Source of the DNA: Erythrobacter aurantius
GTDB taxonomy: Bacteria > Pseudomonadota > Alphaproteobacteria > Sphingomonadales > Sphingomonadaceae
Length of the DNA: 64,000 nt
Assembly (NCBI RefSeq): GCF_023823125.1
Contig: NZ_CP090949.1
Coordinates: forward strand, 3,248,001-3,312,000
Direction of reading: 5' to 3'
This document shows, in pieces, positions 1-64,000 of this stretch. Every line of letters starts with the position of its first letter. Positions within the stretch are counted from its first letter, which is position 1. Both the position numbers and the translations under genes were made by a program. Under the pieces are notes generated by a model that worked only from the letters and a program-made list of their open reading frames with translations, did no database searches and was not told the DNA's origin.

Positions 1-179
1 CCGCTTTCGTCGATCCGGCGGTGGATTTCGGTTTGCAGTTCCAGGCGTCGGTGAACGAACTGGCGCCCGAAGAACACGACATTGCCGAAAACGATGCCGA
101 ACCGCAGGGCGGCAAGCCCGATGGCGATGGCGGCGACGGCTCCAATGTCGTGACGGTCGATTTCGGCCGCAAGAAATAG
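1..179 (+). CDS. sspB: SspB-family ClpXP adaptor, C-terminal fragment
   Basis: The reading frame enters from the left edge (first full codon at 3) and stops with TAG at 177-179, leaving 58 residues. The segment AFVDPAVDFGLQFQ matches the end of the substrate-binding domain of alphaproteobacterial SspB. An acidic, Gly-rich linker follows, then a short tail VVTVDFGRKK, which is where SspB proteins carry their ClpX-docking peptide. SspB delivers ssrA-tagged and other substrates to the ClpXP protease. The start and most of the fold lie outside the window, so the call rests on this short stretch. Confidence 0.7.
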   Translation, partial: AFVDPAVDFGLQFQASVNELAPEEHDIAENDAEPQGGKPDGDGGDGSNVVTVDFGRKK

Positions 180-210
180 CCGCAAGGTCGCAGGGAGACT
201 TCGAGGCACC

Positions 211-612
211 ATGACAAGGAAAGCCTCCGACAAGGAAACGTCCGCGCCAGAATCCGCGCAGAAGCCGCCGCGCCGCCTGCCGCTGCCAAGCGACAATCCG
301 ACGACCAATCTCGTGATCGCCGACATCGTGTTGCTCGGCGCGTCCACCTTGCTGCGCCAAAAGGTGGAACGGCAGGTCGTGAAAGCCAGCGCGCACAGCA
401 GCGAGGAAGAGCGGAAAGTGCTCGACGGGCGTTCGATGCTGACGACTTTGGGCCTCTACGGGGCCAGCCGTCTGGCGACCCGATCGGTGCCGGGGCTGGC
501 GCTGGTGACGGGAGGGCTGGTGCTGAAGACGCTGTATGATCGCGGCAAGGCTGTCCGCCGCAGAAAGGGTCGGCAACGCCCGACCAGCCAAGGGGCCGAT
601 AAGGACACTTGA
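211..612 (+). CDS. Small protein of unknown function with hydrophobic segments
   Basis: A 133-residue protein I do not recognise. The first 25 residues are polar and rich in Lys and Pro. Hydrophobic stretches lie at about 33-47 (NLVIADIVLLGASTLL) and 92-106 (GLALVTGGLVLKTLY), and the C-terminus is strongly basic (RRRKGRQRP). It begins 31 bases after sspB behind a GAGG-containing leader and ends 31 bases before gmk, so it probably belongs to an sspB-gmk transcription unit. Coding potential is supported by GC-rich third positions and the tight spacing. It could be a peripheral or hairpin-inserted membrane protein. Confidence 0.7.
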   Translation: MTRKASDKETSAPESAQKPPRRLPLPSDNPTTNLVIADIVLLGASTLLRQKVERQVVKASAHSSEEERKVLDGRSMLTTLGLYGASRLATRSVPGLALVTGGLVLKTLYDRGKAVRRRKGRQRPTSQGADKDT

Positions 613-643
613 TTTCCGTGCCCCATTTGCGGCAACGGGGCCT

Positions 644-1294
644 ATGGGCGATCATTCCTTCAAATCGACGGACAAGCTGGCGCGGCGCGGCCTGCTGTTC
701 ATCCTGTCTTCCCCCTCTGGCGCGGGCAAGACCACGCTTTCGCGCATGCTGCTGGAACAGGATCCGGAAATCACGCTGTCGGTTTCCGCCACCACCCGCC
801 CGCCGCGTCCGGGTGAACGTGACGGGGTGGACTATCATTTCGTGTCCGACGCGCAGTTCGACGCGATGGTGGCAGAAGACGATTTCTACGAATGGGCGCA
901 GGTCTTTGGCCACCGTTACGGCACGCCCAAGGGCGCGATCCGCGAAGGGTTGAAGCGCGGACAGGATTACCTGTTCGACATCGACTGGCAGGGCACACAG
1001 CAATTGAAGCAGAAGGACGATCAGGACGTCGTCACCGTTTTCGTGCTGCCGCCCAGTCTCGACGAATTGCGCCGCCGGCTGGAAAGCCGGGCACAGGATT
1101 CCGCCGAAGTCATAGATTCCCGCATGGAACGCGCCCGCGCCGAAATCAGCCACTGGGCCGAATATGATTACGTCGTGATCAACGATGACATTAGCGAATG
1201 CTTTGCCCGCGTGCGCGAAGTGCTCGACGCGGAGCGCATGCGCCGCAAGCGGCAGACCGGGCTGATCCCGTTTGTGCGCGAATTGATGGGGTAG
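644..1294 (+). CDS. gmk: Guanylate kinase
   Basis: A 216-residue guanylate kinase, which converts GMP + ATP to GDP + ADP in the cytoplasm. The P-loop SSPSGAGKT is at residues 23-31. It is followed by the GMP-binding segment TTRPPRPGERDGVDYHFVS and then FYEWAQVFGHRYGT, all typical of the family, and the length is normal. The frame stays open upstream to 536, but ATG 644 follows a GGGG stretch and gives the usual short N-terminus before the first beta strand, so I chose it. The longer form would overlap the preceding gene. Confidence 0.95.
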   Translation: MGDHSFKSTDKLARRGLLFILSSPSGAGKTTLSRMLLEQDPEITLSVSATTRPPRPGERDGVDYHFVSDAQFDAMVAEDDFYEWAQVFGHRYGTPKGAIREGLKRGQDYLFDIDWQGTQQLKQKDDQDVVTVFVLPPSLDELRRRLESRAQDSAEVIDSRMERARAEISHWAEYDYVVINDDISECFARVREVLDAERMRRKRQTGLIPFVRELMG

Positions 1295-1429
1295 GTTGTT
1301 GGGGTAGTTCGGGCGGGTTTCACCGTCGAAGTCTGTACCGGCCCACTACCCAAGCCATTGGCGCAACAGGATTTTCATGTACAACACCGTCACTGGCAGG
1401 CGTAATGCGAAGCCGGGACGGGGGCGCAC

Positions 1430-2857
1430 ATGAAGGTCAAGATGATCCTGCCGGCTTTGACCGAGGCAAAGAGCCCGTTCTGGCGGCCAATCAAATATTC
1501 CCTGTCTCCGCCGCTGGGCCTTGCGACGCTGGCGTCGTTCCTGCCGGATGACTGGGACGTCGAACTGGTCGACGATCATGTCGAAACGCTGCAGACCGAC
1601 GATCAGCCCGATCTGGTCGTCATCCAAGTCTACATCACCAATGCCTATCGCGCCTATGCGCTAGCCGATCTGTACCGGGCGCGCGGGTGCTACGTCATTC
1701 TGGGCGGGCTGCATGTGACCTCGCTCCCCGATGAAGCGGCGCAGCATGCCGACACGATTTTCATCGGTCCGGGGGAGCAGACCTTTCCCGAATTTCTCGC
1801 AGACTTCGCGGCGGGGCACGCATGCGCCGTATATGTGTCCGGCGATGGGCGAACGATCGAAGGCATTCCGCCGGTCAGGCGCGATCTGATCAAGCGCGAA
1901 CGTTATCTTGTGCCGAACTCGATCGTCGTCACGCGCGGCTGCCCCCAGCATTGCGATTTCTGCTACAAGGATGCCTTCTTCGAAGGGGGCCGCTCGTTCT
2001 ACACCCAGCGGATCGACGAGGCCTTGGCCGAGATTGACCGGCTGCCGGGACGGCACCTGTATTTTCTGGATGATCATCTGCTTGGCAATCGCCGCTTCGC
2101 ATCGGGATTGTTCGAAGGCATGAGCGGCATGGGGCGGCTGTTCCAGGGGGCGGCCACCGTTGACAGCGTGCTGCGCGGTGACCTGATCGAACAGGCGGCA
2201 GAAGCGGGGCTGCGCAGCCTGTTTGTCGGCTTTGAAACGTTCAGTCCGGCCAATCTGAAAGCCAGCAACAAGAAACAGAATCTGGCGCGCGATTACGAGG
2301 CGGTGGCAAGGCGGCTCAGCGATCTGGGGATCATGATCAACGGATCGTTCGTGTTCGGCATGGATGACGACGGGCCTGACGTGTTTGATCGCACGGTGGA
2401 CTGGGCGGTGTCGAACGGGATCACGACCGCGACCTTTCACATCCAGACGCCGTATCCGGGAACCCGCCTGTTTCAGCGCATGGAGGAACAGGGACGCATT
2501 ACGAGCAGGGACTGGGATCGCTACGACACTAGGCAGGTTGTGTTCGAGCCGATGCGGCTAAGCGCGCAGGAGCTGAAAGACGGGTATGACCGCGCCTATC
2601 GCGATTTCTACAGCTGGGCGAATGTGTTTGCGGGTGCATCGGGCCATCAGTCGCTGAAACATCAGGCGAAGCATTTCTTCTATGCGGCAGGCTGGAAGAA
2701 GTTCGAACCGCTATGGGATATGGTGATCAACGCGCGGCGGCTTGATGTGATGACGCCGCTGCTCGAAGCGGTGCTGTCGCGGGTTACAAAGGCGGCGGAT
2801 CGCGCCTCGGGCCACAGGAGCGAACGGGTCGAGGCGGTCGACCGGATCGAAGTCTGA
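1430..2857 (+). CDS. B12-binding domain radical SAM protein
   Basis: A 475-residue protein with the layout of class B radical SAM enzymes. An N-terminal cobalamin-binding-like Rossmann region (about 1-140, with VILGGLHVTSLPDEAAQHAD) precedes the SAM domain. The 4Fe-4S motif CPQHCDFC places cysteines at 171, 175 and 178. HIQTPYPGTRLFQRM is the late TIM-barrel signature. Relatives include BchE, HpnJ-type and methyltransferase enzymes, but the substrate cannot be read from the sequence. The gene stands alone, 135 bases after gmk, and ends at a shared bidirectional terminator. Confidence 0.85.
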   Translation: MKVKMILPALTEAKSPFWRPIKYSLSPPLGLATLASFLPDDWDVELVDDHVETLQTDDQPDLVVIQVYITNAYRAYALADLYRARGCYVILGGLHVTSLPDEAAQHADTIFIGPGEQTFPEFLADFAAGHACAVYVSGDGRTIEGIPPVRRDLIKRERYLVPNSIVVTRGCPQHCDFCYKDAFFEGGRSFYTQRIDEALAEIDRLPGRHLYFLDDHLLGNRRFASGLFEGMSGMGRLFQGAATVDSVLRGDLIEQAAEAGLRSLFVGFETFSPANLKASNKKQNLARDYEAVARRLSDLGIMINGSFVFGMDDDGPDVFDRTVDWAVSNGITTATFHIQTPYPGTRLFQRMEEQGRITSRDWDRYDTRQVVFEPMRLSAQELKDGYDRAYRDFYSWANVFAGASGHQSLKHQAKHFFYAAGWKKFEPLWDMVINARRLDVMTPLLEAVLSRVTKAADRASGHRSERVEAVDRIEV

Positions 2858-2945
2858 TGCGGCGGCATTCGGCGTTTTCCTACATCGCCACAATAGGTTA
2901 GGCTGGCGTCGGTTCTTTCAAATCGTGGACAGCAAAGCCAAACGA

Positions 2946-2974
2946 AAAAGCCCCGCCTGCCAAGCGGGGCTTTT
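2946..2974. terminator. Bidirectional rho-independent terminator
   Basis: An A4 run, then the perfect 7-bp stem GCCCCGC / GCGGGGC around a 7-base loop, then T4. The A-run pairs with the T-run, so it works in both directions. It lies between the convergent radical SAM and SDR genes. Confidence 0.85.
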
Positions 2975-3067
2975 GGCGTTTCCGGGGCACCCCTTTGGAA
3001 AAGAGAGCCCCTAGCATGCACTTCATCAACTTGCATTTTGTGCAAGTGTGAAGTCGGTCTGCTACTC

Positions 3068-3877
3068 TCAACCGTGTCCGGCGGGATCGTTGAACATCGA
3101 CGGAAGCGCCGCGTTGACGACGCCGCCATCCACGGTCAGCGTTTCGCCGACGACATAGTCGCCCGCGCGGCTGCACAGGTAGATCGCGGCGGCGGCCATG
3201 TCTTCGGGGCTGCCGATACGCTTGGCCGGGATCATCGATGCCGATGCGTCGGGCGCGTTCTTGGCGGCCTTGTTCATCTCGCTGGCAAAGGCGCCCGGCG
3301 CGATCGAGGTGACAACGATGTTGTCCTGGATCAGCCGCGCGGCCATGCGGCGGGTCAATTGGATGACGCCCGCCTTGGAAGCCTGATAGGCGTAGGTTTC
3401 CCACGGGTTGATCCGCTGGCCATCAATGGAGGAGACATGGATCACCTTGGCCGGGTGATCGCCCTTGCCGCCTGCGACCAGCAGGTTGTGCAGCTTTTGC
3501 GTGAGGAAGAAAGGAGTCTTGACGTTGAGGTCCATCGTGCGGTGCCAGCCCGCCTCGTTGAATTCGAGATAGGGTTGCCCCCACGCCGCTCCGGCGTTGT
3601 TGATGAGGATGTCGAGCTTGTCCTCGCGCTTGGCCATTTCGTCGGCGAGCGACTGGATGCCGTCCATCTGCGACAGGTCGGCGGGGATGCCAATGACCTT
3701 ATCGGCGCCGAATTCGTCGATGGTTTCCTGCATCTGCTCGACCTTGCGGGCCGAGATGTAGACGCGGGCGCAACCGGCGGCGAGCAGGCCTTCGACGAAC
3801 ATCTTGCCGATGCCGCGCGAACCGCCGGTGACGAGCGCAACGCGCCCTTCGAGGCTGAAGAGTGATTGAATGTCCAT
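3068..3877 (-). CDS. SDR-family NAD(P)-dependent oxidoreductase
   Basis: A 269-residue classical short-chain dehydrogenase. The cofactor motif TGGSRGIG is at 17-24, NNAG at 93-96, the active-site Ser near 150, and YQASK gives Tyr164 and Lys168. The C-terminal IAPGAFASEM and DGGVVNAALPS segments are also typical. It begins 14 bases after the 379-residue acyl-CoA dehydrogenase on the same strand, with AAGGGA as ribosome binding site, so the two are co-transcribed. The context suggests oxidation of a hydroxyacyl-CoA or alcohol intermediate, but the substrate is not determined by sequence. Confidence 0.88.
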   Translation of the reverse strand: MDIQSLFSLEGRVALVTGGSRGIGKMFVEGLLAAGCARVYISARKVEQMQETIDEFGADKVIGIPADLSQMDGIQSLADEMAKREDKLDILINNAGAAWGQPYLEFNEAGWHRTMDLNVKTPFFLTQKLHNLLVAGGKGDHPAKVIHVSSIDGQRINPWETYAYQASKAGVIQLTRRMAARLIQDNIVVTSIAPGAFASEMNKAAKNAPDASASMIPAKRIGSPEDMAAAAIYLCSRAGDYVVGETLTVDGGVVNAALPSMFNDPAGHG

Positions 3878-3891
3878 TGGTCGGTATCCCT

Positions 3892-5031
3892 TTAGTAGCC
3901 GCTCAACTGCGCGACGCGATTGGCGTGGAAATAGGCATCGCCGAGGAATTCCTGGAGCGCCCGGTCGCGCTTCATATACAGGCCGATGTCGTATTCGTCG
4001 GTCATGCCGATGCCGCCGTGCATCTGCACGCCCTCCTTGACGGCGAGACCAGCAGCCTTGGCGACCTTGGCCTTGGCAACGGATGTCATCAGCTCCGCGC
4101 TTTCGGCGCCTTCGTCGAGCAATTGCTGCGCCTTGATCGTCACCGCACGGGCGATTTCGACTTCGGAATAGAGGTGGCTGGCGCGGTGTTGAAGCGCCTG
4201 GAATTCACCGATCAGCTTGCCGAACTGCTTGCGCTGCTTGAGGTAGTCGATCGTCATGTCCATCGCCCCGCGCGCGACGCCGACGCCTTCGGCAGCGGCA
4301 CCGATACGCCCGGCGGCGAGCATGGCGTTGAGCACTTCGCGGCCACCGTCGACTTCGCCGATCACGGCATCGCCATCGAGCTCGACCCCGTCGAACTTCG
4401 TGTGCGTTGCCATCGAACTGTCGACGAGGCGGACCGGATCATGGTTCATGTTGGCCGCGTCCTTGGGCACGGCAAACAGGGTTATCCCGTCCTCGTCCTC
4501 ATCCGCGCCGCTGGTGCGGGCGGCGACAACAAGCATGTCGGCGCTGGCACCGTGGATGACGAAGCTCTTGGCGCCGGTCAGGCGGAAACCGTTGCCCGAC
4601 TTCTCGGCGCGGCAGGTGATGCGGCCCGGACGGTGCTTGGCGGTTTCGTCGATCGCGACGGCAAACACGCTCTCGCCTTCGATGAGGCCGGGCAGATACC
4701 GGTCCTTGATCGCGGCTCCGCCGTGCTTGAGCGCGGTCGCGGCCAGCACGGAGGAGGTCAGGAACGGCGACGGGGTGAGGTTGCGGCCGATCTCTTCAAG
4801 CACGATCCCGGCTTCGACATGGCCCATGCCCAGCCCGCCATCGTCTTCGTCCAGAAGCATGCCGGTAAAGCCCAGCTCGGCGAACTGCTTCCACAGGCCG
4901 TGGCCGAAGGCGTCCTTGCAATTGCGATCGCGCCAATGGCGCAGCTGCTTGGCGATATTGCCTTCCTCGGCCATGAAACCGGCGGCGGTGTCGGCCAGCA
5001 TGGCCTGATCTTCGGTGTGATAAAGGGGCAT
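3892..5031 (-). CDS. Acyl-CoA dehydrogenase, probable non-catalytic partner subunit
   Basis: A 379-residue acyl-CoA dehydrogenase-fold protein with the usual helical, beta and helical domains. The flavin-contacting region KQRKQFGKLIGEFQALQHR and the late QMHGGIGMTDEYDIGLYMKR stretch are present. Where related enzymes carry the catalytic Glu (YEGTSQ), this protein reads EFLGDAYFH, so the base is missing. It is the neighbour of a full-motif 397-residue homologue on the same strand. Adjacent unequal pairs of this kind form alpha2beta2 dehydrogenases in mycobacterial steroid catabolism (FadE26/27, FadE28/29). A partner role is inferred from that precedent. Confidence 0.85.
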   Translation of the reverse strand: MPLYHTEDQAMLADTAAGFMAEEGNIAKQLRHWRDRNCKDAFGHGLWKQFAELGFTGMLLDEDDGGLGMGHVEAGIVLEEIGRNLTPSPFLTSSVLAATALKHGGAAIKDRYLPGLIEGESVFAVAIDETAKHRPGRITCRAEKSGNGFRLTGAKSFVIHGASADMLVVAARTSGADEDEDGITLFAVPKDAANMNHDPVRLVDSSMATHTKFDGVELDGDAVIGEVDGGREVLNAMLAAGRIGAAAEGVGVARGAMDMTIDYLKQRKQFGKLIGEFQALQHRASHLYSEVEIARAVTIKAQQLLDEGAESAELMTSVAKAKVAKAAGLAVKEGVQMHGGIGMTDEYDIGLYMKRDRALQEFLGDAYFHANRVAQLSGY

Positions 5032-5115
5032 GGTGTGCCTCGTTCCTCTCTCGGAATGTCGTTATCGGGGCCGCATCCCGATCACGGAACGCGGCCCTTG
5101 TTCTTGGTGGAGACC

Positions 5116-6309
5116 TCAGGCGCCCGGCAGGTCGAGAATGCGCTTCGAAATCACGTTGAGCATGACTTCGCTGGTGCCGCCCTCGATCGAGTTCGCTTTG
5201 GTCCGCAGCCAGTTGCGCGAAGGCTTGCCCCCGCCGGTTTCGTCGCTTTCCCATTCGAGGCTGCGCGAACCACCGGCCGACATCATCAGCTCGTGGCGGC
5301 GCTTGTTCAGTTCGGTCCCGACGTATTTCATCATGTTGGGCTGCGCCGGATGGCCCTTGCCCGCCTTCATCTCGTCCATGAACTTTTCAGCCATCGCGGT
5401 GAAAGCCAGCGCATCGACATCGAACAGCGCCAATTCGCTGCGCAGCACCGGGTCGATCTCGTCACCGGTTTTCGCCGCGTGACGCTTCATCGCCGAACCG
5501 ATGGCTGCGGTGCGTTCACCGCCGCCCATGCCGGAAATCATCTCGCGCTCATGGCCGAGCAGATACTTGGCCACGTCCCAACCGCGGTTGATCTGGCCGA
5601 CATAGCCGGGGATGTCCTCGCCATAGCTCTTGGGCACCTTCACATTGTCCATGAAGGTTTCGCAGAACGGGCTGTTGCCGCTGATCAGCAGGATTGGCTT
5701 GGTCGACACGCCTTCGCTGGTCATGTCGAACAGCATGAAGGTGATGCCCTGATACTTGTCGTTCTTGTCGGTGCGGACGAGGCAGAAAATCCAGTCGGCG
5801 TGATCGGCATAGGAAGTCCAGATCTTCTGGCCGTTGACGATCCAGTGATCGCCCTTGTCCTCGCCGAATGTCTGCATCGAAACGAGGTCGGAGCCGCTGC
5901 CCGGTTCGGAATAGCCCTGACACCAGCGGATTTCGCCGCGCGCGATTTCGTTGAGGAAGCGCTGCTTCTGCCCTTCGGTGCCGAATTTCAGCAATGCCGG
6001 GCCAAGCATCCAGATGCCGAACGAGCTGAGCGGCGGGCGGGCGTTGATACGGCTCATTTCCTGACGCAGGATCTTGGCTTCGGCGGGGTTCAGCCCTGCA
6101 CCGCCATATTCCTTGGGCCAGGACGGGACGGTGTAGCCCTTGTCCCGGCAGGCTTCGAACCATGCCTTTTGCGCATCGTTCTTGAAAGTGGCCTTGCGGC
6201 CGCCCCAGTACACATCGCTGTCATCGCGGGCAGGTTCGCGCATTTCCGGCGGGCAGTTCGCCTCCAGCCATGCGCGCGTTTCAGTGCGGAAGGTTTCCAG
6301 ATCGGACAT
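5116..6309 (-). CDS. Acyl-CoA dehydrogenase, catalytic subunit
   Basis: A 397-residue acyl-CoA dehydrogenase, a flavoenzyme that desaturates acyl-CoA at C2-C3 and passes electrons to ETF. The N-terminal half has WCQGYSEPGSGSDL and the FAD/substrate segment IVNGQKIWTSYADHADW. The C-terminus has IEGGTSEVMLNVISKRIL, which keeps the catalytic Glu that the neighbouring 379-residue protein lacks. The spacing between the two genes is 84 bases. A GAGAGGAG-type ribosome binding site precedes the ATG. It is the first gene of the leftward unit, opposite the transporter. Confidence 0.9.
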   Translation of the reverse strand: MSDLETFRTETRAWLEANCPPEMREPARDDSDVYWGGRKATFKNDAQKAWFEACRDKGYTVPSWPKEYGGAGLNPAEAKILRQEMSRINARPPLSSFGIWMLGPALLKFGTEGQKQRFLNEIARGEIRWCQGYSEPGSGSDLVSMQTFGEDKGDHWIVNGQKIWTSYADHADWIFCLVRTDKNDKYQGITFMLFDMTSEGVSTKPILLISGNSPFCETFMDNVKVPKSYGEDIPGYVGQINRGWDVAKYLLGHEREMISGMGGGERTAAIGSAMKRHAAKTGDEIDPVLRSELALFDVDALAFTAMAEKFMDEMKAGKGHPAQPNMMKYVGTELNKRRHELMMSAGGSRSLEWESDETGGGKPSRNWLRTKANSIEGGTSEVMLNVISKRILDLPGA

Positions 6310-6341
6310 TGCAGCCGACTCCTCTCAAATTGGCTCTCACT

Positions 6342-6355
6342 TAACGCTTACGTTA
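6342..6355. promoter_or_regulatory. Palindromic operator-like site
   Basis: TAACGCTTACGTTA is an inverted repeat of TAACG around a CTTA centre. It lies 33 bases upstream of the leftward acyl-CoA dehydrogenase unit and in the intergenic region of the divergent transporter. A similar TAACGTTTGCGT core lies upstream of the enoyl-CoA hydratase at 55990. It probably binds a regulator of acyl-CoA metabolism; the regulator itself is not in the window. Confidence 0.35.
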
Positions 6356-6534
6356 TCGTGATTTCGCGAGCGCCCGCAAGCACCGTTACGATAGGCACGC
6401 ATGCCGTAGCGTCAGCGGGATTCCGTTGACGGATGCAGCCGCGAGCTTACGTTCGGGTCAAGGTTTGGGAGAGCCAGAATGACCGGATTCGCGCAGTTTC
6501 GGCAGAACATGATCGCGCACAGGAGCGCGACCGC

Positions 6535-7971
6535 GTGAGCTTTGTCGAAGGCAAAGTTCCGGCACGCCTGAAACTGATCCACGGCTTTGGAGCGGTGGCA
6601 TTCGGGGTCAAGGATTCGGGCTTCAGCTTCTTCCTGCTGCTGTTCTACAATCAGGTTCTGGGAATGGATGCGGGGCTGGTCAGCCTCGCCCTCCTGATCG
6701 CACTGCTAGTGGATGCGGTGATCGATCCGATCCTCGGCAATCTGTCCGATCGCACCTACACGCGATGGGGTCGCAGGCTTCCATGGCTCTACGCCGCGCC
6801 GATACCCCTGGCCTTTGCATGGGTCGTCATGTGGTCTCCGCCGGGGTCGGAAGCGCCCAGCTTCCTCGGTCTGGTCGGAATTGCCATCGTGGTGCGAGTG
6901 CTGCTTTCGGCTTGCGAGGTACCTTCGGTATCGCTGCTTCCCGAAATCACCGCAGATTACGACGAACGCACGACGCTGTTTCGCTATCGCTACCTGTCAG
7001 GCTGGTTCGGCGGCATCCTGATGATGATGCTCGCTTACACCGTCTTCATGCCCGGCCCCGAAGGCCTGCTGCAACGCGACGGCTATGTCGCATTTGGCAC
7101 ATTTGGCGCGATCCTGATGGCAGTGTCTGTGCTGGGCTCGGCGCTGGGCCAGCATCGTCTGGTCGCGCATCTTCCGGAAACCAAGCCTGAGCCTTTCAGC
7201 CTGAAAGGCGCATTCTCCGAAATTATCGAAGCTTTCAGCGAACGCGCGTTTCTGATCTTCGCAGCGGGCGGACTGGCGGCCTATGTCAGTCAGGGGATGA
7301 CGTTTTCGATCTCGAACTACGTCAACGTGTTTGTCTGGCAGTTCGATCGGATTGCCTTGCAGCTTTATCCCGTCATCCTGTTCTTTTCGGTGGTGCTGAT
7401 GTTCTTCATCGTCAGCCCGATGCACAAGCATCTCGGAAAACCGAAAAGTGCGGCTGTATCGGCGCTGGTATCGCTGGGTCTGTTCCTGCTTCCCTATTTG
7501 CTGCTGCTGGGCGGGCTTTGGCCGGAGGTGGGCACCACTCGATCAACCGGGCTGTATTTCACCTTCCTGGTGTTCGCGAACACAATGGGGATCGTTGTGA
7601 TGATTTCCGCCAGCTCGATGATCGCGGAGATCGTCGAAGCCTATCTGGAGCGTACCGGCCGGCGTGCCGAAGGGGCTTTCTATTCCGGCAACTGGCTGGT
7701 GCAGAAATGTGCGACCGGGCTTGGCATTTTCCTGACCGGGCAGATCATCCGGATGTCACAACTTTCGAGCGACGCCGCACCGGGGGAAGTCCCGCAGGAA
7801 GTCATAAGCGACATCATCCTGATGTATGGCGGCGTCTCGATTGTGCTGGCGTTGATCGCCGCCTACTGGCTTGGCCGGTTCCCGATCAGGCGGGAAGATC
7901 ACGAAGCCCGTGTGGCGGCATTGGCGGCGCGCAGGGCATCACAAGAACAAGAGGCGCACAGCCACAAATGA
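6535..7971 (+). CDS. MFS transporter, GPH (glycoside-pentoside-hexuronide) type
   Basis: A 478-residue polytopic inner-membrane protein with about 12 hydrophobic segments. The N-terminal half has the GPH-family pattern: VKDSGFSFFLLLFYNQVLG, a DAVIDPILGNLSDRTYTRWGRR loop and a PWLYAAPIPLAFAW helix. I chose GTG 6535 because AGGAG at 6521-6525 sits nine bases before it. The in-frame ATG at 6433 would add 34 polar residues and has no clear ribosome binding site. Lying between acyl-CoA dehydrogenase units, it may import the compound degraded by this block. GPH members carry sugars, terpenoid-like or steroid-like solutes, so the substrate is open. Confidence 0.85.
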   Translation: MSFVEGKVPARLKLIHGFGAVAFGVKDSGFSFFLLLFYNQVLGMDAGLVSLALLIALLVDAVIDPILGNLSDRTYTRWGRRLPWLYAAPIPLAFAWVVMWSPPGSEAPSFLGLVGIAIVVRVLLSACEVPSVSLLPEITADYDERTTLFRYRYLSGWFGGILMMMLAYTVFMPGPEGLLQRDGYVAFGTFGAILMAVSVLGSALGQHRLVAHLPETKPEPFSLKGAFSEIIEAFSERAFLIFAAGGLAAYVSQGMTFSISNYVNVFVWQFDRIALQLYPVILFFSVVLMFFIVSPMHKHLGKPKSAAVSALVSLGLFLLPYLLLLGGLWPEVGTTRSTGLYFTFLVFANTMGIVVMISASSMIAEIVEAYLERTGRRAEGAFYSGNWLVQKCATGLGIFLTGQIIRMSQLSSDAAPGEVPQEVISDIILMYGGVSIVLALIAAYWLGRFPIRREDHEARVAALAARRASQEQEAHSHK

Positions 7972-8053
7972 GAGCTTGGCGCGGGCACAAGGCTCTGCCA
8001 CGGTCGGCCCGACAGATTCGATTGCATTTCAGGACTGAGAGAGGATTATCCCC

Positions 8054-9388
8054 ATGGATTTCGAACCGACAGAACGCCAGGCCTATTGGCGCGATCGCGT
8101 GCGCGACTTTATCGAAGCGCACGTTCGCCCCAATATCGACACCTACAAGGCGCAGGATGCCGAAGGCGATCGCTGGAAGGTGATCCAGATCATCGAAGAC
8201 AAGAAGAAGCTCGCCAAGGATGCGGGCATCTGGAACCTCTTCATGCCGCCCCGCAACGACAGCCATCACCATGTCGATGACAGCTTCGAATTCGAAGGGC
8301 CGGGCCTCACCAACCTCGAATACGCGCTCTGCGCCGAGGAAATGGGCCGCATCGGCTGGGCATCGGAAGTGTTCAACTGCTCCGCCCCCGACACTGGCAA
8401 CATGGAAGTGTTCCACCGCTATGGCACGCGGGAGCAGAAGGAGCAGTGGCTGCGTCCGCTGATGAACGGCGAAATCCGTTCGGCCTTCCTGATGACGGAA
8501 CCCTTCACCGCATCGTCCGACGCGACCAATATCGAAACCCGGATCGAGCGCGATGGCGACGAATACGTCATCAACGGGCGCAAGTGGTGGTCATCAGGTG
8601 CGGGCGATCCGCGTTGCAAGGTCGCCATCGTCATGGGCAAAACCGACTTCAGCGCCCAACGCCATGCTCAGCAAAGCATGATCCTCATGCCGCTCGATGC
8701 GCCGGGTGTGAACATCCTGCGCCACCTGCCGGTGTTCGGCTATGACGATGCACCGCACGGCCACATGGAAATCGAACTGAAGGACGTACGCGTTCCGGCC
8801 AGCAACATGCTGCTGGGCGAAGGGCGCGGGTTCGAGATCGCTCAGGGTCGCCTCGGGCCGGGCCGTATTCACCACTGCATGCGCACCATCGGCGTTGCCG
8901 AAGAAGCGCTGGCCAAGATGTGCCGCCGCCTGCAAGAGCGCGAGGCGTTCGGCAAGCCGATCTACAAGCATTCGGTCTGGGAAGAGCGCGTTGCGCGCGC
9001 CCGTATCGACATCGACATGACCCGCCTGCTGTGCCTCAAGGCTGCCGACATGATGGACAAGGTCGGTAACAAGTCGGCCAAGCAGGAAATCGCCATGATC
9101 AAGGTGCAGGCACCCAACATGGCGTTGAAGATCATCGACGATGCGATCCAGGCGCATGGCGGTGGCGGCGTTTCGGACGACTATGGCCTTGCCGCAAGCT
9201 ATGCGCACATGCGCACGCTGCGCCTTGCCGACGGGCCGGACGAAGTGCACGCCCGTTCCATCGCCCGCATGGAAATTGGCAAGCACGTGCCCGAAGCGGG
9301 ACCGAGCGCCAATGCCCTGCGCAATGGCTCGGCTCCGGCGAATGACGGTGGCTCGTTCAGCTCGGGGGACATGGGGGTCGCTCGCTGA
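8054..9388 (+). CDS. Acyl-CoA dehydrogenase, ACAD10/11- and LvaC-like
   Basis: A 444-residue acyl-CoA dehydrogenase. Motifs include [45 protein letters not shown] and the late [13 protein letters not shown]. The catalytic region reads DGPDEVH, the Asp variant typical of the ACAD10/11 branch, rather than YEGT. A Ser/Gly-rich tail of about 30 residues follows. A GAGAGAGGA ribosome binding site precedes the ATG. It starts an operon with a zinc alcohol dehydrogenase and an APH-type kinase. In mammals the kinase and dehydrogenase parts are fused in ACAD10/11, and in Pseudomonas LvaA/LvaC they are separate, both for 4-hydroxyacyl-CoAs. Confidence 0.9.
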
Positions 9389-9435
9389 GCGCCCCACCCC
9401 TTCCGACAAGAACCTGCTGAGAGAGGAAGCCAGAC

Positions 9436-10524
9436 ATGGCAAAAGCCGCAATCCTTGAAACGCCGGGTCAAGGCCTGGTGATTGGCGAGGTCGAATATGC
9501 CGACCCCGCCCCGCACGAAGTCCTGATCGACACCAAGGCTTGCGGCCTGTGTCATTCGGACTTGCACTTCATCGACGGTGCTTATCCGCATCCGCTCCCC
9601 TGCATCCCCGGCCATGAGGCCGCGGGTGTGGTGCGCGCGGTCGGATCGGAAGTACGGTCAGTGAAGCCGGGCGATCACGTGGTTTCCTGTCTCAGCGCGT
9701 TCTGCGGCCAGTGCGAATTCTGCGTCACCGGGCGCATGGCGCTTTGCCTTGGCGGCAACACCCGCCGGGGCAAGGGCGAAGGCTCGCGCATCACTCGTGC
9801 GGGTGGCGATCCGGTCAACCAGATGCTCAACCTGTCGGCATTGTCGGAACAGATGCTGATCCACGAAAACGCCTGCGTCGCGATCGACAAGGACATGCCG
9901 CTGGATCGTGCCGCCGTGATCGGATGCGCGGTGACGACAGGGGCCGGCACGATCTTCAACGCCTGTAATGTGACGCCGGGCGAAAGCGTGCTGGTGGTCG
10001 GTTGCGGCGGTGTCGGCCTTGCGACAATCAACGCAGCCAAGATCGCCGGTGCCGGCAAGATCATCGCCGCCGATCCCCTGCCCGAAAAGCGTGCCTTGGC
10101 CGAAGTGCTGGGCGCGACGCACACTGTCGATGCCCTCGCCGATGGCGTGGTGCAGGAAATCATGGCGATTTCGAACGGCGGTGTCGACTGGGGGATCGAA
10201 GCAGTCGGACGTCAGGCGTCGGCGGATCTGGCGGTGGCGGCACTGCGCCGAGGCGGCACGGCTGTCATCCTCGGCATGATGCCGCTGGACTGCAAAGTCG
10301 GCCTTGGCGCGATGGACCTGCTAGGCGGCAAGAAGCTGATGGGCGCGATCATGGGCATGAACCACTTCCCGGTGGACTTGCCGCGCCTCGTCGACTTCTA
10401 CATGCGCGGCCTGCTTGATCTCGACACAATCATCGCCGAGCGGATCAGCCTTGAGGATGTGAATTCCGGCTTTGACAAGATGCGCGCCGGCCATTCCGCA
10501 CGCAGCGTGGTGGTGTTCGACTGA
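9436..10524 (+). CDS. Zinc-dependent alcohol dehydrogenase
   Basis: A 362-residue medium-chain dehydrogenase of the class III-like ADH group. The catalytic zinc is bound by the ACGLCHSD region (residues 35-42) and GHE at 59-61. Structural-zinc cysteines are at 90, 93, 96 and 104 (CGQCEFC, then C). The nucleotide-binding motif VVGCGGVG lies in the middle. A GAGAGAGGAAG ribosome binding site precedes the ATG. The TGATG junction with the kinase gene shows tight coupling. It would oxidise an alcohol made from, or feeding into, the acyl-CoA pathway of its neighbours. Confidence 0.9.
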   Translation: MAKAAILETPGQGLVIGEVEYADPAPHEVLIDTKACGLCHSDLHFIDGAYPHPLPCIPGHEAAGVVRAVGSEVRSVKPGDHVVSCLSAFCGQCEFCVTGRMALCLGGNTRRGKGEGSRITRAGGDPVNQMLNLSALSEQMLIHENACVAIDKDMPLDRAAVIGCAVTTGAGTIFNACNVTPGESVLVVGCGGVGLATINAAKIAGAGKIIAADPLPEKRALAEVLGATHTVDALADGVVQEIMAISNGGVDWGIEAVGRQASADLAVAALRRGGTAVILGMMPLDCKVGLGAMDLLGGKKLMGAIMGMNHFPVDLPRLVDFYMRGLLDLDTIIAERISLEDVNSGFDKMRAGHSARSVVVFD

Positions 10525-11618
10525 TGAGCAAGAACACCATGGGGATGCCCGATATCGATTTCGACAAGGAAATGGTGGGCACGGTCGAGGTGACCGAGCG
10601 CGACAAGCTCGATCTTGATCGGCTGACACAGTGGTTCGAAGCCAATGTCGAAGGGTTCGAAGGGCCGATCAGTTACACCAAGTTCAAGGGTGGCCAGTCC
10701 AACCCGACCTACAAGATCGAAACACCGGGGACAAACTACGTCCTGCGTCGCCAGCCATTCGGCAAGCTCCTGCCCAGTGCGCATGCGGTGGACCGCGAAT
10801 ACACCGCGATGACGGGCCTTTACCCGACCGGATTCCCCGTGCCGCGCACCTACGGGCTGTGCGAGGATCCGGAGGTGATCGGGTCAAAATTCTTCGTGAT
10901 GAGCATGGCCGATGGCCGTTCGCTCTGGAACGGTGCGCTGCCCGGCTGCACGCCCGAACAACGGCGCGAAATCTACCATTCGCTGATCGACACGATGGCG
11001 GACCTGCATCTGAACAAGCCGGACCAGATCGGGCTGGGCGACTATGGCAAGCCAACCGATTACTGCGCACGCCAGATCGCGCGCTGGTCGAAGCAGTACA
11101 AACTTTCCGAAACCGAGCACATGCCGCAGATGGAGCGGCTGATCGAATGGCTGCCCGAAACCATCCCGCCGCAGCATGAATCCTCTGTGGTGCATGGCGA
11201 TTACCGGCTCGACAATGTGATCTTCCACAAGACCGAAAACCGCATCATTGCCGTGCTCGACTGGGAACTGTCGACGCTGGGCGATCCGATCGCGGACTTC
11301 AGCTATTTGATGCTCAACTGGCACAATCCTGCCGATGGGCGCGCGGGACTGCTCGGATTGAATCTGGAAGAACTGGGCATCCCCTCACAGGACGAAGCGG
11401 TCGAGCGATATGTCGCACGCACGGGATACCCGGTTCCGCCGATGGACTGGTACTTCGCCTACAATTTGTTCCGCCTCGCCGGGATCATGCAGGGCATCAA
11501 GAAGCGCGTGATCGACGGCACCGCATCGTCCGCCCATGCGCAAGCCATGAGCGAGCGAGTGGCGCCATTGGTTGAGCGGGCCTACATGTTCGCCCGCGCC
11601 GCCGGAATGCCCGAATAG
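10524..11618 (+). CDS. APH-type phosphotransferase of acyl-CoA metabolism
   Basis: A 364-residue kinase-fold protein. The Brenner motif VVHGDYRLDNVIF and the metal-binding LDWELSTLGDPIADFSYLM are both intact, so it should be active. The N-terminal FKGGQSNPTYKI forms the glycine-rich loop. Proteins of this subgroup sit beside or are fused to acyl-CoA dehydrogenases, not aminoglycoside resistance genes. The known reaction in the family is phosphorylation of a 4-hydroxyacyl-CoA before dehydration to an enoyl-CoA. It overlaps the ADH stop by one base (TGATG) and ends four bases before the convergent protease gene. Confidence 0.85.
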   Translation: MSKNTMGMPDIDFDKEMVGTVEVTERDKLDLDRLTQWFEANVEGFEGPISYTKFKGGQSNPTYKIETPGTNYVLRRQPFGKLLPSAHAVDREYTAMTGLYPTGFPVPRTYGLCEDPEVIGSKFFVMSMADGRSLWNGALPGCTPEQRREIYHSLIDTMADLHLNKPDQIGLGDYGKPTDYCARQIARWSKQYKLSETEHMPQMERLIEWLPETIPPQHESSVVHGDYRLDNVIFHKTENRIIAVLDWELSTLGDPIADFSYLMLNWHNPADGRAGLLGLNLEELGIPSQDEAVERYVARTGYPVPPMDWYFAYNLFRLAGIMQGIKKRVIDGTASSAHAQAMSERVAPLVERAYMFARAAGMPE

Positions 11619-11622
11619 GCCG

Positions 11623-14061
11623 TCAGAATGACGATCCGAGCGTAATCAACGCGCCGATATCATCCGGGGCATTCTGGAAATGCCCCGGTTCGCTGCGGTA
11701 GAAGACGCTGGTTGATACCCGCCCGAACGGCAACTGCGCGCTCCAGTTGAATTCGCTCATGATCTCGCGCCCTTCCGGGGCGAGCGAGAGGCTCTGCCGT
11801 CCGAAGATCGCGCTTTCGGTAGCATAGTCATAGCCAACCGGAAGATCGAACTGGATCGCTCCCGCTGCTACCCGCACAGGCTGACTTACGCGCAGGCCTA
11901 TGCTGTCCCCGCTGAAGAAATTGCCACGCCGGGTTACATCGAAAGACCACGCCCGGGTTTCCACTTGCGACCCGGCACCGATCAACGATCCTCCGCGCGG
12001 AGCGGTAAAGCCGGCACGATAAGCCGCCCCAACTCGCCAGTTCGGGGCGATCGAGTAGCCGAACCGGCCATCAAGGAACACCGTATCGGCGCCCTCAAGA
12101 CCAAAAGCCGGATTGAAATGCGCGCCCAGCAGCGTGCCCTCTTCCGACAGCAGCGTTAGTGCGGCGGATGCGTCAAGCCCCTGCCAATTGCGATCCAGAG
12201 CAAGGCTGAATGTCGAAGTAGGACGACGCTCGCGAATGCCAAACATGATATCGCTCGCACGGCGATTGTCACCCAGCCAAGCCCGGCCACGCTCTGCCGA
12301 TACCGTGATCCCCCAGGCCCCGACCTCGTGTCGAGTTGCGAAGGCGAGCTCGCTGCTTTCGAGGAAGCCGGCATCACGCCCCGCTTCGGGTGCAATCAGG
12401 AACGCTGGTCGTTCCGCTCCCTGCAATTGGGCGACAAGGCCGCTCGCACCTTGCGACACCGCGAAACCCACCTGCATGTCGGGCGCAATGCGCGCCGCCA
12501 CCCGAGCCGCAAGCACGCGCGCACCCAGCGCATCATCAGGGGTGAGTTGCAGCGCCTCCGACCAGCCAAGCCCAGCGGCGCGCGGGCCTTCGCCTACCGT
12601 GATCGCCAGCGCCAGCGTTTCATTACCGGCTGCCCGGGTCAGACCACCGCGCCCGACCGCGCCTTGCAGCCGCTGGACCTGCGCGGCGTTGCGGGTTTGC
12701 CCGGTGAGGTCGACGCTATAGGCCCGGTCATAGCGATCGGTAACGATCGTGCTGATCGTCGCACCAGACAATGCGTCGCCCATTGCCGCCGAACCGATCG
12801 CGAAGTCATCGACCAGCGCCAGCGCCGATCCTGTCCCTGCGAGCGTTGTCGTCCCTTGTGGCTGAAACGCGCGGGCGATGTCGAGAATGCCGGTGCCGAA
12901 CACATTGTCCGTTCCAGTCGCCCCCGCGTCGCGGGCGGTGGCCAACAGGATTTCGACGATCTCTTCGCCTGTCAGATTTGGAAACGCCTGCGCCAGCAGC
13001 GCGACCGCCCCGGCGACTTGAGGTGCTGCGAAGCTGGTGCCGGAAAACAGCGTGACGAATTGCTGGCCATCAATGGTTTCGACAAACAGCTCGCCATTGT
13101 CGTAGACGCAGCAAATCCTTTCGCCCCTCGCAGAGATAAAGGACGCTGCAGAATTGCCCGCGCGGTTGCTGAAGTCGGAAAATGCCCCGTCTTCGTCGAT
13201 CGAGCCGACAATGATGACATTTCCGCCCCCCACTTCGAGCAGGCTGGTGGCAAACGGATCGGGTTGATTGGGGTCGATCCCCGGCTCGCTTCCATCGCCG
13301 CCATTCCCTGCGGAAATCACCACGACAATGCCCGCAGCTGCGGCCCGGCCGACGGCATTGCGCAATTGCGAAGTTGCCGGGCTGCCGCCGAGGCTAAGAT
13401 TGATGACTGTCGCGCCTGACGAGATCGCAAGATCCAGCCCCGCGGCAATGTTGGCGTCGCTGAAAGTGCAGCCGAGTGTCGGGTCTTGCGGTGTGTCTGA
13501 TCCGCAAGAACCGGGCGTGTCCGCACGAATCGCCAATACCTGAGCGTCGAAAGCGATGCCCAGCACGCCGCTGTTGTTGCGCGCTGCCGCCGCGACGAGT
13601 GCGACATTGGTGCCGTGATCGTCTTCGGGATCGACGCCCCGGCTGCCTGCGACATCACGCGAATTCGGGTGCACCCGCCCGGCAAATTCGGGGCTGTCAC
13701 TGTCGATGCCGCTGTCGATAACAGCGATGATTTCGCCCGATCCGGTTGCGCCGTCCTGCCAGGCCTCGATTGCGCCATGAAAACCCGGCCCGTCCGAACG
13801 CCGGAATTCCGCAGTGTCGAAATTGGTCGTGGGAGGAGGTGGCGGAGGAGGAGGCGGCGGAGGAGGCGGAGGGGGTGGCAGCATGGTCATCGGCGGCATA
13901 CCGCCACCCCCGCCTCCGCATGCGCTCAGCGCCGCGCAGGCGACAGCCGCTGCGACCACTTTCCAGCGGATCGGAGCGTCTGGTTCACATATCGGTGGCT
14001 CGGAGCCGATCGGCTGCCCGTCGAAATCGCATGTTGGATAAGTCCCGGAGGTCTCGGGCAT
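11623..14061 (-). CDS. S8 subtilase autotransporter
   Basis: An 812-residue exported protease. Residues 1-30 are polar and come before a hydrophobic segment ending LSACGGGGGG, which looks like a lipobox. A run of about 16 prolines follows. The subtilisin triad is present: Asp in VIDSGID, His in DDHGTNVA and Ser in FSGTSFAAPQVAGA. The last 270 or so residues alternate like outer-membrane strands (GRFGYSIAPNWRVGAAYRAG) and end in ITLGSSF with terminal Phe, as in autotransporter barrels. The start is supported by AAGGA eight bases upstream. The lipobox with an autotransporter barrel is unusual. It may be cleaved to release a protease. Confidence 0.85.
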   Translation of the reverse strand: MPETSGTYPTCDFDGQPIGSEPPICEPDAPIRWKVVAAAVACAALSACGGGGGGMPPMTMLPPPPPPPPPPPPPPPPTTNFDTAEFRRSDGPGFHGAIEAWQDGATGSGEIIAVIDSGIDSDSPEFAGRVHPNSRDVAGSRGVDPEDDHGTNVALVAAAARNNSGVLGIAFDAQVLAIRADTPGSCGSDTPQDPTLGCTFSDANIAAGLDLAISSGATVINLSLGGSPATSQLRNAVGRAAAAGIVVVISAGNGGDGSEPGIDPNQPDPFATSLLEVGGGNVIIVGSIDEDGAFSDFSNRAGNSAASFISARGERICCVYDNGELFVETIDGQQFVTLFSGTSFAAPQVAGAVALLAQAFPNLTGEEIVEILLATARDAGATGTDNVFGTGILDIARAFQPQGTTTLAGTGSALALVDDFAIGSAAMGDALSGATISTIVTDRYDRAYSVDLTGQTRNAAQVQRLQGAVGRGGLTRAAGNETLALAITVGEGPRAAGLGWSEALQLTPDDALGARVLAARVAARIAPDMQVGFAVSQGASGLVAQLQGAERPAFLIAPEAGRDAGFLESSELAFATRHEVGAWGITVSAERGRAWLGDNRRASDIMFGIRERRPTSTFSLALDRNWQGLDASAALTLLSEEGTLLGAHFNPAFGLEGADTVFLDGRFGYSIAPNWRVGAAYRAGFTAPRGGSLIGAGSQVETRAWSFDVTRRGNFFSGDSIGLRVSQPVRVAAGAIQFDLPVGYDYATESAIFGRQSLSLAPEGREIMSEFNWSAQLPFGRVSTSVFYRSEPGHFQNAPDDIGALITLGSSF
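13832..13880. repeat. Low-complexity GGN tract encoding polyproline
   Basis: About 49 bases of GGA/GGC/GGT triplets on the plus strand, read as CCN on the minus strand. They encode the proline run between the lipobox region and the protease domain of the subtilase autotransporter. The codons are mixed, so single-base slippage is not expected, but triplet number could vary between strains. Confidence 0.8.
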
Positions 14062-14257
14062 AATCGTCTTCCTTCACCACTACCCCCAGCACCCTAGTCA
14101 TAGTCAGATGGCAGCACTTCTTACAAGCCCCTCGGCACAATGACTTATGGCCGAACTCAGCAGCGGTTCGCGCAACGCCCTTGCCGTGCAATGCGGCTCT
14201 CGCTAGCAGCTTTCATCAGAACCAACCGGCCTACGCGCCGCTCCAACGGAAACCAGC

Positions 14258-15094
14258 ATGACCGACAGCCTTATCTCCCAGATCGAAGAAGCTTGGGAAA
14301 ACCGCAGCGAGATCACCCCTGGCAGCGATGTCCGCCACGCTGTCGGAGAGGCGCTGACCATGCTCGACAATGGCGAAGTCCGCGTGGCAGAGCCTGACGG
14401 CAATGGGGGCTGGAAAGTCAACCAGTGGCTCAAGAAAGCAGTGCTGTTGTCGTTCCGCCTGAACGACAACCGCGTGATGGAAACCGCTGCGGGCGGCGAG
14501 ACAGCCTATGACAAGGTGCCGATCAAGTTCGCGGGTTGGGGCGAAAGCCGGTTTCGGGAAGCCGGATTTCGTGTGGTCCCAGGCGCGGTCGTGCGGCGCG
14601 GCAGTTTCATCGGCAAGGGCGCGGTGCTCATGCCCAGCTTCGTGAACATTGGAGCCTATGTCGGCGAAGGCACGATGATCGACACCTGGGCCACCGTCGG
14701 CTCCTGCGCGCAGATCGGCGCGAACGTCCATATTTCGGGCGGTGCGGGGATTGGCGGCGTGCTTGAGCCGCTGCAGGCGGAACCCGTCATCATCGGCGAC
14801 GGAGCCTTCATCGGCGCGCGCGCCGAAGTGGCCGAAGGTGTCCGTGTAGGCGAAGGCGCTGTGCTTTCGATGGGCGTGTATCTGGGCGCATCGACAAAGA
14901 TCGTCGATCGCGCCACCGGCGAAGTGCACATGGGCGAAGTCCCGCCCTATGCCGTCGTGGTGCCCGGCAACCTGCCCGGCAAGCCTCTGCCAGACGGTTC
15001 ACCCGGCCCCTCGCTCTATTGCGCCGTGATCGTCAAGACCGTTGACGCGCAGACCCGCTCCAAGACCGGAATCAACGAACTTTTGCGCGACTGA
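14258..15094 (+). CDS. dapD: 2,3,4,5-tetrahydropyridine-2,6-dicarboxylate N-succinyltransferase
   Basis: A 278-residue DapD, which succinylates tetrahydrodipicolinate in the lysine/diaminopimelate pathway. An alpha-helical N-terminal domain (about 1-95) leads into a left-handed beta-helix of hexapeptide repeats ([20 protein letters not shown], then [20 protein letters not shown]). The C-terminal [14 protein letters not shown] and [19 protein letters not shown] match the family. Length is typical. It is divergent from the subtilase gene with 196 bases between them. No terminator was seen after it before the small EcfG-type gene. Confidence 0.96.
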
Positions 15095-15118
15095 GCCACG
15101 CCCGGCCACTACGATTCA

Positions 15119-15143
15119 GGAACAGGACCAAGGTACTCCCGTT
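15119..15143 (+). promoter_or_regulatory. EcfG-type general stress promoter
   Basis: GGAAC at 15119-15123, a 16-base spacer and CGTT at 15140-15143 fit the alphaproteobacterial EcfG consensus GGAAC-N16/17-CGTT exactly. The -10 element ends 32 bases before the ATG of the 50-residue membrane protein, giving a plausible short leader with its own ribosome binding site. Confidence 0.7.
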
Positions 15144-15175
15144 GATCAATAGGACCAACAATCAAGGGAGCCCCC

Positions 15176-15328
15176 ATGGCCGAACAAAACGAACCCATCC
15201 ACATCGAAGACGACGACGCACGCGCTGCACATACAACGGGCTATATGCGCTATGTACTCGGCATCGGATTGCTGATCGCTATCGTCGCGATGTCGATCGT
15301 ATGGATCATTCCGGCGCTTTCGAACTGA
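15176..15328 (+). CDS. 50-residue single-pass membrane protein
   Basis: A short gene. AAGGGAG at 15164-15170 is an ideal ribosome binding site, and TGA ends the frame at 15326-15328. The product has an acidic N-terminus (EQNEPIHIEDDDARAA) and one transmembrane helix at about 26-46 (VLGIGLLIAIVAMSIVWIIP), so it is probably anchored with its N-terminus in the cytoplasm. I do not recognise a family. The upstream EcfG-type promoter suggests induction by the general stress response. It may be transcribed with the cupin_5 and DoxX-like genes that follow. Confidence 0.8.
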   Translation: MAEQNEPIHIEDDDARAAHTTGYMRYVLGIGLLIAIVAMSIVWIIPALSN

Positions 15329-15350
15329 AGACGCCAAGGACAAATGCCGG

Positions 15351-15809
15351 ATGACAAACGCCGACCGTCTTATCGAGCGTTTGCAACTGGCGCCCCATCC
15401 CGAGGGTGGATGGTACCGCGAAACCTGGCGGGCAGAGCCTGACAACGAAGGTCGCGCAAGAGGAACGGCGATCCTGTTCCTTCTCAAATCCGGCGAAGCA
15501 TCGCATTGGCACAAGGTCGATGCGGATGAGCTCTGGCTCTGGCAGGATGGCGATCCACTCGAACTGTCAATCGCACAGACCGATATCGGACCGGTGCGGA
15601 AAGTAACGCTTGGCCGTGACATTGCGGATGGCCAATGTCTGCAGGGCATAGTCCCGGCAGGAGCATGGCAGGCTGCCAGTGCGTCACCTGCGCCAGAATC
15701 CGATCATGGCTATACTTTGGTCAGCTGCATTGTCGTGCCGGGATTCGATTTCGCGGGCTTTGTGCTTGCGGCCCCCGGATGGGAACCGGGCAAGAAGGAA
15801 CAATCATGA
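15351..15809 (+). CDS. Cupin_5 (DUF985) family protein
   Basis: A 152-residue protein of the cupin_5 group. Typical segments are LQLAPHPEGGWYRETWR near the N-terminus, AILFLLKSGEASHWHKVDADELWLWQDG in the middle (the putative metal-binding barrel face), and GAWQAASASP. The reaction of this family is not established. It follows the 50-residue membrane protein by 22 bases and overlaps the next gene by ATGA, so the three probably share a transcript. Confidence 0.88.
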   Translation: MTNADRLIERLQLAPHPEGGWYRETWRAEPDNEGRARGTAILFLLKSGEASHWHKVDADELWLWQDGDPLELSIAQTDIGPVRKVTLGRDIADGQCLQGIVPAGAWQAASASPAPESDHGYTLVSCIVVPGFDFAGFVLAAPGWEPGKKEQS

Positions 15810-16207
15810 TCCGAACCGCGCTTCGCCTGCTTCTGGCCGCTTTTTATGCCTTTGCCGGCTACATGCACATTGCGCAGCCGACGCCTTTCCTGTCGATCAT
15901 GCCAGCAGCGATCCCCTATCCCGAAGCCATCGTGTTCTGGACGGGTATTGCCGAGATTCTCGGCGCCATCGCGCTTGTGCAGCCGTTCAGCCCGGCTTTG
16001 CGGCGCGCAGGGGGGATTGGCCTTGCCCTATACGCGCTGTGCGTATGGCCTGCGAACATCAATCATTTCATCATGGATATGGCGCGCGAAGATCAAGGCT
16101 TAGGCCTTGGCTATCACATTCCGCGCATGATCGCCCAACCAATCATCATCGGGTGGGCATTATGGGCAGGGGAAATCCCCCTGCGGCGGAAGGCCAGCAA
16201 CGCGTAA
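15806..16207 (+). CDS. DoxX-like four-helix membrane protein
   Basis: A 133-residue protein with four hydrophobic helices, at roughly 3-20, 43-62, 67-86 and 108-126. The pattern AAFYAFAGYMHIAQP, FWTGIAEILGAIAL and ALYALCVWPANINHF resembles DoxX-like proteins. ATG 15806 overlaps the cupin_5 stop (ATGA) with AAGGAA just upstream, which fixes the start. The frame is open further upstream, but that part is out-of-frame translation of the cupin gene. No function is assigned. Confidence 0.8.
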   Translation: MIRTALRLLLAAFYAFAGYMHIAQPTPFLSIMPAAIPYPEAIVFWTGIAEILGAIALVQPFSPALRRAGGIGLALYALCVWPANINHFIMDMAREDQGLGLGYHIPRMIAQPIIIGWALWAGEIPLRRKASNA

Positions 16208-16253
16208 CCGTCAGGAAACAGCGCCACTGGCCTGCCGTTTGAGGCAAAGCCTC

Positions 16254-16505
16254 TTAGCTGAGGTGCTTGGAAACAGCAGCCGTCATCTTGAACATCGAGA
16301 TCTGGTCCTTGCCGATCACTGCGCCCAGCTTGGCGTCGGGATTGATCTGACGCTTGTCCTTCGAATCCTGCAGGCCGTTGGCCTTGATGTATTCCCACAC
16401 CTTCGAAGTCACTTCGGCGCGGGTCATCGGGCCTTTGCCGATCACCGCTTCGAGGTCGCCCGAAAGTTGCACCGGCTTCTGCAGTGCATTCGTTTTGCCA
16501 GCCAT
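16254..16505 (-). CDS. SWIB/MDM2 domain mini-protein
   Basis: An 83-residue protein made almost entirely of one SWIB domain. Features are LQKPVQLSGDLEAVIG, MTRAEVTSKVWEYIKANGLQD, the basic KDKRQINPDAKL and the C-terminal FKMTAAVSKHL. SWIB is mainly a eukaryotic chromatin-remodelling domain and in bacteria is best known from Chlamydiae and some Proteobacteria. Here it has no fusion partner. It is a single gene between the convergent DoxX-like gene and the PEBP gene on its own strand. A role in nucleoid or topoisomerase binding is possible but not shown. Confidence 0.9.
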   Translation of the reverse strand: MAGKTNALQKPVQLSGDLEAVIGKGPMTRAEVTSKVWEYIKANGLQDSKDKRQINPDAKLGAVIGKDQISMFKMTAAVSKHLS

Positions 16506-16554
16506 GGTTAGTCTCCCTTGATGTTATGGCAGGTTGTCAGAAATCTTCATCTTC

Positions 16555-17124
16555 CTACGCCTCGTCATCGGCAGAACCGCCGGTGTAAGGCGCGTGGATC
16601 ACGGCGCAACCGGTAACAAAGCCCTTGATCGCGCCCAGCACGTCGTCGCGACTTGCTCCGGGCATCAGCGTCAAAGGTAGTTCGGTTGCGAAAATCTGGA
16701 ATACGTAGTGGCGCGTCTCGCCTTCGGGCGGAGCGGGCAGCAGCCATTCGGAATTGCCGAGCGCATTCTTCCCTGCACGAGGTGGTACTTCGCCTTCGAG
16801 AAGCTTTCCCTTCTGGCCCGGCAGTCCCCACACCAGCCAATGGCACGCAGGAGTATCGCCGGCGCTCGAAGCGTCTTCGACGATAATGATCAGTTCCTGC
16901 GATCCGGGAGGGGGCGCACTCCACTCCAGCGGAGGAGCAACGGCATCTTCTTCCTCGGCAGTAAAACACGGGTCGAGCGCTTCACCGGAATCGAAAGCCG
17001 GGCTGGTCAGTGCGAACCCGCCACGCCCAAGCGTCTTGGCATCCCCCAGGCTTGCAATTGCAAGGCCGGGGTGACGCGCCGCCGGGGGCAGTTTGGGCGC
17101 AAGCCATTCGGGCAGGTCAGGCAT
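16555..17124 (-). CDS. YbhB/YbcL family (PEBP-like) protein
   Basis: A 189-residue phosphatidylethanolamine-binding-protein-like protein of the YbhB/YbcL type. Signature parts are APPLEWSAPPPGSQELIIIVEDASSA (ligand-pocket Asp and Pro region), CHWLVWGLP and HYVFQIFATELPL. No signal peptide is seen, so it is likely cytoplasmic. Some bacterial members inhibit kinases or proteases, but no role is evident here. It is followed by the SWIB gene 49 bases downstream on the same strand. Confidence 0.88.
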   Translation of the reverse strand: MPDLPEWLAPKLPPAARHPGLAIASLGDAKTLGRGGFALTSPAFDSGEALDPCFTAEEEDAVAPPLEWSAPPPGSQELIIIVEDASSAGDTPACHWLVWGLPGQKGKLLEGEVPPRAGKNALGNSEWLLPAPPEGETRHYVFQIFATELPLTLMPGASRDDVLGAIKGFVTGCAVIHAPYTGGSADDEA

Positions 17125-17367
17125 GATTCTGTCTTTCCATGACCTCGTTGCTAGTCGGAACAGATGCCCAAAACGAGGGAGATCGCCGGGATTTGCCCCC
17201 GCTTCTGGGGAAAACCCCGCGAAATGTGAACGAATTCAAACACAGTCCCGGCTTTTTTGGTCGTGGACAAGCTCGTTCGCTTGCAGTTTGCAAAGCGCCG
17301 ATGCATAAAACCCGACGCCTGCTGAGGCTATCTGTATCGGTTTCTTGCCCGGAGTCGCGTCCATCTC

Positions 17368-18807
17368 ATGAATACAAAACGTGTATCCATCAGCCGCATC
17401 GCGCTTTCAGCGACGCTTGCCCTTTCCCTCGCAGCATGCGGAGGAGGCGGTTCTAGCACTCCCCCAACAGGCGGAACGCCAACCCCGACACCACCGACGT
17501 CCAACTGCGCGATTTCGAACCAGATCGCCTTTGCCAACGATGTGCTGAACGAATGGTACCTGTTCCCCAGCCTGCTCGACAACACCGTGAACCCGGCGAA
17601 TTTCAATTCGGTGCAAAGCTATCTGGATGCACGCGTCGCCCCTGCCCGCGCCCAGTCGCGCGACAAGGGCTTCACCTTCGCCACCTCGATCGCGGAAGAA
17701 AACGCGCTCATCAACTCTGGCTCCAGCGCCGGGTTCGGAATCCGGCTGGCATTTGACTCGATTAACAACCGCGTTTTCCTGTTCGAAGCGTTCGAAAACG
17801 GCAACGGCTTCCAGGCCGGCATGGATCGCGGCACCGAACTTCTCGCAATCGGCACCACCAGCGCGAACCTGCAGACGGTGAACTCGCTGATGGCATCGGG
17901 TGGGCCGCAAGCGGTCGTCAACGCTCTTGGCCCGTCCGATCCGGGCGTGAGCCGGGTGATCCGCTTCGCCCAGCTGGGCGGGAACGTAATCGAGACATCG
18001 GTGACAAAGACCGAATTCTCGCTCGATCCGGTGTCAGACCGGTATGGTGCGCTCGTCTTGAACGATGGCGGAAAGAATGTCGGCTATCTCAATTTCCGCA
18101 CCTTCTTCCCTAGCAGCGCAGGCGATCAATTGCGCGATGCGTTCGAGCTATTCAACGCCAATGGCGTGACCGAGCTGATCATCGATTTCCGCTATAATGG
18201 TGGCGGACTCGTGTCTCTCGCCGAAACCTTCGGAGATCTTCTGGGCGAAGGCCGGGTCGGCCAGGTGTGGAGCCGCACGATCCTGCGCGCGTCGAAATCT
18301 TCGGAGAACTCCACGCGGTTGTTCCAGAACGAAGCCCAGTCGCTCCAGGCGTCCAAAATCGCCTTCATCACTACGGGCAATAGTGCCTCGGCCAGCGAAT
18401 TGGTGATCAACTCGATGATCCCCTATCTCAATGCGGACAGCATCGCGATCGTGGGCTCGAACACTTCGGGCAAGCCGGTGGGGCAGTTCGGCTTCGATTT
18501 TGCGGAGTGCGATCTGCGTATTCGTGCTGTGACGTTCCAGACCGTGAACGCCAGCGATCAGGGCGAATACTTCACAGGTCTTGCCAGCGTAATCCCCAAT
18601 TCGTGCCGCGCAGATGACGATATCTTCACCCCGCTGGGTGATCCGGCCGAAGCCTCGATTGCGACTGCGCTGGATTTCCTCGCCGGTCGCAGCTGCACCG
18701 CCATTTCGCAAGGCGGCGGGCAGACGGCGCAAAGCGTGGGCGGACGCGAGACATTGCGCCCCGAATTCCCGACAGCCGCCCAGTTCGAGATCCCCGGTCT
18801 TTTCTGA
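17368..18807 (+). CDS. S41 family peptidase lipoprotein
   Basis: A 479-residue exported protein. Residues 1-24 form a lipoprotein signal ending LSLAAC, followed by GGGGSS and a Pro/Thr-rich linker. The middle holds a degenerate PDZ-like region (GFGIRLAFDSINNRVFLFEA, with GMDRGTELLAIG). The peptidase domain contains YLNFRTFFPSSAGDQL, IIDFRYNGGG and the Ser motif TTGNSASASELVINSM expected for C-terminal processing peptidases. The product should be anchored to a membrane facing the periplasm or outside. It stands alone and ends in a hairpin shared with the convergent GFA gene. Confidence 0.88.
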   Translation: MNTKRVSISRIALSATLALSLAACGGGGSSTPPTGGTPTPTPPTSNCAISNQIAFANDVLNEWYLFPSLLDNTVNPANFNSVQSYLDARVAPARAQSRDKGFTFATSIAEENALINSGSSAGFGIRLAFDSINNRVFLFEAFENGNGFQAGMDRGTELLAIGTTSANLQTVNSLMASGGPQAVVNALGPSDPGVSRVIRFAQLGGNVIETSVTKTEFSLDPVSDRYGALVLNDGGKNVGYLNFRTFFPSSAGDQLRDAFELFNANGVTELIIDFRYNGGGLVSLAETFGDLLGEGRVGQVWSRTILRASKSSENSTRLFQNEAQSLQASKIAFITTGNSASASELVINSMIPYLNADSIAIVGSNTSGKPVGQFGFDFAECDLRIRAVTFQTVNASDQGEYFTGLASVIPNSCRADDDIFTPLGDPAEASIATALDFLAGRSCTAISQGGGQTAQSVGGRETLRPEFPTAAQFEIPGLF

Positions 18808-18813
18808 CCGGGG
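18792..18813. terminator. Hairpin terminator between convergent genes
   Basis: An 8-bp perfect stem, CCCCGGTC / GACCGGGG, around a six-base TTTTCT loop. It overlaps the stop codon of the S41 gene and lies just before the convergent GFA gene stop. The T-tract after it is weak, so termination strength is uncertain. Confidence 0.5.
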
Positions 18814-18828
18814 TCTCCCCTTCCGGAT

Positions 18829-19233
18829 TCACATTCCGTCGGGGACGGTTTCGAACCCTGGAATATCGCCCATCGGAGTCCATGCCTGTGCGCTCTTGGC
18901 GTAGCAGTGAAACGCGGGCTGAAGGTCTGAAGTATCGTCCAGCGTACCGGCCTTGATGAACATCAGGCCGGGTTGCTCCAAACGGGTGAACACCGGCGAT
19001 CCGCATTCGGGGCAGAATTGGCGCCTCACCGTCGCACCGCTATCCCCGGTGTCGTTATAGGTCTTGATCTCGCCGGTGAATTCGACGGCGTCTTCAGGCA
19101 CGCCGATGATAATGGAAAGCGCGCTGCCAGCCTGCCGTTGGCAGTTCTTGCAATGGCAGGTCACGCAAATCTTGGGCTCGGCACTCAGCGTGTAGCGCAC
19201 CTTGCCGCACAGGCAGCCTCCGGTTTTCGTCAT
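18829..19233 (-). CDS. GFA/CENP-V domain protein
   Basis: A 134-residue zinc protein of the GFA family. Metal-binding cysteines are visible as CLCGKV, the CHCKNC triplet and the late CPECGSPV. It starts at MTKTGG because AGGAGGGGAG lies just upstream; the frame could extend 11 residues further but without a better site. The family name comes from glutathione-dependent formaldehyde activation, which is disputed, and most members have no known reaction. It is 22 bases downstream of a membrane-protein gene on the same strand. Confidence 0.88.
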   Translation of the reverse strand: MTKTGGCLCGKVRYTLSAEPKICVTCHCKNCQRQAGSALSIIIGVPEDAVEFTGEIKTYNDTGDSGATVRRQFCPECGSPVFTRLEQPGLMFIKAGTLDDTSDLQPAFHCYAKSAQAWTPMGDIPGFETVPDGM

Positions 19234-19255
19234 CTTGTCTTCTCCCCTCCTGCCG

Positions 19256-19672
19256 TCACTTCGCACTCAGATCGTCGCTCCTGACAAAGAGAAACACAAC
19301 GAACCCCAGAGCGAACAAGGCGTCAACGCACAGAATGGGGAGTATCGCGGCATCCGCCCCCGGCTCCAGCGCGGCGGGCCCCAGCAAACCGACCACTCCG
19401 AGCTTCCCGATCAGACCCGCCCACAGGGCCGGCCCAAAGCGAAGCGGATCACGCGCCACCAGCAGGTAGACAATGCCGAAGCAGAAGACGAGCAGGCTGA
19501 CAATCCGGGCATCGATAGTTGCCTCGGGCGAAAACATGCCGAGAGCGCCGATCACAAAATTGAACAGGCTGGCGGCCCAGAAGAAAAGGATCCAGCCCTT
19601 GCTCACAGGCTCACTGCCAATGGCCGCCCCCAGTCGGCCGGACCCTGCCAAATTTTCCGTTTCCTTGATCAT
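19256..19672 (-). CDS. Four-helix membrane protein, unknown function
   Basis: A 138-residue protein with hydrophobic helices at about 26-47, 57-72, 80-100 and 109-131, and short polar termini. A Pro-containing loop (RDPLRFGPALW) separates helices two and three. I do not recognise a named family. The start overlaps the end of the upstream lipoprotein gene by four bases (ATGA), so the two are translationally coupled, and the GFA gene follows 22 bases later. Confidence 0.8.
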   Translation of the reverse strand: MIKETENLAGSGRLGAAIGSEPVSKGWILFFWAASLFNFVIGALGMFSPEATIDARIVSLLVFCFGIVYLLVARDPLRFGPALWAGLIGKLGVVGLLGPAALEPGADAAILPILCVDALFALGFVVFLFVRSDDLSAK

Positions 19673-20148
19673 GGAGCCTCATCGCCGGTGAAAGGTTGAT
19701 CGCTGGTATGGCCACAGCCGTAAAGGACCGCATCGCCAAACGCGACTGTGGCGGTGTAAGGGTATGCCCGGTCACTCATGCCGTCGCTGCACTGCCCCGG
19801 GGTAAGGGCAATCTGCAGGGCGTTCCCATCCAGAGAACCGCTGAATCCGATCCCGTTGTTGCCGGCGAAACGCGAGACCGCGAATTGCGAGCCATCAAAA
19901 TTTTCCGGCGAGGCGTAACGGGCGACGAAGCCTTCGCCATCCGGGGTGATATAAATGCTCCAGAACGGTTCCGTGCCGAGCAGGGTTATGCTTGCTGTCG
20001 GTGAAATGCCGTCGAATGGCTGGGTATCACGGCCGATTTCTCCGGGAGCATCGGCGCAAGACAACAGCAGCAAGCCGCCTGACGCGGCAAGGATCGATCT
20101 GGGCAATTTCGGCACGCTCGCTTCCCTTTTTCCCGACTGATATCGCAT
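19669..20148 (-). CDS. COG3650-like lipoprotein
   Basis: A 159-residue putative lipoprotein. The hydrophobic segment ILAASGGLLLLSCA provides a lipobox-like LLSC at about residues 28-31, after a basic N-terminus. The mature part has ITLLGTEPFWSIYITPDGEGF and ends CGHTSDQPFTG, with CSDGMSDRAYPYTATV between. This resembles the small uncharacterised COG3650 lipoproteins. It is first in a three-gene unit with the four-helix protein and the GFA protein. The region before it shows no clear promoter. Confidence 0.7.
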   Translation of the reverse strand: MRYQSGKREASVPKLPRSILAASGGLLLLSCADAPGEIGRDTQPFDGISPTASITLLGTEPFWSIYITPDGEGFVARYASPENFDGSQFAVSRFAGNNGIGFSGSLDGNALQIALTPGQCSDGMSDRAYPYTATVAFGDAVLYGCGHTSDQPFTGDEAP

Positions 20149-20184
20149 GTCGGCGTGTCAGGAAACCGCAGTCAGCAATGCGAA

Positions 20185-20212
20185 GGGCGGGCCCGCACTT
20201 GCAGGCCCGCCC
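20185..20212 (-). terminator. Strong hairpin after the fasciclin gene
   Basis: A 9-bp GC stem, GGGCGGGCC / GGCCCGCCC, around a 10-base loop, 29 bases past the fasciclin stop on the minus strand. It is followed only by TTCGC, so it resembles a terminator or 3-prime stabiliser without a proper U-run. Confidence 0.5.
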
Positions 20213-20240
20213 GGTTTGAATGGCAGTCTGCGGATCCGGG

Positions 20241-20813
20241 TTACTGCGGCATCAAGACCGTATCGATCGCGTGGATCGTGCCGTTCGAGGCGGCCACGTC
20301 GGTCGCGATTACGGTGGAGGTGCCACCTGCTGCATCGGTCAGCACCACGGCGTCATCGACCAGCTTTGCGTTGAGAGTGCCGCCGCCAACGGTGGTGATG
20401 GTGTAGCCCTCATCGCCCGCTTCTTCGATCGCGGCGGTCAGCGTCGCTGCGTCAACAGCACCGGCGACAACGTGATACTGCAGGATCGCCGTGAGCGTTT
20501 CGATGTCGTTGGTTGTCAGTTCGGTAAGGGTCGCCTCGTCGATCATTGCAAAGGCATCGTTGGTCGGCGCAAAGACCGTGAACGGCCCTTCACCCGACAG
20601 CGTCTCACCGAGCTCGGCAACCGTCACAGCCGCTACTAGGGTTGAGAAACCTTCATCGCTCTGTGCCACTTCGACGATGGTACCGGCTGCGGTCGCATCT
20701 TCGGCGATCGCGGTTTCGTCGGCCATCATGGTGTCGCCGCTGTCAGTTTCGGAAGAGCAAGCGGCCAGCGCGAGGGCGATGGAGGAAGCGAGGGTGATCT
20801 TCACAATGTTCAT
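20241..20813 (-). CDS. Fasciclin (FAS1) domain lipoprotein
   Basis: A 190-residue exported protein. The signal peptide ends in the lipobox ALAACS at about residue 18. An Asp/Thr/Ala-rich linker is followed by one FAS1 domain with FSTLVAAVTVAELGETL, the H1 motif GPFTVFAPTNDAFAMI, and the H2 part VVAGAVDAATL with NGTIHAIDTVLMP. I chose ATG 20813 because AAGGA lies nine bases before it; a TTG three codons upstream also opens the frame. FAS1 proteins serve adhesion or surface roles. An EcfG-type promoter lies 102 bases upstream, so stress induction is likely. Confidence 0.92.
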   Translation of the reverse strand: MNIVKITLASSIALALAACSSETDSGDTMMADETAIAEDATAAGTIVEVAQSDEGFSTLVAAVTVAELGETLSGEGPFTVFAPTNDAFAMIDEATLTELTTNDIETLTAILQYHVVAGAVDAATLTAAIEEAGDEGYTITTVGGGTLNAKLVDDAVVLTDAAGGTSTVIATDVAASNGTIHAIDTVLMPQ

Positions 20814-20914
20814 CAGAACCAATCCTTTGGATTATCGGGTTTGTCGTTGATCTTGCGAAAGGGGGTTCGCAAGTCCGGGGCCAGAGAATGAGTGGCAGCC
20901 CCTTCACATATACG

Positions 20915-20939
20915 AACGGGTCGTCGCGGCGGATGTTCC
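20915..20939 (-). promoter_or_regulatory. EcfG-type general stress promoter
   Basis: Read on the minus strand, GGAAC (20939-20935), a 16-base spacer and CGTT (20918-20915) fit the EcfG consensus exactly. It points at the fasciclin lipoprotein gene with a leader of roughly 90 bases. The divergent photolyase-like gene starts on the other side. Confidence 0.7.
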
Positions 20940-20991
20940 GAATTGCCGGACCGCTTTCGGAACCCTTGGCCCTCCGCGCAGTTGAGGCGGC

Positions 20992-22248
20992 ATGGGATTT
21001 GAACCGACACGCGCTGCCGGGCTGGATCGGCTGACCGACTTCCTTCCGAGAGCAGGCCGCGCCTACGCCAAAAACCGCAATTACGATGACGGCGTGCCTG
21101 ACAATGGCATTCGCCGCAACGTCTCGCAGCTTTCCCCCTGGCTGCACTCCGGCCTCATCAAGGAAGCCGAAGTGCTTGATGCCGTTTTGCGTCAGCACAG
21201 CGCCGATGCCGCCGACAAGTTCATCGCCGAGGTGTTCTGGCGCGTCTACTTCAAGGGCTACCTCGAACAGCGTCCCGGCATATGGCGCGCCTATTGCGAA
21301 GGGCGCGACCGCGCCTTGGACGCGATTGAGGCGAACGCCGGACTGCGCACCACCTATGAAGCCGCAGTCGCAGGCTCGACCGGGATCGAGGCCTTCGACC
21401 ATTGGGCACGCGAGCTGGCCTCCACCGGTTACCTCCACAACCACGCCCGCATGTGGTTTGCGAGCATCTGGATCTTCACGCTCAAGCTCGACTGGCACCT
21501 TGGTGCAGACCTGTTCCTGCGCCAGTTGATCGATGGCGACGCGGCCTCCAACACGCTTTCGTGGCGCTGGGTTGGCGGGCTGCATACCAAGGGCAAGACC
21601 TACCTTGCCCGGCCCGACAACATCGCCCGCTACACCGCCAAACAACAGGGCGGTCCGTTGGCGGCGCAGGGTCTCGCGAGCGATGCCCCCGCGCTTGAGG
21701 AACCGGGCGAGCACCCGCGCCAGAGGCTCGCCTTGCCGCCTGCACCGGATTGCGCGGCTTTCGCGAAGCCCTATGCCTTGCTCCTGCATGACGAAGGTGC
21801 AAGCCACGTTCCGCTCAACCTCCCTTCGCCGCCGGCTCTGGTGATCGGCGCCGCTCGTCCAGAGGCGCGTTCACCCTTGCCGACGGCCGCTGCCGTATCC
21901 GGCTTTGCCCAAGAGGCCGTGGCAGGCGGGGTCAGCGCAGCCGCGGCGGCTTTCGCTTGCCCCGGTATCGACTGGCCAACGGACCGCCCGCTGGCTGACA
22001 TCCTTGCCCAAGCCGGGATCGAACGGCTCGCCTTGCCGTACCTGCCCGCCGGGTGGACCCGCGACGCTCTGATGCCGCAGATCACTCCGCTCGCACATCA
22101 GGGCCGTGTTACCGAACTCCTCCCGGCGATCGACCGCGAAACCTGGCCGCATGCGCGTGCCGGGTTCTTCGGGGTCAAGAAGAAGGTCGGCCCGATCCTC
22201 GACGATCTCGGGATCAGCGCCAGCCCTACCCTGTTCGCGGCGGAGTAG
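20992..22248 (+). CDS. Photolyase/cryptochrome FAD-domain protein without N-terminal antenna domain
   Basis: A 418-residue protein whose first 230 residues match the FAD-binding half of photolyases: QLSPWLHSGLI, EVFWRVYFKGYLEQRPG, WARELASTGYLHNHARMWFA, DWHLGADLF and NTLSWRWVGG. The usual N-terminal alpha/beta antenna domain of about 200 residues is absent; the gene starts directly at the FAD part, with GAGGCGG before ATG 20992. The last 170 residues have alpha/beta-like character (PPALVIGAARPEA, then LAQAGIERLALPYLPAGW) and do not match a domain I can name. DNA repair or light sensing is plausible but unproven. Confidence 0.8.
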   Translation: MGFEPTRAAGLDRLTDFLPRAGRAYAKNRNYDDGVPDNGIRRNVSQLSPWLHSGLIKEAEVLDAVLRQHSADAADKFIAEVFWRVYFKGYLEQRPGIWRAYCEGRDRALDAIEANAGLRTTYEAAVAGSTGIEAFDHWARELASTGYLHNHARMWFASIWIFTLKLDWHLGADLFLRQLIDGDAASNTLSWRWVGGLHTKGKTYLARPDNIARYTAKQQGGPLAAQGLASDAPALEEPGEHPRQRLALPPAPDCAAFAKPYALLLHDEGASHVPLNLPSPPALVIGAARPEARSPLPTAAAVSGFAQEAVAGGVSAAAAAFACPGIDWPTDRPLADILAQAGIERLALPYLPAGWTRDALMPQITPLAHQGRVTELLPAIDRETWPHARAGFFGVKKKVGPILDDLGISASPTLFAAE

Positions 22249-22281
22249 GAAAGCGGGGAGTTCACACCCCCCGTCAACCGA

Positions 22282-22626
22282 TCACATCACCTTGTCGGGG
22301 CGCGCGTCGTGCTTGTGCCGCGCTTCCTTGCCCAGCACCCGCTCAAGCCGCTGCGCCATGGTGTTCGCCGCCTTGCGCGCCGCATCATCCACTTTCGAGG
22401 CATGCTCGGTCACGCCGATCGGACGACCGCCACGCGGGCGCGCCTCGATCGTGCAGGTCTTGTCATCGGCGCCATGCTTGTGCGCGTTTTCGTCGGAGAC
22501 ATGCACTTCCACCCGCGTCAGGCGATCCTCGAAGCGGGCGAGCTTGTCGCGCATCATCGCCTCGATCCGGGTCGCAACGTTCTCCGTACCCATGACGGAA
22601 CTGTCGGAGTTGAACTGGAACTGCAT
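22282..22626 (-). CDS. HPF/RaiA-family ribosome-associated protein
   Basis: A 114-residue protein with the fold pattern of ribosome hibernation factors. It opens with FQFNSDSSVMGTENVATRIEAMM, a strand and amphipathic helix, followed by FEDRLTRVEVHVSDEN and TCTIEARPRGGRPIGVTEH. The tail is basic and His-rich. The start is fixed by AGGAGAG six bases before the ATG; upstream extension to 22773 lacks support. It is the short form without the dimerisation domain, and would bind the small ribosomal subunit under stress. The end lies 34 bases from the convergent photolyase-like gene. Confidence 0.85.
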   Translation of the reverse strand: MQFQFNSDSSVMGTENVATRIEAMMRDKLARFEDRLTRVEVHVSDENAHKHGADDKTCTIEARPRGGRPIGVTEHASKVDDAARKAANTMAQRLERVLGKEARHKHDARPDKVM

Positions 22627-22795
22627 GGAATGCTCTCCTATCGTTGTCGTTGCCGATGGCATCATCGGTGTCATCCAATGTGGGCATTTCGGCGTGTAAT
22701 GCCAGCACTTTCGGCGCCGGGTTGAAGGATATGCGACGGGCCGTTTTCCAACAGGATGGAACGGGTGGAACACGGTCCTGAAGAAAAAATCGTGG

Positions 22796-22934
22796 AAGTG
22801 TCACCCTTTGTGCGCAAAGCGTCACCTTACGTGCGAAAGTGTCACCCAAAGCCGGGAAAGTGTGACCCGAATTCGCGAAACTATGACCATTCGCCGGGGC
22901 AGAGTGTCGCCTTTGCAGGGGGGCAAGTGTCACC
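22796..22934 (-). repeat. Array of seven degenerate GGTGACACTT units, about 21-bp period
   Basis: On the plus strand the units read AAGTGTCACC-like and begin at 22796, 22817, 22837, 22858, 22879, 22902 and 22925, with steps of 21, 20, 21, 21, 23 and 23 bases, about two helical turns each. The unit at 22925 contains the stop codon of the small HTH gene (AGGTGA). The steps are not all multiples of three, so this is not a protein repeat. Between units the sequence differs. It fills most of the 303-base stretch between the HTH gene and the HPF/RaiA gene. Function unknown; possibly a multi-site DNA-binding array. Confidence 0.75.
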
Positions 22935-23205
22935 TCGACAGCCCCTTCGCCAGCAGCGGATGGACGCGCCTGCCCTGCCGCTCAGAGGCACGCCGGGCCC
23001 GCGCCTGCTCCAGCGCAATGTTCCACAAATGCGCAAAATGCGGCGCGCGCTGTCGAAGGCGATAGGCGGCCTGGCGGCTCATCCCGACAGATCGCGCTGC
23101 AGGCGCAACCTTGCCGGAAACGGCCAGCGCCCTGAGAAAGGCTGTAGCCCTTTCGGCAGTCCAATGGGTGTTGTCAGGGGTGGATGGGTACGGGTGTGTA
23201 CTCAT
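22930..23205 (-). CDS. Small helix-turn-helix protein
   Basis: A 91-residue basic protein. Residues 15-53 form a likely helix-turn-helix (WTAERATAFLRALAVSGKVA, then ARSVGMSRQAAYRLRQR), followed by HFAHLWNIALEQARARRA and an Arg-rich tail. It has no recognisable ligand domain. The stop codon lies inside the first unit of the GGTGACACTT array. It is 71 bases from the intradiol dioxygenase gene upstream. The HTH looks like those of small DNA-binding or terminase-small-subunit-like proteins; I cannot name a family. Confidence 0.75.
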   Translation of the reverse strand: MSTHPYPSTPDNTHWTAERATAFLRALAVSGKVAPAARSVGMSRQAAYRLRQRAPHFAHLWNIALEQARARRASERQGRRVHPLLAKGLSR

Positions 23206-23276
23206 CCATCAGGATAAGCCACAATTGCAGGCCTGTAGGAAAGGGGTGAGTTCAGCCCGCCCCTTCCCCATCTGCG

Positions 23277-23906
23277 TCAGGTGTCCGCGAGGCGGATGTC
23301 CCAGTGGTAGGCATGGTCGGCTGTCTTGTGCGCGATCAGTAAGGGCGCACCGTCGCCGGCACGGCGCAGCAGGCCGTCCTCGGCATTGTTGGCTTCTTCA
23401 TCCGGGAAATACATCTGAGTGATCAACCGCTGTTCGCGACCGACCACATCGAAATGGATGTGATTGGTGCGCCCGGCATAGGCCCCCGGCTTGATCGTCG
23501 TGACGCGCCAGTTGCCGTCTGGATCGGTGCGGATTTCGGCAAAGCCCTGGAAGTCGGGATCGTGCCACTCTTCCTTGTGCGGAGCGTTGCCGTGCGAATA
23601 CTGGCCGTGCATGTTGGCCTGCCACAATTCGATCTTGGCATTGCTGATCGGCTTGCCGAAGCGGTCCAGCACCCGGCCGAACACTTCGATCACCTGCCCC
23701 TTGGCGCGATTGGCATGGCCGTGCAGCCGGGTCATGTCGGCGTCGGCTTCGTGCGGACGATTGGCCGGATAGAACGGGCCGATCGTCTGGTATGGCGTGA
23801 TCTTGTCCCACCATTCCGGCGCCCCTTGCGCGGCAAGCCGCGTGGCCCCTGTGGCTGTGAGAACTGCGCCAGCGGCAAACGCGCGGCGCGAAAGTTTATG
23901 CTTCAT
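23277..23906 (-). CDS. Tat-exported intradiol ring-cleavage dioxygenase-like protein
   Basis: A 209-residue protein related to protocatechuate 3,4-dioxygenase. The N-terminus KLSRRAFAAGAVLTATGATRL is a twin-arginine-type signal. Mature-domain features are TIGPFYPAN, IELWQANMHGQYSHG (first Tyr ligand), KPGAYAGRTNHIHFDV (second Tyr and the His-x-His pair). All four iron ligands are therefore present. Export is unusual for catechol catabolism and points to a periplasmic or cell-surface enzyme acting on aromatic material. No ring-cleavage pathway genes accompany it. Confidence 0.85.
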   Translation of the reverse strand: MKHKLSRRAFAAGAVLTATGATRLAAQGAPEWWDKITPYQTIGPFYPANRPHEADADMTRLHGHANRAKGQVIEVFGRVLDRFGKPISNAKIELWQANMHGQYSHGNAPHKEEWHDPDFQGFAEIRTDPDGNWRVTTIKPGAYAGRTNHIHFDVVGREQRLITQMYFPDEEANNAEDGLLRRAGDGAPLLIAHKTADHAYHWDIRLADT

Positions 23907-23978
23907 CGATACCCCCCAATCGACGACCCTGCCGGGAGGATTATCACGCCGTATGAAGATTGGCGAGTGCAGGCGGCG

Positions 23979-24194
23979 CTATTGCGCGTGCAGGGCTTCG
24001 GCTTCGCGCTTTGCGCGGCGCTCGGCATCGGCCTTTTCCCGCCGGATCGCGCCCTTGCGCGCCTGTTCGGCAAGGCCCAGCCAGGTCTTTTCGGAACGCA
24101 ATTCGCGCTCCTTCACATTGTCCAGCTCCGCTTTCTCCGCTGCCAATGCCGCTTCGACTGCACGTTCAAGATAGAATTCGTAAGTCTGGGCCAT
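23979..24194 (-). CDS. Small charged helical protein
   Basis: A 71-residue protein, almost entirely helical by composition, rich in Ala, Glu, Lys and Arg (LERAVEAALAAEKAELDNVK and ARKGAIRREKADAERRAKRE). It probably forms a coiled coil. AAAGGAAC lies upstream of the ATG. It sits between the cspA-like gene and the dioxygenase on the same strand. I do not recognise a family. Confidence 0.65.
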   Translation of the reverse strand: MAQTYEFYLERAVEAALAAEKAELDNVKERELRSEKTWLGLAEQARKGAIRREKADAERRAKREAEALHAQ

Positions 24195-24255
24195 GGCGGG
24201 GTTCCTTTGTCGGAAGAGGGGAAAGCGGGGGGGTGGTGTAGCGGGCGTTGCAAGC

Positions 24256-24286
24256 GGGGCGCCGCAGCCTTGCAGCGCGGCGCCCC
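24256..24286 (-). terminator. Hairpin terminator after the cold-shock gene
   Basis: A 10-bp perfect stem, GGGGCGCCGC / GCGGCGCCCC, with an 11-base loop, 25 bases past the cold-shock gene stop. Outer GCAAG / CTTGC pairs can extend it. There is no strong U-run, but the stem is very stable. Confidence 0.6.
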
Positions 24287-24310
24287 TGACTTGCGGGCTG
24301 GTTCAGCCTA

Positions 24311-24523
24311 TCAGTCTGCCGAAGACAGATTGATCGCCGATTCCTTGCCATTGCGGCCGGTTTCGACTTCAAAGTTCAGACGCTGATCCTTGTCGAGGCT
24401 GTGCATGCCGGCGGCCTGAACCGCGGAAATGTGCACGAAGCTGTCGGCAGAACCGTCGTCGGGCTGGATGAATCCATAACCCTTGTCGGTGTTGAAGAAT
24501 TTTACGGTGCCAGTCTTGGCCAT
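24311..24523 (-). CDS. Cold-shock domain protein
   Basis: A 70-residue single cold-shock domain. The RNP1 motif KGYGFIQP and RNP2 region SFVHISAV are intact, with the opening GTVKFFNTDKGYGF typical of Csp proteins. It binds single-stranded RNA or DNA and acts as an RNA chaperone. A 264-base stretch upstream of the ATG holds no gene and could carry a long 5-prime leader, as is common for csp genes. A strong hairpin follows the gene. Confidence 0.95.
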   Translation of the reverse strand: MAKTGTVKFFNTDKGYGFIQPDDGSADSFVHISAVQAAGMHSLDKDQRLNFEVETGRNGKESAINLSSAD

Positions 24524-24787
24524 GATGCGTTCCTTTCAAGAACGATTGGGTTGCCCGCGCGGCAGGGTGCCGTGCGGGTCGTGCGTAAATCGATCAGATG
24601 AAAGGAAGTCGTCGTCCGGTTTACGCCGGGGCCGGGCTACCCGTTGGAAGGGGAAGCAAGTGGCAAGCGGCGGTCGTCAAAGTTCAAGTTCCGTCGCAAA
24701 TTCCGACGTCAGCGGCGATGTTGTAGCACACAATTGCGCAAACGCCTAATTATTGTTCGCGGCGGCTTCTGGAGTCACTACGCGAGC

Positions 24788-25786
24788 CTATCGCTCATCC
24801 AGAACGCAGACTCTTGCTAACTTTATCGATTCCGGAACCGGAACATCCCTCAGCACTCCGTCCACGGTTCGTCGTTCGACGTTCCCGACTTCATAGAGCG
24901 CCTGCCACGGGCGCCCTGCCACATCATGATCCCGAAGGGCATCCGACAGGCGTTTCAGCCTTTCTGGCGAAGTGAAGATATGTTTTGCGGCAGCTGTTCC
25001 CGGCCCGTGGAGCCCCCCGACAATCAGAGTGCGAAGCGGTGCCTTTCTATCGCGCATCCTTATCAATGCATCGCGCTTCTTGCGGTATTCGGGGGTATCC
25101 CGTTCTGCCAGGTCTGCCCGCGCCAGTTGGGCCAAATCCCGCTTGGCTCGGAAATGCTCCCTCGTCACCGACGAGCCCATGTTCGGCACGCAGGACAAAA
25201 CGAGATAGTCTTTGGTCAATTGCCCGGTCTTGCCCAACGGTGGAATGAGCCTGACGATATCGCCACCGTCGCTATAGGAGAGATCCCACTGGCCCTCGGA
25301 GTAACCCGCACGGTCAACCTCATGACCATACCCGCCATCGCCGTAGCGGATTTTCGGCATGAAAGGCAGATCGTCTGCCTCGGGGATGAGTTGCATGCTT
25401 CCGCTGTTCAGGCTGTAACCCAAGCTTAGTCGTGCAACGAAATTGGAATGAGGGCTGCCAAAGCTGACGCAATTCTCCAGAATATCTTCGTCGACAATGT
25501 CCCTGAGCCATCTGACCTTTTTGTCGCCGAGATGCATCAGAACGTGCTCGAACGCGCTCCATGCATCGACCATTGATCGGCCAAAGGTCGGCTCGTTCCC
25601 CAACCGGTAATCCACACCGACATGAGCCACGCCATGCTGAAAGGAGACATTGTCCGTGATTGAGAAATTCACGACCTTTTCGAAGGCTTCTATTTGGGTG
25701 CCAAGATCGGAATCAGTTCTCCACCGGTCATCGATTCTGGTCAATTTGTCGATGACATCCGCAATCTTGTAGAACTTGATCTTCAT
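24788..25786 (-). CDS. Orphan protein of unknown function
   Basis: A 332-residue protein I cannot place. The N-terminal half (MKIKFYKIADVIDKLTRIDD, then FGRSMVDAWSAFEHVLMHLG) is mixed alpha/beta. The C-terminal half is rich in charged residues (LARADLAERDTPEYRKKRD, SPERLKRLSDALRDHD). No signal peptide or membrane segment. ATG 25786 overlaps the stop of the upstream membrane-protein gene (ATGA), which fixes the start. Codon use is less GC-rich than in neighbouring genes, suggesting acquisition by transfer. Confidence 0.7.
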   Translation of the reverse strand: MKIKFYKIADVIDKLTRIDDRWRTDSDLGTQIEAFEKVVNFSITDNVSFQHGVAHVGVDYRLGNEPTFGRSMVDAWSAFEHVLMHLGDKKVRWLRDIVDEDILENCVSFGSPHSNFVARLSLGYSLNSGSMQLIPEADDLPFMPKIRYGDGGYGHEVDRAGYSEGQWDLSYSDGGDIVRLIPPLGKTGQLTKDYLVLSCVPNMGSSVTREHFRAKRDLAQLARADLAERDTPEYRKKRDALIRMRDRKAPLRTLIVGGLHGPGTAAAKHIFTSPERLKRLSDALRDHDVAGRPWQALYEVGNVERRTVDGVLRDVPVPESIKLARVCVLDER

Positions 25787-26100
25787 TCCATGCGTTCCTG
25801 TTTGGGCTTGGCGCGTGACGCGGACACCAGATAGGCAAGCAACCAAGCCAATGCCAAAAACGAAACGGGAAGGTCAGCAGGATTGTTTGCCACCTGATCC
25901 ATCCAAAGGTCTACACAAACCATCACCATCAGTGCAAAGGCAATCCGAACAAGACTCCATCGATCTCCGTTCACGCCATATATAAAATAATCTATAGCCA
26001 AGGATCGTGCGTTGAATATGAAAAATGCAAGAGAAACGACGATCAAAAGAAACCAAAAGAAATTGGAAAATATTTCAAAATTCATACAATCTATTAACAT
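25783..26100 (-). CDS. Small membrane protein in an AT-rich patch
   Basis: A 105-residue protein with three hydrophobic segments at about 11-29 (FFWFLLIVVSLAFFIFNA), 47-64 (LVRIAFALMVMVCVDLW) and 76-92 (LPVSFLALAWLLAYLV). The first part is coded in clearly AT-rich DNA. Start could be ATG 26100 or ATG 26085; neither has a good ribosome binding site. It overlaps the 332-residue orphan gene by ATGA, so the two act as a pair. No family recognised. Confidence 0.6.
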   Translation of the reverse strand: MLIDCMNFEIFSNFFWFLLIVVSLAFFIFNARSLAIDYFIYGVNGDRWSLVRIAFALMVMVCVDLWMDQVANNPADLPVSFLALAWLLAYLVSASRAKPKQERME

Positions 26101-26367
26101 ATTTCATGATGATTTCTTGACAAGACTGTTCAACGCTGTATTTTGTAAGAACGCTGATAGTATTATCGTCAAAATGATTTCGAATCCCAAAAATGCAGAT
26201 TCTTTGTTGACCTCTTTCAACCGCAACACTCCACGTCTAGCCATCCGGAATTGCATCAATTCCGAAAGTTGAAAGGCTTGATCTTATGGAAAATTGGCCT
26301 GTTGTATAGCGCGATGAAGCAGTTGTGGAGGATCTGGAGCAGATCGACAGCCCGACGCGGTAGCCCC
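26101..26367. other. AT-rich intergenic stretch
   Basis: A 267-base gap between the orphan membrane protein and the DUF3833-like lipoprotein gene. It is much more AT-rich than the rest of the window, especially 26101-26300. Small open frames exist on the plus strand but have no ribosome binding site and lack the GC-rich third positions of real genes here. It may hold the promoter of the orphan pair and remains of transferred DNA. Confidence 0.6.
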
Positions 26368-26898
26368 TCACTCCCGCTCGATAACCTCGCTCAGCATGGC
26401 AACCCTTGCGCCCAGCAGGTCGACCTGCATCGCGTTGGTGGCGTGCTGTCCGTCGGGTGACAGAGTCAGGCGCTGCTTGACGGTGAAACTGCCTTCCATG
26501 GTGTAGCGGATGTTGAGCGTGTTGCCCTTCGTCCAGATTTCGACCGGGCTGTCGGCGTCGGTCAGGCTCGCTTCGTAGCGGCCTTCGGACAGGCGGCGCA
26601 TTTCCCATGTGCGGGTGCGGGCTGGCTTTTCGCCTTCGTGGATCACCTGCACCAGCGTCAGCACGCCCGATGGCGCGACACTGCCGGTGCTCTCGACCCG
26701 GATCGGCACCGTGCCCAGCAGCCCCTTGTCGAGCGTGCCCTGCCCTTCGAGCCGCCCGTTGAAGAACACCAGCGGATCGAAGGCCGGTGACGCGGCCTCG
26801 CCGACCATGGCGAAATCATCGGGCAGGCTGGCGCAGCCGGACAATGCCAAAGCGGCGAGCGCGGCAAGCCCGAAGGTGATCCTGCCGCGCTGCGCCAT
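26368..26898 (-). CDS. DUF3833-like lipoprotein
   Basis: A 176-residue lipoprotein. The signal ends LALSGCAS at about residue 22. The mature part has LVFFNGRLEGQGTLDKGLLG, TRTWEMRRLSEGRYEASLTD and GNTLNIRYTMEGSF, a pattern like DUF3833 proteins. The start is six bases after the thiC stop, so it is read from the thiC transcript and is probably controlled by the same riboswitch. Whether it has a role in thiamine metabolism is unknown. Confidence 0.75.
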   Translation of the reverse strand: MAQRGRITFGLAALAALALSGCASLPDDFAMVGEAASPAFDPLVFFNGRLEGQGTLDKGLLGTVPIRVESTGSVAPSGVLTLVQVIHEGEKPARTRTWEMRRLSEGRYEASLTDADSPVEIWTKGNTLNIRYTMEGSFTVKQRLTLSPDGQHATNAMQVDLLGARVAMLSEVIERE

Positions 26899-26904
26899 GC
26901 GGGA

Positions 26905-28910
<2,006 letters not shown>

Positions 28911-28960
28911 TGTTAAACCGCGTTGGCTTGCGAGTCTAGGACTGCATCACCGCTGGAGGA

Positions 28961-30529
28961 TCAATGCGCAGGCTCGCCAGTCGCATCTGCGGCTTCGTCA
29001 TGCAGCGCGTCAACGCGAGCCGTCACCGCCGGAGTATAGACAAACTCGCTGCCGCTCAGGTCGATCGCCGGGATTTCCTCGCGCTCACGCCAGTAATCCT
29101 GATTGTGCCGCCATTCGGGCTTGTCGCCCCGGCGCGGCAATTGGTCGAGCCCGCGCATCAGATAGCCCGGATTGAAATTGTCCGGTTCGATCCAGGGGTG
29201 CAGCTGCATCCCTTCGTCTTCGGGCCGCAGGGCAACCTCGACCCTCGCCATGCCCTTGTCATGCATCCGGTTGAGCAGGCCGCAGACGAAATCGCCCAGC
29301 ATGTCGACCCGCAAGGTCCAGCTGGCGCGGAAATAGCCCATGACCCACGCCATGTTCGGCACGCCGGTGAACATCATCCCGCGATAGGTCACGCTGTCGT
29401 TCCAGTTGACGGGCGCACCATCGACCTCGAACGGGATATCGCCCATCACCGACAGGCGGAAACCGGTTGCGGCGATGATCAGATCGGCTTCGATCAGTTC
29501 GCCCGATGCTGTCACCACCCCTTCGGGGGTGTCGCGGTCGATCGTGTCGGTCACCACGCTCACCTTGCCCGACACCGCGGCGCGGAAAACGTCGCCGTCG
29601 GGGCAGAATGCGAGCCTTTGCTGCCAAACGCGATAGCGCGGGGTGAAATGCGGTTCGAATTCGAAATCGGGTTTCCCGGTAAAGGCGCGCACCAGCTCCT
29701 TCAATTCCTCGAACACGGCATCGGGTTCTTCGATGCAGCGCCGTGTCAGGACATCCTGATCATGCATGATCTGTTGCCGCACGACGCGGTGAATGGTCGG
29801 CTCGTCTATGCCGATTTCACGCAGCCGGTCGGCCAGCTCGTTCTTGTTCTCGCTGCAATAAAAATAGGTCGGCGAACGCTGCAGCATGGTGACATGCGCG
29901 GCTCTCTTGGCGAGTTCGGGGACGACGGTGGCAGCGGTGGCCCCCGATCCGATCACCAGCACCCGCTTGTCCGAATAATCGTATTCCGGATCCCATTTCT
30001 GCGCGTGGACGAAATCGCCCGCGAAATCGTTTAGCCCGCGATCCGCCCAGTCTTCGGGAATGTAGGGTTTTTCGTGGTCGTAATAGCCCTGGCACATCCA
30101 CAGGAAATTGCAGGTGAAGGCGACCATAGCACCGTCGGAAAGCCGCTCCGCCTCGACCGTCCAGAGGTTCGTTTCGCGTGAGAACGCGCAATGGACGATG
30201 CGGTGGCCGTAATGGATATGATCGCCGATGCCGTTTTCCTCGATCACTTCGCCCATGTAATCGAGGATCGCCTGCGCGCTGGCGATGGGTGCGCCCACCC
30301 ACGGTTTGAAGCGATAGCCGAAAGTGTAGAGATCGCTGTCGGAGCGGACACCGGGATATTTGTGCGTTTCCCATGTGCCGCCGAATGTGTCCTTCATTTC
30401 AAGGATGGCATAGCTTGCCCAGGGGGATTGCTGCTGCAGGTGATAGGCCGATCCGATGCCCGATATCCCCGCCCCGACAATCAGGACATCGACATGGGTG
30501 GTAGTTGGCCAATCGATCACATGTGCCAT
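28961..30529 (-). CDS. Flavin-containing monooxygenase, Baeyer-Villiger type
   Basis: A 522-residue flavoprotein. The FAD motif VGAGISGIGSAYHL lies near residue 18. GGTWETHKYPGVRSDS and the Baeyer-Villiger fingerprint FAGDFVHAQKW are present, with a second dinucleotide motif VIGSGATAATV for NADPH. Start ATG 30529 has GGAGG seven bases upstream; the frame continues to 31237 but that part is antisense to the next gene. Such enzymes insert oxygen next to ketones, making esters or lactones. It is divergent from a nitronate monooxygenase-like gene. Confidence 0.9.
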   Translation of the reverse strand: MAHVIDWPTTTHVDVLIVGAGISGIGSAYHLQQQSPWASYAILEMKDTFGGTWETHKYPGVRSDSDLYTFGYRFKPWVGAPIASAQAILDYMGEVIEENGIGDHIHYGHRIVHCAFSRETNLWTVEAERLSDGAMVAFTCNFLWMCQGYYDHEKPYIPEDWADRGLNDFAGDFVHAQKWDPEYDYSDKRVLVIGSGATAATVVPELAKRAAHVTMLQRSPTYFYCSENKNELADRLREIGIDEPTIHRVVRQQIMHDQDVLTRRCIEEPDAVFEELKELVRAFTGKPDFEFEPHFTPRYRVWQQRLAFCPDGDVFRAAVSGKVSVVTDTIDRDTPEGVVTASGELIEADLIIAATGFRLSVMGDIPFEVDGAPVNWNDSVTYRGMMFTGVPNMAWVMGYFRASWTLRVDMLGDFVCGLLNRMHDKGMARVEVALRPEDEGMQLHPWIEPDNFNPGYLMRGLDQLPRRGDKPEWRHNQDYWREREEIPAIDLSGSEFVYTPAVTARVDALHDEAADATGEPAH

Positions 30530-30661
30530 CGCGCAATCCTCCATGCTGCAGGGATATCGAGGGGTGCGCAGAGGCACATTGATGCGGATCAATTTTGGCC
30601 GGGACGGCTTGCCCACAAGCCCGCGATGCGTCAGCACAGGGGCCTGAGGAGAGAGAACACG

Positions 30662-31780
30662 ATGCCATTCCGTATGACAGAGATGGTGGGATGCGAATTC
30701 CCGCTGTTTGCCTTTTCCCACTGCCGCGACGTGGTGGCCGCAGCCAGTCGCGCGGGCGGTTTCGGCGTGCTGGGCGCGGTCAGCTACACGCCTGAACAGC
30801 TGGAGCATGAACTTGCGTGGATCGACGATCATGTCGAGGGCAAGCCCTATGGCGTCGACGTGCTGATCCCAGAAGTGCAGGCGGTCGATCATTCGGTCAG
30901 CGCAGATGCGATCATCGCGCAGATCCCGTCGCAATATCGCGATTTCACCCGCCAGCTGCTGCGCGAATGCGGGATTGCCGATGATGTCGGAGCGCCGCAG
31001 GGCGGATCGCAGGCGCCCAACACTTCGCTGGGTCAGGAATTGCTTGAAGTCAGCTTCAACCATCCGGTGCGGTTGATCGCCAATGCTCTGGGCACCGCCC
31101 CGCCGGAAATGATCGCGGCGGGGAAGAAATACGGCATTCCGGTCGCAGCGCTGGTGGGCGCGAAGGAGCACGCGCTTAAACAGGTGGCCGCCGGGGTCGA
31201 TGTGATCGTCGCGCAGGGTGGCGAAGGCGGCGGGCATTGCGGCGATGTCTCGACGATCGTGCTCGTCCCCGAAGTGATCCAGGCGATAGAGGAAGCGGGC
31301 GCGGACATTCCGGTGCTTGCGGCAGGCGGGATCATGAACGGGCGGCAGATGGCAGGGATGATGGCGATGGGAGCGGCGGGCGCCTGGTGCGGCAGCGTGT
31401 GGCTTGCCTCACCCGAAGCCGAGACGACCCCGGTGTTCCGCGAAAAGATGATCGCGGCCGGATCGCGCGACACGATCCGCTCAAAGCATCGCACCGGCAA
31501 ATACAGCCGTCAGTTAAAGAGCGAATGGCACGATAGGTGGGAGGCGGCTGGCCTGCCTGCCCTGCCCATGCCGTTGATGAGCCTGCTGGCCGAACCGGTG
31601 CTGCGCGCGCTGGATCAGGCGGCGGTGGCGGGCAATCCCAAGGCCCAGGCTCTCTCAAGCTATTGGGTCGGTCAGGGGCTGGGCCTCGTCAAGGATTCGC
31701 GCGGGGTCGGCACCATCGTGCAGGATTTCAAAGCCGATTTTGCCGCCGGGTTCGAGGGTCTGGCTGCCAATCTCGAATAG
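30662..31780 (+). CDS. Nitronate monooxygenase / 2-nitropropane dioxygenase-like flavoprotein
   Basis: A 372-residue FMN TIM-barrel protein. Typical parts are PLFAFSHCRDVVAAASRAGGFGVLGAV at the N-terminus, AQGGEGGGHCGDVSTIVLVPEV for FMN phosphate binding, and PVLAAGGIMNGRQMAGMMAMGA. Start ATG 30662 follows GAGGAGAGAGAAC; the frame stays open to 30191 only as antisense of the monooxygenase. Many proteins in this family are mislabelled, and the true substrate may be an enone or fatty acid derivative instead of a nitronate. It is transcribed away from the Baeyer-Villiger gene with 132 bases between. Confidence 0.88.
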   Translation: MPFRMTEMVGCEFPLFAFSHCRDVVAAASRAGGFGVLGAVSYTPEQLEHELAWIDDHVEGKPYGVDVLIPEVQAVDHSVSADAIIAQIPSQYRDFTRQLLRECGIADDVGAPQGGSQAPNTSLGQELLEVSFNHPVRLIANALGTAPPEMIAAGKKYGIPVAALVGAKEHALKQVAAGVDVIVAQGGEGGGHCGDVSTIVLVPEVIQAIEEAGADIPVLAAGGIMNGRQMAGMMAMGAAGAWCGSVWLASPEAETTPVFREKMIAAGSRDTIRSKHRTGKYSRQLKSEWHDRWEAAGLPALPMPLMSLLAEPVLRALDQAAVAGNPKAQALSSYWVGQGLGLVKDSRGVGTIVQDFKADFAAGFEGLAANLE

Positions 31781-31870
31781 AGCCAAGCTGCGGCAAACGG
31801 ACCTGGCGATATCTCCGCAGACACAAAATGGTACTTGCCCGGACAAGCCCCGCAAGATAAAGGTTTCAAT

Positions 31871-32254
31871 GTGCAACTGTTTGACCTGATCCTTGCGGCC
31901 AAGATTCTCGTCACTGCGCTTGCGGTCGTGATCCCGTTGTTTGTCGTGCCGGTTCGGGTCAGCGCTCCCTTGCTTGGCCTTGAGGAGACGCAAATGCGCT
32001 ACATGCGCCTCTATGCGCTCGCAGTCGGCGCGCTGCTGATCGGTTATGCGTCGGGCTTTTCGTGGTGGCGGGACGGTGGGTTTCCCTATGGCATTGCGAT
32101 CATGGGACTCGTTTCGAATGGCGGCGCAGCGGTGTTGCTGGCGTATGACAAGCACGTACCCTTGGTGCGCATAGGCGCGGCTTTCTTCGGACTGATTGCG
32201 GTGGCGCTCGCGGCCAGCCTGTTTGCACCTGATTGGGCTATGAAACCGCTCTGA
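31871..32254 (+). CDS. Four-helix membrane protein, unknown
   Basis: A 127-residue protein with hydrophobic helices at about 2-22 (LFDLILAAKILVTALAVVIP), 42-62, 70-88 and 98-119. The GTG start at 31871 is preceded seven bases away by AAAGG; a TTG further upstream would add 12 residues without support. No family recognised. It lies between the nitronate monooxygenase-like gene and the SRAP-like gene on the same strand. Confidence 0.7.
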   Translation: MQLFDLILAAKILVTALAVVIPLFVVPVRVSAPLLGLEETQMRYMRLYALAVGALLIGYASGFSWWRDGGFPYGIAIMGLVSNGGAAVLLAYDKHVPLVRIGAAFFGLIAVALAASLFAPDWAMKPL

Positions 32255-32282
32255 TCTGCGTATTCCCTACCTGCGCACCGCG

Positions 32283-32921
32283 ATGACATCTCTTTACCGT
32301 CTCGATTGCACCGCTCGCGAAATTGCCGGGCGCTTTGGCGCGAGGCTGGGCGATGATCCCTGGGGCGGGGGTTATGTCGCGCGGGACCGCTTTGCCCCCG
32401 TCATCACCGCCGGGCACGATTTTATCGCCGGGCCGCGCCCGCCGGGCGGAATGCTGCAGCCGCGCATCGTGCCACGCCTGTGGGGCGTGCTGCCCCCGTC
32501 CGGCTCCGACGATCCGATGCGCCGCATTTCCACGGTGCGCAATCCCGACAGCCCGTTCTGGATCGGCAATCTCAGGAACAGCGAGTTCCGCTGCATTGTC
32601 CCGGCGACATCGGTCATGCTGTGGTGCAGCGGGATCGATTATGAAGGGCGACGGCTGAAACACTGGTTCGCGCCCGAGGACGGCGGGATCTTCGCCATCG
32701 CCGGGGTGTGGAAAGACGAGGACATTCCCGCATTCGCCCTGCTCACACGAGAAGCATCCGGCGCTGCAAAAGCGGCGGGATGCAATGCCATGCCGCTGAT
32801 TTTGCCATCCGATGATCGCAGCCTTCAGACGTGGCTGCACGGCGGCTGGGACGCGGCCAGACTTCTGACTGAGCGCCCGGCACCGATCCCGCTTATCGAA
32901 CGGGATATGGAACCGGATTAG
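32283..32921 (+). CDS. SRAP-fold (YedK/HMCES-like) protein lacking catalytic residues
   Basis: A 212-residue protein with the SRAP layout: SLYRLDCTAREIAGRFG, TVRNPDSPFWIGNLRNSEFRCIVPATS, FAIAGVWKDEDIPAFALLT and AMPLILPSDDRSLQTWL. SRAP proteins crosslink to abasic sites in single-stranded DNA through Cys2, helped by an Asn, a Glu and a His. Here residue 2 is Thr, the Glu position reads Leu (VPATSVMLW) and the His position reads Cys (AGCNAMPL). Only the Asn region is kept. It is either a non-crosslinking binder or has a different job. It overlaps the convergent membrane-protein gene by four bases. Confidence 0.8.
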   Translation: MTSLYRLDCTAREIAGRFGARLGDDPWGGGYVARDRFAPVITAGHDFIAGPRPPGGMLQPRIVPRLWGVLPPSGSDDPMRRISTVRNPDSPFWIGNLRNSEFRCIVPATSVMLWCSGIDYEGRRLKHWFAPEDGGIFAIAGVWKDEDIPAFALLTREASGAAKAAGCNAMPLILPSDDRSLQTWLHGGWDAARLLTERPAPIPLIERDMEPD

Positions 32922-33520
32922 GCTTCCTCACGCGGGAGGCTGAACAGGCAGATGGCCAGCAACATAGTCGCCAGCACGCCTGATCCGCCCGCAATCGGCA
33001 GTTCGCCAGCGAAATCGCGGCCCAGTGCCATGGACAATGCGTTGGCGATGGCAGCGACACAACCGACCACAAGGCCGAACCAACCCAACAATCGTGACCC
33101 GCCGCCAAGCCTAGCCAGGGCGAAAACGATCAACGCCAATGCCAGCAAGAGCTTCGCCGCGTTGTAGACCATGAAGGAATAAGCGACGATTGCCGCGGCA
33201 GCCGGCGCGAAGGCTTCCACCTCGCGCGCGACTTCGAAAAACGGCCCGAACAAGGTCAGCCCCACGCCGACCTGCACCACGTTGAGCACGGCTGCAAAGC
33301 CGATCGCCGACCACGCAAGAAAATGCTGCTTTGCCTCAAGCATGGCAGCCCCGGCAAAAGCCGCCATCAGAGTAAAGATGACCCCTTCGATACCCCACAG
33401 CAATTGGCGCGGCACCTCAGCACCGCTGGCATAAAGCGCGGTGTAGACGCTCTGCGTGACTGCGGCTGCCAGCAAGAGAGCGGCAACCAGACGGACCGTG
33501 TTGCGGAAGGAAATCGGCAT
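32918..33520 (-). CDS. Membrane protein with six hydrophobic segments
   Basis: A 200-residue membrane protein. Start ATG 33520 has AGGGG eight bases upstream, so the 42 codons further upstream in the frame are not included. Hydrophobic helices are at about 9-30, 41-60, 67-93, 105-123, 131-147 and 170-195. The opening FRNTVRLVAALLLAAAVTQS suggests an N-in topology. No family recognised. It is divergent from the YadA-like gene with 240 bases between. Confidence 0.75.
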   Translation of the reverse strand: MPISFRNTVRLVAALLLAAAVTQSVYTALYASGAEVPRQLLWGIEGVIFTLMAAFAGAAMLEAKQHFLAWSAIGFAAVLNVVQVGVGLTLFGPFFEVAREVEAFAPAAAAIVAYSFMVYNAAKLLLALALIVFALARLGGGSRLLGWFGLVVGCVAAIANALSMALGRDFAGELPIAGGSGVLATMLLAICLFSLPREEA

Positions 33521-33760
33521 GAATCGTACCCCTGTCATCGCGCGCGCCCTGTGCTTTGGTGTAGTCCGGGCGTCAAAATCAACGATACAGGCGCGTTCGC
33601 CGGTTGCGAGCAAAAGGTTACACCGGATCCCGGCATCCCCCACCATGACACGCGATTAGAGTTTCGCAACCCACTGATCCTGTTATTCTTCTCCGGTCTA
33701 TGCGGCTTGATTCGACCATTGGTTTGGACGGAGCCGCTGACTTCTAAAGGGGGAGCATCC

Positions 33761-36700
33761 ATGAATATTTCACGCCTGCCGCGCGTCCGCATTTCGGGCG
33801 CGCTCCTGCTCGCATCGAGCACGCTTGCGATCGCCATGACCAGCCCGGCGCAGGCCGACACCACCGCGCCCTGCAACACCGGCAACGGGCCTGACGCGGT
33901 GGCAGACACCAGCGACGACACGCTCGAATGCGGCGAGAATGCCAGCGCGACGGGCGGCAATGCGACAGCCGTGGGCAATGGCTCCGCCGCCTCGGGAAGC
34001 CTGAGCCTTGCCGTGGGCGACAGCGCCAGCGCCTTTGGCCGTTCGGCACAGGCAACCGCGGCAGGCGCAACCGCAATCGGCGCGGCATCGGACGCGTTCG
34101 GCACCAACAGCACCGCCATCGGAATTCTTTCGGTCGCCACCGGCGCGGACAGCATCGCGGTGGGGCGCTTGGCGCAGGCATCGACCGCGCGTTCGGTCGC
34201 CATCGGCACCGGGGCAAGCGCCACCGGAGACGAAGCGACCGCCCTCGGCGAAGCAGCGGACGCATCGGGCCAGGCCGCGATTGCCATCGGAAATGACGCG
34301 GAAAGTTCTGGCGTGGGTTCGATCGCGATCGGATCGAACACGGCGGGCGCGGACGTGTTCGGGGTGATCGCCGGCGGACGGGCCACCATCGCCATCGGTT
34401 CGGAAACGCGCATCTATGCCGACGGGGCAATCGCGATTGGCGGCGATCTCGACAATGACGGGCTGGGCTCCTCCGCCAACGCGACCGGCAACGTGGCGCT
34501 GGGTGCGGATTCGTTCGCGGTCGGGTTGAATTCGGTCGCCATCGGGGCCGGTTCCATAGCGGACCTCAACGATTCCGTGTCGGTCGGCAGCGAGACGAAC
34601 CGGCGCGTCATCACCAATGTCGCACCCGGATACCGCGACGATCACGCGGTGACGCTGGGACAGGTCAATGCATTGCTTTCAGGCGGCGGCACGCCGGGCG
34701 TCGTCGTCAATGTCGATGGCGGCTTCTCCCCCACCGCGACCGGAACGGGATCAATCGCCATCGGCGACGGCGCCATTGCCGATGGCAGCGAAGCCGTGGT
34801 CGTGGGCGCGACTTCGGGTGCGAACGGAAACGGAGCGACCACCTTCGGCGGCTTTGCCAACGCCACCGGCACCAATGCCACCGCACTGGGTTTCAGCGCC
34901 AATGCCGGGGCCAACAATGCGACCACGCTGGGCAGCTCCTCCAGCGCCAGCGCCAGCGGGGCTGTCGCGGTCGGCACTTCGGTGCAGGCATCGGGGATCG
35001 ATTCTGTCGCCATTGGCACCGGTTCGAGCGCGGGCTTCGCCAATTCGGTCGCGCTGGGTTCAGGATCAACCGCCAGCGCCGCCAACACGGTATCGGTCGG
35101 CAGCACCGGCTTTGAAAGGCGGATCACCAATGTCGCGGACGGGGTGGCGGACAGCGATGCCGCAACCGTCGGCCAGTTGAAGGCGATTGCCGGGAACGAC
35201 AAGTTCGCCGCCAACGGCACCAACGGTATTGCGACGGCCACGGGCAGCAATTCGCTCGCCATCGGATCGGGCGCGATTGCCGAAGGAACCAACTCCATCG
35301 CCATCGGCCTCGACACAGCCGATCCGGGTGATGTCGGCGCTTTCGCCAGCGGACAGGGCGCTCTGGCGGTCGGTGCCGAGGCGCAGGCGCAGGGCAGCAA
35401 TACGATCGCGCTCGGTGCGGGATCGCTGGCCTTGCAGGACGATACGCTGTCGATCGGCAATTCCACGCTGAAGCGGCGGATCACCAATGTTGCCGACGCG
35501 CAGGATGATAATGACGCGGTGACGCTGGGCCAGCTCAACGATGCGCTTGCCGACAGCGCTACGCCCTTCGTCAAGGTCAACGGCGCAACCGGAAATGCAG
35601 TGGCGGGCGGGCTGAACGCTATCGCCATAGGAACGGTCGCCACGGCAGGCGGCGCGGGTTCCATCGCCATTGGCGGCGACACCATCGGCGGGGCGAATTC
35701 GACCCGCGCCGACGGCACGGGGGCAATCGCGATGGGCAGCTTTGCGAACAGCGGGTCGGGCGACGGCGCGATCGCAATCGGCGTGCGCGCTCGGGGGGAT
35801 GGCGCCAACGCTCTGGCGATCGGCACCGATGCCACCGCCTTTGCCAGCGGCACCGCGATCGGCAACCTCAGCTTCGTCAACGCGCTGACAGGCACAGCCA
35901 TCGGCGAAAGCGCCTTTGTCAGCGGTAACAATTCGGTGGCGCTGGGGGCGGGTTCGGCGGCATTGCAGGCCAATGTCGTCTCGGTCGGCAGCGCCAGCCA
36001 GCAACGCCGCATCGTCAACGTCGCAGCCGGGTCTGCCGGGACGGACGCGGTCAATGTCGCTCAGCTCAATTCCGCGCTCAGCAGCGTTTCGGGTGCCAAC
36101 AACCGCTTCTTCGGGATCAATTCCACCGGCACTTCCGCATCCGCGACGGGGATTGACGCGCTGGCCATTGGTTCGCTTGCCAATGCAGCGGGCAATCGCG
36201 GCGTTGCTGTCGGCGTATCGGCGGTCGCCAGTCAGGAAAGCGCCAACTCGTTCGGCACGCGTGCGCGGGCGGAGGGGATCAACTCCGCCTCTTTCGGAGC
36301 GGATGCGAGGGCGCTGGCCAACAATGCCATTGCGATTGGTGCAGGCTCCCTTGCAAACGCCAACTTCGCCACCGCTGTCGGCCGTTCGGCGATTGCGACC
36401 GGGGACAGTTCGACTGCGTTGGGCCGTGCGGCGGAGGCGTTCGGCGCTAACAGCGCTGCTTTCGGCACCGGCGCCCGCGCCGCTGCACAGGGGGTCGCCT
36501 TCGGACAGACAGCAAGGGCCACCGGCAACAACACCACCGCGCTTGGGCAACAGGCGCTCGCCAGCGAGCTGCTGGCCACCGCAGTCGGCAACACATCGTC
36601 GGCCACGGCGCAAAGCGCGACGGCAATCGGATCGCGCGCCAAGGCCGCATTTGCTGGCTCCACCGCCGTCGGTGCCAATGCAGAAACCACCGCCGCCAAT

Positions 36701-37207
36701 CAGGTGACGCTGGGCGGTACGGGCAGCGCCGTGCGGATCGGTGACATCGCCGCCAGCACCCAGGCGCAGGTCGGCCCGGTCAGCGTCGTCACCGTGGACG
36801 AAGCCGGCACGCTGGGGCGGCAAACCGTCGCCACTGCCGCCTCTGTCGACAATGTCCGCGTGTCGATGAACACGATGCAGGCAATCACCGATGCACAGAT
36901 CCAGAATCTGTCGGGCAGCATTTCCGCGCTGGACGGCAGGATCACCGGATTGGCGTTCCAGCTGGAAGACCTCGACCAGCGCACCCGCGGCGGCATTGCT
37001 GCGGCGATGGCGATGGGCGGAACGATGATCGTGCCTGACAGCACTTTTTCGGTCAGCGCCAATGTTTCGACCTATCAGGGCGAACAGGGCTTTTCCGGAT
37101 CGATCGCGGCGCGGGTGCGCGAACGCGTATATATCACCGCCAGCGTTGCCGGATCGACCGCCGAAAAGAGCACCGGAGGGCGTGTGGGCGTCGCTTTCGG
37201 TTTCTGA
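33761..37207 (+). CDS. YadA-like trimeric autotransporter adhesin
   Basis: A 1148-residue surface adhesin. A signal peptide of about 33 residues ends AQA. Most of the protein is YadA-head repeats of the type AxAxGxxAxAxGxxSxAxG with IAIG cores. Neck units of the form RRITNVADG...DAVTLGQL occur near residues 272, 444, 563 and 740, with a shorter one near 983. The C-terminal part (about 1070-1148) is the anchor, ending GGRVGVAFGF with terminal Phe, giving four strands per chain of a 12-strand trimeric barrel. ATG 33761 is preceded by AAGGGGGAG. It would mediate attachment to surfaces or cells. Confidence 0.95.
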   Translation: MNISRLPRVRISGALLLASSTLAIAMTSPAQADTTAPCNTGNGPDAVADTSDDTLECGENASATGGNATAVGNGSAASGSLSLAVGDSASAFGRSAQATAAGATAIGAASDAFGTNSTAIGILSVATGADSIAVGRLAQASTARSVAIGTGASATGDEATALGEAADASGQAAIAIGNDAESSGVGSIAIGSNTAGADVFGVIAGGRATIAIGSETRIYADGAIAIGGDLDNDGLGSSANATGNVALGADSFAVGLNSVAIGAGSIADLNDSVSVGSETNRRVITNVAPGYRDDHAVTLGQVNALLSGGGTPGVVVNVDGGFSPTATGTGSIAIGDGAIADGSEAVVVGATSGANGNGATTFGGFANATGTNATALGFSANAGANNATTLGSSSSASASGAVAVGTSVQASGIDSVAIGTGSSAGFANSVALGSGSTASAANTVSVGSTGFERRITNVADGVADSDAATVGQLKAIAGNDKFAANGTNGIATATGSNSLAIGSGAIAEGTNSIAIGLDTADPGDVGAFASGQGALAVGAEAQAQGSNTIALGAGSLALQDDTLSIGNSTLKRRITNVADAQDDNDAVTLGQLNDALADSATPFVKVNGATGNAVAGGLNAIAIGTVATAGGAGSIAIGGDTIGGANSTRADGTGAIAMGSFANSGSGDGAIAIGVRARGDGANALAIGTDATAFASGTAIGNLSFVNALTGTAIGESAFVSGNNSVALGAGSAALQANVVSVGSASQQRRIVNVAAGSAGTDAVNVAQLNSALSSVSGANNRFFGINSTGTSASATGIDALAIGSLANAAGNRGVAVGVSAVASQESANSFGTRARAEGINSASFGADARALANNAIAIGAGSLANANFATAVGRSAIATGDSSTALGRAAEAFGANSAAFGTGARAAAQGVAFGQTARATGNNTTALGQQALASELLATAVGNTSSATAQSATAIGSRAKAAFAGSTAVGANAETTAANQVTLGGTGSAVRIGDIAASTQAQVGPVSVVTVDEAGTLGRQTVATAASVDNVRVSMNTMQAITDAQIQNLSGSISALDGRITGLAFQLEDLDQRTRGGIAAAMAMGGTMIVPDSTFSVSANVSTYQGEQGFSGSIAARVRERVYITASVAGSTAEKSTGGRVGVAFGF

Positions 37208-37241
37208 AGCGAGAATGGGGGCGGGCCTTTCGGGCTCGTCG

Positions 37242-38258
37242 CTACCCGCCCTTGTCCAGACAAATGCGGTCCCCGCGCCGGGCAACGTTATAGCCTCGCT
37301 CTGCCACCTCGCGGCTTTGCGCGCTGTCCGGATCGCGGATCGGATTCGTGTGGTTGTAATGGATGAAATGCACCTTGGCGCGCTCGCTTGGCGGAAGCTC
37401 CTGCAAGCGGTCCATCGTTTCTGTGACGCGCGGATGCGGGATTTCTCTCATGTCCCGCCCCGGCAGTTCATCGTCGTCCCAAAAGGTCGCGTCGATGAAG
37501 ACCAACCCATCCGGCCCGACCTTGCGCACCCAGGTTTCGAGCGAGAAGCCCGGGTTTCGCGCCTCCATCTCATCCCAGCTGTCAATGTCCGGCAGGTATA
37601 GGATCGACCAACGTTCGGGATCGGCGAAAACCCAACCGACCGTCTCCGAATATTCGTCGCGATGCGGCACCGGAATGGCGCTGGCGGCGATATTGCCGCC
37701 GATAAGCTGCGGCTCTGACGGCCGCCATGCTTCGTTCGCCAACGGAGGGTAACGATAAGAGGAATGCGCCACCTCTTTGATGGCGATATTCCCCAGCTCG
37801 ACCAGCTGGCTCCACGGCCCGTTTGTGCGCAGGAACTGGGCCATGCGCGGCATCGCATAGACGGGGACCCCGCTCGCCCCCGCAGCCTCGCGCCCGAAAT
37901 ACGCAAGGCCGAGATAATGCCCGATATGCGCATGCGTGAGAAACACGCCGTCCAGGCCCAACCCATCCGCGGGCGGCTCGATCCTGTCCAGCATGGCAAG
38001 CTGCTCGGTGATCGCGGGGCTGGCATCCAAAAGATATCGTTTGCCGTTCGCCCGATCGATCAGGGCGAGCGCGGATGGCAGCAGGTGCGGGCCGGTGTCA
38101 TCGGCATTGCCGATCTGCGGCGCGCCCGCATCCTGCCCTGCCCCGAGCACGACGAGCTCGACCTTGCAGACCTCCGGCTCCCCATCGGCGGCATAGGTAA
38201 CGGCAGGGGCCGAACACAAGGCACCGCCCGCCAGCAGGGCGGCAAGGCCGCGCATCAT
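37242..38258 (-). CDS. Exported MBL-fold hydrolase, PqqB-like
   Basis: A 338-residue metallo-beta-lactamase-fold protein with a signal peptide (about 1-23, ending TYA). The metal motif reads THAHIGHYLGL, an HxHxGH instead of HxHxDH, so the usual second-metal Asp is Gly. Later segments include IPVPHRDEYSETVGWVF, LYLPDIDSWDE and VHFIHYNHTNP. This set resembles PqqB-like proteins, but no other PQQ synthesis gene is in the window. It overlaps the amidohydrolase gene by ATGA, so they form a two-gene unit of exported hydrolases. Confidence 0.82.
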   Translation of the reverse strand: MMRGLAALLAGGALCSAPAVTYAADGEPEVCKVELVVLGAGQDAGAPQIGNADDTGPHLLPSALALIDRANGKRYLLDASPAITEQLAMLDRIEPPADGLGLDGVFLTHAHIGHYLGLAYFGREAAGASGVPVYAMPRMAQFLRTNGPWSQLVELGNIAIKEVAHSSYRYPPLANEAWRPSEPQLIGGNIAASAIPVPHRDEYSETVGWVFADPERWSILYLPDIDSWDEMEARNPGFSLETWVRKVGPDGLVFIDATFWDDDELPGRDMREIPHPRVTETMDRLQELPPSERAKVHFIHYNHTNPIRDPDSAQSREVAERGYNVARRGDRICLDKGG

Positions 38259-39553
38259 TCGATCACGCGCCCGCGCACCATGACAAAGTCCACATCCTCC
38301 AGCACCGTCACATCGGCCAGCGGATTGCCGTCAACCGCGATCAGGTCTGCCGAAAAGCCCGGCGCGATGCGTCCGATGGTGTCACCCATCCCCAGAACGT
38401 CAGCCGCCACCGTGGTCGCGCTGGCCAGCGCTTCACGCGGGCTCATCCCCTGCGCCACCATGAGCGCGAATTCCTCGCCATTGCGGCCATGCGGGAACAC
38501 ACCCGCATCGGTGCCGAAAGCAACCCGCACGCCGAATTGCCGGGCGCGCGAGACCAGCGACGCCATCAACGGCTGCACCGCGCGGATCTTGGCCTCCACC
38601 ACCGGGGTGTAGGTACCGGTGTCGAGCCCTTCGGATACGCCCTTCAACGCCATCAGTGTCGGGACCAGCGTGGTGCCGTTTTCGCGCATCACCCGCGCCG
38701 CCTGCTCGTCAAGATAGGTGCCGTGTTCGATCGTGTGCACACCGGCGCGCGCCGCTGCCTCGATCCCGCGAGCGCCATGGGCGTGCGCCGCGACCTTGAG
38801 GCCGAGCGTTTCCGCCGTTTCGACGATGGCGCGCATTTCCTCATCGCTGAAATGCGCTTCGAGCCCGCGCCCCTGTTGGCTCAAGACGCCTCCGGTCGCG
38901 GTGATCTTGATAAGGTCGGCCCCGTATTGCGAGGCAAGCCGCACCTTGGCTGCGCATTCGACCGCGCCGGTGCAGGTGAAGCCGGAATCGAGGACGTCGT
39001 TCACATGTTCGATAAAGCCGTTCACGTCGCCATGCCCGCCGATGATGGCGATGGTGCGCGCGCTGGTGACGATGCGCGGACCTGCCACCATCCCTTCGGC
39101 TGTCGCGCGCCGCAGCATCTGCGTGACCTGATCGGTGCGGCTGCCCAGATCGCGCACGGTGGTGAACCCGGCAAGCGCGGTGATGCGCGCGTTCTTGGCG
39201 GCGATCAGCGTGAAGTATTCGGGCGGAGTTGTCGCCGCACGCCAGAATTCGCCCGAGGGATCACCCGAAAGGTGCGTGTGCAGGTCGATCAGGCCGGGCA
39301 GCACGGTCTTGTCCGAAAGGTCGATCACCTTCGACCCTTCAACCGCATAGACTTCGAGATCGGGGCTGTCAGAGGGCAGGATGTCGCGGATCGTTCCGTC
39401 GATCACGACGATCGCCATAGGGCCGCTTGGCTGGCTGTCGGCGTCCATGATGACGCTGCCCGCTTCGACGATCAGCGTATCGGCTGCGGCAGGCGAAGCG
39501 ATGCACGCGGCCAGCGCAGCAATCGCGCCCATGGTTTTGGCAAGCAGTTTCAT
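38255..39553 (-). CDS. Exported amidohydrolase, imidazolonepropionase/prolidase-like
   Basis: A 432-residue amidohydrolase with a signal peptide (about 1-24, ending AAA). The metal site HxH is in LPGLIDLHTHLSG, with a later HAHGARGIEAAARAGVHTIEHG and the Asp motif FGTDAGVFPHG. Start ATG 39553 has GGGGAGAG upstream, and the frame beyond that is antisense of the DUF2059 gene. Such enzymes act on cyclic amides, dipeptides or xenobiotics; the substrate is unknown. It is coupled by ATGA overlap to the MBL-fold gene. Confidence 0.9.
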   Translation of the reverse strand: MKLLAKTMGAIAALAACIASPAAADTLIVEAGSVIMDADSQPSGPMAIVVIDGTIRDILPSDSPDLEVYAVEGSKVIDLSDKTVLPGLIDLHTHLSGDPSGEFWRAATTPPEYFTLIAAKNARITALAGFTTVRDLGSRTDQVTQMLRRATAEGMVAGPRIVTSARTIAIIGGHGDVNGFIEHVNDVLDSGFTCTGAVECAAKVRLASQYGADLIKITATGGVLSQQGRGLEAHFSDEEMRAIVETAETLGLKVAAHAHGARGIEAAARAGVHTIEHGTYLDEQAARVMRENGTTLVPTLMALKGVSEGLDTGTYTPVVEAKIRAVQPLMASLVSRARQFGVRVAFGTDAGVFPHGRNGEEFALMVAQGMSPREALASATTVAADVLGMGDTIGRIAPGFSADLIAVDGNPLADVTVLEDVDFVMVRGRVIE

Positions 39554-39718
39554 TGGTTTCTCTCCCCTGTCAGGCCCCAAGGTGACAGTGATGCCCCGCT
39601 TGAGGTGCGCTGGCAAGACCGGGCCTTCGGCAATTCGTGGGGCACGCGCAATTCGCTTGACGATTGCGCGGGCGCTTGGTCTTTGCGGTGTCTTGTCATT
39701 TGCCACAGGGACGCACCC

Positions 39719-40456
39719 ATGATTCCGTTTTTGAAGATCCGCCTTGTTCTGGGTGCCTTTGCCCTGTCGCCGCTGGCGCTTGTCGCCTTGCCGGTTCCGG
39801 CTGCCGCGCAGCAGAGCGATGCCGCCTATCAGGATCTGTTCAACGCCATCGACGAAGGGGTCGATCACGAAGTTGCGCTCGATTCCACCATGAAGGTCGT
39901 ACGGCGCGAATATGCGGCAATTCCCGTGATCGCTCAGGTCGACCAGATGAGCCCCGGCCTGATCGATGAGATCGTCAAGGAAATGCGCCCGATTTTCCGC
40001 GATTATCAGGCGCGTGTGCGCGACAAGTATCGCCCGCAAATGGTCGGCCTGTTCGCGCGCAACCTGACCACTTCCGAAGCGCAGGACATCGCGGCATTCT
40101 ATCGGTCGGAGCTTGGCCGCCGCATCCTTGGCGGGGTGTCGCGCAATTACAGCCCCGATGCGACGCTGGAAAATGTGCAGGAGCTGGACGGCCAGAGCGA
40201 AGACGAAGTGCGCGACAATGTCGCCAGTGATATCGGCAATGCCACTCAGGCGACGATTTCGGAACTGTCGCAGGACGATCTTGTCGCGATGGGCAGGCTG
40301 GCGATGGAAAAGCCCGCGCTGCTGAAGCTGGGCCAGATCAACCCGCAAATGATCGCCCTGCGCGCGCAGATGGAGCAGGAACAGCCCACCCCTGACGAGG
40401 CCGCCCAGATCGAAGCGGTGATCCAGGCGGTGTTCAAGCGCAGGCTTGGGGAATAA
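39719..40456 (+). CDS. DUF2059 domain exported protein
   Basis: A 245-residue protein with a signal peptide (about 1-31, ending AAAQ). The mature protein is mostly helical. YRSELGRRILGGVSRNYSPD matches the DUF2059 core, with VDQMSPGLIDEIVKEMRPIFRDY before it. Start ATG 39719 follows ACAGGG; the open frame upstream to 38489 is only antisense to the amidohydrolase. Function of DUF2059 is unknown. It is divergent from the amidohydrolase unit and convergent with the MipA-like gene. Confidence 0.85.
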   Translation: MIPFLKIRLVLGAFALSPLALVALPVPAAAQQSDAAYQDLFNAIDEGVDHEVALDSTMKVVRREYAAIPVIAQVDQMSPGLIDEIVKEMRPIFRDYQARVRDKYRPQMVGLFARNLTTSEAQDIAAFYRSELGRRILGGVSRNYSPDATLENVQELDGQSEDEVRDNVASDIGNATQATISELSQDDLVAMGRLAMEKPALLKLGQINPQMIALRAQMEQEQPTPDEAAQIEAVIQAVFKRRLGE

Positions 40457-40488
40457 CCCGCGCTCAAGCAGCGAAGCGGTAGCGCAGA

Positions 40489-41424
40489 CTAGAACGTGTA
40501 GCCCACGCCGATCCCGCCGATGAACTGGCTGGCGCTGCCGCGAACCGATGTGAACGGAGTGTCCGCCGCATCGCCGACCAGCCGTGAATAGCCCGCGACG
40601 CCATAAAGGTTGAACCCGCCGTTCAAGAGATTGCCGTCGAGGTCCAGCGTGAAGATCGCCAGCGTGCCGAGCGAATTCAGCCCGCCATCAGCGGTGAACT
40701 GCGGCAGGCCGGTCGCCGCTGCATCGGCAGGGGTGACGGTGTAGTAATAGTCGGCAAAATCATCGTCGACGAAGCTGGCATTGAACCCCAGCTGCAGCGC
40801 GGCTCCGCGCCCCAGAGGGGTGAAGTAATTCACCCCCGGTTCGATCAGCATTCCCTCATGCGCACCCAGAATGTCCCAGCGCAGCTGCGTCGATACTCCC
40901 AGACGATCCCCCCGCGTGAAAACGCCCGGAAAGGTCACGCCGCCATTCAATCCGACCTCGATCGCGGTGTCGAGTTCGCTCGCCAATTCCACCACCGGGT
41001 CCTTGATCCGGTTGGCGCGGTCATTGCGAAAGCGGAATGACGGCCCGAGCGAGAACGAGGTTTTCGCAGGGCCCATGGCGGGCTTTTGTGACAGCAGATC
41101 GAGGTTGAAGCCGGGGCCGTTGGGGCTGATCCCCACACCGCCCACGCGCCCGACGATCAGCGGCAGCGGGAAAGCAACGTAATCGTCGGAACCCGAATAG
41201 CTTGGGACCAGACCTGCACCGATACCGATGGTCGCCCAAGTCTCGTCGAACACCGGCTTGAACGGAGGTGCACCGGCCCCTTGAGGTGAAGCATCCTGCA
41301 CGACGGCGGCGGGAGCGCCCTCTTCTTCAGCGCCCATCTCCTGGGCGGTTTCCGCATGGGCATGCCCCGCCAAAGTCATGGCAAGAAAGGCAAGAATCGA
41401 TGGCAAGGGGCGGGGTTCGGGCAT
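40489..41424 (-). CDS. MipA/OmpV family outer-membrane protein
   Basis: A 311-residue beta-barrel precursor. A signal peptide (about 1-24, ending AHA) is followed by a Glu/Ala-rich stretch. The barrel starts ATIGIGAGLVPSYSGSDDYVAFPLPLIVGR and has the family segment LGPSFRFRNDRANRIKDPVV. It ends GGIGVGYTF with a terminal Phe, as expected for outer-membrane insertion. The family includes scaffold proteins for murein enzymes and small-solute porins. It is divergent from the crt operon. Confidence 0.9.
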   Translation of the reverse strand: MPEPRPLPSILAFLAMTLAGHAHAETAQEMGAEEEGAPAAVVQDASPQGAGAPPFKPVFDETWATIGIGAGLVPSYSGSDDYVAFPLPLIVGRVGGVGISPNGPGFNLDLLSQKPAMGPAKTSFSLGPSFRFRNDRANRIKDPVVELASELDTAIEVGLNGGVTFPGVFTRGDRLGVSTQLRWDILGAHEGMLIEPGVNYFTPLGRGAALQLGFNASFVDDDFADYYYTVTPADAAATGLPQFTADGGLNSLGTLAIFTLDLDGNLLNGGFNLYGVAGYSRLVGDAADTPFTSVRGSASQFIGGIGVGYTF

Positions 41425-41555
41425 TTCAGGGAGAACTCCGTGGGAGAGAGAGGGGGCGAATGGTCAATGTGCACTGCCCCCATAGGTTCCGGTTCTGCCG
41501 GGTGGATGGCGATGCGCGTTGCCCCTGCGCGCGCTGTCCCCTAGGGCCAATACAG

Positions 41556-42788
41556 ATGAGCGACTCACAACTCGACGTGGCGATTGTTGGCGGCGGCCTT
41601 GCGGGCGGGCTGATTGCTCTTGCGCTGCACCGCGCGCGTCCGGAATTCCGCATTGCCGTGGTCGAGGCGGGCAAGGTGATCGGCGGCAATCACCGCTGGA
41701 GCTGGTTTGACAGCGACCTGTCCGAAGAAGGCCGCGCGTTGCTCGCCGAATTCCGCCAGACCGGCTGGGACGCGGGCTATGATGTCGAATTCCCCAAATA
41801 TCGGCGCACGCTGGGCACCTCATACTGTTCGATGGCGTCGCATGATTTTCACGAAGGGCTGATGCGCGCCCTGCCCGACAACGCGGTGATGCTGGGGCGC
41901 AAGGCCGCAAGCCTTGATGCGCGCGGGGTCGATCTGGACGACGGAACCCGGCTGGACGCACGGGCGGTGATAGATTGCCGCAGCTTCCAGCCAAGCAGGC
42001 ATCTGCGCGGCGGGTGGCAGGTGTTCCTTGGCCGGCACATGCGTCTGCCCGAACCGCACGGGCTGGAACGCCCTGTCATCATGGATGCAACCGTCGATCA
42101 ACTCGCGCCCAGCGGCAATGGTGGGGCCTATCGCTTCGTCTATGTCCTGCCGCTGGCATCGCATGACGTCTTCGTCGAAGACACCTACTACGCCGACAGC
42201 TTCAAGCTTGACCGGGCTGCGCTGTCGGCGCGGATCGACCAATACGCTCGCGAAAACGGCTGGCCCGATCACGCCATCGTCGGCAATGAAGCAGGTGTGC
42301 TGCCGGTGCTGACCGGGGGTAATTTCTCGGCCTATCAGGAAGAGGTCCGCATCTCCGGTGTGGCGATCGCGGGCGCGCGCGGCGGGTTCACCCATCCGCT
42401 CACCAGCTACACCATGTGCGTCGCGGTGGAAAATGCCTTGCTGATCGCACGCGAAGCCGATCTGACGGGGCCGCAACTGGCCGCGCTGATGGAAACCCGT
42501 GCCCGCCACCACTGGCGCAAGACCGGCTATTATCGCCTGCTGGGCCGTTTCCTGTTCTTCGCCGCGGAACCACACAAGCGCGTGAAGGTTTTCCAAAGGT
42601 TCTACAGATTGCGCGAAGGTCTGGTTGAAAGGTTCTACGCCGCGCGATCCAGCCCTTTGGACAAGGCCCGCGTCCTGTGGGGAGAACCGCCCGTATCTAT
42701 TCCGGCTGCGATCCTCGCGATGTTCAACCGCGGACCGCCGCTCAAAGCCAATGCGCCCATCGATTTGCAAACGGAGAATGAGGCATGA
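41556..42788 (+). CDS. crtY: Lycopene beta-cyclase
   Basis: A 410-residue CrtY-type cyclase that closes the beta-ionone rings of lycopene to give beta-carotene. The FAD motif DVAIVGGGLAGGLIAL is near residue 8, followed by VIGGNHRWSWFDSD, and FVYVLPLASHDVFVEDTYY in the middle is typical. Start ATG 41556 is the one next to the FAD fold; the longer frame has no supported start. It is first gene of the crt operon and overlaps crtI by ATGA. Confidence 0.94.
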   Translation: MSDSQLDVAIVGGGLAGGLIALALHRARPEFRIAVVEAGKVIGGNHRWSWFDSDLSEEGRALLAEFRQTGWDAGYDVEFPKYRRTLGTSYCSMASHDFHEGLMRALPDNAVMLGRKAASLDARGVDLDDGTRLDARAVIDCRSFQPSRHLRGGWQVFLGRHMRLPEPHGLERPVIMDATVDQLAPSGNGGAYRFVYVLPLASHDVFVEDTYYADSFKLDRAALSARIDQYARENGWPDHAIVGNEAGVLPVLTGGNFSAYQEEVRISGVAIAGARGGFTHPLTSYTMCVAVENALLIAREADLTGPQLAALMETRARHHWRKTGYYRLLGRFLFFAAEPHKRVKVFQRFYRLREGLVERFYAARSSPLDKARVLWGEPPVSIPAAILAMFNRGPPLKANAPIDLQTENEA

Positions 42789-44362
42789 CCGCCGATCCCA
42801 CGCTTGACCTTGCCCCGAAAGTTCCGACGGACCGCGGGATCGACCCCGTGATGGCAGAGAAATACGCCGGCAAAAGCGCCTGCGTCATCGGCGCGGGGTT
42901 TGGCGGCATGGCGCTGGCGATCCGCCTGCAATCGCACGGCATCGCGACCACCGTGGTCGAAGCGCGCGACAAACCCGGCGGCCGCGCCTATTTTTGGGAA
43001 AAGGACGGCTTCACTTTCGACGCCGGCCCCACCGTCATCACCGATCCGCCTTGCCTTGAGGAGCTGTGGGCGCTGACCGGGCACGACATCGCCGAAGATG
43101 TCGAGCTGATGAAGGTCATGCCGTTCTATCGCCTCAACTGGCCCGACGGCACCAATTTCGATTACTCGAACGACGAAGCGCAGCTGAACGCGGAAATCGC
43201 CAAGCTCAATCCCGATGACGTGGTCGGCTACCAGCGCTTCCTCGAATATTCGGCACGGGTTTATGAGGAAGGCTATCTGAAGCTGGGGACCGTCCCGTTC
43301 CTTGATTTCAAATCGATGCTGAAAGCCGCCCCTGCCCTGATCAAGGAACAGGCGTGGCGCAGCGTCTATTCGATGGTGTCGAGCTATGTCCAAAGCGAGA
43401 AGCTGCGCGAGGCGTTGAGCTTCCACACGCTGCTGGTCGGCGGCAATCCGATGAACACCTCGTCGATCTACGCGCTGATCCACAAGCTGGAAAAGGACGG
43501 CGGCGTCTGGTGGGCGCGCGGCGGCACCAATCGCCTGATCGCCGGGATGGTGCGCCATTTCGAGCGGATCGGCGGCACGATGCGCGTCGGCGATCCGGTG
43601 GTGCAGGTGCACACCATGGGCACCCGCGCGACCGAGGTGGAAACGAAATCGGGCTGGAAGCAGGCGTTTGACGCGGTCGCATCCAACGGCGACATCATGC
43701 ACACCTACAAGGATCTGCTGTCGAATTCGCAGCGCGGGCAGAAGATGGCGAAGAGTCTGAAGCGCAAGAGCTTTTCCCCGTCGCTGTTCGTCGTGCACTT
43801 CGGGCTGGAGGGCACCTGGCCGGGGATCGCGCATCACATGATCCTGTTCGCCAACCGCTACAAGGGACTGCTCGACGACATCTACAAGAACGGCGTCATC
43901 CCTCAGGATTTCGCGATCTATCTGCACCACCCCACCGTCACCGACCCGTCAATGGCACCTCCGGGCAAAAGCACCTTCTACGCGCTGGTGCCGGTCGCCC
44001 ATATGGGCAAGATGCCGGTCGACTGGGACGAAGCCGGGCCGAAGCTGGAAAAGATGATCCTCGACGAAATCGGGCGGCGGCTGATCCCCGACATCCACGA
44101 TCGGATCGTCACCAAGTTCAGCTACGCGCCCAAGGATTTCGCCCAAGACCTCTCCGCCCACATGGGCAGCGCCTTCAGTCTCGAACCGGTGCTGTGGCAA
44201 AGCGCATATCTGCGCGGCCACAACCGCGACGACGTGATCGAGAATTTCTATCTCGTCGGCGCGGGCACCCATCCGGGCGCGGGCATCCCCGGCGTGGTCG
44301 GCAGCGCCAAGGCAACGGCGGGTATTGTGCTGGAGGATTTGGCGGCTAAGGCGACCGCATGA
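42785..44362 (+). CDS. crtI: Phytoene desaturase
   Basis: A 525-residue CrtI-type desaturase that converts phytoene to lycopene with FAD. The N-terminal ACVIGAGFGGMALAIRL FAD motif is preceded by about 30 residues. The C-terminal signature GAGTHPGAGIPGVVGSAKATA is the bacterial phytoene dehydrogenase pattern. Both junctions are overlaps of ATGA type (crtY before, the LOG gene after), so the operon is translated as a coupled series. Products should be lycopene-derived carotenoids in the membrane. Confidence 0.96.
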   Translation: MTADPTLDLAPKVPTDRGIDPVMAEKYAGKSACVIGAGFGGMALAIRLQSHGIATTVVEARDKPGGRAYFWEKDGFTFDAGPTVITDPPCLEELWALTGHDIAEDVELMKVMPFYRLNWPDGTNFDYSNDEAQLNAEIAKLNPDDVVGYQRFLEYSARVYEEGYLKLGTVPFLDFKSMLKAAPALIKEQAWRSVYSMVSSYVQSEKLREALSFHTLLVGGNPMNTSSIYALIHKLEKDGGVWWARGGTNRLIAGMVRHFERIGGTMRVGDPVVQVHTMGTRATEVETKSGWKQAFDAVASNGDIMHTYKDLLSNSQRGQKMAKSLKRKSFSPSLFVVHFGLEGTWPGIAHHMILFANRYKGLLDDIYKNGVIPQDFAIYLHHPTVTDPSMAPPGKSTFYALVPVAHMGKMPVDWDEAGPKLEKMILDEIGRRLIPDIHDRIVTKFSYAPKDFAQDLSAHMGSAFSLEPVLWQSAYLRGHNRDDVIENFYLVGAGTHPGAGIPGVVGSAKATAGIVLEDLAAKATA

Positions 44363-44961
44363 ATGCACGAACCGGTACGATGAAACGCATCGCCGTCTAT
44401 TGCGGCTCCGCCACGCCCGAAGACCCGCGCTATGTCGAGCTTGCCTATGACGTGGGCCGCGAGCTGGCCACGCGCGGGATCGGCGTCGTTTATGGCGGCG
44501 GCAGGCTGGGACTGATGGGCGCGGTGGCGCGCGGGGCCAAGGAAGCCGGCGGCGAAGTCATCGGCATCATTCCCGATGCGTTGATCAAGTCCGAAGTCGC
44601 CAATTACGACTGTGACGAACTGGTCGCCGTGTCCGGCATGCACGAACGCAAGCAGAAGTTCACCGATCTGTCGGACGGGTTCATCACCCTTCCCGGCGGG
44701 GTCGGGACCATGGACGAGCTATGGGAAGCGATGAGCTGGTCGCAGCTGGGCTATCATTCCGATCCCGTGGGCGTGCTCAACGCTTTCGGCTTTTACGATC
44801 ACCTGCTCGCCTTCAACCGCAAGATGGCCGAAGTCGGCTTTGTCCGCCCGGCGCACCAGAACATATTGATCGCGGCGGACAACCTGCCCGATCTGCTGGA
44901 GCAGATGGAAGCCTATGAACCGCACACTCCGATCTTCCGGATGAAGGCAGAGGACCTGTAA
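44359..44961 (+). CDS. LOG family (TIGR00730) Rossmann-fold nucleosidase
   Basis: A 200-residue protein of the lysine-decarboxylase-like LOG family. The Rossmann start IAVYCGSATPED, GVVYGGGRLGLMG and the active-site motif LPGGVGTMDELWE are all present. Members cleave nucleoside monophosphates to base and ribose phosphate, including cytokinin activation in plants. It is embedded between crtI and crtB, with ATGA overlap to crtI and 11 bases to crtB. An intact MHERK motif supports an active enzyme. Why it sits in a carotenoid operon is not clear. Confidence 0.93.
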   Translation: MNARTGTMKRIAVYCGSATPEDPRYVELAYDVGRELATRGIGVVYGGGRLGLMGAVARGAKEAGGEVIGIIPDALIKSEVANYDCDELVAVSGMHERKQKFTDLSDGFITLPGGVGTMDELWEAMSWSQLGYHSDPVGVLNAFGFYDHLLAFNRKMAEVGFVRPAHQNILIAADNLPDLLEQMEAYEPHTPIFRMKAEDL

Positions 44962-44972
44962 GGCTTCGCACC

Positions 44973-45923
44973 ATGGCGGTAGATGCGGAAACACGGGCGG
45001 CGCTGGTAAACCACGCGCATCAGGCGATCAAATACGGATCGCAGAGCTTTTCCGCCGCCTCGCAACTGTTCGACAGCGAAACGCGTGAGCGCGCTTGGCT
45101 GCTGTATGCCTGGTGCCGCCGCTGCGACGATATTGCCGACAATCAGGAACTGGGCGGTGTTCTGGGCGACCAGTCCGATCTCGACGCGCGGCTGGCGTTG
45201 ATCCGCAAGCTGACAGCCAAAGCCTTTGCCGGGGAGCCGACCGGCGATCCCGCTTTCGACGCGTTGGGCGTGGTGGCATCCGAATGCGGCCTTACCCCGG
45301 CGATGGCGGAGGATGTGATCGCGGGCTTCCAGCTTGACGCCGAAGATTGGCGCCCCCGCACCGAAGCGGACATGATGCGCTATTGCTATCACGTCGCGGG
45401 GGCCGTCGGAGTGATGATGGCGGTGGTGATGGGGGTCGATCCAGAGGATCAGGACACGCTCGACCGCGCGAACGATCTGGGCCTTGCGTTCCAGCTGTCC
45501 AACATCGCGCGCGACATCGTGGAGGATGACGCGGCGGGGCGGTGTTACCTGCCGATGGAATGGCTGGTCGAACAGGATATCGAGCCCGGCCAGCATACCA
45601 AGCCGCACCACCGCAAGGAGCTGGCTGAAATGGCCGCGCGATTGGTGGCGCTGGTGGAAAAGCACGAAGCCGCCGCACGGGTCGGGGCCGAACGCCTGCC
45701 GTTCCGCAGCCGCTGGGCGGTGCTGTCCGCCGCGCGGATCTATGGCGCGATCGGGCGCAAGGTTCGCGCTCGCGGCACCGAAGCATGGAACAGCCGCACC
45801 TATGTCCCGCGCTGGGAAAAGGCGCTGTATGGCGCGCGGGCCTTCCTTTCGGCGATCATCAACCGCGAAAAACACCCCGACGGGCCGATCACATGGGGGA
45901 TCAAGGATTTCCGCCCCTCCTGA
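44973..45923 (+). CDS. crtB: Phytoene synthase
   Basis: A 316-residue squalene/phytoene synthase joining two geranylgeranyl diphosphates to phytoene. The two Asp-rich motifs are RRCDDIADN (about residues 48-56) and LSNIARDIVEDDA. MEWLVEQDIEPGQ and RVKVRARGTEAW-like late parts also fit the family. It is the last crt gene in the operon. With crtY and crtI the set is enough for beta-carotene from GGPP; hydroxylase (crtZ/crtG) and ketolase genes are not in this window. Confidence 0.95.
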   Translation: MAVDAETRAALVNHAHQAIKYGSQSFSAASQLFDSETRERAWLLYAWCRRCDDIADNQELGGVLGDQSDLDARLALIRKLTAKAFAGEPTGDPAFDALGVVASECGLTPAMAEDVIAGFQLDAEDWRPRTEADMMRYCYHVAGAVGVMMAVVMGVDPEDQDTLDRANDLGLAFQLSNIARDIVEDDAAGRCYLPMEWLVEQDIEPGQHTKPHHRKELAEMAARLVALVEKHEAAARVGAERLPFRSRWAVLSAARIYGAIGRKVRARGTEAWNSRTYVPRWEKALYGARAFLSAIINREKHPDGPITWGIKDFRPS

Positions 45924-45965
45924 CTGCGCTCGACAGGCGCACGGCGTGTGGCTAATCCACGGGCC

Positions 45966-46475
45966 ATGAGAGGACTCCTGAAATCCGCCGTCGCGCTGCT
46001 CGGCCTTGCCGCCGCGCCCGTGTTCGCCAATTCTCCCACCAGCGACCAGATCGCGGTGATGGACGGCGTCGAAGCCTTTTTCGAGGCTCTGCGCAGCGAC
46101 GACAAGACTGCGCTCGCGAACACCTTGCTGCCCGAAGGCATGATATTCGTGCACAGCCGGATGAACCCCGAGGCCCCACGCATAGACGTGGTGCCGGCCG
46201 CCGATCACCTCGCGCGCTGGGCCACGCAGACGCGCAAAGTCGACGAATTCATGCATATCGAAACGGTGCTGGTCGATGGCGACATGGCGCAGGTGTGGGG
46301 GCCGTATTACTTCACCGTCGAGGAAAAGCTGAGCCATTGCGGCATCAATTCACTCAGCATGATCAAGACCGATGACGGCTGGAAAGTCGCCAACACCAGC
46401 TTCACAATGGAGCCGCCTGCCGCTTGCGACGCGATTGTCGCACAGGTGAACGCGCATTGGGAAATCGAACAATGA
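45966..46475 (+). CDS. Exported SnoaL/DUF4440-like protein
   Basis: A 169-residue protein with a signal peptide (about 1-22, ending VFA). The mature part looks like the NTF2-like cone: AVMDGVEAFFEALRSDDKTAL, MIFVHSRMNPEA and GDGMAQVWGPYYFTVEEKL-type strands, ending GWKVANTSFTM. The ATG at 45966 is chosen; an in-frame GTG at 45948 is possible. It overlaps the acyl-CoA carboxylase alpha gene by ATGA, so it is read with it. Function unknown. Confidence 0.75.
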   Translation: MRGLLKSAVALLGLAAAPVFANSPTSDQIAVMDGVEAFFEALRSDDKTALANTLLPEGMIFVHSRMNPEAPRIDVVPAADHLARWATQTRKVDEFMHIETVLVDGDMAQVWGPYYFTVEEKLSHCGINSLSMIKTDDGWKVANTSFTMEPPAACDAIVAQVNAHWEIEQ

Positions 46476-48379
46476 TTGCCAAGCTGCTGATCGCCAATCG
46501 CGGCGAGATCGCCTGCCGCATCATGCGCACCGCGCGCACCATGGGGATCGCGACGGTCGCGGTCTATTCCGATGCCGATGCCAAGGCGCTGCATGTGCGC
46601 TCGGCTGACGAGGCAGTGCATATCGGCCCTTCGCCTGCGGCTGAGTCCTATCTGGTCGGCGCGAAGATCATTGCGGCGGCCAAGCAGACGGGAGCGGATG
46701 CGGTGCATCCGGGCTACGGGTTCCTGTCGGAGAACGCCGACTTCGCGCAGGCCGTGATTGATGCAGGGCTGATCTGGGTCGGGCCGAATCCCGAAAGCAT
46801 CCGCGCGATGGGCCTCAAGGACGCCGCCAAGCAGTTGATGCGCTCCGCCGGCGTGCCGGTGACGCCGGGCTATGACGGGTCGGACCAATCGGTCGAGCGG
46901 CTCACCAAGGAGGCCGAGGCCATCGGTTATCCCGTGCTGATCAAGGCGGTCGCAGGTGGCGGCGGCAAGGGGATGCGCAAGGTCGATGCCCCCGCCGACT
47001 TCGCCGCCGCGCTGGAGAGCTGCCGCCGCGAGGCCAAGGCGAGCTTCGGCAATGACGAGGTGCTGCTCGAAAAGTGGATCACCTCCCCCCGCCATATCGA
47101 GGTGCAGGTGTTCGGCGATGCCCACGGCAACGTCGTCCACCTGTTCGAGCGCGACTGCTCGCTCCAGCGCCGCCACCAGAAGGTGATCGAGGAAGCCCCC
47201 GCACCCGGCATGGACGAAGCCACCCGCGAGGCGATCTGCGCCGCCGCCGTGCGCGCGGCCAAGGCGGTCGATTACAAGGGCGCAGGCACGATCGAATTCA
47301 TCGCCGATGCGTCCGAGGGCCTGCGCGCCGACCGCATCTTCTTCATGGAGATGAACACCCGCCTTCAGGTCGAACACCCCGTGACCGAGGAGATCACCGG
47401 GGTGGATCTGGTGGAGTGGCAGCTGCGCGTAGCGAGCGGAGAACCGATCCCGCTGAAGCAGGAAGAGCTCTCGATCAACGGCCACGCCATCGAAGCGCGG
47501 CTCTATGCGGAGGACCCGGCGAAGGGGTTTTTGCCGAGCACGGGGCGCTTGGAGCACTTCGATCTGACTTACTGGGACGGTTGGGATACGCGTATCGATA
47601 CGGGAGCAGAGCATGGCAGCGAGGTTTCTCCTCATTACGATCCGATGCTCGCCAAAATTATCTGTCATGAAAGCGGCCGCCGCGTTGCACTCGATCAATT
47701 AGCGGACCATCTGGCTGAGACAAAGGTCTGGCCTGTCAAAACCAACCTAGCCTTCCTGGTCAGTTTGCTTCGGGACGAGGATGTTCAGCAAGGGCATCTC
47801 GACACCGGCCTCATAGCACGTAAGCAGGAAGCACTCACCTCGATACCGGTAGTCAGCGATCGCTCGTTAAGCGATGCGCTCAATTGGTTCGTTCGAGATA
47901 GCACAAACTTCGACCGCAAGGCCGAACCCTTGCTAGGCTTCCGCATGAACAGCCCGCACAAGCGTGAATTTCGCTTGGCCGTGGACGGGGAAGTACAGCC
48001 CTTCACATATGATCCGACGCCCGAGGGCCAGTCTTTTGAACATGGCTTTCGCGAGAGCCTTGAGCCAGAGGCTCAATTCGTCAGCATCCGTGGGCATATG
48101 CTCAAGGTATCGCTCCCTCGTTACGACGGCACCGGCCACGCCTCCGCCGCCGACGGAGCGATCCTCGCCCCCATGCCGGGCAAGGTCATCGCGGTCGATG
48201 TGGCCGAGGGTGATACAGTTGCCGCGGGCCAGCGGCTGATGGTGCTCGAGGCGATGAAGATGGAACACGCGCTCACTGCGCCCTTCGACGGGACCGTCAC
48301 CGGGCTGAAAGCTAGCGTTGGCGGTCAAGTGCAGGTTGAGGCGGTGCTTTGTGTGGTGGAGCCTGCTTCCGAAGCATAA
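46472..48379 (+). CDS. Acyl-CoA carboxylase biotin-carrying alpha subunit
   Basis: A 635-residue subunit with biotin carboxylase N-terminal, ATP-grasp and C-terminal domains (about 1-440), a BT-type linker and a C-terminal biotinyl domain with the attachment Lys in VLEAMKMEHA. IMRTARTMGIATVAVYSD and KAVAGGGGKGMRKV support the call. It carboxylates biotin for a partner carboxyltransferase. Candidates are propionyl-, methylcrotonyl- or geranyl-CoA carboxylases. Codon use is clearly less GC-rich from about 47590 to 48130 than on both sides, as if a stretch had been exchanged by recombination. A large palindrome separates it from the beta subunit. Confidence 0.92.
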   Translation: MIAKLLIANRGEIACRIMRTARTMGIATVAVYSDADAKALHVRSADEAVHIGPSPAAESYLVGAKIIAAAKQTGADAVHPGYGFLSENADFAQAVIDAGLIWVGPNPESIRAMGLKDAAKQLMRSAGVPVTPGYDGSDQSVERLTKEAEAIGYPVLIKAVAGGGGKGMRKVDAPADFAAALESCRREAKASFGNDEVLLEKWITSPRHIEVQVFGDAHGNVVHLFERDCSLQRRHQKVIEEAPAPGMDEATREAICAAAVRAAKAVDYKGAGTIEFIADASEGLRADRIFFMEMNTRLQVEHPVTEEITGVDLVEWQLRVASGEPIPLKQEELSINGHAIEARLYAEDPAKGFLPSTGRLEHFDLTYWDGWDTRIDTGAEHGSEVSPHYDPMLAKIICHESGRRVALDQLADHLAETKVWPVKTNLAFLVSLLRDEDVQQGHLDTGLIARKQEALTSIPVVSDRSLSDALNWFVRDSTNFDRKAEPLLGFRMNSPHKREFRLAVDGEVQPFTYDPTPEGQSFEHGFRESLEPEAQFVSIRGHMLKVSLPRYDGTGHASAADGAILAPMPGKVIAVDVAEGDTVAAGQRLMVLEAMKMEHALTAPFDGTVTGLKASVGGQVQVEAVLCVVEPASEA

Positions 48380-48381
48380 CT

Positions 48382-48460
48382 CGTCACCCCAGCGAAAGCT
48401 GGGGTCTCGGGCCGCTGGGTGCTTCATCGCCCTAGATCCCAGCTTTCGCTGGGATGACGG
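48382..48460. repeat. REP-like inverted repeat between acyl-CoA carboxylase genes
   Basis: Two arms of about 27-30 bases, each containing its own AGCGAAAGCT or AGCTTTCGCT palindrome. The left arm starts CGTCACCCCAGCGAAAGCTG and the right arm is its near-exact reverse complement, with a spacer of about 20 bases. This looks like the short palindromic elements scattered in many sphingomonad genomes. It may also act as a partial terminator or mRNA stabiliser between the alpha and beta genes. Confidence 0.85.
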
Positions 48461-48472
48461 TTTGCTTATGGG

Positions 48473-50029
48473 ATGGGGATGACCTGGGCCAAGGAACTCG
48501 AAGAACTGCGCCGCCGCGAAGCGCTGGCCGAGCAGATGGGTGGCGCGGACAAGGTGGCGCGGCAGCATGGGCGCGGCAAGATGGACGCGCGCGCGCGGCT
48601 TGCGGCGCTGTGCGATGAAGGCTCCTTCCGCGAGATCGGCAAGATCGCGGGCAGCGCCAAGTATGACGCCAATGGCGACCTTCAAAGCGTCACCCCGGCC
48701 CCCTTTCTTTTCGGCAGGGCGCTGATCAACGGTCGCCCGGTGGTTGCCACGGCGGACGATTTCACCATTCGCGGCGGCGCGGCGGATGCGGGCATTGCGC
48801 GCAAGATGGTGCAGGCCGAACGGATGGCGCATGAGCTGAAGCTCCCCATCATCCGCATGATCGACGGGACGGGCGGCGGCGGCAGCGTGAAAACGCTCGA
48901 ACAGATCGGCGCAACTTATATCCCCGCCGTACCCGGCTGGGGCGATGTGGTGACCAATCTCGACACCGTGCCGGTGGTGGCGCTGGCGCTTGGCCCGACG
49001 GCGGGCCTCGGCGCGGCGCGCACCGTCGCCAGCCATTACTCGATCATGGTCAAGGGCCTCAGCCAGATCTTCGCCGCCGGCCCCGCCGTGGTCGATGGCC
49101 TGGGCGATGCCTACAAGGGCGATGCCGCCAGCCATGAAGAAGCCAAGGAGCGGCTCGGCGGGTCGGAAATCCACACCCGCAACGGGGTGGTCGATGACGA
49201 GGTGGCGAGCGAGGCCGAAGCCTTCGCCCGCGCGCGGCATTTCCTCAGCTTCATGCCCGAATATGTCGGGCAACCCGCCCGCCGCTCGCTCTGCACCGAT
49301 CCCGCCACCCGCAAGGAAGACGCGCTGCTCTCCCTCGTCCCGCGTGATCCGAAGCAGGTCTATTCGATGCGGCGCTGCATGGAGATGGTGTTCGATCAGG
49401 GGACCGTGTTCGAGATCGGCAAGCATTGGGGCCGCGCCGCGATTACCGCCCTCGCCAGGCTCGATGGCTGGCCAGTCTGCGTCATTGCCAGCGATCCGAG
49501 CTATCTGGGCGGATCGTGGGAGGCCAAGACCAGCGAAAAGGTCGAACGCTTCGTCAAACTGGCCGACCAGTTCCGCCTGCCCATCGTGCATCTCGTCGAC
49601 AACCCCGGCTTCATGATCGGGCGCGAGGCGGAGATGGCGGGGACGATCCGTTACGGCGTCAATGCAATGAACGCGATCTACCGCGCCACCGTGCCGCTCG
49701 CCTCCATCGTCCTGCGCCGCGCCTATGGCATTGCGGGCAGCGCGATGAGCAATGCGGAGGCGTACCAGTACCGCTATTGCTGGCCCTCCGGCGACTGGGG
49801 CAGCCTGCCCATCGCGGGCGGGCTGGAGGTAGCCTACAAATCCGAACTCGAAGCCTCGGACGATCCGGCGGCCTTGCTTGAGGAAATCCGCGAGCGGCTG
49901 GCCAAGGTCACATCGCCCTTCCGCAGTGCCGAACGCTTCAATGTCGAGGACATCATCGATCCGCGCGACACACGGCCCCTGCTGTGCGAATTTGCAGGAC
50001 TGGCATGGCGGAGGCTGGAAGAGGGCTGA
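48473..50029 (+). CDS. Acyl-CoA carboxylase carboxyltransferase (beta) subunit
   Basis: A 518-residue carboxyltransferase of the crotonase superfamily. The oxyanion-hole segments are RMIDGTGGGGSVKTLEQIG and LGPTAGLGAARTVASHYSIM in the first half, and LVDNPGFMIGREAEMAGTIRYG with VLRRAYGIAGSAMS in the second. ATG 48473 or ATG 48479 can start it. It takes carboxybiotin from the alpha subunit to an acyl-CoA. The sequence does not decide between methylcrotonyl-, geranyl- or another branched acyl-CoA. It is followed by a cluster of hairpins. Confidence 0.92.
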   Translation: MGMTWAKELEELRRREALAEQMGGADKVARQHGRGKMDARARLAALCDEGSFREIGKIAGSAKYDANGDLQSVTPAPFLFGRALINGRPVVATADDFTIRGGAADAGIARKMVQAERMAHELKLPIIRMIDGTGGGGSVKTLEQIGATYIPAVPGWGDVVTNLDTVPVVALALGPTAGLGAARTVASHYSIMVKGLSQIFAAGPAVVDGLGDAYKGDAASHEEAKERLGGSEIHTRNGVVDDEVASEAEAFARARHFLSFMPEYVGQPARRSLCTDPATRKEDALLSLVPRDPKQVYSMRRCMEMVFDQGTVFEIGKHWGRAAITALARLDGWPVCVIASDPSYLGGSWEAKTSEKVERFVKLADQFRLPIVHLVDNPGFMIGREAEMAGTIRYGVNAMNAIYRATVPLASIVLRRAYGIAGSAMSNAEAYQYRYCWPSGDWGSLPIAGGLEVAYKSELEASDDPAALLEEIRERLAKVTSPFRSAERFNVEDIIDPRDTRPLLCEFAGLAWRRLEEG

Positions 50030-50034
50030 TTTTG

Positions 50035-50130
50035 CGCACCCCATCCGGGGTGCGATTTCCTCGCTCATGCGACCTGAAGGTCGCGTCGCTGCGGGCGGCC
50101 GGTCGGCCTTTCGGTCGCTTCGCGGCCGGT
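50035..50130. repeat. Cluster of palindromes after the carboxyltransferase gene
   Basis: Three GC-rich inverted repeats in a row: CGCACCCC / GGGGTGCG at 50035-50054, GCGACC / GGTCGC at 50069-50084, and GGCCG ... CGGCC flanking 50097-50130. The first, followed by ATTTCC, could terminate the carboxyltransferase transcript. The whole block lies between convergent genes and looks like a mobile or scattered palindromic unit. Confidence 0.6.
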
Positions 50131-50138
50131 GATCAGCC

Positions 50139-51398
50139 TCAGATATTCTTCATTCTGGTCACGCCCAGCGCCGCGTCGGGCGGGCCGAACAGCCTGCCCT
50201 TTTCGCTGAACAGCACCAGCGCAAGGCAGATCAGCCCGCTCGCCAGCAGAGCCAGCGCCAGCGGCTGCGCGGTTCCGTCATAGGCGTATCCGATCGCCCC
50301 GCCCAGCAAGGCCGCCGTCGTCATCCGGACGAAGCCGTGCGCCGAGCTGGCCGCACCGGCGATGGAGAAAAACGGGTTCATGGCGATCGCACCGAAGTTG
50401 CTGCCGATGAAGCCGAGCAGCATCATGTTGATCGCCATCAACGGCACGAAATGCCACAGCGTCTCTTTCGGGTCGAAGGCAAACCAGACCTGCAGGCTGG
50501 CGACGATGATAAAGGCGAACAGCGCCGTGTGGCTGACCCGGCGCGCGCCAAACCGTTCGACGATGCGCGAATTGGACCAGCTCGCAAACGCCATCGACCC
50601 GGCGCAAATCGCAAAGACGATGGGGAAAATATCGCCGGCGCCGAACGTCTCGGTGATCAATTGCTGCGATGAATTGATGAAGCCGAACAGTGCGCCGAAC
50701 ACCAGCGAACTGCCCATGACATAGCCGATGACGCGCGGATTGCTGAGCGCGTGGCCCATGTTGCGCGCGATCACGCCCGGTAGGATCGCCTGGCGGTTTT
50801 CCGGGGTCAGGCTTTCAGGCAGGCGGTAATAGACCCAACAGCCCACCAGAATGCCCTGCAGCGCCATGGCGGCAAAGATCGCGCGCCAATCCGCCACCAT
50901 CAGGATCAATTCGCCGATGCTGGGGGCGATGGCCGGCACCATCAGGAAGATCACGAAGATCAGGCTCATCATCCGGGCCATCTTGTCGCCGCCCACACGG
51001 TCGCGAATGATCGCCGGGGGTAGCGCGACAATGCCCGCTCCGAAAAAGCCCTGCGCGGCACGGATGGCGATCAGTGCGTCATATGTCGGTGCCAGCGCGC
51101 TGGCGAGCGAGAGGACGATGTAGACCGCGATGGAACCAAGCAGGATCGGCCTGCGCCCGAACCGGTCAGCCAGAGCGCCGGGCACGAGCGCACCGACGCC
51201 TGCGGTCAGAAGGTAGACGCCGATCACGAATTGCCGATCGTTCCCTTCCACCGCCAGCGACACCGCAAGCTCGTCCAGCGCGGGGAGAATCGCATCGATA
51301 CCAAAGGCTTGAAGTGCCATCAGCAAGGCCATCATCCAGATCAGCTCGGTTTCGCCGAGCTGTCTGGCGGGCGCGGAGACGGGGTTAGCGGCTGCCAT
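50139..51398 (-). CDS. MFS exporter, Bcr/CflA-type
   Basis: A 419-residue drug-efflux-type MFS protein with about 12 helices. ADRFGRRPILLGSIAVY is the loop 2-3 motif A, and the early LMALQAFGIDAILPALDELA is typical of the Bcr/CflA group. Start ATG 51398 has AAAGGGG just upstream; the first 19 residues of the longer frame are not needed. Likely exports multidrug compounds or small metabolites. It is divergent from dinB. Confidence 0.88.
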   Translation of the reverse strand: MAAANPVSAPARQLGETELIWMMALLMALQAFGIDAILPALDELAVSLAVEGNDRQFVIGVYLLTAGVGALVPGALADRFGRRPILLGSIAVYIVLSLASALAPTYDALIAIRAAQGFFGAGIVALPPAIIRDRVGGDKMARMMSLIFVIFLMVPAIAPSIGELILMVADWRAIFAAMALQGILVGCWVYYRLPESLTPENRQAILPGVIARNMGHALSNPRVIGYVMGSSLVFGALFGFINSSQQLITETFGAGDIFPIVFAICAGSMAFASWSNSRIVERFGARRVSHTALFAFIIVASLQVWFAFDPKETLWHFVPLMAINMMLLGFIGSNFGAIAMNPFFSIAGAASSAHGFVRMTTAALLGGAIGYAYDGTAQPLALALLASGLICLALVLFSEKGRLFGPPDAALGVTRMKNI

Positions 51399-51567
51399 GG
51401 TGGCCCCTTTGCCAATCGCCTCACCCGATGACCACTGTTCTTTTCGCATGTGCACAAAATGGCGGGAGCGGCGGTTGGTTCCGGCAACAGTTCCTTCGGC
51501 GCGCGCAAAGGACTATTCGGGTGGCATGGCAAAGGACATGCCTTCGGATGACATGGAAGAGGCCGCG

Positions 51568-52647
51568 ATGGGCCTCAGGAAGATCATCCATGTCGATATG
51601 GATGCCTTCTTTGCCAGCGTCGAACAGCGCGACAATCCCGAATTGCGGGGCAAGCCGGTGGCCGTCGGCGGATCGGGCGGGCGCGGCGTCGTGGCGGCGG
51701 CAAGTTACGAGGCCCGGAAATTCGGCGTGCGTAGCGCCATGCCGTCCGTCACCGCCAAACGGCTGTGCCCGGACCTGATCTTCGTCCGCTCGCGGTTTGA
51801 CGCCTACAAGGAGGTAAGCCGCCAGATCCGCCGCGTGTTCGAACACCACACGCCGCATGTCGAGCCGCTGAGCCTCGACGAAGCCTATCTCGACGTGACC
51901 GAGGATCGTCTGGGGATCGGCAGCGCCACGCGGATTGCCGAGCTGATCCGGCAGGAGATCAAGGCCAAGACGCAGCTGACGGCAAGCGCGGGGGTTTCCT
52001 ACAACAAGTTCCTCGCCAAGCTCGCCTCGGATCAGAACAAGCCCGATGGCCTGTGCGTGATCCGCCCGGGCGAAGGCGCGCAATTTGTGGCGGGGCTGCC
52101 GATCCGGCGATTTCACGGCGTCGGGCCGAAAGCGGAGGAGAAGATGAAGCGGCTGGGGATCGAAACCGGCGCGGATCTGGCGACGAAGGACATCGCTTTT
52201 CTGCGTGCGAACTTCGGATCGTTTGCGGACTATCTCTATCGCGCCGCACGCGGGATCGACCTCAGGCCCGTGCGCGCCCATCGTGTGCGCAAATCGGTTG
52301 GCGGGGAACGCACCTTCAGCGAGGATATCTCCAGCGGTTCGGCCCTGCGTGAGACGCTGGAGAACATCATCGAGATCGTGTGGGAGCGGATCGAAAGTGC
52401 GGGCGCACGGGGCCGTACGGTGACGCTGAAGGTCAAGTTCACCGATTTCCAGAACATGACCCGTGCGAAATCGGTTTCACACTGGGTCGAGGACAAGGCG
52501 GATTTCGCCCGCCTCAGCCGCGAATTGCTCGAAGAGGCTTTGCCGCTGCCCATGCCGATCCGGCTGATGGGGCTGACGCTTTCAAATCTGGAGCGCGGCG
52601 ATGAGGATGAACCGCCGCGCGATGATGCTCAACTGTCGCTGCTTTGA
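51568..52647 (+). CDS. dinB: DNA polymerase IV
   Basis: A 359-residue Y-family polymerase for lesion bypass. The catalytic N-terminus KIIHVDMDAFFASVEQRD, the second acidic motif PLSLDEAYLDVTEDR, TASAGVSYNKFLAKLASDQNKPDGL and the little-finger VRKSVGGERTFSEDI are intact. I chose ATG 51568, which has GGAAGAGG five bases upstream and gives a normal length; in-frame ATGs at 51526, 51538 and 51553 would add up to 14 residues. No clear beta-clamp peptide beyond the C-terminal DAQLSLL (QLSLL), which fits one. Confidence 0.94.
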   Translation: MGLRKIIHVDMDAFFASVEQRDNPELRGKPVAVGGSGGRGVVAAASYEARKFGVRSAMPSVTAKRLCPDLIFVRSRFDAYKEVSRQIRRVFEHHTPHVEPLSLDEAYLDVTEDRLGIGSATRIAELIRQEIKAKTQLTASAGVSYNKFLAKLASDQNKPDGLCVIRPGEGAQFVAGLPIRRFHGVGPKAEEKMKRLGIETGADLATKDIAFLRANFGSFADYLYRAARGIDLRPVRAHRVRKSVGGERTFSEDISSGSALRETLENIIEIVWERIESAGARGRTVTLKVKFTDFQNMTRAKSVSHWVEDKADFARLSRELLEEALPLPMPIRLMGLTLSNLERGDEDEPPRDDAQLSLL

Positions 52648-53132
52648 TCGGCTATACCCCGCATTCTCCATGCAGAAATCCGGCGGCGGGTTACCTCCCC
52701 CAGAGGTTCGGGAAGCGAGTGCGAAGGGAAGAACCGCGCTTCCACCACTTCGCGCTGATCAGGCACCGGGCGGGTGTCGCAGACGCCAGTGAAGAGATGC
52801 GCCTTGTGCGGCGAACCCGAAAGTTCTTCTTCCAACACCTTCAGCGGCTGGAGATTGGCCAGCTCCACGCCAAGTTCTTCCGCAATCTCGCGCCGGGCGC
52901 AGTCTGCAGGATCTTCACCCGGTTTCAACCCGCCGCCCGGCAGCGCCCAGACATCAGGGCCATAGGAGTGCCGGAGCAACAGCACATCGCCGGAAATATT
53001 GGTGATCACCACGCTGACCCCGGCAATCGGGACACCGCGCCATGTGCGCCAGCGATGACGCACCCGGTGCGCAACCGGCATCAGCGCGCGGTGGAGAGCC
53101 CGCGGCAGCAGGCGTTCGATCAGGCGAAGCAT
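52629..53132 (-). CDS. NUDIX hydrolase
   Basis: A 167-residue NUDIX protein. The box reads GGGLKPGEDPADCARREIAEELG with the REXXEE core (REIAEE). The N-terminal 30 residues are basic (RHRWRTWRGV). Start ATG 53132 lies inside the end of the 6-phosphogluconolactonase gene (13-base overlap), which suggests coupling. It overlaps the 3-prime end of dinB by 19 bases, as a convergent gene. Substrate unknown. Confidence 0.88.
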   Translation of the reverse strand: MLRLIERLLPRALHRALMPVAHRVRHRWRTWRGVPIAGVSVVITNISGDVLLLRHSYGPDVWALPGGGLKPGEDPADCARREIAEELGVELANLQPLKVLEEELSGSPHKAHLFTGVCDTRPVPDQREVVEARFFPSHSLPEPLGEVTRRRISAWRMRGIADQSSDS

Positions 53133-53746
53133 GCCACCGGAATGCCACGTGCCTCTGCCGCCTTGAGCAACCGCGCGACCGGCAGATCGTGTTCGCCACG
53201 CATCGCCCCCTCGAACACTTCCTGCTTTTCGCCCGAACCGCCCAGCGTAAACAGGATTGCCTGTGTTTCGAGCAATGCGGGCAGCGTCAGTGTGATCCGG
53301 TCGAAGGGCGCGTGAGCGGGCAAAGGATCGGGTGTGAGGCGACGCATCGCCTGCGGATCGTCGATTTGCGGATCGGTGTTGGGAAACAGCGAAGCGGTGT
53401 GCCCGTCCGGCCCCATGCCCAGCCAAGTCAGGTCGAACTTCGGAGGCTCACTGTCTTCGGCAAGGGCAATGATATCAGCCCCCAACGGCTCCAGCAGGGC
53501 GCGAATCTTGCCCGTGTTCGATGCCTCGTGATCTTCGGGCACGATCCGGTCATCATTGGGCCACACCTGCAGCCCCGCCCAGTTGACGGCATCGCTTGCG
53601 ATCAGCGCCTCGAGGATCGGAAACGGGGTGGAACCGCCCGGAATGGTGATGGCGCTTGCTTTCTTCAGGCACCCGGCCAGCCATTGGACGATTGCGGCCT
53701 TGTCGCCGCCGTGAATGATCGTGACGTTCTGCATACCGGCACGCAT
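53120..53746 (-). CDS. pgl: 6-phosphogluconolactonase
   Basis: A 208-residue lactonase of the pentose phosphate and Entner-Doudoroff routes. PGGSTPFPILEAL, VWPNDDRIVPEDHEASN and the active-site LTWLGMGPDGHTASLFPNT are all family motifs. Length is slightly short for the family but normal for alphaproteobacteria. Start ATG 53746 or 53734 cannot be separated, both having weak ribosome binding sites. No zwf or edd gene is beside it. A terminator of the Dps gene sits just upstream. Confidence 0.9.
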   Translation of the reverse strand: MRAGMQNVTIIHGGDKAAIVQWLAGCLKKASAITIPGGSTPFPILEALIASDAVNWAGLQVWPNDDRIVPEDHEASNTGKIRALLEPLGADIIALAEDSEPPKFDLTWLGMGPDGHTASLFPNTDPQIDDPQAMRRLTPDPLPAHAPFDRITLTLPALLETQAILFTLGGSGEKQEVFEGAMRGEHDLPVARLLKAAEARGIPVACFA

Positions 53747-53750
53747 AGCA

Positions 53751-53785
53751 AAAGGGCCGCTCCCGCAAAGCGGAAACGGCCCTTT
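53751..53785 (-). terminator. Rho-independent terminator of the Dps gene
   Basis: On the minus strand the perfect 9-bp stem AAAGGGCCG / CGGCCCTTT with a 17-base loop ends in TTTT. It is 40 bases after the Dps stop and just ahead of pgl. Confidence 0.8.
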
Positions 53786-53824
53786 CTCCTGCGAACGCGT
53801 TTTTTCGCGTTTCGTATGATGCGG

Positions 53825-54286
53825 TTATCCGAGCAAGGAATTGAGGAACCACACGCGCTCCTCGGCCATATCGGTCCAGTCGTCGATCAGACCGTCGGTG
53901 GCGTTGTCTCCTGCGGTTTCTGCGACATCCTTCATCTTCTTCAGTCGGGCGACCATTGCGGCATTGTCATCGCGCAACTCGCGGATCATGTCTTCCGCCG
54001 AAAGCGCGGCATTGTCCTGATCCTTCACCTGAGTGTGCTGCGAAATCATGCCCACCGAAGTGATCGTGTCCCCGCCCAGTTTCCGGGCACGTTCGCCGAT
54101 CGCGTCGATCTGCCCCTGGATTTGCAGCGCCTGTTCGTCAAACAACAGGTGCAGGTCGCGGAAACGCGGGCCCTTCACGTGCCAGTGAAAATTCTTGGTC
54201 TTTACGTACAGCGCGAAGTGATCGGCCAGAAGAGTGTTGATTTCTACAACCATCTGGGTCGTCGAATTGTTGTTGGGGTCAAGCAT
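53825..54286 (-). CDS. dps: Dps family ferritin-like protein
   Basis: A 153-residue Dps. The ferroxidase residues lie in KTKNFHWHVKGPRFRDLHLLFDEQ, shared between two subunits. GGAGG seven bases before ATG 54286 fixes the start; the frame goes 22 residues further without a site. Dps dodecamers store iron, protect DNA from peroxide and are often induced in stationary phase. No clear EcfG site was found in its upstream region. A strong terminator follows. Confidence 0.95.
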   Translation of the reverse strand: MLDPNNNSTTQMVVEINTLLADHFALYVKTKNFHWHVKGPRFRDLHLLFDEQALQIQGQIDAIGERARKLGGDTITSVGMISQHTQVKDQDNAALSAEDMIRELRDDNAAMVARLKKMKDVAETAGDNATDGLIDDWTDMAEERVWFLNSLLG

Positions 54287-54418
54287 GTTTGTCCTCCATT
54301 TCAATTGGTTGAGCGCCGAAAACTGCGGAACCAGCGCCCTTGATATGTTCATTAGACCAATGGATGGGAAGGAGGATTGATCCGAGAAAATCCAATACGC
54401 AGTGATCGTACAAAGCGA

Positions 54419-54982
54419 TTACAGGAACGTGTAACGAGCATTCAAACCGATCATTAAAGCCGCAAGAATCAAACACAGTCCCATCGCGATGCGGATCGGG
54501 CGCAGCGGCAATTTCTCTAGCCGTGCGAGTCCCAGAGCCCACCCCAACGCTACCGCCGCGATGCCTCCCAATGTCCCCCCGATCAGGGCGGTGACGGGAT
54601 AATTGGCCTCTACCGCGAAGGCGAAGACCACGAAGCGCGCGGCATCGCCGATCTGGCGCGCCAGCACCACTGCGCCGATGGCGATGATCGAACGGGTCGG
54701 CTCCTTCATCGGCTTGACCTGCTTGGGCCAGAACAGCTCGAACGCGGCAATCGCCAGCGCGAAGGCGACGAGCATATGCGCGGCACGCGGCGGCATCACC
54801 CCGGCGATCAGGCCGGACGAATAGACCATCACCGCCGCGCTGATCAGCGCACACAGCGCGGCTGCCGCCAGCAAGGCGTATGTCCGCCCGATCGCATCGG
54901 CGAACTGCGCGAGGATCAACTGGTCCTTCCCGCCAAGCGCGATGGCGAAGGTGAGGATCAGGCAGAACAGGAAAGAGTCCAT
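54419..54982 (-). CDS. TMEM165/GDT1 (UPF0016)-like membrane protein
   Basis: A 187-residue membrane protein with about six hydrophobic helices in two similar halves. The first half has LTFAIALGGKDQLILAQFADA where typical members carry ExGDKTQ, and the second has LARQIGDAARFVVFAFAV. So the two cation-binding motifs are altered. Family members move Mn2+ or Ca2+. Start ATG 54982 is after GGGCAGGG. It is divergent from the SDR gene. The assignment rests on repeat pattern and partial motif. Confidence 0.6.
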   Translation of the reverse strand: MDSFLFCLILTFAIALGGKDQLILAQFADAIGRTYALLAAAALCALISAAVMVYSSGLIAGVMPPRAAHMLVAFALAIAAFELFWPKQVKPMKEPTRSIIAIGAVVLARQIGDAARFVVFAFAVEANYPVTALIGGTLGGIAAVALGWALGLARLEKLPLRPIRIAMGLCLILAALMIGLNARYTFL

Positions 54983-55106
54983 GCCCTGCCCTAGCATCCC
55001 CGTCACGCCGCGCCAGCACCGCCAGCATTTCGCCCACAAATCGAACAGGTGGAAATGCCACGCGACAGGCCCTAGGCAGGGTCTCAAAGTGATCTGAGGA
55101 GAGGCA

Positions 55107-55901
55107 ATGAAACTCGAACAAGGTATGGCCGCTGTCGTTACCGGCGGCGCATCGGGACTGGGACGGGCTAGCGCGACCGCTCTGGCCGAGGCCGGGCTGA
55201 AAGTCGCGATCTTCGACATCAACGACGAGGCTGGCGAGGAACACGCCGCCGCCATCGGCGGGACTTTCCACCATGTCGACATCATGGACGAAGCCAGCGT
55301 CGAAGCCGGCTTTGCCGCCGCGCGCGCCGCCAACGGACAGGAGCGCGTGACCGTCCACTGCGCCATGGCCTCGCGCCGCGGCAAGACGCTGGGCTGGGAC
55401 AAGGCGAGCGGCGGATACAAGCGCCTTTCGACCGAGGATTACGAATTTGGCGCGCAGGGGATTCTGGTCGCGAGTTATCGCGTCGCGAGTATCTCCGCAC
55501 TGGGTATGGCGAACAGCGATCCCCTGAACGAAGACGGAGAACGCGGATCAATCACCCTTACCGCCAGCGTCGCGGCGCAGGACGGGCAGATCGGACAGGT
55601 CATCTATGGCAGCTGCAAGTCGGGGGTGAACGGCCTTGTCCTGCCGATGGCGCGCGATCTGATGGACCTGGGCATCCGCGTCAATTCGGTCATGCCCGGC
55701 ATTTTCGCAACGCCGCTGATGCTCGGGATGAAGGACCGCAATCCGCAGATGTGGGACCAGCTGAACGCCAGCGTCCCCTTCCCCAAACGCCTCGGCAAGC
55801 CGGAGGAGTTCGCATCGCTGATCCTGGAAATCGCGCGCAATTCCTACATCAACGGGCACCAGTTCCGACTTGACGGGGCAATCCGCATGCCACCCAAATG
55901 A
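55107..55901 (+). CDS. SDR oxidoreductase, 3-hydroxyacyl-CoA dehydrogenase-like
   Basis: A 264-residue short-chain dehydrogenase. The cofactor motif is TGGASGLGRA near residue 12 with FDINDEAGEE after the second strand, the NAD-specific Asp. The catalytic Ser is in TASVAAQDG and the Tyr/Lys in YGSCK. INGHQFRLDGAIRMPPK closes the protein. This set resembles HSD10-type 3-hydroxyacyl-CoA dehydrogenases. A GAGGAGAGG ribosome binding site is present. It is followed 88 bases later by an enoyl-CoA hydratase, fitting a beta-oxidation pair. Confidence 0.9.
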   Translation: MKLEQGMAAVVTGGASGLGRASATALAEAGLKVAIFDINDEAGEEHAAAIGGTFHHVDIMDEASVEAGFAAARAANGQERVTVHCAMASRRGKTLGWDKASGGYKRLSTEDYEFGAQGILVASYRVASISALGMANSDPLNEDGERGSITLTASVAAQDGQIGQVIYGSCKSGVNGLVLPMARDLMDLGIRVNSVMPGIFATPLMLGMKDRNPQMWDQLNASVPFPKRLGKPEEFASLILEIARNSYINGHQFRLDGAIRMPPK

Positions 55902-55946
55902 CGGGGTGCCGTTGGGGAAGCCTTGCCAAGCGGCCCTTGCGCAAGC

Positions 55947-55966
55947 TAACGTTTGCGTAAACGTCA
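55947..55966. promoter_or_regulatory. Palindromic operator-like site before enoyl-CoA hydratase
   Basis: TAACGTTTGCGTAAACGTCA contains ACGTTT and its inverted mate AAACGT around a short centre. The core TAACGTTTGCGT resembles the site at 6342. Its right half (reverse complement TTGACGTTTACGC) recalls the LiuR-type operators of branched-chain amino acid genes. It lies 23 bases before the ATG. Confidence 0.4.
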
Positions 55967-55989
55967 ACCAGCACGAGTCCACCGTCCCC

Positions 55990-56763
55990 ATGTCCGACCA
56001 TATCCGCATCGACCATTCCGAGCGCGTCACCACCGTCACCCTCACGCGCCCGGAGAAGAAGAACGCCATCACACAGGCCATGTATCAGGCGATGGCGGAC
56101 GCGGTGAACGCCTATCGCGAAGACGACGAAGCGCGCGCGCTGATGTTCATCGGCGAAGGTGACTACTTCACCAGCGGCAACGATCTTCAGGACTTCTCGA
56201 TGGCGGCGGCAGGTGGCGGCGCGGCCGATCACGATCTGCCCCCGGTGATCCAGTTCCTCCACGCGATCCGCGATTGCGAGAAGCCGCTGGTGGCGGCGGT
56301 CAACGGCCCGGCCATCGGCGTCGGGCTGACGCTGACGCTGCATTGCGATCTGGTCTGCGCCGCGCAATCCGCCACCTTCGCCGCGCCGTTCGTCTCGCTC
56401 GGCCTTGTGCCCGAAGCCGCATCCTCGCTGCTGCTGCCGCAGGCCATCGGCATGGCCGCGGCGAGCGACGTGTTCATGACCGGGCGCGTGCTGACAGCGG
56501 AGGAATCGCTCGCCATGCGGCTGATCTCGCGCATCTTCGCCGACGAGGGCTTTGCCGCGGAAGCCCGCGCGCTCGCCCTCACCATCGCTCGCGCCGCCCC
56601 GCAGGCGATGCGCCACACCAAGGCGCTGCTGCGCACCCAAAACGCGCAGGTGAGCGAAGTGATGGCCACCGAAAGCGCGATCTTCGCCGCGCAATTGCGA
56701 TCGCCGGAATTCATGGAAAGCGTCGCCGCCAAACTGGCCAAGCGCCCGGCAGTCTACCCGTAG
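55990..56763 (+). CDS. Enoyl-CoA hydratase/isomerase family protein
   Basis: A 257-residue crotonase. LTRPEKKNAITQAMYQ begins the fold, IGEGDYFTSGNDLQDF forms the first oxyanion loop, and VNGPAIGVGLTLTLHCDLV holds the second. Late PEAASSLLLPQAIGMAAA fits isomerase-type members as well as hydratases. Start ATG 55990 is the one adjacent to the fold; the open frame from 55870 has no site. It probably works with the SDR upstream in acyl-CoA breakdown, under a palindromic operator. Confidence 0.9.
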   Translation: MSDHIRIDHSERVTTVTLTRPEKKNAITQAMYQAMADAVNAYREDDEARALMFIGEGDYFTSGNDLQDFSMAAAGGGAADHDLPPVIQFLHAIRDCEKPLVAAVNGPAIGVGLTLTLHCDLVCAAQSATFAAPFVSLGLVPEAASSLLLPQAIGMAAASDVFMTGRVLTAEESLAMRLISRIFADEGFAAEARALALTIARAAPQAMRHTKALLRTQNAQVSEVMATESAIFAAQLRSPEFMESVAAKLAKRPAVYP

Positions 56764-56806
56764 GACTAACGCGATTTCGAGATGCAAGGTGCAATGGAAA
56801 AGAAGC

Positions 56807-56882
56807 TGGTGCCGCTTACGTGACTCGAACACGTGACCCCATCATTACGAATGATGTGCTCTACCAACTGAGCTAAAGCGGC
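56807..56882 (-). tRNA. tRNA-Thr (anticodon CGT)
   Basis: A 76-base tRNA on the minus strand. Acceptor stem GCCGCTT / AAGCGGC is followed by encoded CCA. The anticodon arm CATCA-TTCGTAA-TGATG gives CGT, threonine. D-loop TAGCTCAGTTGGTAGAG and T-loop GTTCGAGTC are standard. Confidence 0.97.
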
Positions 56883-56918
56883 ACTCTATCTTTTGGCGCC
56901 TTCCCAGAAAAGGGAAGG

Positions 56919-56992
56919 TGGAGGCCCGAGCCGGAATCGAACCGGCGTGTACGGATTTGCAGTCCGCTGCGTCACCACTCCGCCATCGGGCC
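56919..56992 (-). tRNA. tRNA-Cys (anticodon GCA)
   Basis: A 74-base tRNA on the minus strand with encoded CCA. The acceptor pairs GGCCCG / CGGGCC, and the anticodon loop CTGCAAA in stem CGGA / TCCG gives GCA, cysteine. T-loop GTTCGATTC is present. It precedes the Thr tRNA in the same orientation. Confidence 0.97.
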
Positions 56993-57168
56993 GAGCCGCC
57001 CTGAAACAGAGCGGAAGCGGCGCACTACCGATTCGGCGACAGAAAGGCAATGTGGCTTTTGCGTCTGGAACGCATCAAGCCGGTCGCGGGGCACAAATGC
57101 CCGCCTGCTGACAACCTTACGCAACGTCACTCTGGACCGCGCGCATCCGATTGGGCAGATGCGCTGGC

Positions 57169-57948
57169 ATGACCATTGCCAGCCTGTTGGAACCTGTAAC
57201 CGGAAAGCCCGGTCCCGCCCGCCTCGACAATGCGAGCGACTGGATGCAAGGGCGCACACTCTATGGCGGGGCTTCGGCGCTTGTCGCCTTCACCATGGCC
57301 CAGCGGGCCTTTCCCGACCTTCCGCCACTGCGCGCCGCGCAAATCGGCTTTGTCGCCCCGATCGGGGAGGAAATCGAGCTTTCCGCCGAAATCGTCCGCG
57401 AAGGGCGCAATGTGACCCAGATCCGCAGCGAAATCCGGAACGAGAAAGGCGTGGCGCTAACGGCGTTCTGGTTGTTCGCAGCCGAGCGGGAGGCGAACGC
57501 GCTGCGTCCTGCGGATCCCCCGGAGAACTGGCCGGGCGCACCGTCGGACAATGCGCCTGCGATGCAAGGGCAAGGACCCAGCTTCATCCAGAACAATTTC
57601 GAACTGCGTTTCGGACAGTCAAAGGACGCAGATCATGGAGCCACGATCCGGCGCTGGGCGCGTCTGACCGAGGAACACGATCTCGATCCTGTCAGCAAGC
57701 TGGTGCTGATGGGTGATGTCATGCCACCGGGTGCCATGCGCATCATGCAGCGGATGGGGCCGATCAGTTCGATCAACTGGTCGTTCAATGTGCTCGATCC
57801 GCACACCCAATCCGACGGTGGATGGTATCTGGCGGAAAACGCCAGCCAGCACGCGGATGCTGGCTATTCGTCGGAGCGGCTGCGGATGTGGGACACGAAT
57901 GGCCGTCAGGTTCTGGACGGCCTGCAATGTGTCGCGGTGTTCGGCTGA
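57169..57948 (+). CDS. Acyl-CoA thioesterase family protein, double hotdog
   Basis: A 259-residue protein with the TesB-like double hotdog pattern. LYGGASALVAFTMAQRAFP forms the first helix and RAAQIGFVAPIGEEIELSAEIVREGRNVTQIRSEI the first sheet. The second half has WARLTEEHDLDPVSKLVLMGD and DGGWYLAENASQHADAGYSSERLRMWD, ending in GLQCVAVFG. It should hydrolyse acyl-CoAs. Start ATG 57169 is chosen over an upstream TTG. It is near but independent of the crotonase genes. Confidence 0.88.
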   Translation: MTIASLLEPVTGKPGPARLDNASDWMQGRTLYGGASALVAFTMAQRAFPDLPPLRAAQIGFVAPIGEEIELSAEIVREGRNVTQIRSEIRNEKGVALTAFWLFAAEREANALRPADPPENWPGAPSDNAPAMQGQGPSFIQNNFELRFGQSKDADHGATIRRWARLTEEHDLDPVSKLVLMGDVMPPGAMRIMQRMGPISSINWSFNVLDPHTQSDGGWYLAENASQHADAGYSSERLRMWDTNGRQVLDGLQCVAVFG

Positions 57949-57964
57949 CCCGGCAAGCGGGGCG

Positions 57965-58786
57965 TTAGTCCGCATCCTCGAATTTGGGCGCGCGTTTCTG
58001 CATGCCCGCCATCACCGCTTCCATCTGGTTGGGGCTGCGCATGATCGCGTGCTGTTCAACGCTCTCTTCAAGCAGGATCGCATCGGTATCCAGTTCCTGC
58101 ATGGCGGCGTGCAGCCGTTTGGCAGCGCGAATGGCGTGCGGATTGCGATTGGCGATTTCGGTTGCGATTGCCGTCGCGCGGGTCAGCGGATCATTGTCGA
58201 CAAAGGTCGCAAGGCCCAGCGATTGCGCCTCGGCGCCGGTGAATTCGCGATTGGTGTAAACCAGTTCGCGCAGCACATCATCGCGCACGAGGCCGCGCCA
58301 CAGGGCATAGCCGCCCATGTCCGGCACAAGACCCCATTTCAGCTCCATGATCGCCATGCGCGTTTCCGGGTGCGCGACGCGGATGTCAGCTCCGCTGGCA
58401 ATCTGCAATCCGCCACCAAAGCACACGCCGTGCAAGGCCGCAATCACCGGGACTTGAAGCTTGCGCCAGATCATTGCGGCTTCCTGCGCCCGGTTGGTGT
58501 TGCCGTGGGTGCGTTCGGGCAGAGTCGGCTCGCCTTCGCCCGGGGCGCGCGAAAAACTCGCGGTGTCGAGGCCAGCACAAAAGGCTCGCCCCTCGCCTGA
58601 AAGCACCACCACCCTGACACCCTTGGCCCGCTGGAGGATCGTGCCCGCCTCGATGATCGCGGCGGACATTTCCGGATCGAGCGCATTCATCTTGTCAGCG
58701 CGAACAAGCCGAACCTGGGCGACGCCGTCTTCGCCAAGCTCGATTGAAACGCGATCATTGGCCGGCATAAGCTGGGTGTGCGACAT
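57965..58786 (-). CDS. Crotonase/enoyl-CoA hydratase family protein
   Basis: A 273-residue crotonase. LVRADKMNALDPEMSAAI opens the fold; GEGRAFCAGLDTASF and LHGVCFGGGLQIASGADI hold the oxyanion loops, with MELKWGLVPDMGGYALW after them. Such members include hydratases, isomerases and dehalogenases, so the reaction is open. The loop between the first two motifs has an extra GEGEPTLPERTHG. It is convergent with the thioesterase gene. Confidence 0.88.
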   Translation of the reverse strand: MSHTQLMPANDRVSIELGEDGVAQVRLVRADKMNALDPEMSAAIIEAGTILQRAKGVRVVVLSGEGRAFCAGLDTASFSRAPGEGEPTLPERTHGNTNRAQEAAMIWRKLQVPVIAALHGVCFGGGLQIASGADIRVAHPETRMAIMELKWGLVPDMGGYALWRGLVRDDVLRELVYTNREFTGAEAQSLGLATFVDNDPLTRATAIATEIANRNPHAIRAAKRLHAAMQELDTDAILLEESVEQHAIMRSPNQMEAVMAGMQKRAPKFEDAD

Positions 58787-58884
58787 GCTGTTCCTTCAAT
58801 TCCCTGTCTTGATGGTGCGAAACTGGCCGAACCCGCCAAAGCTGTCCAGCCGCGTTTCTGCCAGCCTTTCCTGCCAAGCTGCGA

Positions 58885-59274
58885 CTAGGACTTGCCAGTC
58901 AGTTTGAAACTGTCGGTCTGGACAGGAGCGTTGAGGTAATACCCCGCTTCGGGATGGGTAGCGAGGATTGGCGCAAGGCCGAATGGTTCGAGCTTGCTGC
59001 GAATGCGCGCGACGTGAACGGCGACGCTGTTGGTGTCGGGCTCAAAATCGATACGCCAGACGTCACGCAGCAACTGCTTGCGCGTTACGGGCACCCCGGG
59101 CTGTTCGGCCAGCCGCCACAGCAGCTCGAATTCGCGAGGATGGAACCCGATCCAGCGATCATCCACCCGGCCATCGCGGTGAAACAGGTCGAGAGTGACG
59201 TCGCCAGCCTCGCGAAAGCGCGGGATCATCGTGTCGTCCCGGGGTGAAAAGTCGGATGCGGCCGAAGAGTTCAC
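58885..59274 (-). CDS. Stand-alone winged-helix (OmpR/PhoB-type) DNA-binding protein
   Basis: A 129-residue protein consisting of a transcriptional-regulator C-terminal domain without receiver. IGFHPREFELLWRLAEQPGV, VTRKQLLRDVWRIDFEPDTNSVAVHVARIRSKL and the final GYYLNAP match the OmpR-type winged helix. It starts at GTG with GGAGGG upstream and overlaps the RadC-like gene stop (GTGA). No phosphoacceptor is present, so control must come through other partners of the five-gene unit. Confidence 0.88.
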   Translation of the reverse strand: MNSSAASDFSPRDDTMIPRFREAGDVTLDLFHRDGRVDDRWIGFHPREFELLWRLAEQPGVPVTRKQLLRDVWRIDFEPDTNSVAVHVARIRSKLEPFGLAPILATHPEAGYYLNAPVQTDSFKLTGKS

Positions 59275-59690
59275 AACTGCCCTCCCGCACGCATCGAATA
59301 AACCGCGTGTTGTGTGAAAATCAGATGATCAAACAATTCGATATCCAGCGATCTGGCAATCGAATTGAGCCGCGCGGTTGCATCGATATCATGCTGGCTT
59401 GGCCGGCAATTACCAGACGGGTGATTGTGAGCGATGATGAAACCGTGCGCATCCATCGCCAGCGCCTTGCCGAAGACCTCGCGCATGCGCAGCGTGAGGC
59501 TTCCGACGCCACCCTGGCCCAAAGGGGCATCACCCAGAAATGATCGGTCCCGGTCAAAGAAGACCGCGTGAATGCGCTCGATCGACAGCGGATTGCAGAT
59601 CACCATCGCCTTGAGATAGTCGATCATGGCACGCTGGCGTGCTCCGGCATCGACGCTGCGAGCATGGCGCTTGCTGAGAAGTTCGATCAT
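59271..59690 (-). CDS. RadC-like JAB/MPN domain protein
   Basis: A 139-residue protein with only the JAB metalloprotease-like domain of RadC. The zinc motif IIAHNHPSGNCRPSQHDIDAT has the HxHPSG and the later Asp; IHAVFFDRDRSFLGD is the first strand. The HhH domain of full RadC is missing. Its stop overlaps the wHTH start (GTGA) and its start overlaps the upstream membrane-protein gene by four bases, so it is tightly coupled. RadC function itself is unresolved. Confidence 0.9.
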   Translation of the reverse strand: MIELLSKRHARSVDAGARQRAMIDYLKAMVICNPLSIERIHAVFFDRDRSFLGDAPLGQGGVGSLTLRMREVFGKALAMDAHGFIIAHNHPSGNCRPSQHDIDATARLNSIARSLDIELFDHLIFTQHAVYSMRAGGQL

Positions 59691-60256
59691 TTAAGATTGT
59701 CCCGCCAGCTGGTTTGCGCACTCTTCAGCACCATCCGTTCCCCCGGGGAACCAGCGGTGGGCGGCGCCAGGCCTGGCGGAGGCTGGGACTTGCGCCAGTC
59801 GCGATACGGGCCGTACTTGCGTTTGCGGGAGGCGTGTCGTGCCAGTCCGAAAGCGAGTGCAAAAAGCTGGAACCATCCCGGTGCGACAATCATCACGACA
59901 TAACCAACCGGCGAAATGGATTCCACCAGCCCCCGCGCGAGATGGGCCGAAACGGCGAGAACCTGCAGGCCAGCGATCCACAAGGGGTAATTCCGGTTTG
60001 CGTAAAGAGCGATCCAGACAAACGCGATGCAAGCTGCGATGTCGGTCGAGGCAAGGAACACGTCGACTTCCATCAATTGGAGAGTTTGCGTGAAAAAGGT
60101 TTCCCTGACGAAAGCCGAAACCTTGAAAATGATGAACCATGATGCGGCAACTGCCCGCTCCGGCCCGCCGCCCCAGATGAATGCGGCAGCCAGCAGCATG
60201 ATCGAGAAAATATCCTGCGCGATCATGCGGTATTCAGAAGCGAGCAGTTGCAGCAT
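59687..60256 (-). CDS. Membrane protein of the five-gene unit
   Basis: A 189-residue membrane protein with hydrophobic helices at about 11-30 (MIAQDIFSIMLLAAAFIWGG), 37-50, 66-86, 90-108 and 117-137 (VGYVVMIVAPGWFQLFALAF). The cytoplasmic tail is basic and Pro-rich (RKRKYGPYRDWRKSQPPPG). No family recognised. It overlaps the RadC-like gene by ATGA and begins 12 bases after the 115-residue gene. Confidence 0.75.
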   Translation of the reverse strand: MLQLLASEYRMIAQDIFSIMLLAAAFIWGGGPERAVAASWFIIFKVSAFVRETFFTQTLQLMEVDVFLASTDIAACIAFVWIALYANRNYPLWIAGLQVLAVSAHLARGLVESISPVGYVVMIVAPGWFQLFALAFGLARHASRKRKYGPYRDWRKSQPPPGLAPPTAGSPGERMVLKSAQTSWRDNLK

Positions 60257-60268
60257 GGACTCGTCCGA

Positions 60269-60616
60269 TCAGGCTACCAGCGTCTCTACGGGCAATGACT
60301 CTGGCGACTCGCTTATCGATGCGGCCGGAATATTCGTCGGGCTTACATCTTCAGCCATTTTCTCACGCGCGACTTTGCTCAATTCGTCATGGACGCGGAG
60401 AAGGTTGGTGGACATCGCCAGCGCCTGCGCCTCTGCCTGATTCAGCCGCATCAGCGCACGCTGTCCGGTGTGCACATCCACCAGCGGGTTCTGGCGGGCG
60501 GTCAGCATCGCTTGTTTGAGCCGGGCAAATGCGATCATGGATTCGTCGGCAAGCGCTTCTGCCTCCCGCATCAGCTTTTTGAGGTTGTGAGCGTCGTTGA
60601 GCATACGTTCAGACAT
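60269..60616 (-). CDS. Helical protein of the five-gene unit
   Basis: A 115-residue protein, mostly alpha-helical (LKKLMREAEALADESMIAFA, then RLKQAMLTARQNP and LMRLNQAEAQALAMSTNLL). The C-terminal 25 residues are Pro/Ser/Glu-rich and probably disordered. No family recognised. It lies between the HTH-membrane gene and the membrane protein on the same strand. Confidence 0.7.
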   Translation of the reverse strand: MSERMLNDAHNLKKLMREAEALADESMIAFARLKQAMLTARQNPLVDVHTGQRALMRLNQAEAQALAMSTNLLRVHDELSKVAREKMAEDVSPTNIPAASISESPESLPVETLVA

Positions 60617-60653
60617 GGTAGGGACCCTTTATGCAAAGGCCCTTCCCCACTCG

Positions 60654-61253
60654 TCAGGAAAAGCCCTGTTCGTCAACCGAGATCGCTGCACGCCCATCCA
60701 GTGCCTCGCTGATCGTGACAGCGGCTGTCACGGTAAGGACGACGGCGGCCAAAACTCCGAACGCAATCCCGACATTGGCAGCGAGGCGATACCAGACGGC
60801 GTTTTCACCATCGAGTGCCCGGGGAACGACCCGTGGCTCGCCAGAATTCAGCCAAGGCGCCTGATATTCCAGGGGCATCGAATCGCTTATGACGAGTTGC
60901 CCCGGATCGTTTCCGAAGCCTTCATCGGCATTTGCGCGATCAGATGGCACCTGACTTTTGCTGTATGCAGGTTCGCTCAACCCCTTCAGGTCGGCTTCGG
61001 AATTGCCATTCGCTTCAGCTTCAGGCTCCGGGCTCGCTTGCTTTTTCGCGCGGATATCAGCGCGATAGCACTCGACCAGATCACCGAGATTATCGGCTTC
61101 GTAAATGTCCTTGAGCGCACGAATATGCTGGTTGATGCGCGTCTCGGAAACACCAAGCTCCTGCGCGATCACCTTGATCGGGACACGCCGATCGATCCGC
61201 TCCATCACGGAGCGTTGTCGCTGAGTCAGGGGCCGAGACCCTATGGAAGACAT
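60654..61253 (-). CDS. Membrane-anchored LuxR-type HTH regulator
   Basis: A 199-residue protein. The N-terminal residues 8-55 are a LuxR/GerE-type HTH (LTQRQRSVMERIDRRVPIKV, then IAQELGVSETRINQHIRALK). A polar linker rich in Glu and Ser follows. A transmembrane helix near 160-182 (ANVGIAFGVLAAVVLTVTAA) anchors it with a short periplasmic tail. GGAGG five bases before ATG 61253 fixes the start. A DNA-binding domain tied to the membrane suggests a sensor of envelope state. It heads the five-gene unit. Confidence 0.88.
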   Translation of the reverse strand: MSSIGSRPLTQRQRSVMERIDRRVPIKVIAQELGVSETRINQHIRALKDIYEADNLGDLVECYRADIRAKKQASPEPEAEANGNSEADLKGLSEPAYSKSQVPSDRANADEGFGNDPGQLVISDSMPLEYQAPWLNSGEPRVVPRALDGENAVWYRLAANVGIAFGVLAAVVLTVTAAVTISEALDGRAAISVDEQGFS

Positions 61254-61351
61254 TGAATCCTCCATTCAAACAAGAACCACATCAACTAACGCAAGTTGGG
61301 CGATTTTTCTCCAGCAAATGGAACCCGCACAACCATGCATTCAAAACACTC

Positions 61352-62551
61352 TTACGCTGCCGAACTGTTCACACCCAGCGACGAAAGATACCGCTTGATG
61401 TTTCGCGCCGCCTGCCGAAGCCGCTGTTCATTCTCGACCATGGCGATCCGAACAAATCCTTCGCCCTTCTCGCCATAGCCCACACCAGGAGCCACTGCGA
61501 CTTGTGCTTCGGTAAGCAATTGCTTCGAAAACTCGAGGCTGCCCATGTCCTTGAGCGCAGGCGGCAGCGGCGCCCATGCGAACATGGAAGCTGCCGGCGA
61601 TGGGATATCCCAACCGGCACGCCCGAATGCCTCAACCATGACGTCGCGCCGTTTGCGATACAATTGGCGGTTAGTTTCGACGATGTCCTGCGGCCCGTTC
61701 AGAGCCGCACACGCAGCAGCCTGAATAGGGGTGAATGCCCCGTAATCAAGGTAGGACTTCACCCTAGTGAGCGCCGCGATAAGCTGCTTGTTGCCGACTG
61801 CAAATCCCATGCGCCATCCCGCCATGGAATAGGTCTTGCTCATGCTGGTGAATTCGATGGCGACATCCTTTGCACCCTTGACCTGCATGATCGATGGGGT
61901 CGGATTGCCGTCATAATACAGTTCGGAATAAGCAAGGTCGGACAAGACCCAAACCTTGTTTTCGCGTGCCCATGCGACCAGCCGTTCGTAGAACGCCAGA
62001 TCGACGGTTTCAGCGGTTGGATTGGACGGATAGCTCACCACCAGCACGCTCGGCCGCGGCACGGTGAAATTCATCGCGCTTTCGAGCGAGCGCCAATATT
62101 CCTCGTCCGGTGTCGTGGGGACTGATCGAATTGTCGCCCCGGCGATGATGAACCCAAACGTGTGGATCGGGTACGACGGGTTGGGAGCGAGCACCACGTC
62201 TCCGGGCGCTGTGATCGCGGTGGCCAGACTGCCCAGCCCCTCTTTCGAGCCCATGGTGACGACAACTTCGGATTCCGGATCAAGCTCCACCCCAAAGCGC
62301 CGTGCGTAATAATTGGCCTGAGCCCGCCGCAGGCCGGGAATACCCTTCGATTGCGAATACCCATGCGCATCGGGTTTCGCCGCAACTTCACACAGCTTGT
62401 CGATCACATGCTGAGGCGGCGGCTGATCGGGGTTGCCCATCCCCAGATCGATAATGTCCCTGCCCGCCAGGCGCGCCGCGTGCCGCATCGCATTCACTTC
62501 TGCGATAACGTAAGGCGGCAGCCGCTTCATGCGGTAGAATTGTTCGTCCAT
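61352..62551 (-). CDS. Class I aminotransferase, alanine transaminase-like
   Basis: A 399-residue PLP enzyme. The PLP-binding Lys is in TSMSKTYSMAGWRMGF. LGMGNPDQPPPQHVIDKL, HGYSQSKGIPGLRRA and VLVVSYPSNPTAETVDLAFY are those of AlaC-type and LL-DAP-aminotransferase relatives. Start ATG 62551 follows AGGGAA; the longer frame to 63037 is antisense of phaC. Likely converts pyruvate and glutamate to alanine, but other substrates are possible. It is divergent from phaC. Confidence 0.92.
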   Translation of the reverse strand: MDEQFYRMKRLPPYVIAEVNAMRHAARLAGRDIIDLGMGNPDQPPPQHVIDKLCEVAAKPDAHGYSQSKGIPGLRRAQANYYARRFGVELDPESEVVVTMGSKEGLGSLATAITAPGDVVLAPNPSYPIHTFGFIIAGATIRSVPTTPDEEYWRSLESAMNFTVPRPSVLVVSYPSNPTAETVDLAFYERLVAWARENKVWVLSDLAYSELYYDGNPTPSIMQVKGAKDVAIEFTSMSKTYSMAGWRMGFAVGNKQLIAALTRVKSYLDYGAFTPIQAAACAALNGPQDIVETNRQLYRKRRDVMVEAFGRAGWDIPSPAASMFAWAPLPPALKDMGSLEFSKQLLTEAQVAVAPGVGYGEKGEGFVRIAMVENEQRLRQAARNIKRYLSSLGVNSSAA

Positions 62552-62702
62552 TGGGTTCCCTGACCATTTGTTCGCGACCGATGTAGTAGCGGACAGAGGC
62601 GGTATTGTAGGGCATAAACGGTCGATGTGAAAAGCCGTTTGCGTTAGATCCAGGCTTGCTAAATGAGTCGGACAGGCAACGAACGAGGGAATAGGCGCTA
62701 CA

Positions 62703-64000
62703 ATGGCTGACAAGGACAAACCGGGTGCTGGCGCTGATAACATCTTCGAGACCCTGGCCCCGATAACCGACTTCCTCGGAATGCAGGGCAAGGCCATGCA
62801 GGATTTCCTTGGGCAGGCGTTTGCAAGTTCAGATGCAAGCGGCGCGTCTATCCAGTCGGGCTCGTTTCCAAAGGGCATGGATGCAGGCGAGATCGCCGAT
62901 TGGGCTAAAGCGAGCGGCGAACTCCAGCAAATGTGGCTCGAATTCGTGACGGGACAGGCGCAAAAGGCCGCCGAGAACTCGACCAAGGGGAAAAGCCTGA
63001 TCGATCCGGCGCAATGGCTGGTGATCTCGCAAAGCATGATGAAGCAATTGCCGACCGGGCCGATCGAAGCGCAAACCCGGCTGGCTCAGGAATCGATGGC
63101 TCTGTGGAAGGGCGTATTCGACCGCTTTGTCACTGGCCAAACTGCGTCAGACGCAGATGCACCGGCGCTGCCACGCTCGGATCGGCGCTTTGCCGACCCG
63201 GCCTGGCGCGAGCATCCCGCATTTGCCCTTCTCCACCAGAATTACCTGATGCTGGCGGAGTATTTCCGCGAAGCGGCCGCTTCGATGGACGGTCTCGACA
63301 GCGAAAAGAAGAAGCAGCTTCAATTCGCGATCAGCGCATTGTCGGAGGCCATGAGCCCGGACAATTTTCTGCTGACCAACCCGGTCGTGATGAAACGCAC
63401 TGTCGAAACGCGCGGGCAAAACCTCGTGCGGGGCATGCGCCACCTGATCAACGATCTGAAGCGCGGTCAATTGACCCACACGGATCCTGATGCCTTCAAG
63501 CTGGGCGAGAATCTGGCGGCGTCGCCCGGCAAGGTGGTTCACGAGACACCGCTGTTCCAGCTGTTGCAATACAGCCCGTCGACCAGCGATGTTTACGAAG
63601 TGCCACTGGTGATCTTCCCGCCGTGGATCAACCGTTTCTATATCCTCGACCTGACGCCCAAGAAGAGCTTCATCAAATGGGCTGTCGACCAGGGCATCAC
63701 CGTGTTCGTGGTCAGCTGGAAATCGGCGGACGAAAGCATGAAGGATGTGGTCTGGGACGATTACATCCGGGCTCAGATCGAGGCGATCGATTGCGTTCGC
63801 GCACGGCTCAAAGTCCCGCAGGTCCACACCATCGGATATTGCGTCGCGGGGACAACGCTGGCTGCGACGCTGGCAGTGCTCGCCCGGCGCGGCGAAGATC
63901 ACAAGGTCAAAAGCGCGACCTTCTTCACGGCTCAGGTGGACTTCGAACGCAGCGGCGATCTCAAGCATTTTATCGATGACGGCCAACTGGAGCTTATCAG
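62703..64000 (+). CDS. phaC: Class I poly(3-hydroxyalkanoate) synthase, partial
   Basis: The first 432 residues of a PHA synthase; the frame runs off the right edge. The catalytic Cys380 is in the lipase-box-like IGYCVAGTTLA. Helical N-terminal region (about 1-180) includes KGKSLIDPAQWLVISQSMMK and RFADPAWREHPAFALLHQNYL, and PLVIFPPWINRFYILDLTPKKS leads into the alpha/beta hydrolase core. AGG seven bases before ATG 62703 supports the start. The length and layout fit class I (needing no PhaE or PhaR partner). It polymerises 3-hydroxyacyl-CoA to storage granules. Confidence 0.95.
   Translation, partial: MADKDKPGAGADNIFETLAPITDFLGMQGKAMQDFLGQAFASSDASGASIQSGSFPKGMDAGEIADWAKASGELQQMWLEFVTGQAQKAAENSTKGKSLIDPAQWLVISQSMMKQLPTGPIEAQTRLAQESMALWKGVFDRFVTGQTASDADAPALPRSDRRFADPAWREHPAFALLHQNYLMLAEYFREAAASMDGLDSEKKKQLQFAISALSEAMSPDNFLLTNPVVMKRTVETRGQNLVRGMRHLINDLKRGQLTHTDPDAFKLGENLAASPGKVVHETPLFQLLQYSPSTSDVYEVPLVIFPPWINRFYILDLTPKKSFIKWAVDQGITVFVVSWKSADESMKDVVWDDYIRAQIEAIDCVRARLKVPQVHTIGYCVAGTTLAATLAVLARRGEDHKVKSATFFTAQVDFERSGDLKHFIDDGQLELI

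Follow-up and report, generated by a model that had tools for sequence, protein, structure and literature searches.

Autoregulated transcription factors with multi-site operators have sites beside the factor's own gene and upstream of other genes; plasmid iterons are direct repeats about two helical turns apart, in several copies; and MITEs and other dispersed intergenic repeats are short, multi-copy, intergenic and mosaic. The array analysed here, which follows a small HTH gene, shares traits with each of these systems. Like a multi-site operator, it has putative sites by its own gene and upstream of others which change with the factor, but the sites number about seven, with recurrent unequal spacing, and also lie at convergent 3' ends. 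Like iterons, it consists of several direct repeats about two helical turns apart; unlike them, it occupies about 19 chromosomal loci, is unequally spaced and has a partner HTH protein of another family. Its elements are short, multi-copy, intergenic and mosaic as MITEs are, but they lie at orthologous positions with diverged spacers, and units and spacing are kept. The remaining comparison is with phage terminase small subunits (TerS) and their pac or cos sites (SPP1/SF6 type; PaMx11 and RcSimone-Hastad relatives), with which the locus shares the HTH homology, the repeats beside the gene and the many HTH units on one DNA segment. One report describes the SPP1 pac as three sets of direct repeats where the small terminase gene begins, and the single HTH domain of SF6 as having little sequence preference (PMC4737164); in another, the DNA binding of the GTA small terminase tested was weak and showed no sequence preference (PMC6854486). 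Unlike these systems, the gene found here is a chromosomal orphan near which no large terminase was found, the oligomerisation and TerL-binding part of TerS is unmatched in its protein, and about 19 arrays are dispersed over the chromosome. The literature searched holds no description of this array element.

The window, i.e. the whole stretch of 64,000 nucleotides that was analysed, contains the following features:
22285..22626, minus strand: HPF-like gene of 114 aa downstream of the head (Pfam PF02482, E 9.6e-8)
22744..22778 (core 22758-22778), minus strand: head, a promoter-like 9-bp direct-repeat motif, minus strand GGACCGTGTTCCACCCGTTCCATCCTGTTGGAAAA
22784..22789, minus strand: T6 run between head and array, read from the sequence
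22796..22934, plus strand: seven-unit array, unit AAGTGTCACC (minus strand GGTGACACTT), 17 bp from head to first unit
22930..23205, minus strand: small HTH gene of 91 aa (phrog_4044, E 7e-12, residues 12-75)
23212..23217, minus strand: TTATCC, putative -10-like sequence 17 bp past the TTTCCTAC box and 6 bp before the ATG
23235..23242, minus strand: TTTCCTAC box at the putative -35 position of the HTH gene, beginning nearly all elements

The seven units start at 22796, 22817, 22837, 22858, 22879, 22902 and 22925 (plus strand), with unit-to-unit steps of 21, 20, 21, 21, 23 and 23. Three of them carry AAGTGTCACC exactly, the weakest is the unit at 22879 (AACTATGACC), and the variable base is C in five units and G in two. 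Allowing up to 3 mismatches per unit and steps of 19-24, the longest chain in the 64-kb window has seven units, while 30 mononucleotide shuffles of the window reach at most three; isolated units are uninformative (36 window matches with up to 2 mismatches, 31.7 expected). The seven repeats reported in an earlier note are consequently real, and the helical spacing that it proposed is borne out by the steps of 20-23. Its two further observations also hold: the stop codon of the HTH gene (22930-22932, minus strand) falls inside the nearest, final unit, and the array is not coding, since the unequal spacing breaks the reading frame, which rules out a coding array. The feature reaches beyond the repeats, to the head core on one side and the box on the other, and an A/T run stands at the place equivalent to the T6 run in most of 28 own-genome copies (by eye). 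Elsewhere in the window lie a TPP riboswitch (28803-28908, minus strand, 63.5 bits) and a lone TTTCCTAC box (2876-2904, plus strand; -10-like TAGGCT 15 bp on) just past a gene end and ahead of a terminator-like hairpin (by eye), with neither array nor head.

The exact AAGTGTCACC has 39 matches genome-wide, against 1 for the reversed pattern control, which rules out a single-copy site of the HTH gene; 36 of the 39 fall in similar arrays and 3 outside. The own genome (G000) contains about 19 such arrays, 18 of which adjoin one of the 28 copies of the head motif GGAACAnnTGGAACACnGTCC found with 0-1 mismatch (4 further copies have 3 mismatches). Among the 18, the copy at 1430 kb has two clear units only; the array at 2243 kb stands apart from its head, and that at 903 kb, extra to the 18, has a decayed head. 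The far end is GTAGGA[AC] in 27 of the 28 head copies (20 by script, 7 by eye), which reads T[TG]TCCTAC in the HTH direction. The order of the element in that direction is TKTCCTAC, HTH gene or short leader, array, T run, head and next gene. The earlier note had taken array and HTH protein for a DNA-binding module serving autoregulation at the 3' end, as a partition-like site or as an anchoring site: the module is supported, and 3' autoregulation or a single anchoring site is too narrow, since most array copies lie alone between other genes. It had also named repeats at random sites of the genome as evidence against its reading; repeats do occur elsewhere, yet each time as one ordered element and often at loci that are conserved, which speaks for a role across the genome and not for chance. 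One other own-genome locus (C1:2905) has a TTTCCTAC element with a different ending, GTGTCGCCTTTGTCAACTT, similar to the head of G001.

The spacing of the units was compared in 41 arrays of at least 5 units from four genomes (G000, G012, G020 and G021; four odd regions excluded). The commonest steps from the head are 21 (20/41) or 22 (12/41), 20 (27/41), 21 (31/41) and 21 (27/41), followed by 23 (20/38) and 22 (15/25). The pattern is mostly 21-20-21-21-23-22 in three species, and the arrays of the fourth (G021) are shorter, with about 3-6 units that match it only in part; the same step order was found in Erythrobacter NAP1 and Qipengyuania citrea (L259). Where a head of one of the two searched spellings lies within 60 bp, as it does in 28 of the 41 arrays, it is always separated from the first unit by 16-17 bp; the other 13 arrays are outside this figure.

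Placed by their flanking proteins, the arrays form 11 groups at orthologous loci, each shared by two to four species. At least 10 of the 19 own arrays belong to such groups, a lower bound because the relatives' arrays were fetched only at strict three-unit pattern matches. In 13 orthologous pairs, 338/378 positions of the unit cores (89%) and 233/510 of the equal-length spacers (46%) are identical, the identity of the cores being inflated by their selection through motif match. The variable base of GTGT[N]AC at the orthologous loci, weak units left out, is C in 53/58 units of G000 and 15/22 of G021, G in 21/25 of G012, and A or G in 35/43 of G020; over all arrays, some false units included, the corresponding counts are 118/143, 28/45, 55/70 and 67/84. 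The base of G000 differs from that of G012 at a Fisher p of about 1e-13 and from that of G020 at about 6e-16, with sites that are not independent. Spacers differ between copies and between species, so copying of whole arrays is a poor explanation, and a trans-acting factor with a shifted preference fits. The recognition-helix residues of the HTH protein parallel the unit base: SRQ in G000 and G021 (C), SRE in G012 and L256 (G), and TRQ in G020 (A/G). This change of site with factor across species, as in multi-site operators, was found within the genus, with two exceptions: L255 (SRQ), whose units are mixed, and genus g59, with SRE and mostly another base. The two G units of the window array itself also depart from the rule. 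From these comparisons, the spelling of the repeat appears to have changed together with the HTH protein in related species.

Close orthologues of the short HTH protein (63-100% identity) are restricted to G000, G012, G020 and G021 among the 25 genus genomes searched, the others encoding weaker, mostly longer, HTH homologues or none. The array pattern matches the same four genomes out of 27, and none of the 23 others (G160 and G219 were in the array search and outside the protein search); this agreement has a chance of 8e-5 if genomes are independent, and rests on four genomes. The check proposed in the earlier note, whether arrays always follow the HTH gene in related genomes, was run: all four close orthologues in the genus have the array just downstream. 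In a motif-blind chain test at 80 GTDB loci, arrays were found behind 10 of 16 HTH ORFs shorter than 150 aa and in 2 of 62 longer ones, both of these inside the ORF (p 4e-7; the 150-aa limit was set after the fact and two of the 80 ORFs were left out as unmeasurable), and 0/80 shuffles reached the limit. A motif-guided look adds L256, L259 and partly L263, short ORFs only, and two of the three short ORFs that remain without array look frameshifted (by eye). In a tree of LpdA from 20 genomes, from which G020 (without a full LpdA copy) is omitted, G000 groups with G004, G009 and G018 (support 100/99) and G012 with G008 (support 100/96), G021 being placed elsewhere; G004, G009, G018 and G008 all lack both the array and the short HTH. 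Counted on the tree against two head-only genomes, two changes are needed, and one origin is still compatible.

Beyond the genus, the two-unit pattern AAGGNGAC, which may miss genomes with other unit spellings, was searched in 32 genomes: it matches 7 of the 12 with an array at the HTH locus, in 5 of those 7 also away from that locus, and 4 of the 20 others (G250, G251, G253, G255). in G250 a short HTH is accompanied by a partial array; the matches in G251 are doubtful; the distant G253 and G255 have clear arrays, and the sole HTH locus examined in each encodes a longer homologue. A three-unit pattern matched 11 of 199 family genomes; besides the own genome, only G164 and G222 have the true element, the other 8 being without the TKTCCTAC box. 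Short direct-repeat clusters, likewise without this box, occur at L166, L167 and L170 (GGGGTTTCACACACC, GGGTCCGATTAACACC and GTGGGATCACACACC).

The window protein has no Pfam match above cut-off. Its HTH domain is homologous to phage terminase small subunits, with a match that covers only columns 21-84 of the 180 of phrog_4044, the HTH part; the own long paralogues match the same profile at E 2e-18 and 8.7e-23. The AlphaFold2 model of the window protein (pLDDT 84.5, pTM 0.67) has a three-helix HTH and a long helix, one long and one short helix making up the part beyond the HTH, and the oligomerisation and TerL-binding domains of TerS have no counterpart in the profile match. One long paralogue matches 49 phage records, including PaMx11-like and RcSimone-Hastad TerS; the window protein matches 4, weakly (best E 2e-3). 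By sequence, no relative of solved structure was found at E up to 1, and the listed database names of the HTH protein are 'hypothetical', 'LysR family' and once 'ModE'. A tblastn search (E up to 0.01) with large terminase and portal queries from two phages, which recovered both phage controls, found neither in the 80 HTH loci (up to 3 kb on each side) nor at 16 own-genus loci. One peptide pattern found no relative of the HTH protein in IMG/VR viral contigs, giving no support to a viral origin of the present copies. By homology, the window protein is related to phage terminase small subunits, as a chromosomal orphan: it resembles the DNA-recognition domain of TerS and, judged by its context, is not a phage terminase subunit. 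Some long HTH ORFs contain a related 21-nt repeat in frame (L311, with QADAP-type peptide repeats; similarly L293 and L305, by eye).

T[TG]TCCTAC occurs within 300 nt upstream of 69 of the 80 HTH relatives (GTDB genomes) and in 19 of 1175 control windows; in 57 of those 69, the first in-frame start at least 24 nt past the box sits at 36-37 nt. The box is therefore probably, as far as its placement tells, the -35 position of a leaderless HTH gene. A sigma-70 consensus scan found no promoter in the window stretch, so the head is called a promoter here in a putative sense. A search of 24 other genus genomes found the head in 4. Of the 18 genus genomes whose HPF region was fetched, 9 have a short or long HTH homologue no more than 2.7 kb from HPF, and a tenth genome has one at 10 kb.

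Of the 28 own-genome heads, 19 point at the start of a gene (18 from Pfam, 1 small ORF by eye), 7 at a convergent gene end, and 2 were assigned to neither; the elements without a full array face a gene start in 10 of 10 cases. The genes whose starts are faced, assigned from Pfam and with any further gene names being our reading, include HPF, rplT (about 400 nt on), pdxH, a histidine phosphotransferase gene, folP, lpdA, moaC, rpsA, trpA, icd, ispG, genes of a PALP enzyme, M20, amidohydrolase, MOSC and saccharopine dehydrogenase-like proteins, a TPR gene (about 400 nt away, beyond what looks by eye like a tRNA) and a CHRD gene (at about 290 nt). The convergent ends are those of genes for an epimerase, ShlB, a RimO-like radical SAM protein, a thioesterase, an ABC protein, Ada/Ogt and DUF6702. 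Outside the genus, array elements stand before queE (two genomes), ispG (two), cysS, pyrC, a RelA/SpoT-like gene and ruvA (by eye).

Upstream of lpdA, TKTCCTAC is present in 9 of 20 readable genomes (of 24 fetched), where the element ends in GTGTTCCAT twice in four of the nine and, in one genome each, in GTGTCTC twice, in TGTCAACT twice, and in GTGTAACATG with an inverted copy; the remaining two have no clear ending. Across these loci (L181-L201) the head sequence varies by species and a 9-bp direct repeat or dyad is kept; from its spelling, it looks as if the factor binding the head also switches specificity. Heads stand before housekeeping genes in G002 and G015 as well (L099-L120, L154, L155), although neither genome gave an HTH match at E 1e-3 or an array (the G015 assembly is 82% complete), which implies another recognition partner for the head.

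Several other explanations of the arrays were weighed. Spread as MITE-like non-autonomous mobile elements between the end motifs TTTCCTAC and CCTGTAGGAAA, now decaying, would account for the inverted motifs TTTTCC[AT]ACAGG and CCTGTAGGAAA in many own-genome copies, for mosaic copies in which the HTH gene or the array may be present or missing, and for the similarity of three copies (903 kb, 1273 kb and 3000 kb). We consider it unlikely: no transposase was seen, the second (head) end motif is not retained in relatives at lpdA, and the arrays of orthologous loci in diverged species have the same spacing and diverged spacers, indicating selection rather than recent insertion. It is similarly improbable that the arrays are partition-like sites that anchor or fold the chromosome, despite their many-site clusters, their occurrence at convergent gene ends too, and 19 positions that are more even than random (CV 0.56, p 0.0055); much the same evenness is seen when all 29 elements, array-bearing or not, are taken together (p 0.0068), so it may follow gene layout, and the fixed distance to the promoter-like head is left unexplained. 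As to replication-strand bias, the GC skew of the scattered stretches was noisy.

Action as RNA, with the array read from the TTTCCTAC start and its repeated motif serving as a sponge, an attenuator or a leader, would agree with the promoter-like box that opens nearly every element and with the sense direction crossing the array. This seems quite unlikely, given that the window and 10 scanned loci have no Rfam match inside the element, that shuffles fold as well as the window array does (z -0.94), that no covariation of the spacer halves is seen from unit to unit (z -1.4, -0.6, 0.2) and that the near-exact spacing fits DNA better; an RNA family or conserved fold is thus without support, and a within-unit dyad was found in one register (z 2.8). 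Very unlikely, in our judgement, is packaging, in which a phage- or GTA-derived small terminase and its arrays would mark chromosomal DNA as pac-like sites. The HTH match to terminase small subunits and the array beside the gene, resembling the pac anatomy described for SPP1 (PMC4737164), speak for it; against it are the confinement of that match to the HTH part, the absence of large terminase and portal matches at the loci searched with two phages' queries, the lack of a relative in IMG/VR contigs by one peptide pattern, and the weak, unspecific DNA binding of the GTA small terminase tested in the source cited above. The mobile-element, chromosome-organising, RNA and packaging explanations are all weaker than the one in which the array is a target of the HTH protein.

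In this preferred explanation, which we regard as evenly poised between right and wrong, the array is a multi-site target of the small HTH protein, beside a promoter-like head that mostly faces housekeeping genes. Its best-supported step is the binding of the arrays by the HTH protein, which is probable from the array itself and from its recurrent spacing, orthologous conservation, genome-specific base and co-occurrence with the protein, all obtained by computation. Binding, wrapping, promoter function and the sign of regulation are what we infer. The small HTH protein would bind seven helically phased sites downstream of its own gene, where several protomers could form one complex in which about 150 bp of DNA is bent or wrapped. 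Between this complex and the head there would be 16-17 bp; we take the head to be the promoter of the gene behind it (HPF in the window, other housekeeping genes elsewhere), and the occupancy of the sites would tune that promoter; the array copy behind the HTH gene would also report the level of the HTH protein. Control of the neighbouring putative head promoter is the likeliest use of the arrays and may well be the actual one, but 7 of the 18 head-bearing arrays point at a convergent gene 3' end, where a promoter would be without obvious use. More tentatively, and with some doubt, a phage DNA-packaging protein of the TerS kind may have been domesticated with its pac-like array, the array having been copied to many chromosomal places and kept by selection as wrapped complexes beside housekeeping genes, with specificity changing on both sides.

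The arrays and the HTH protein suggest a previously unrecognised genome-wide DNA-binding system. If this explanation is true, Erythrobacteraceae and related Sphingomonadales would possess a DNA-binding system attached to core genes, which in the own or other genomes include HPF, folP, the rplT operon, moaC, ispG, queE and ruvA, and an orphan small-terminase relative would serve outside packaging. The genome-specific units would offer a compact test of a regulator and about a hundred sites switching specificity together, and, should the domestication reading be true, the family would provide a natural series of recognition switches from species to species.
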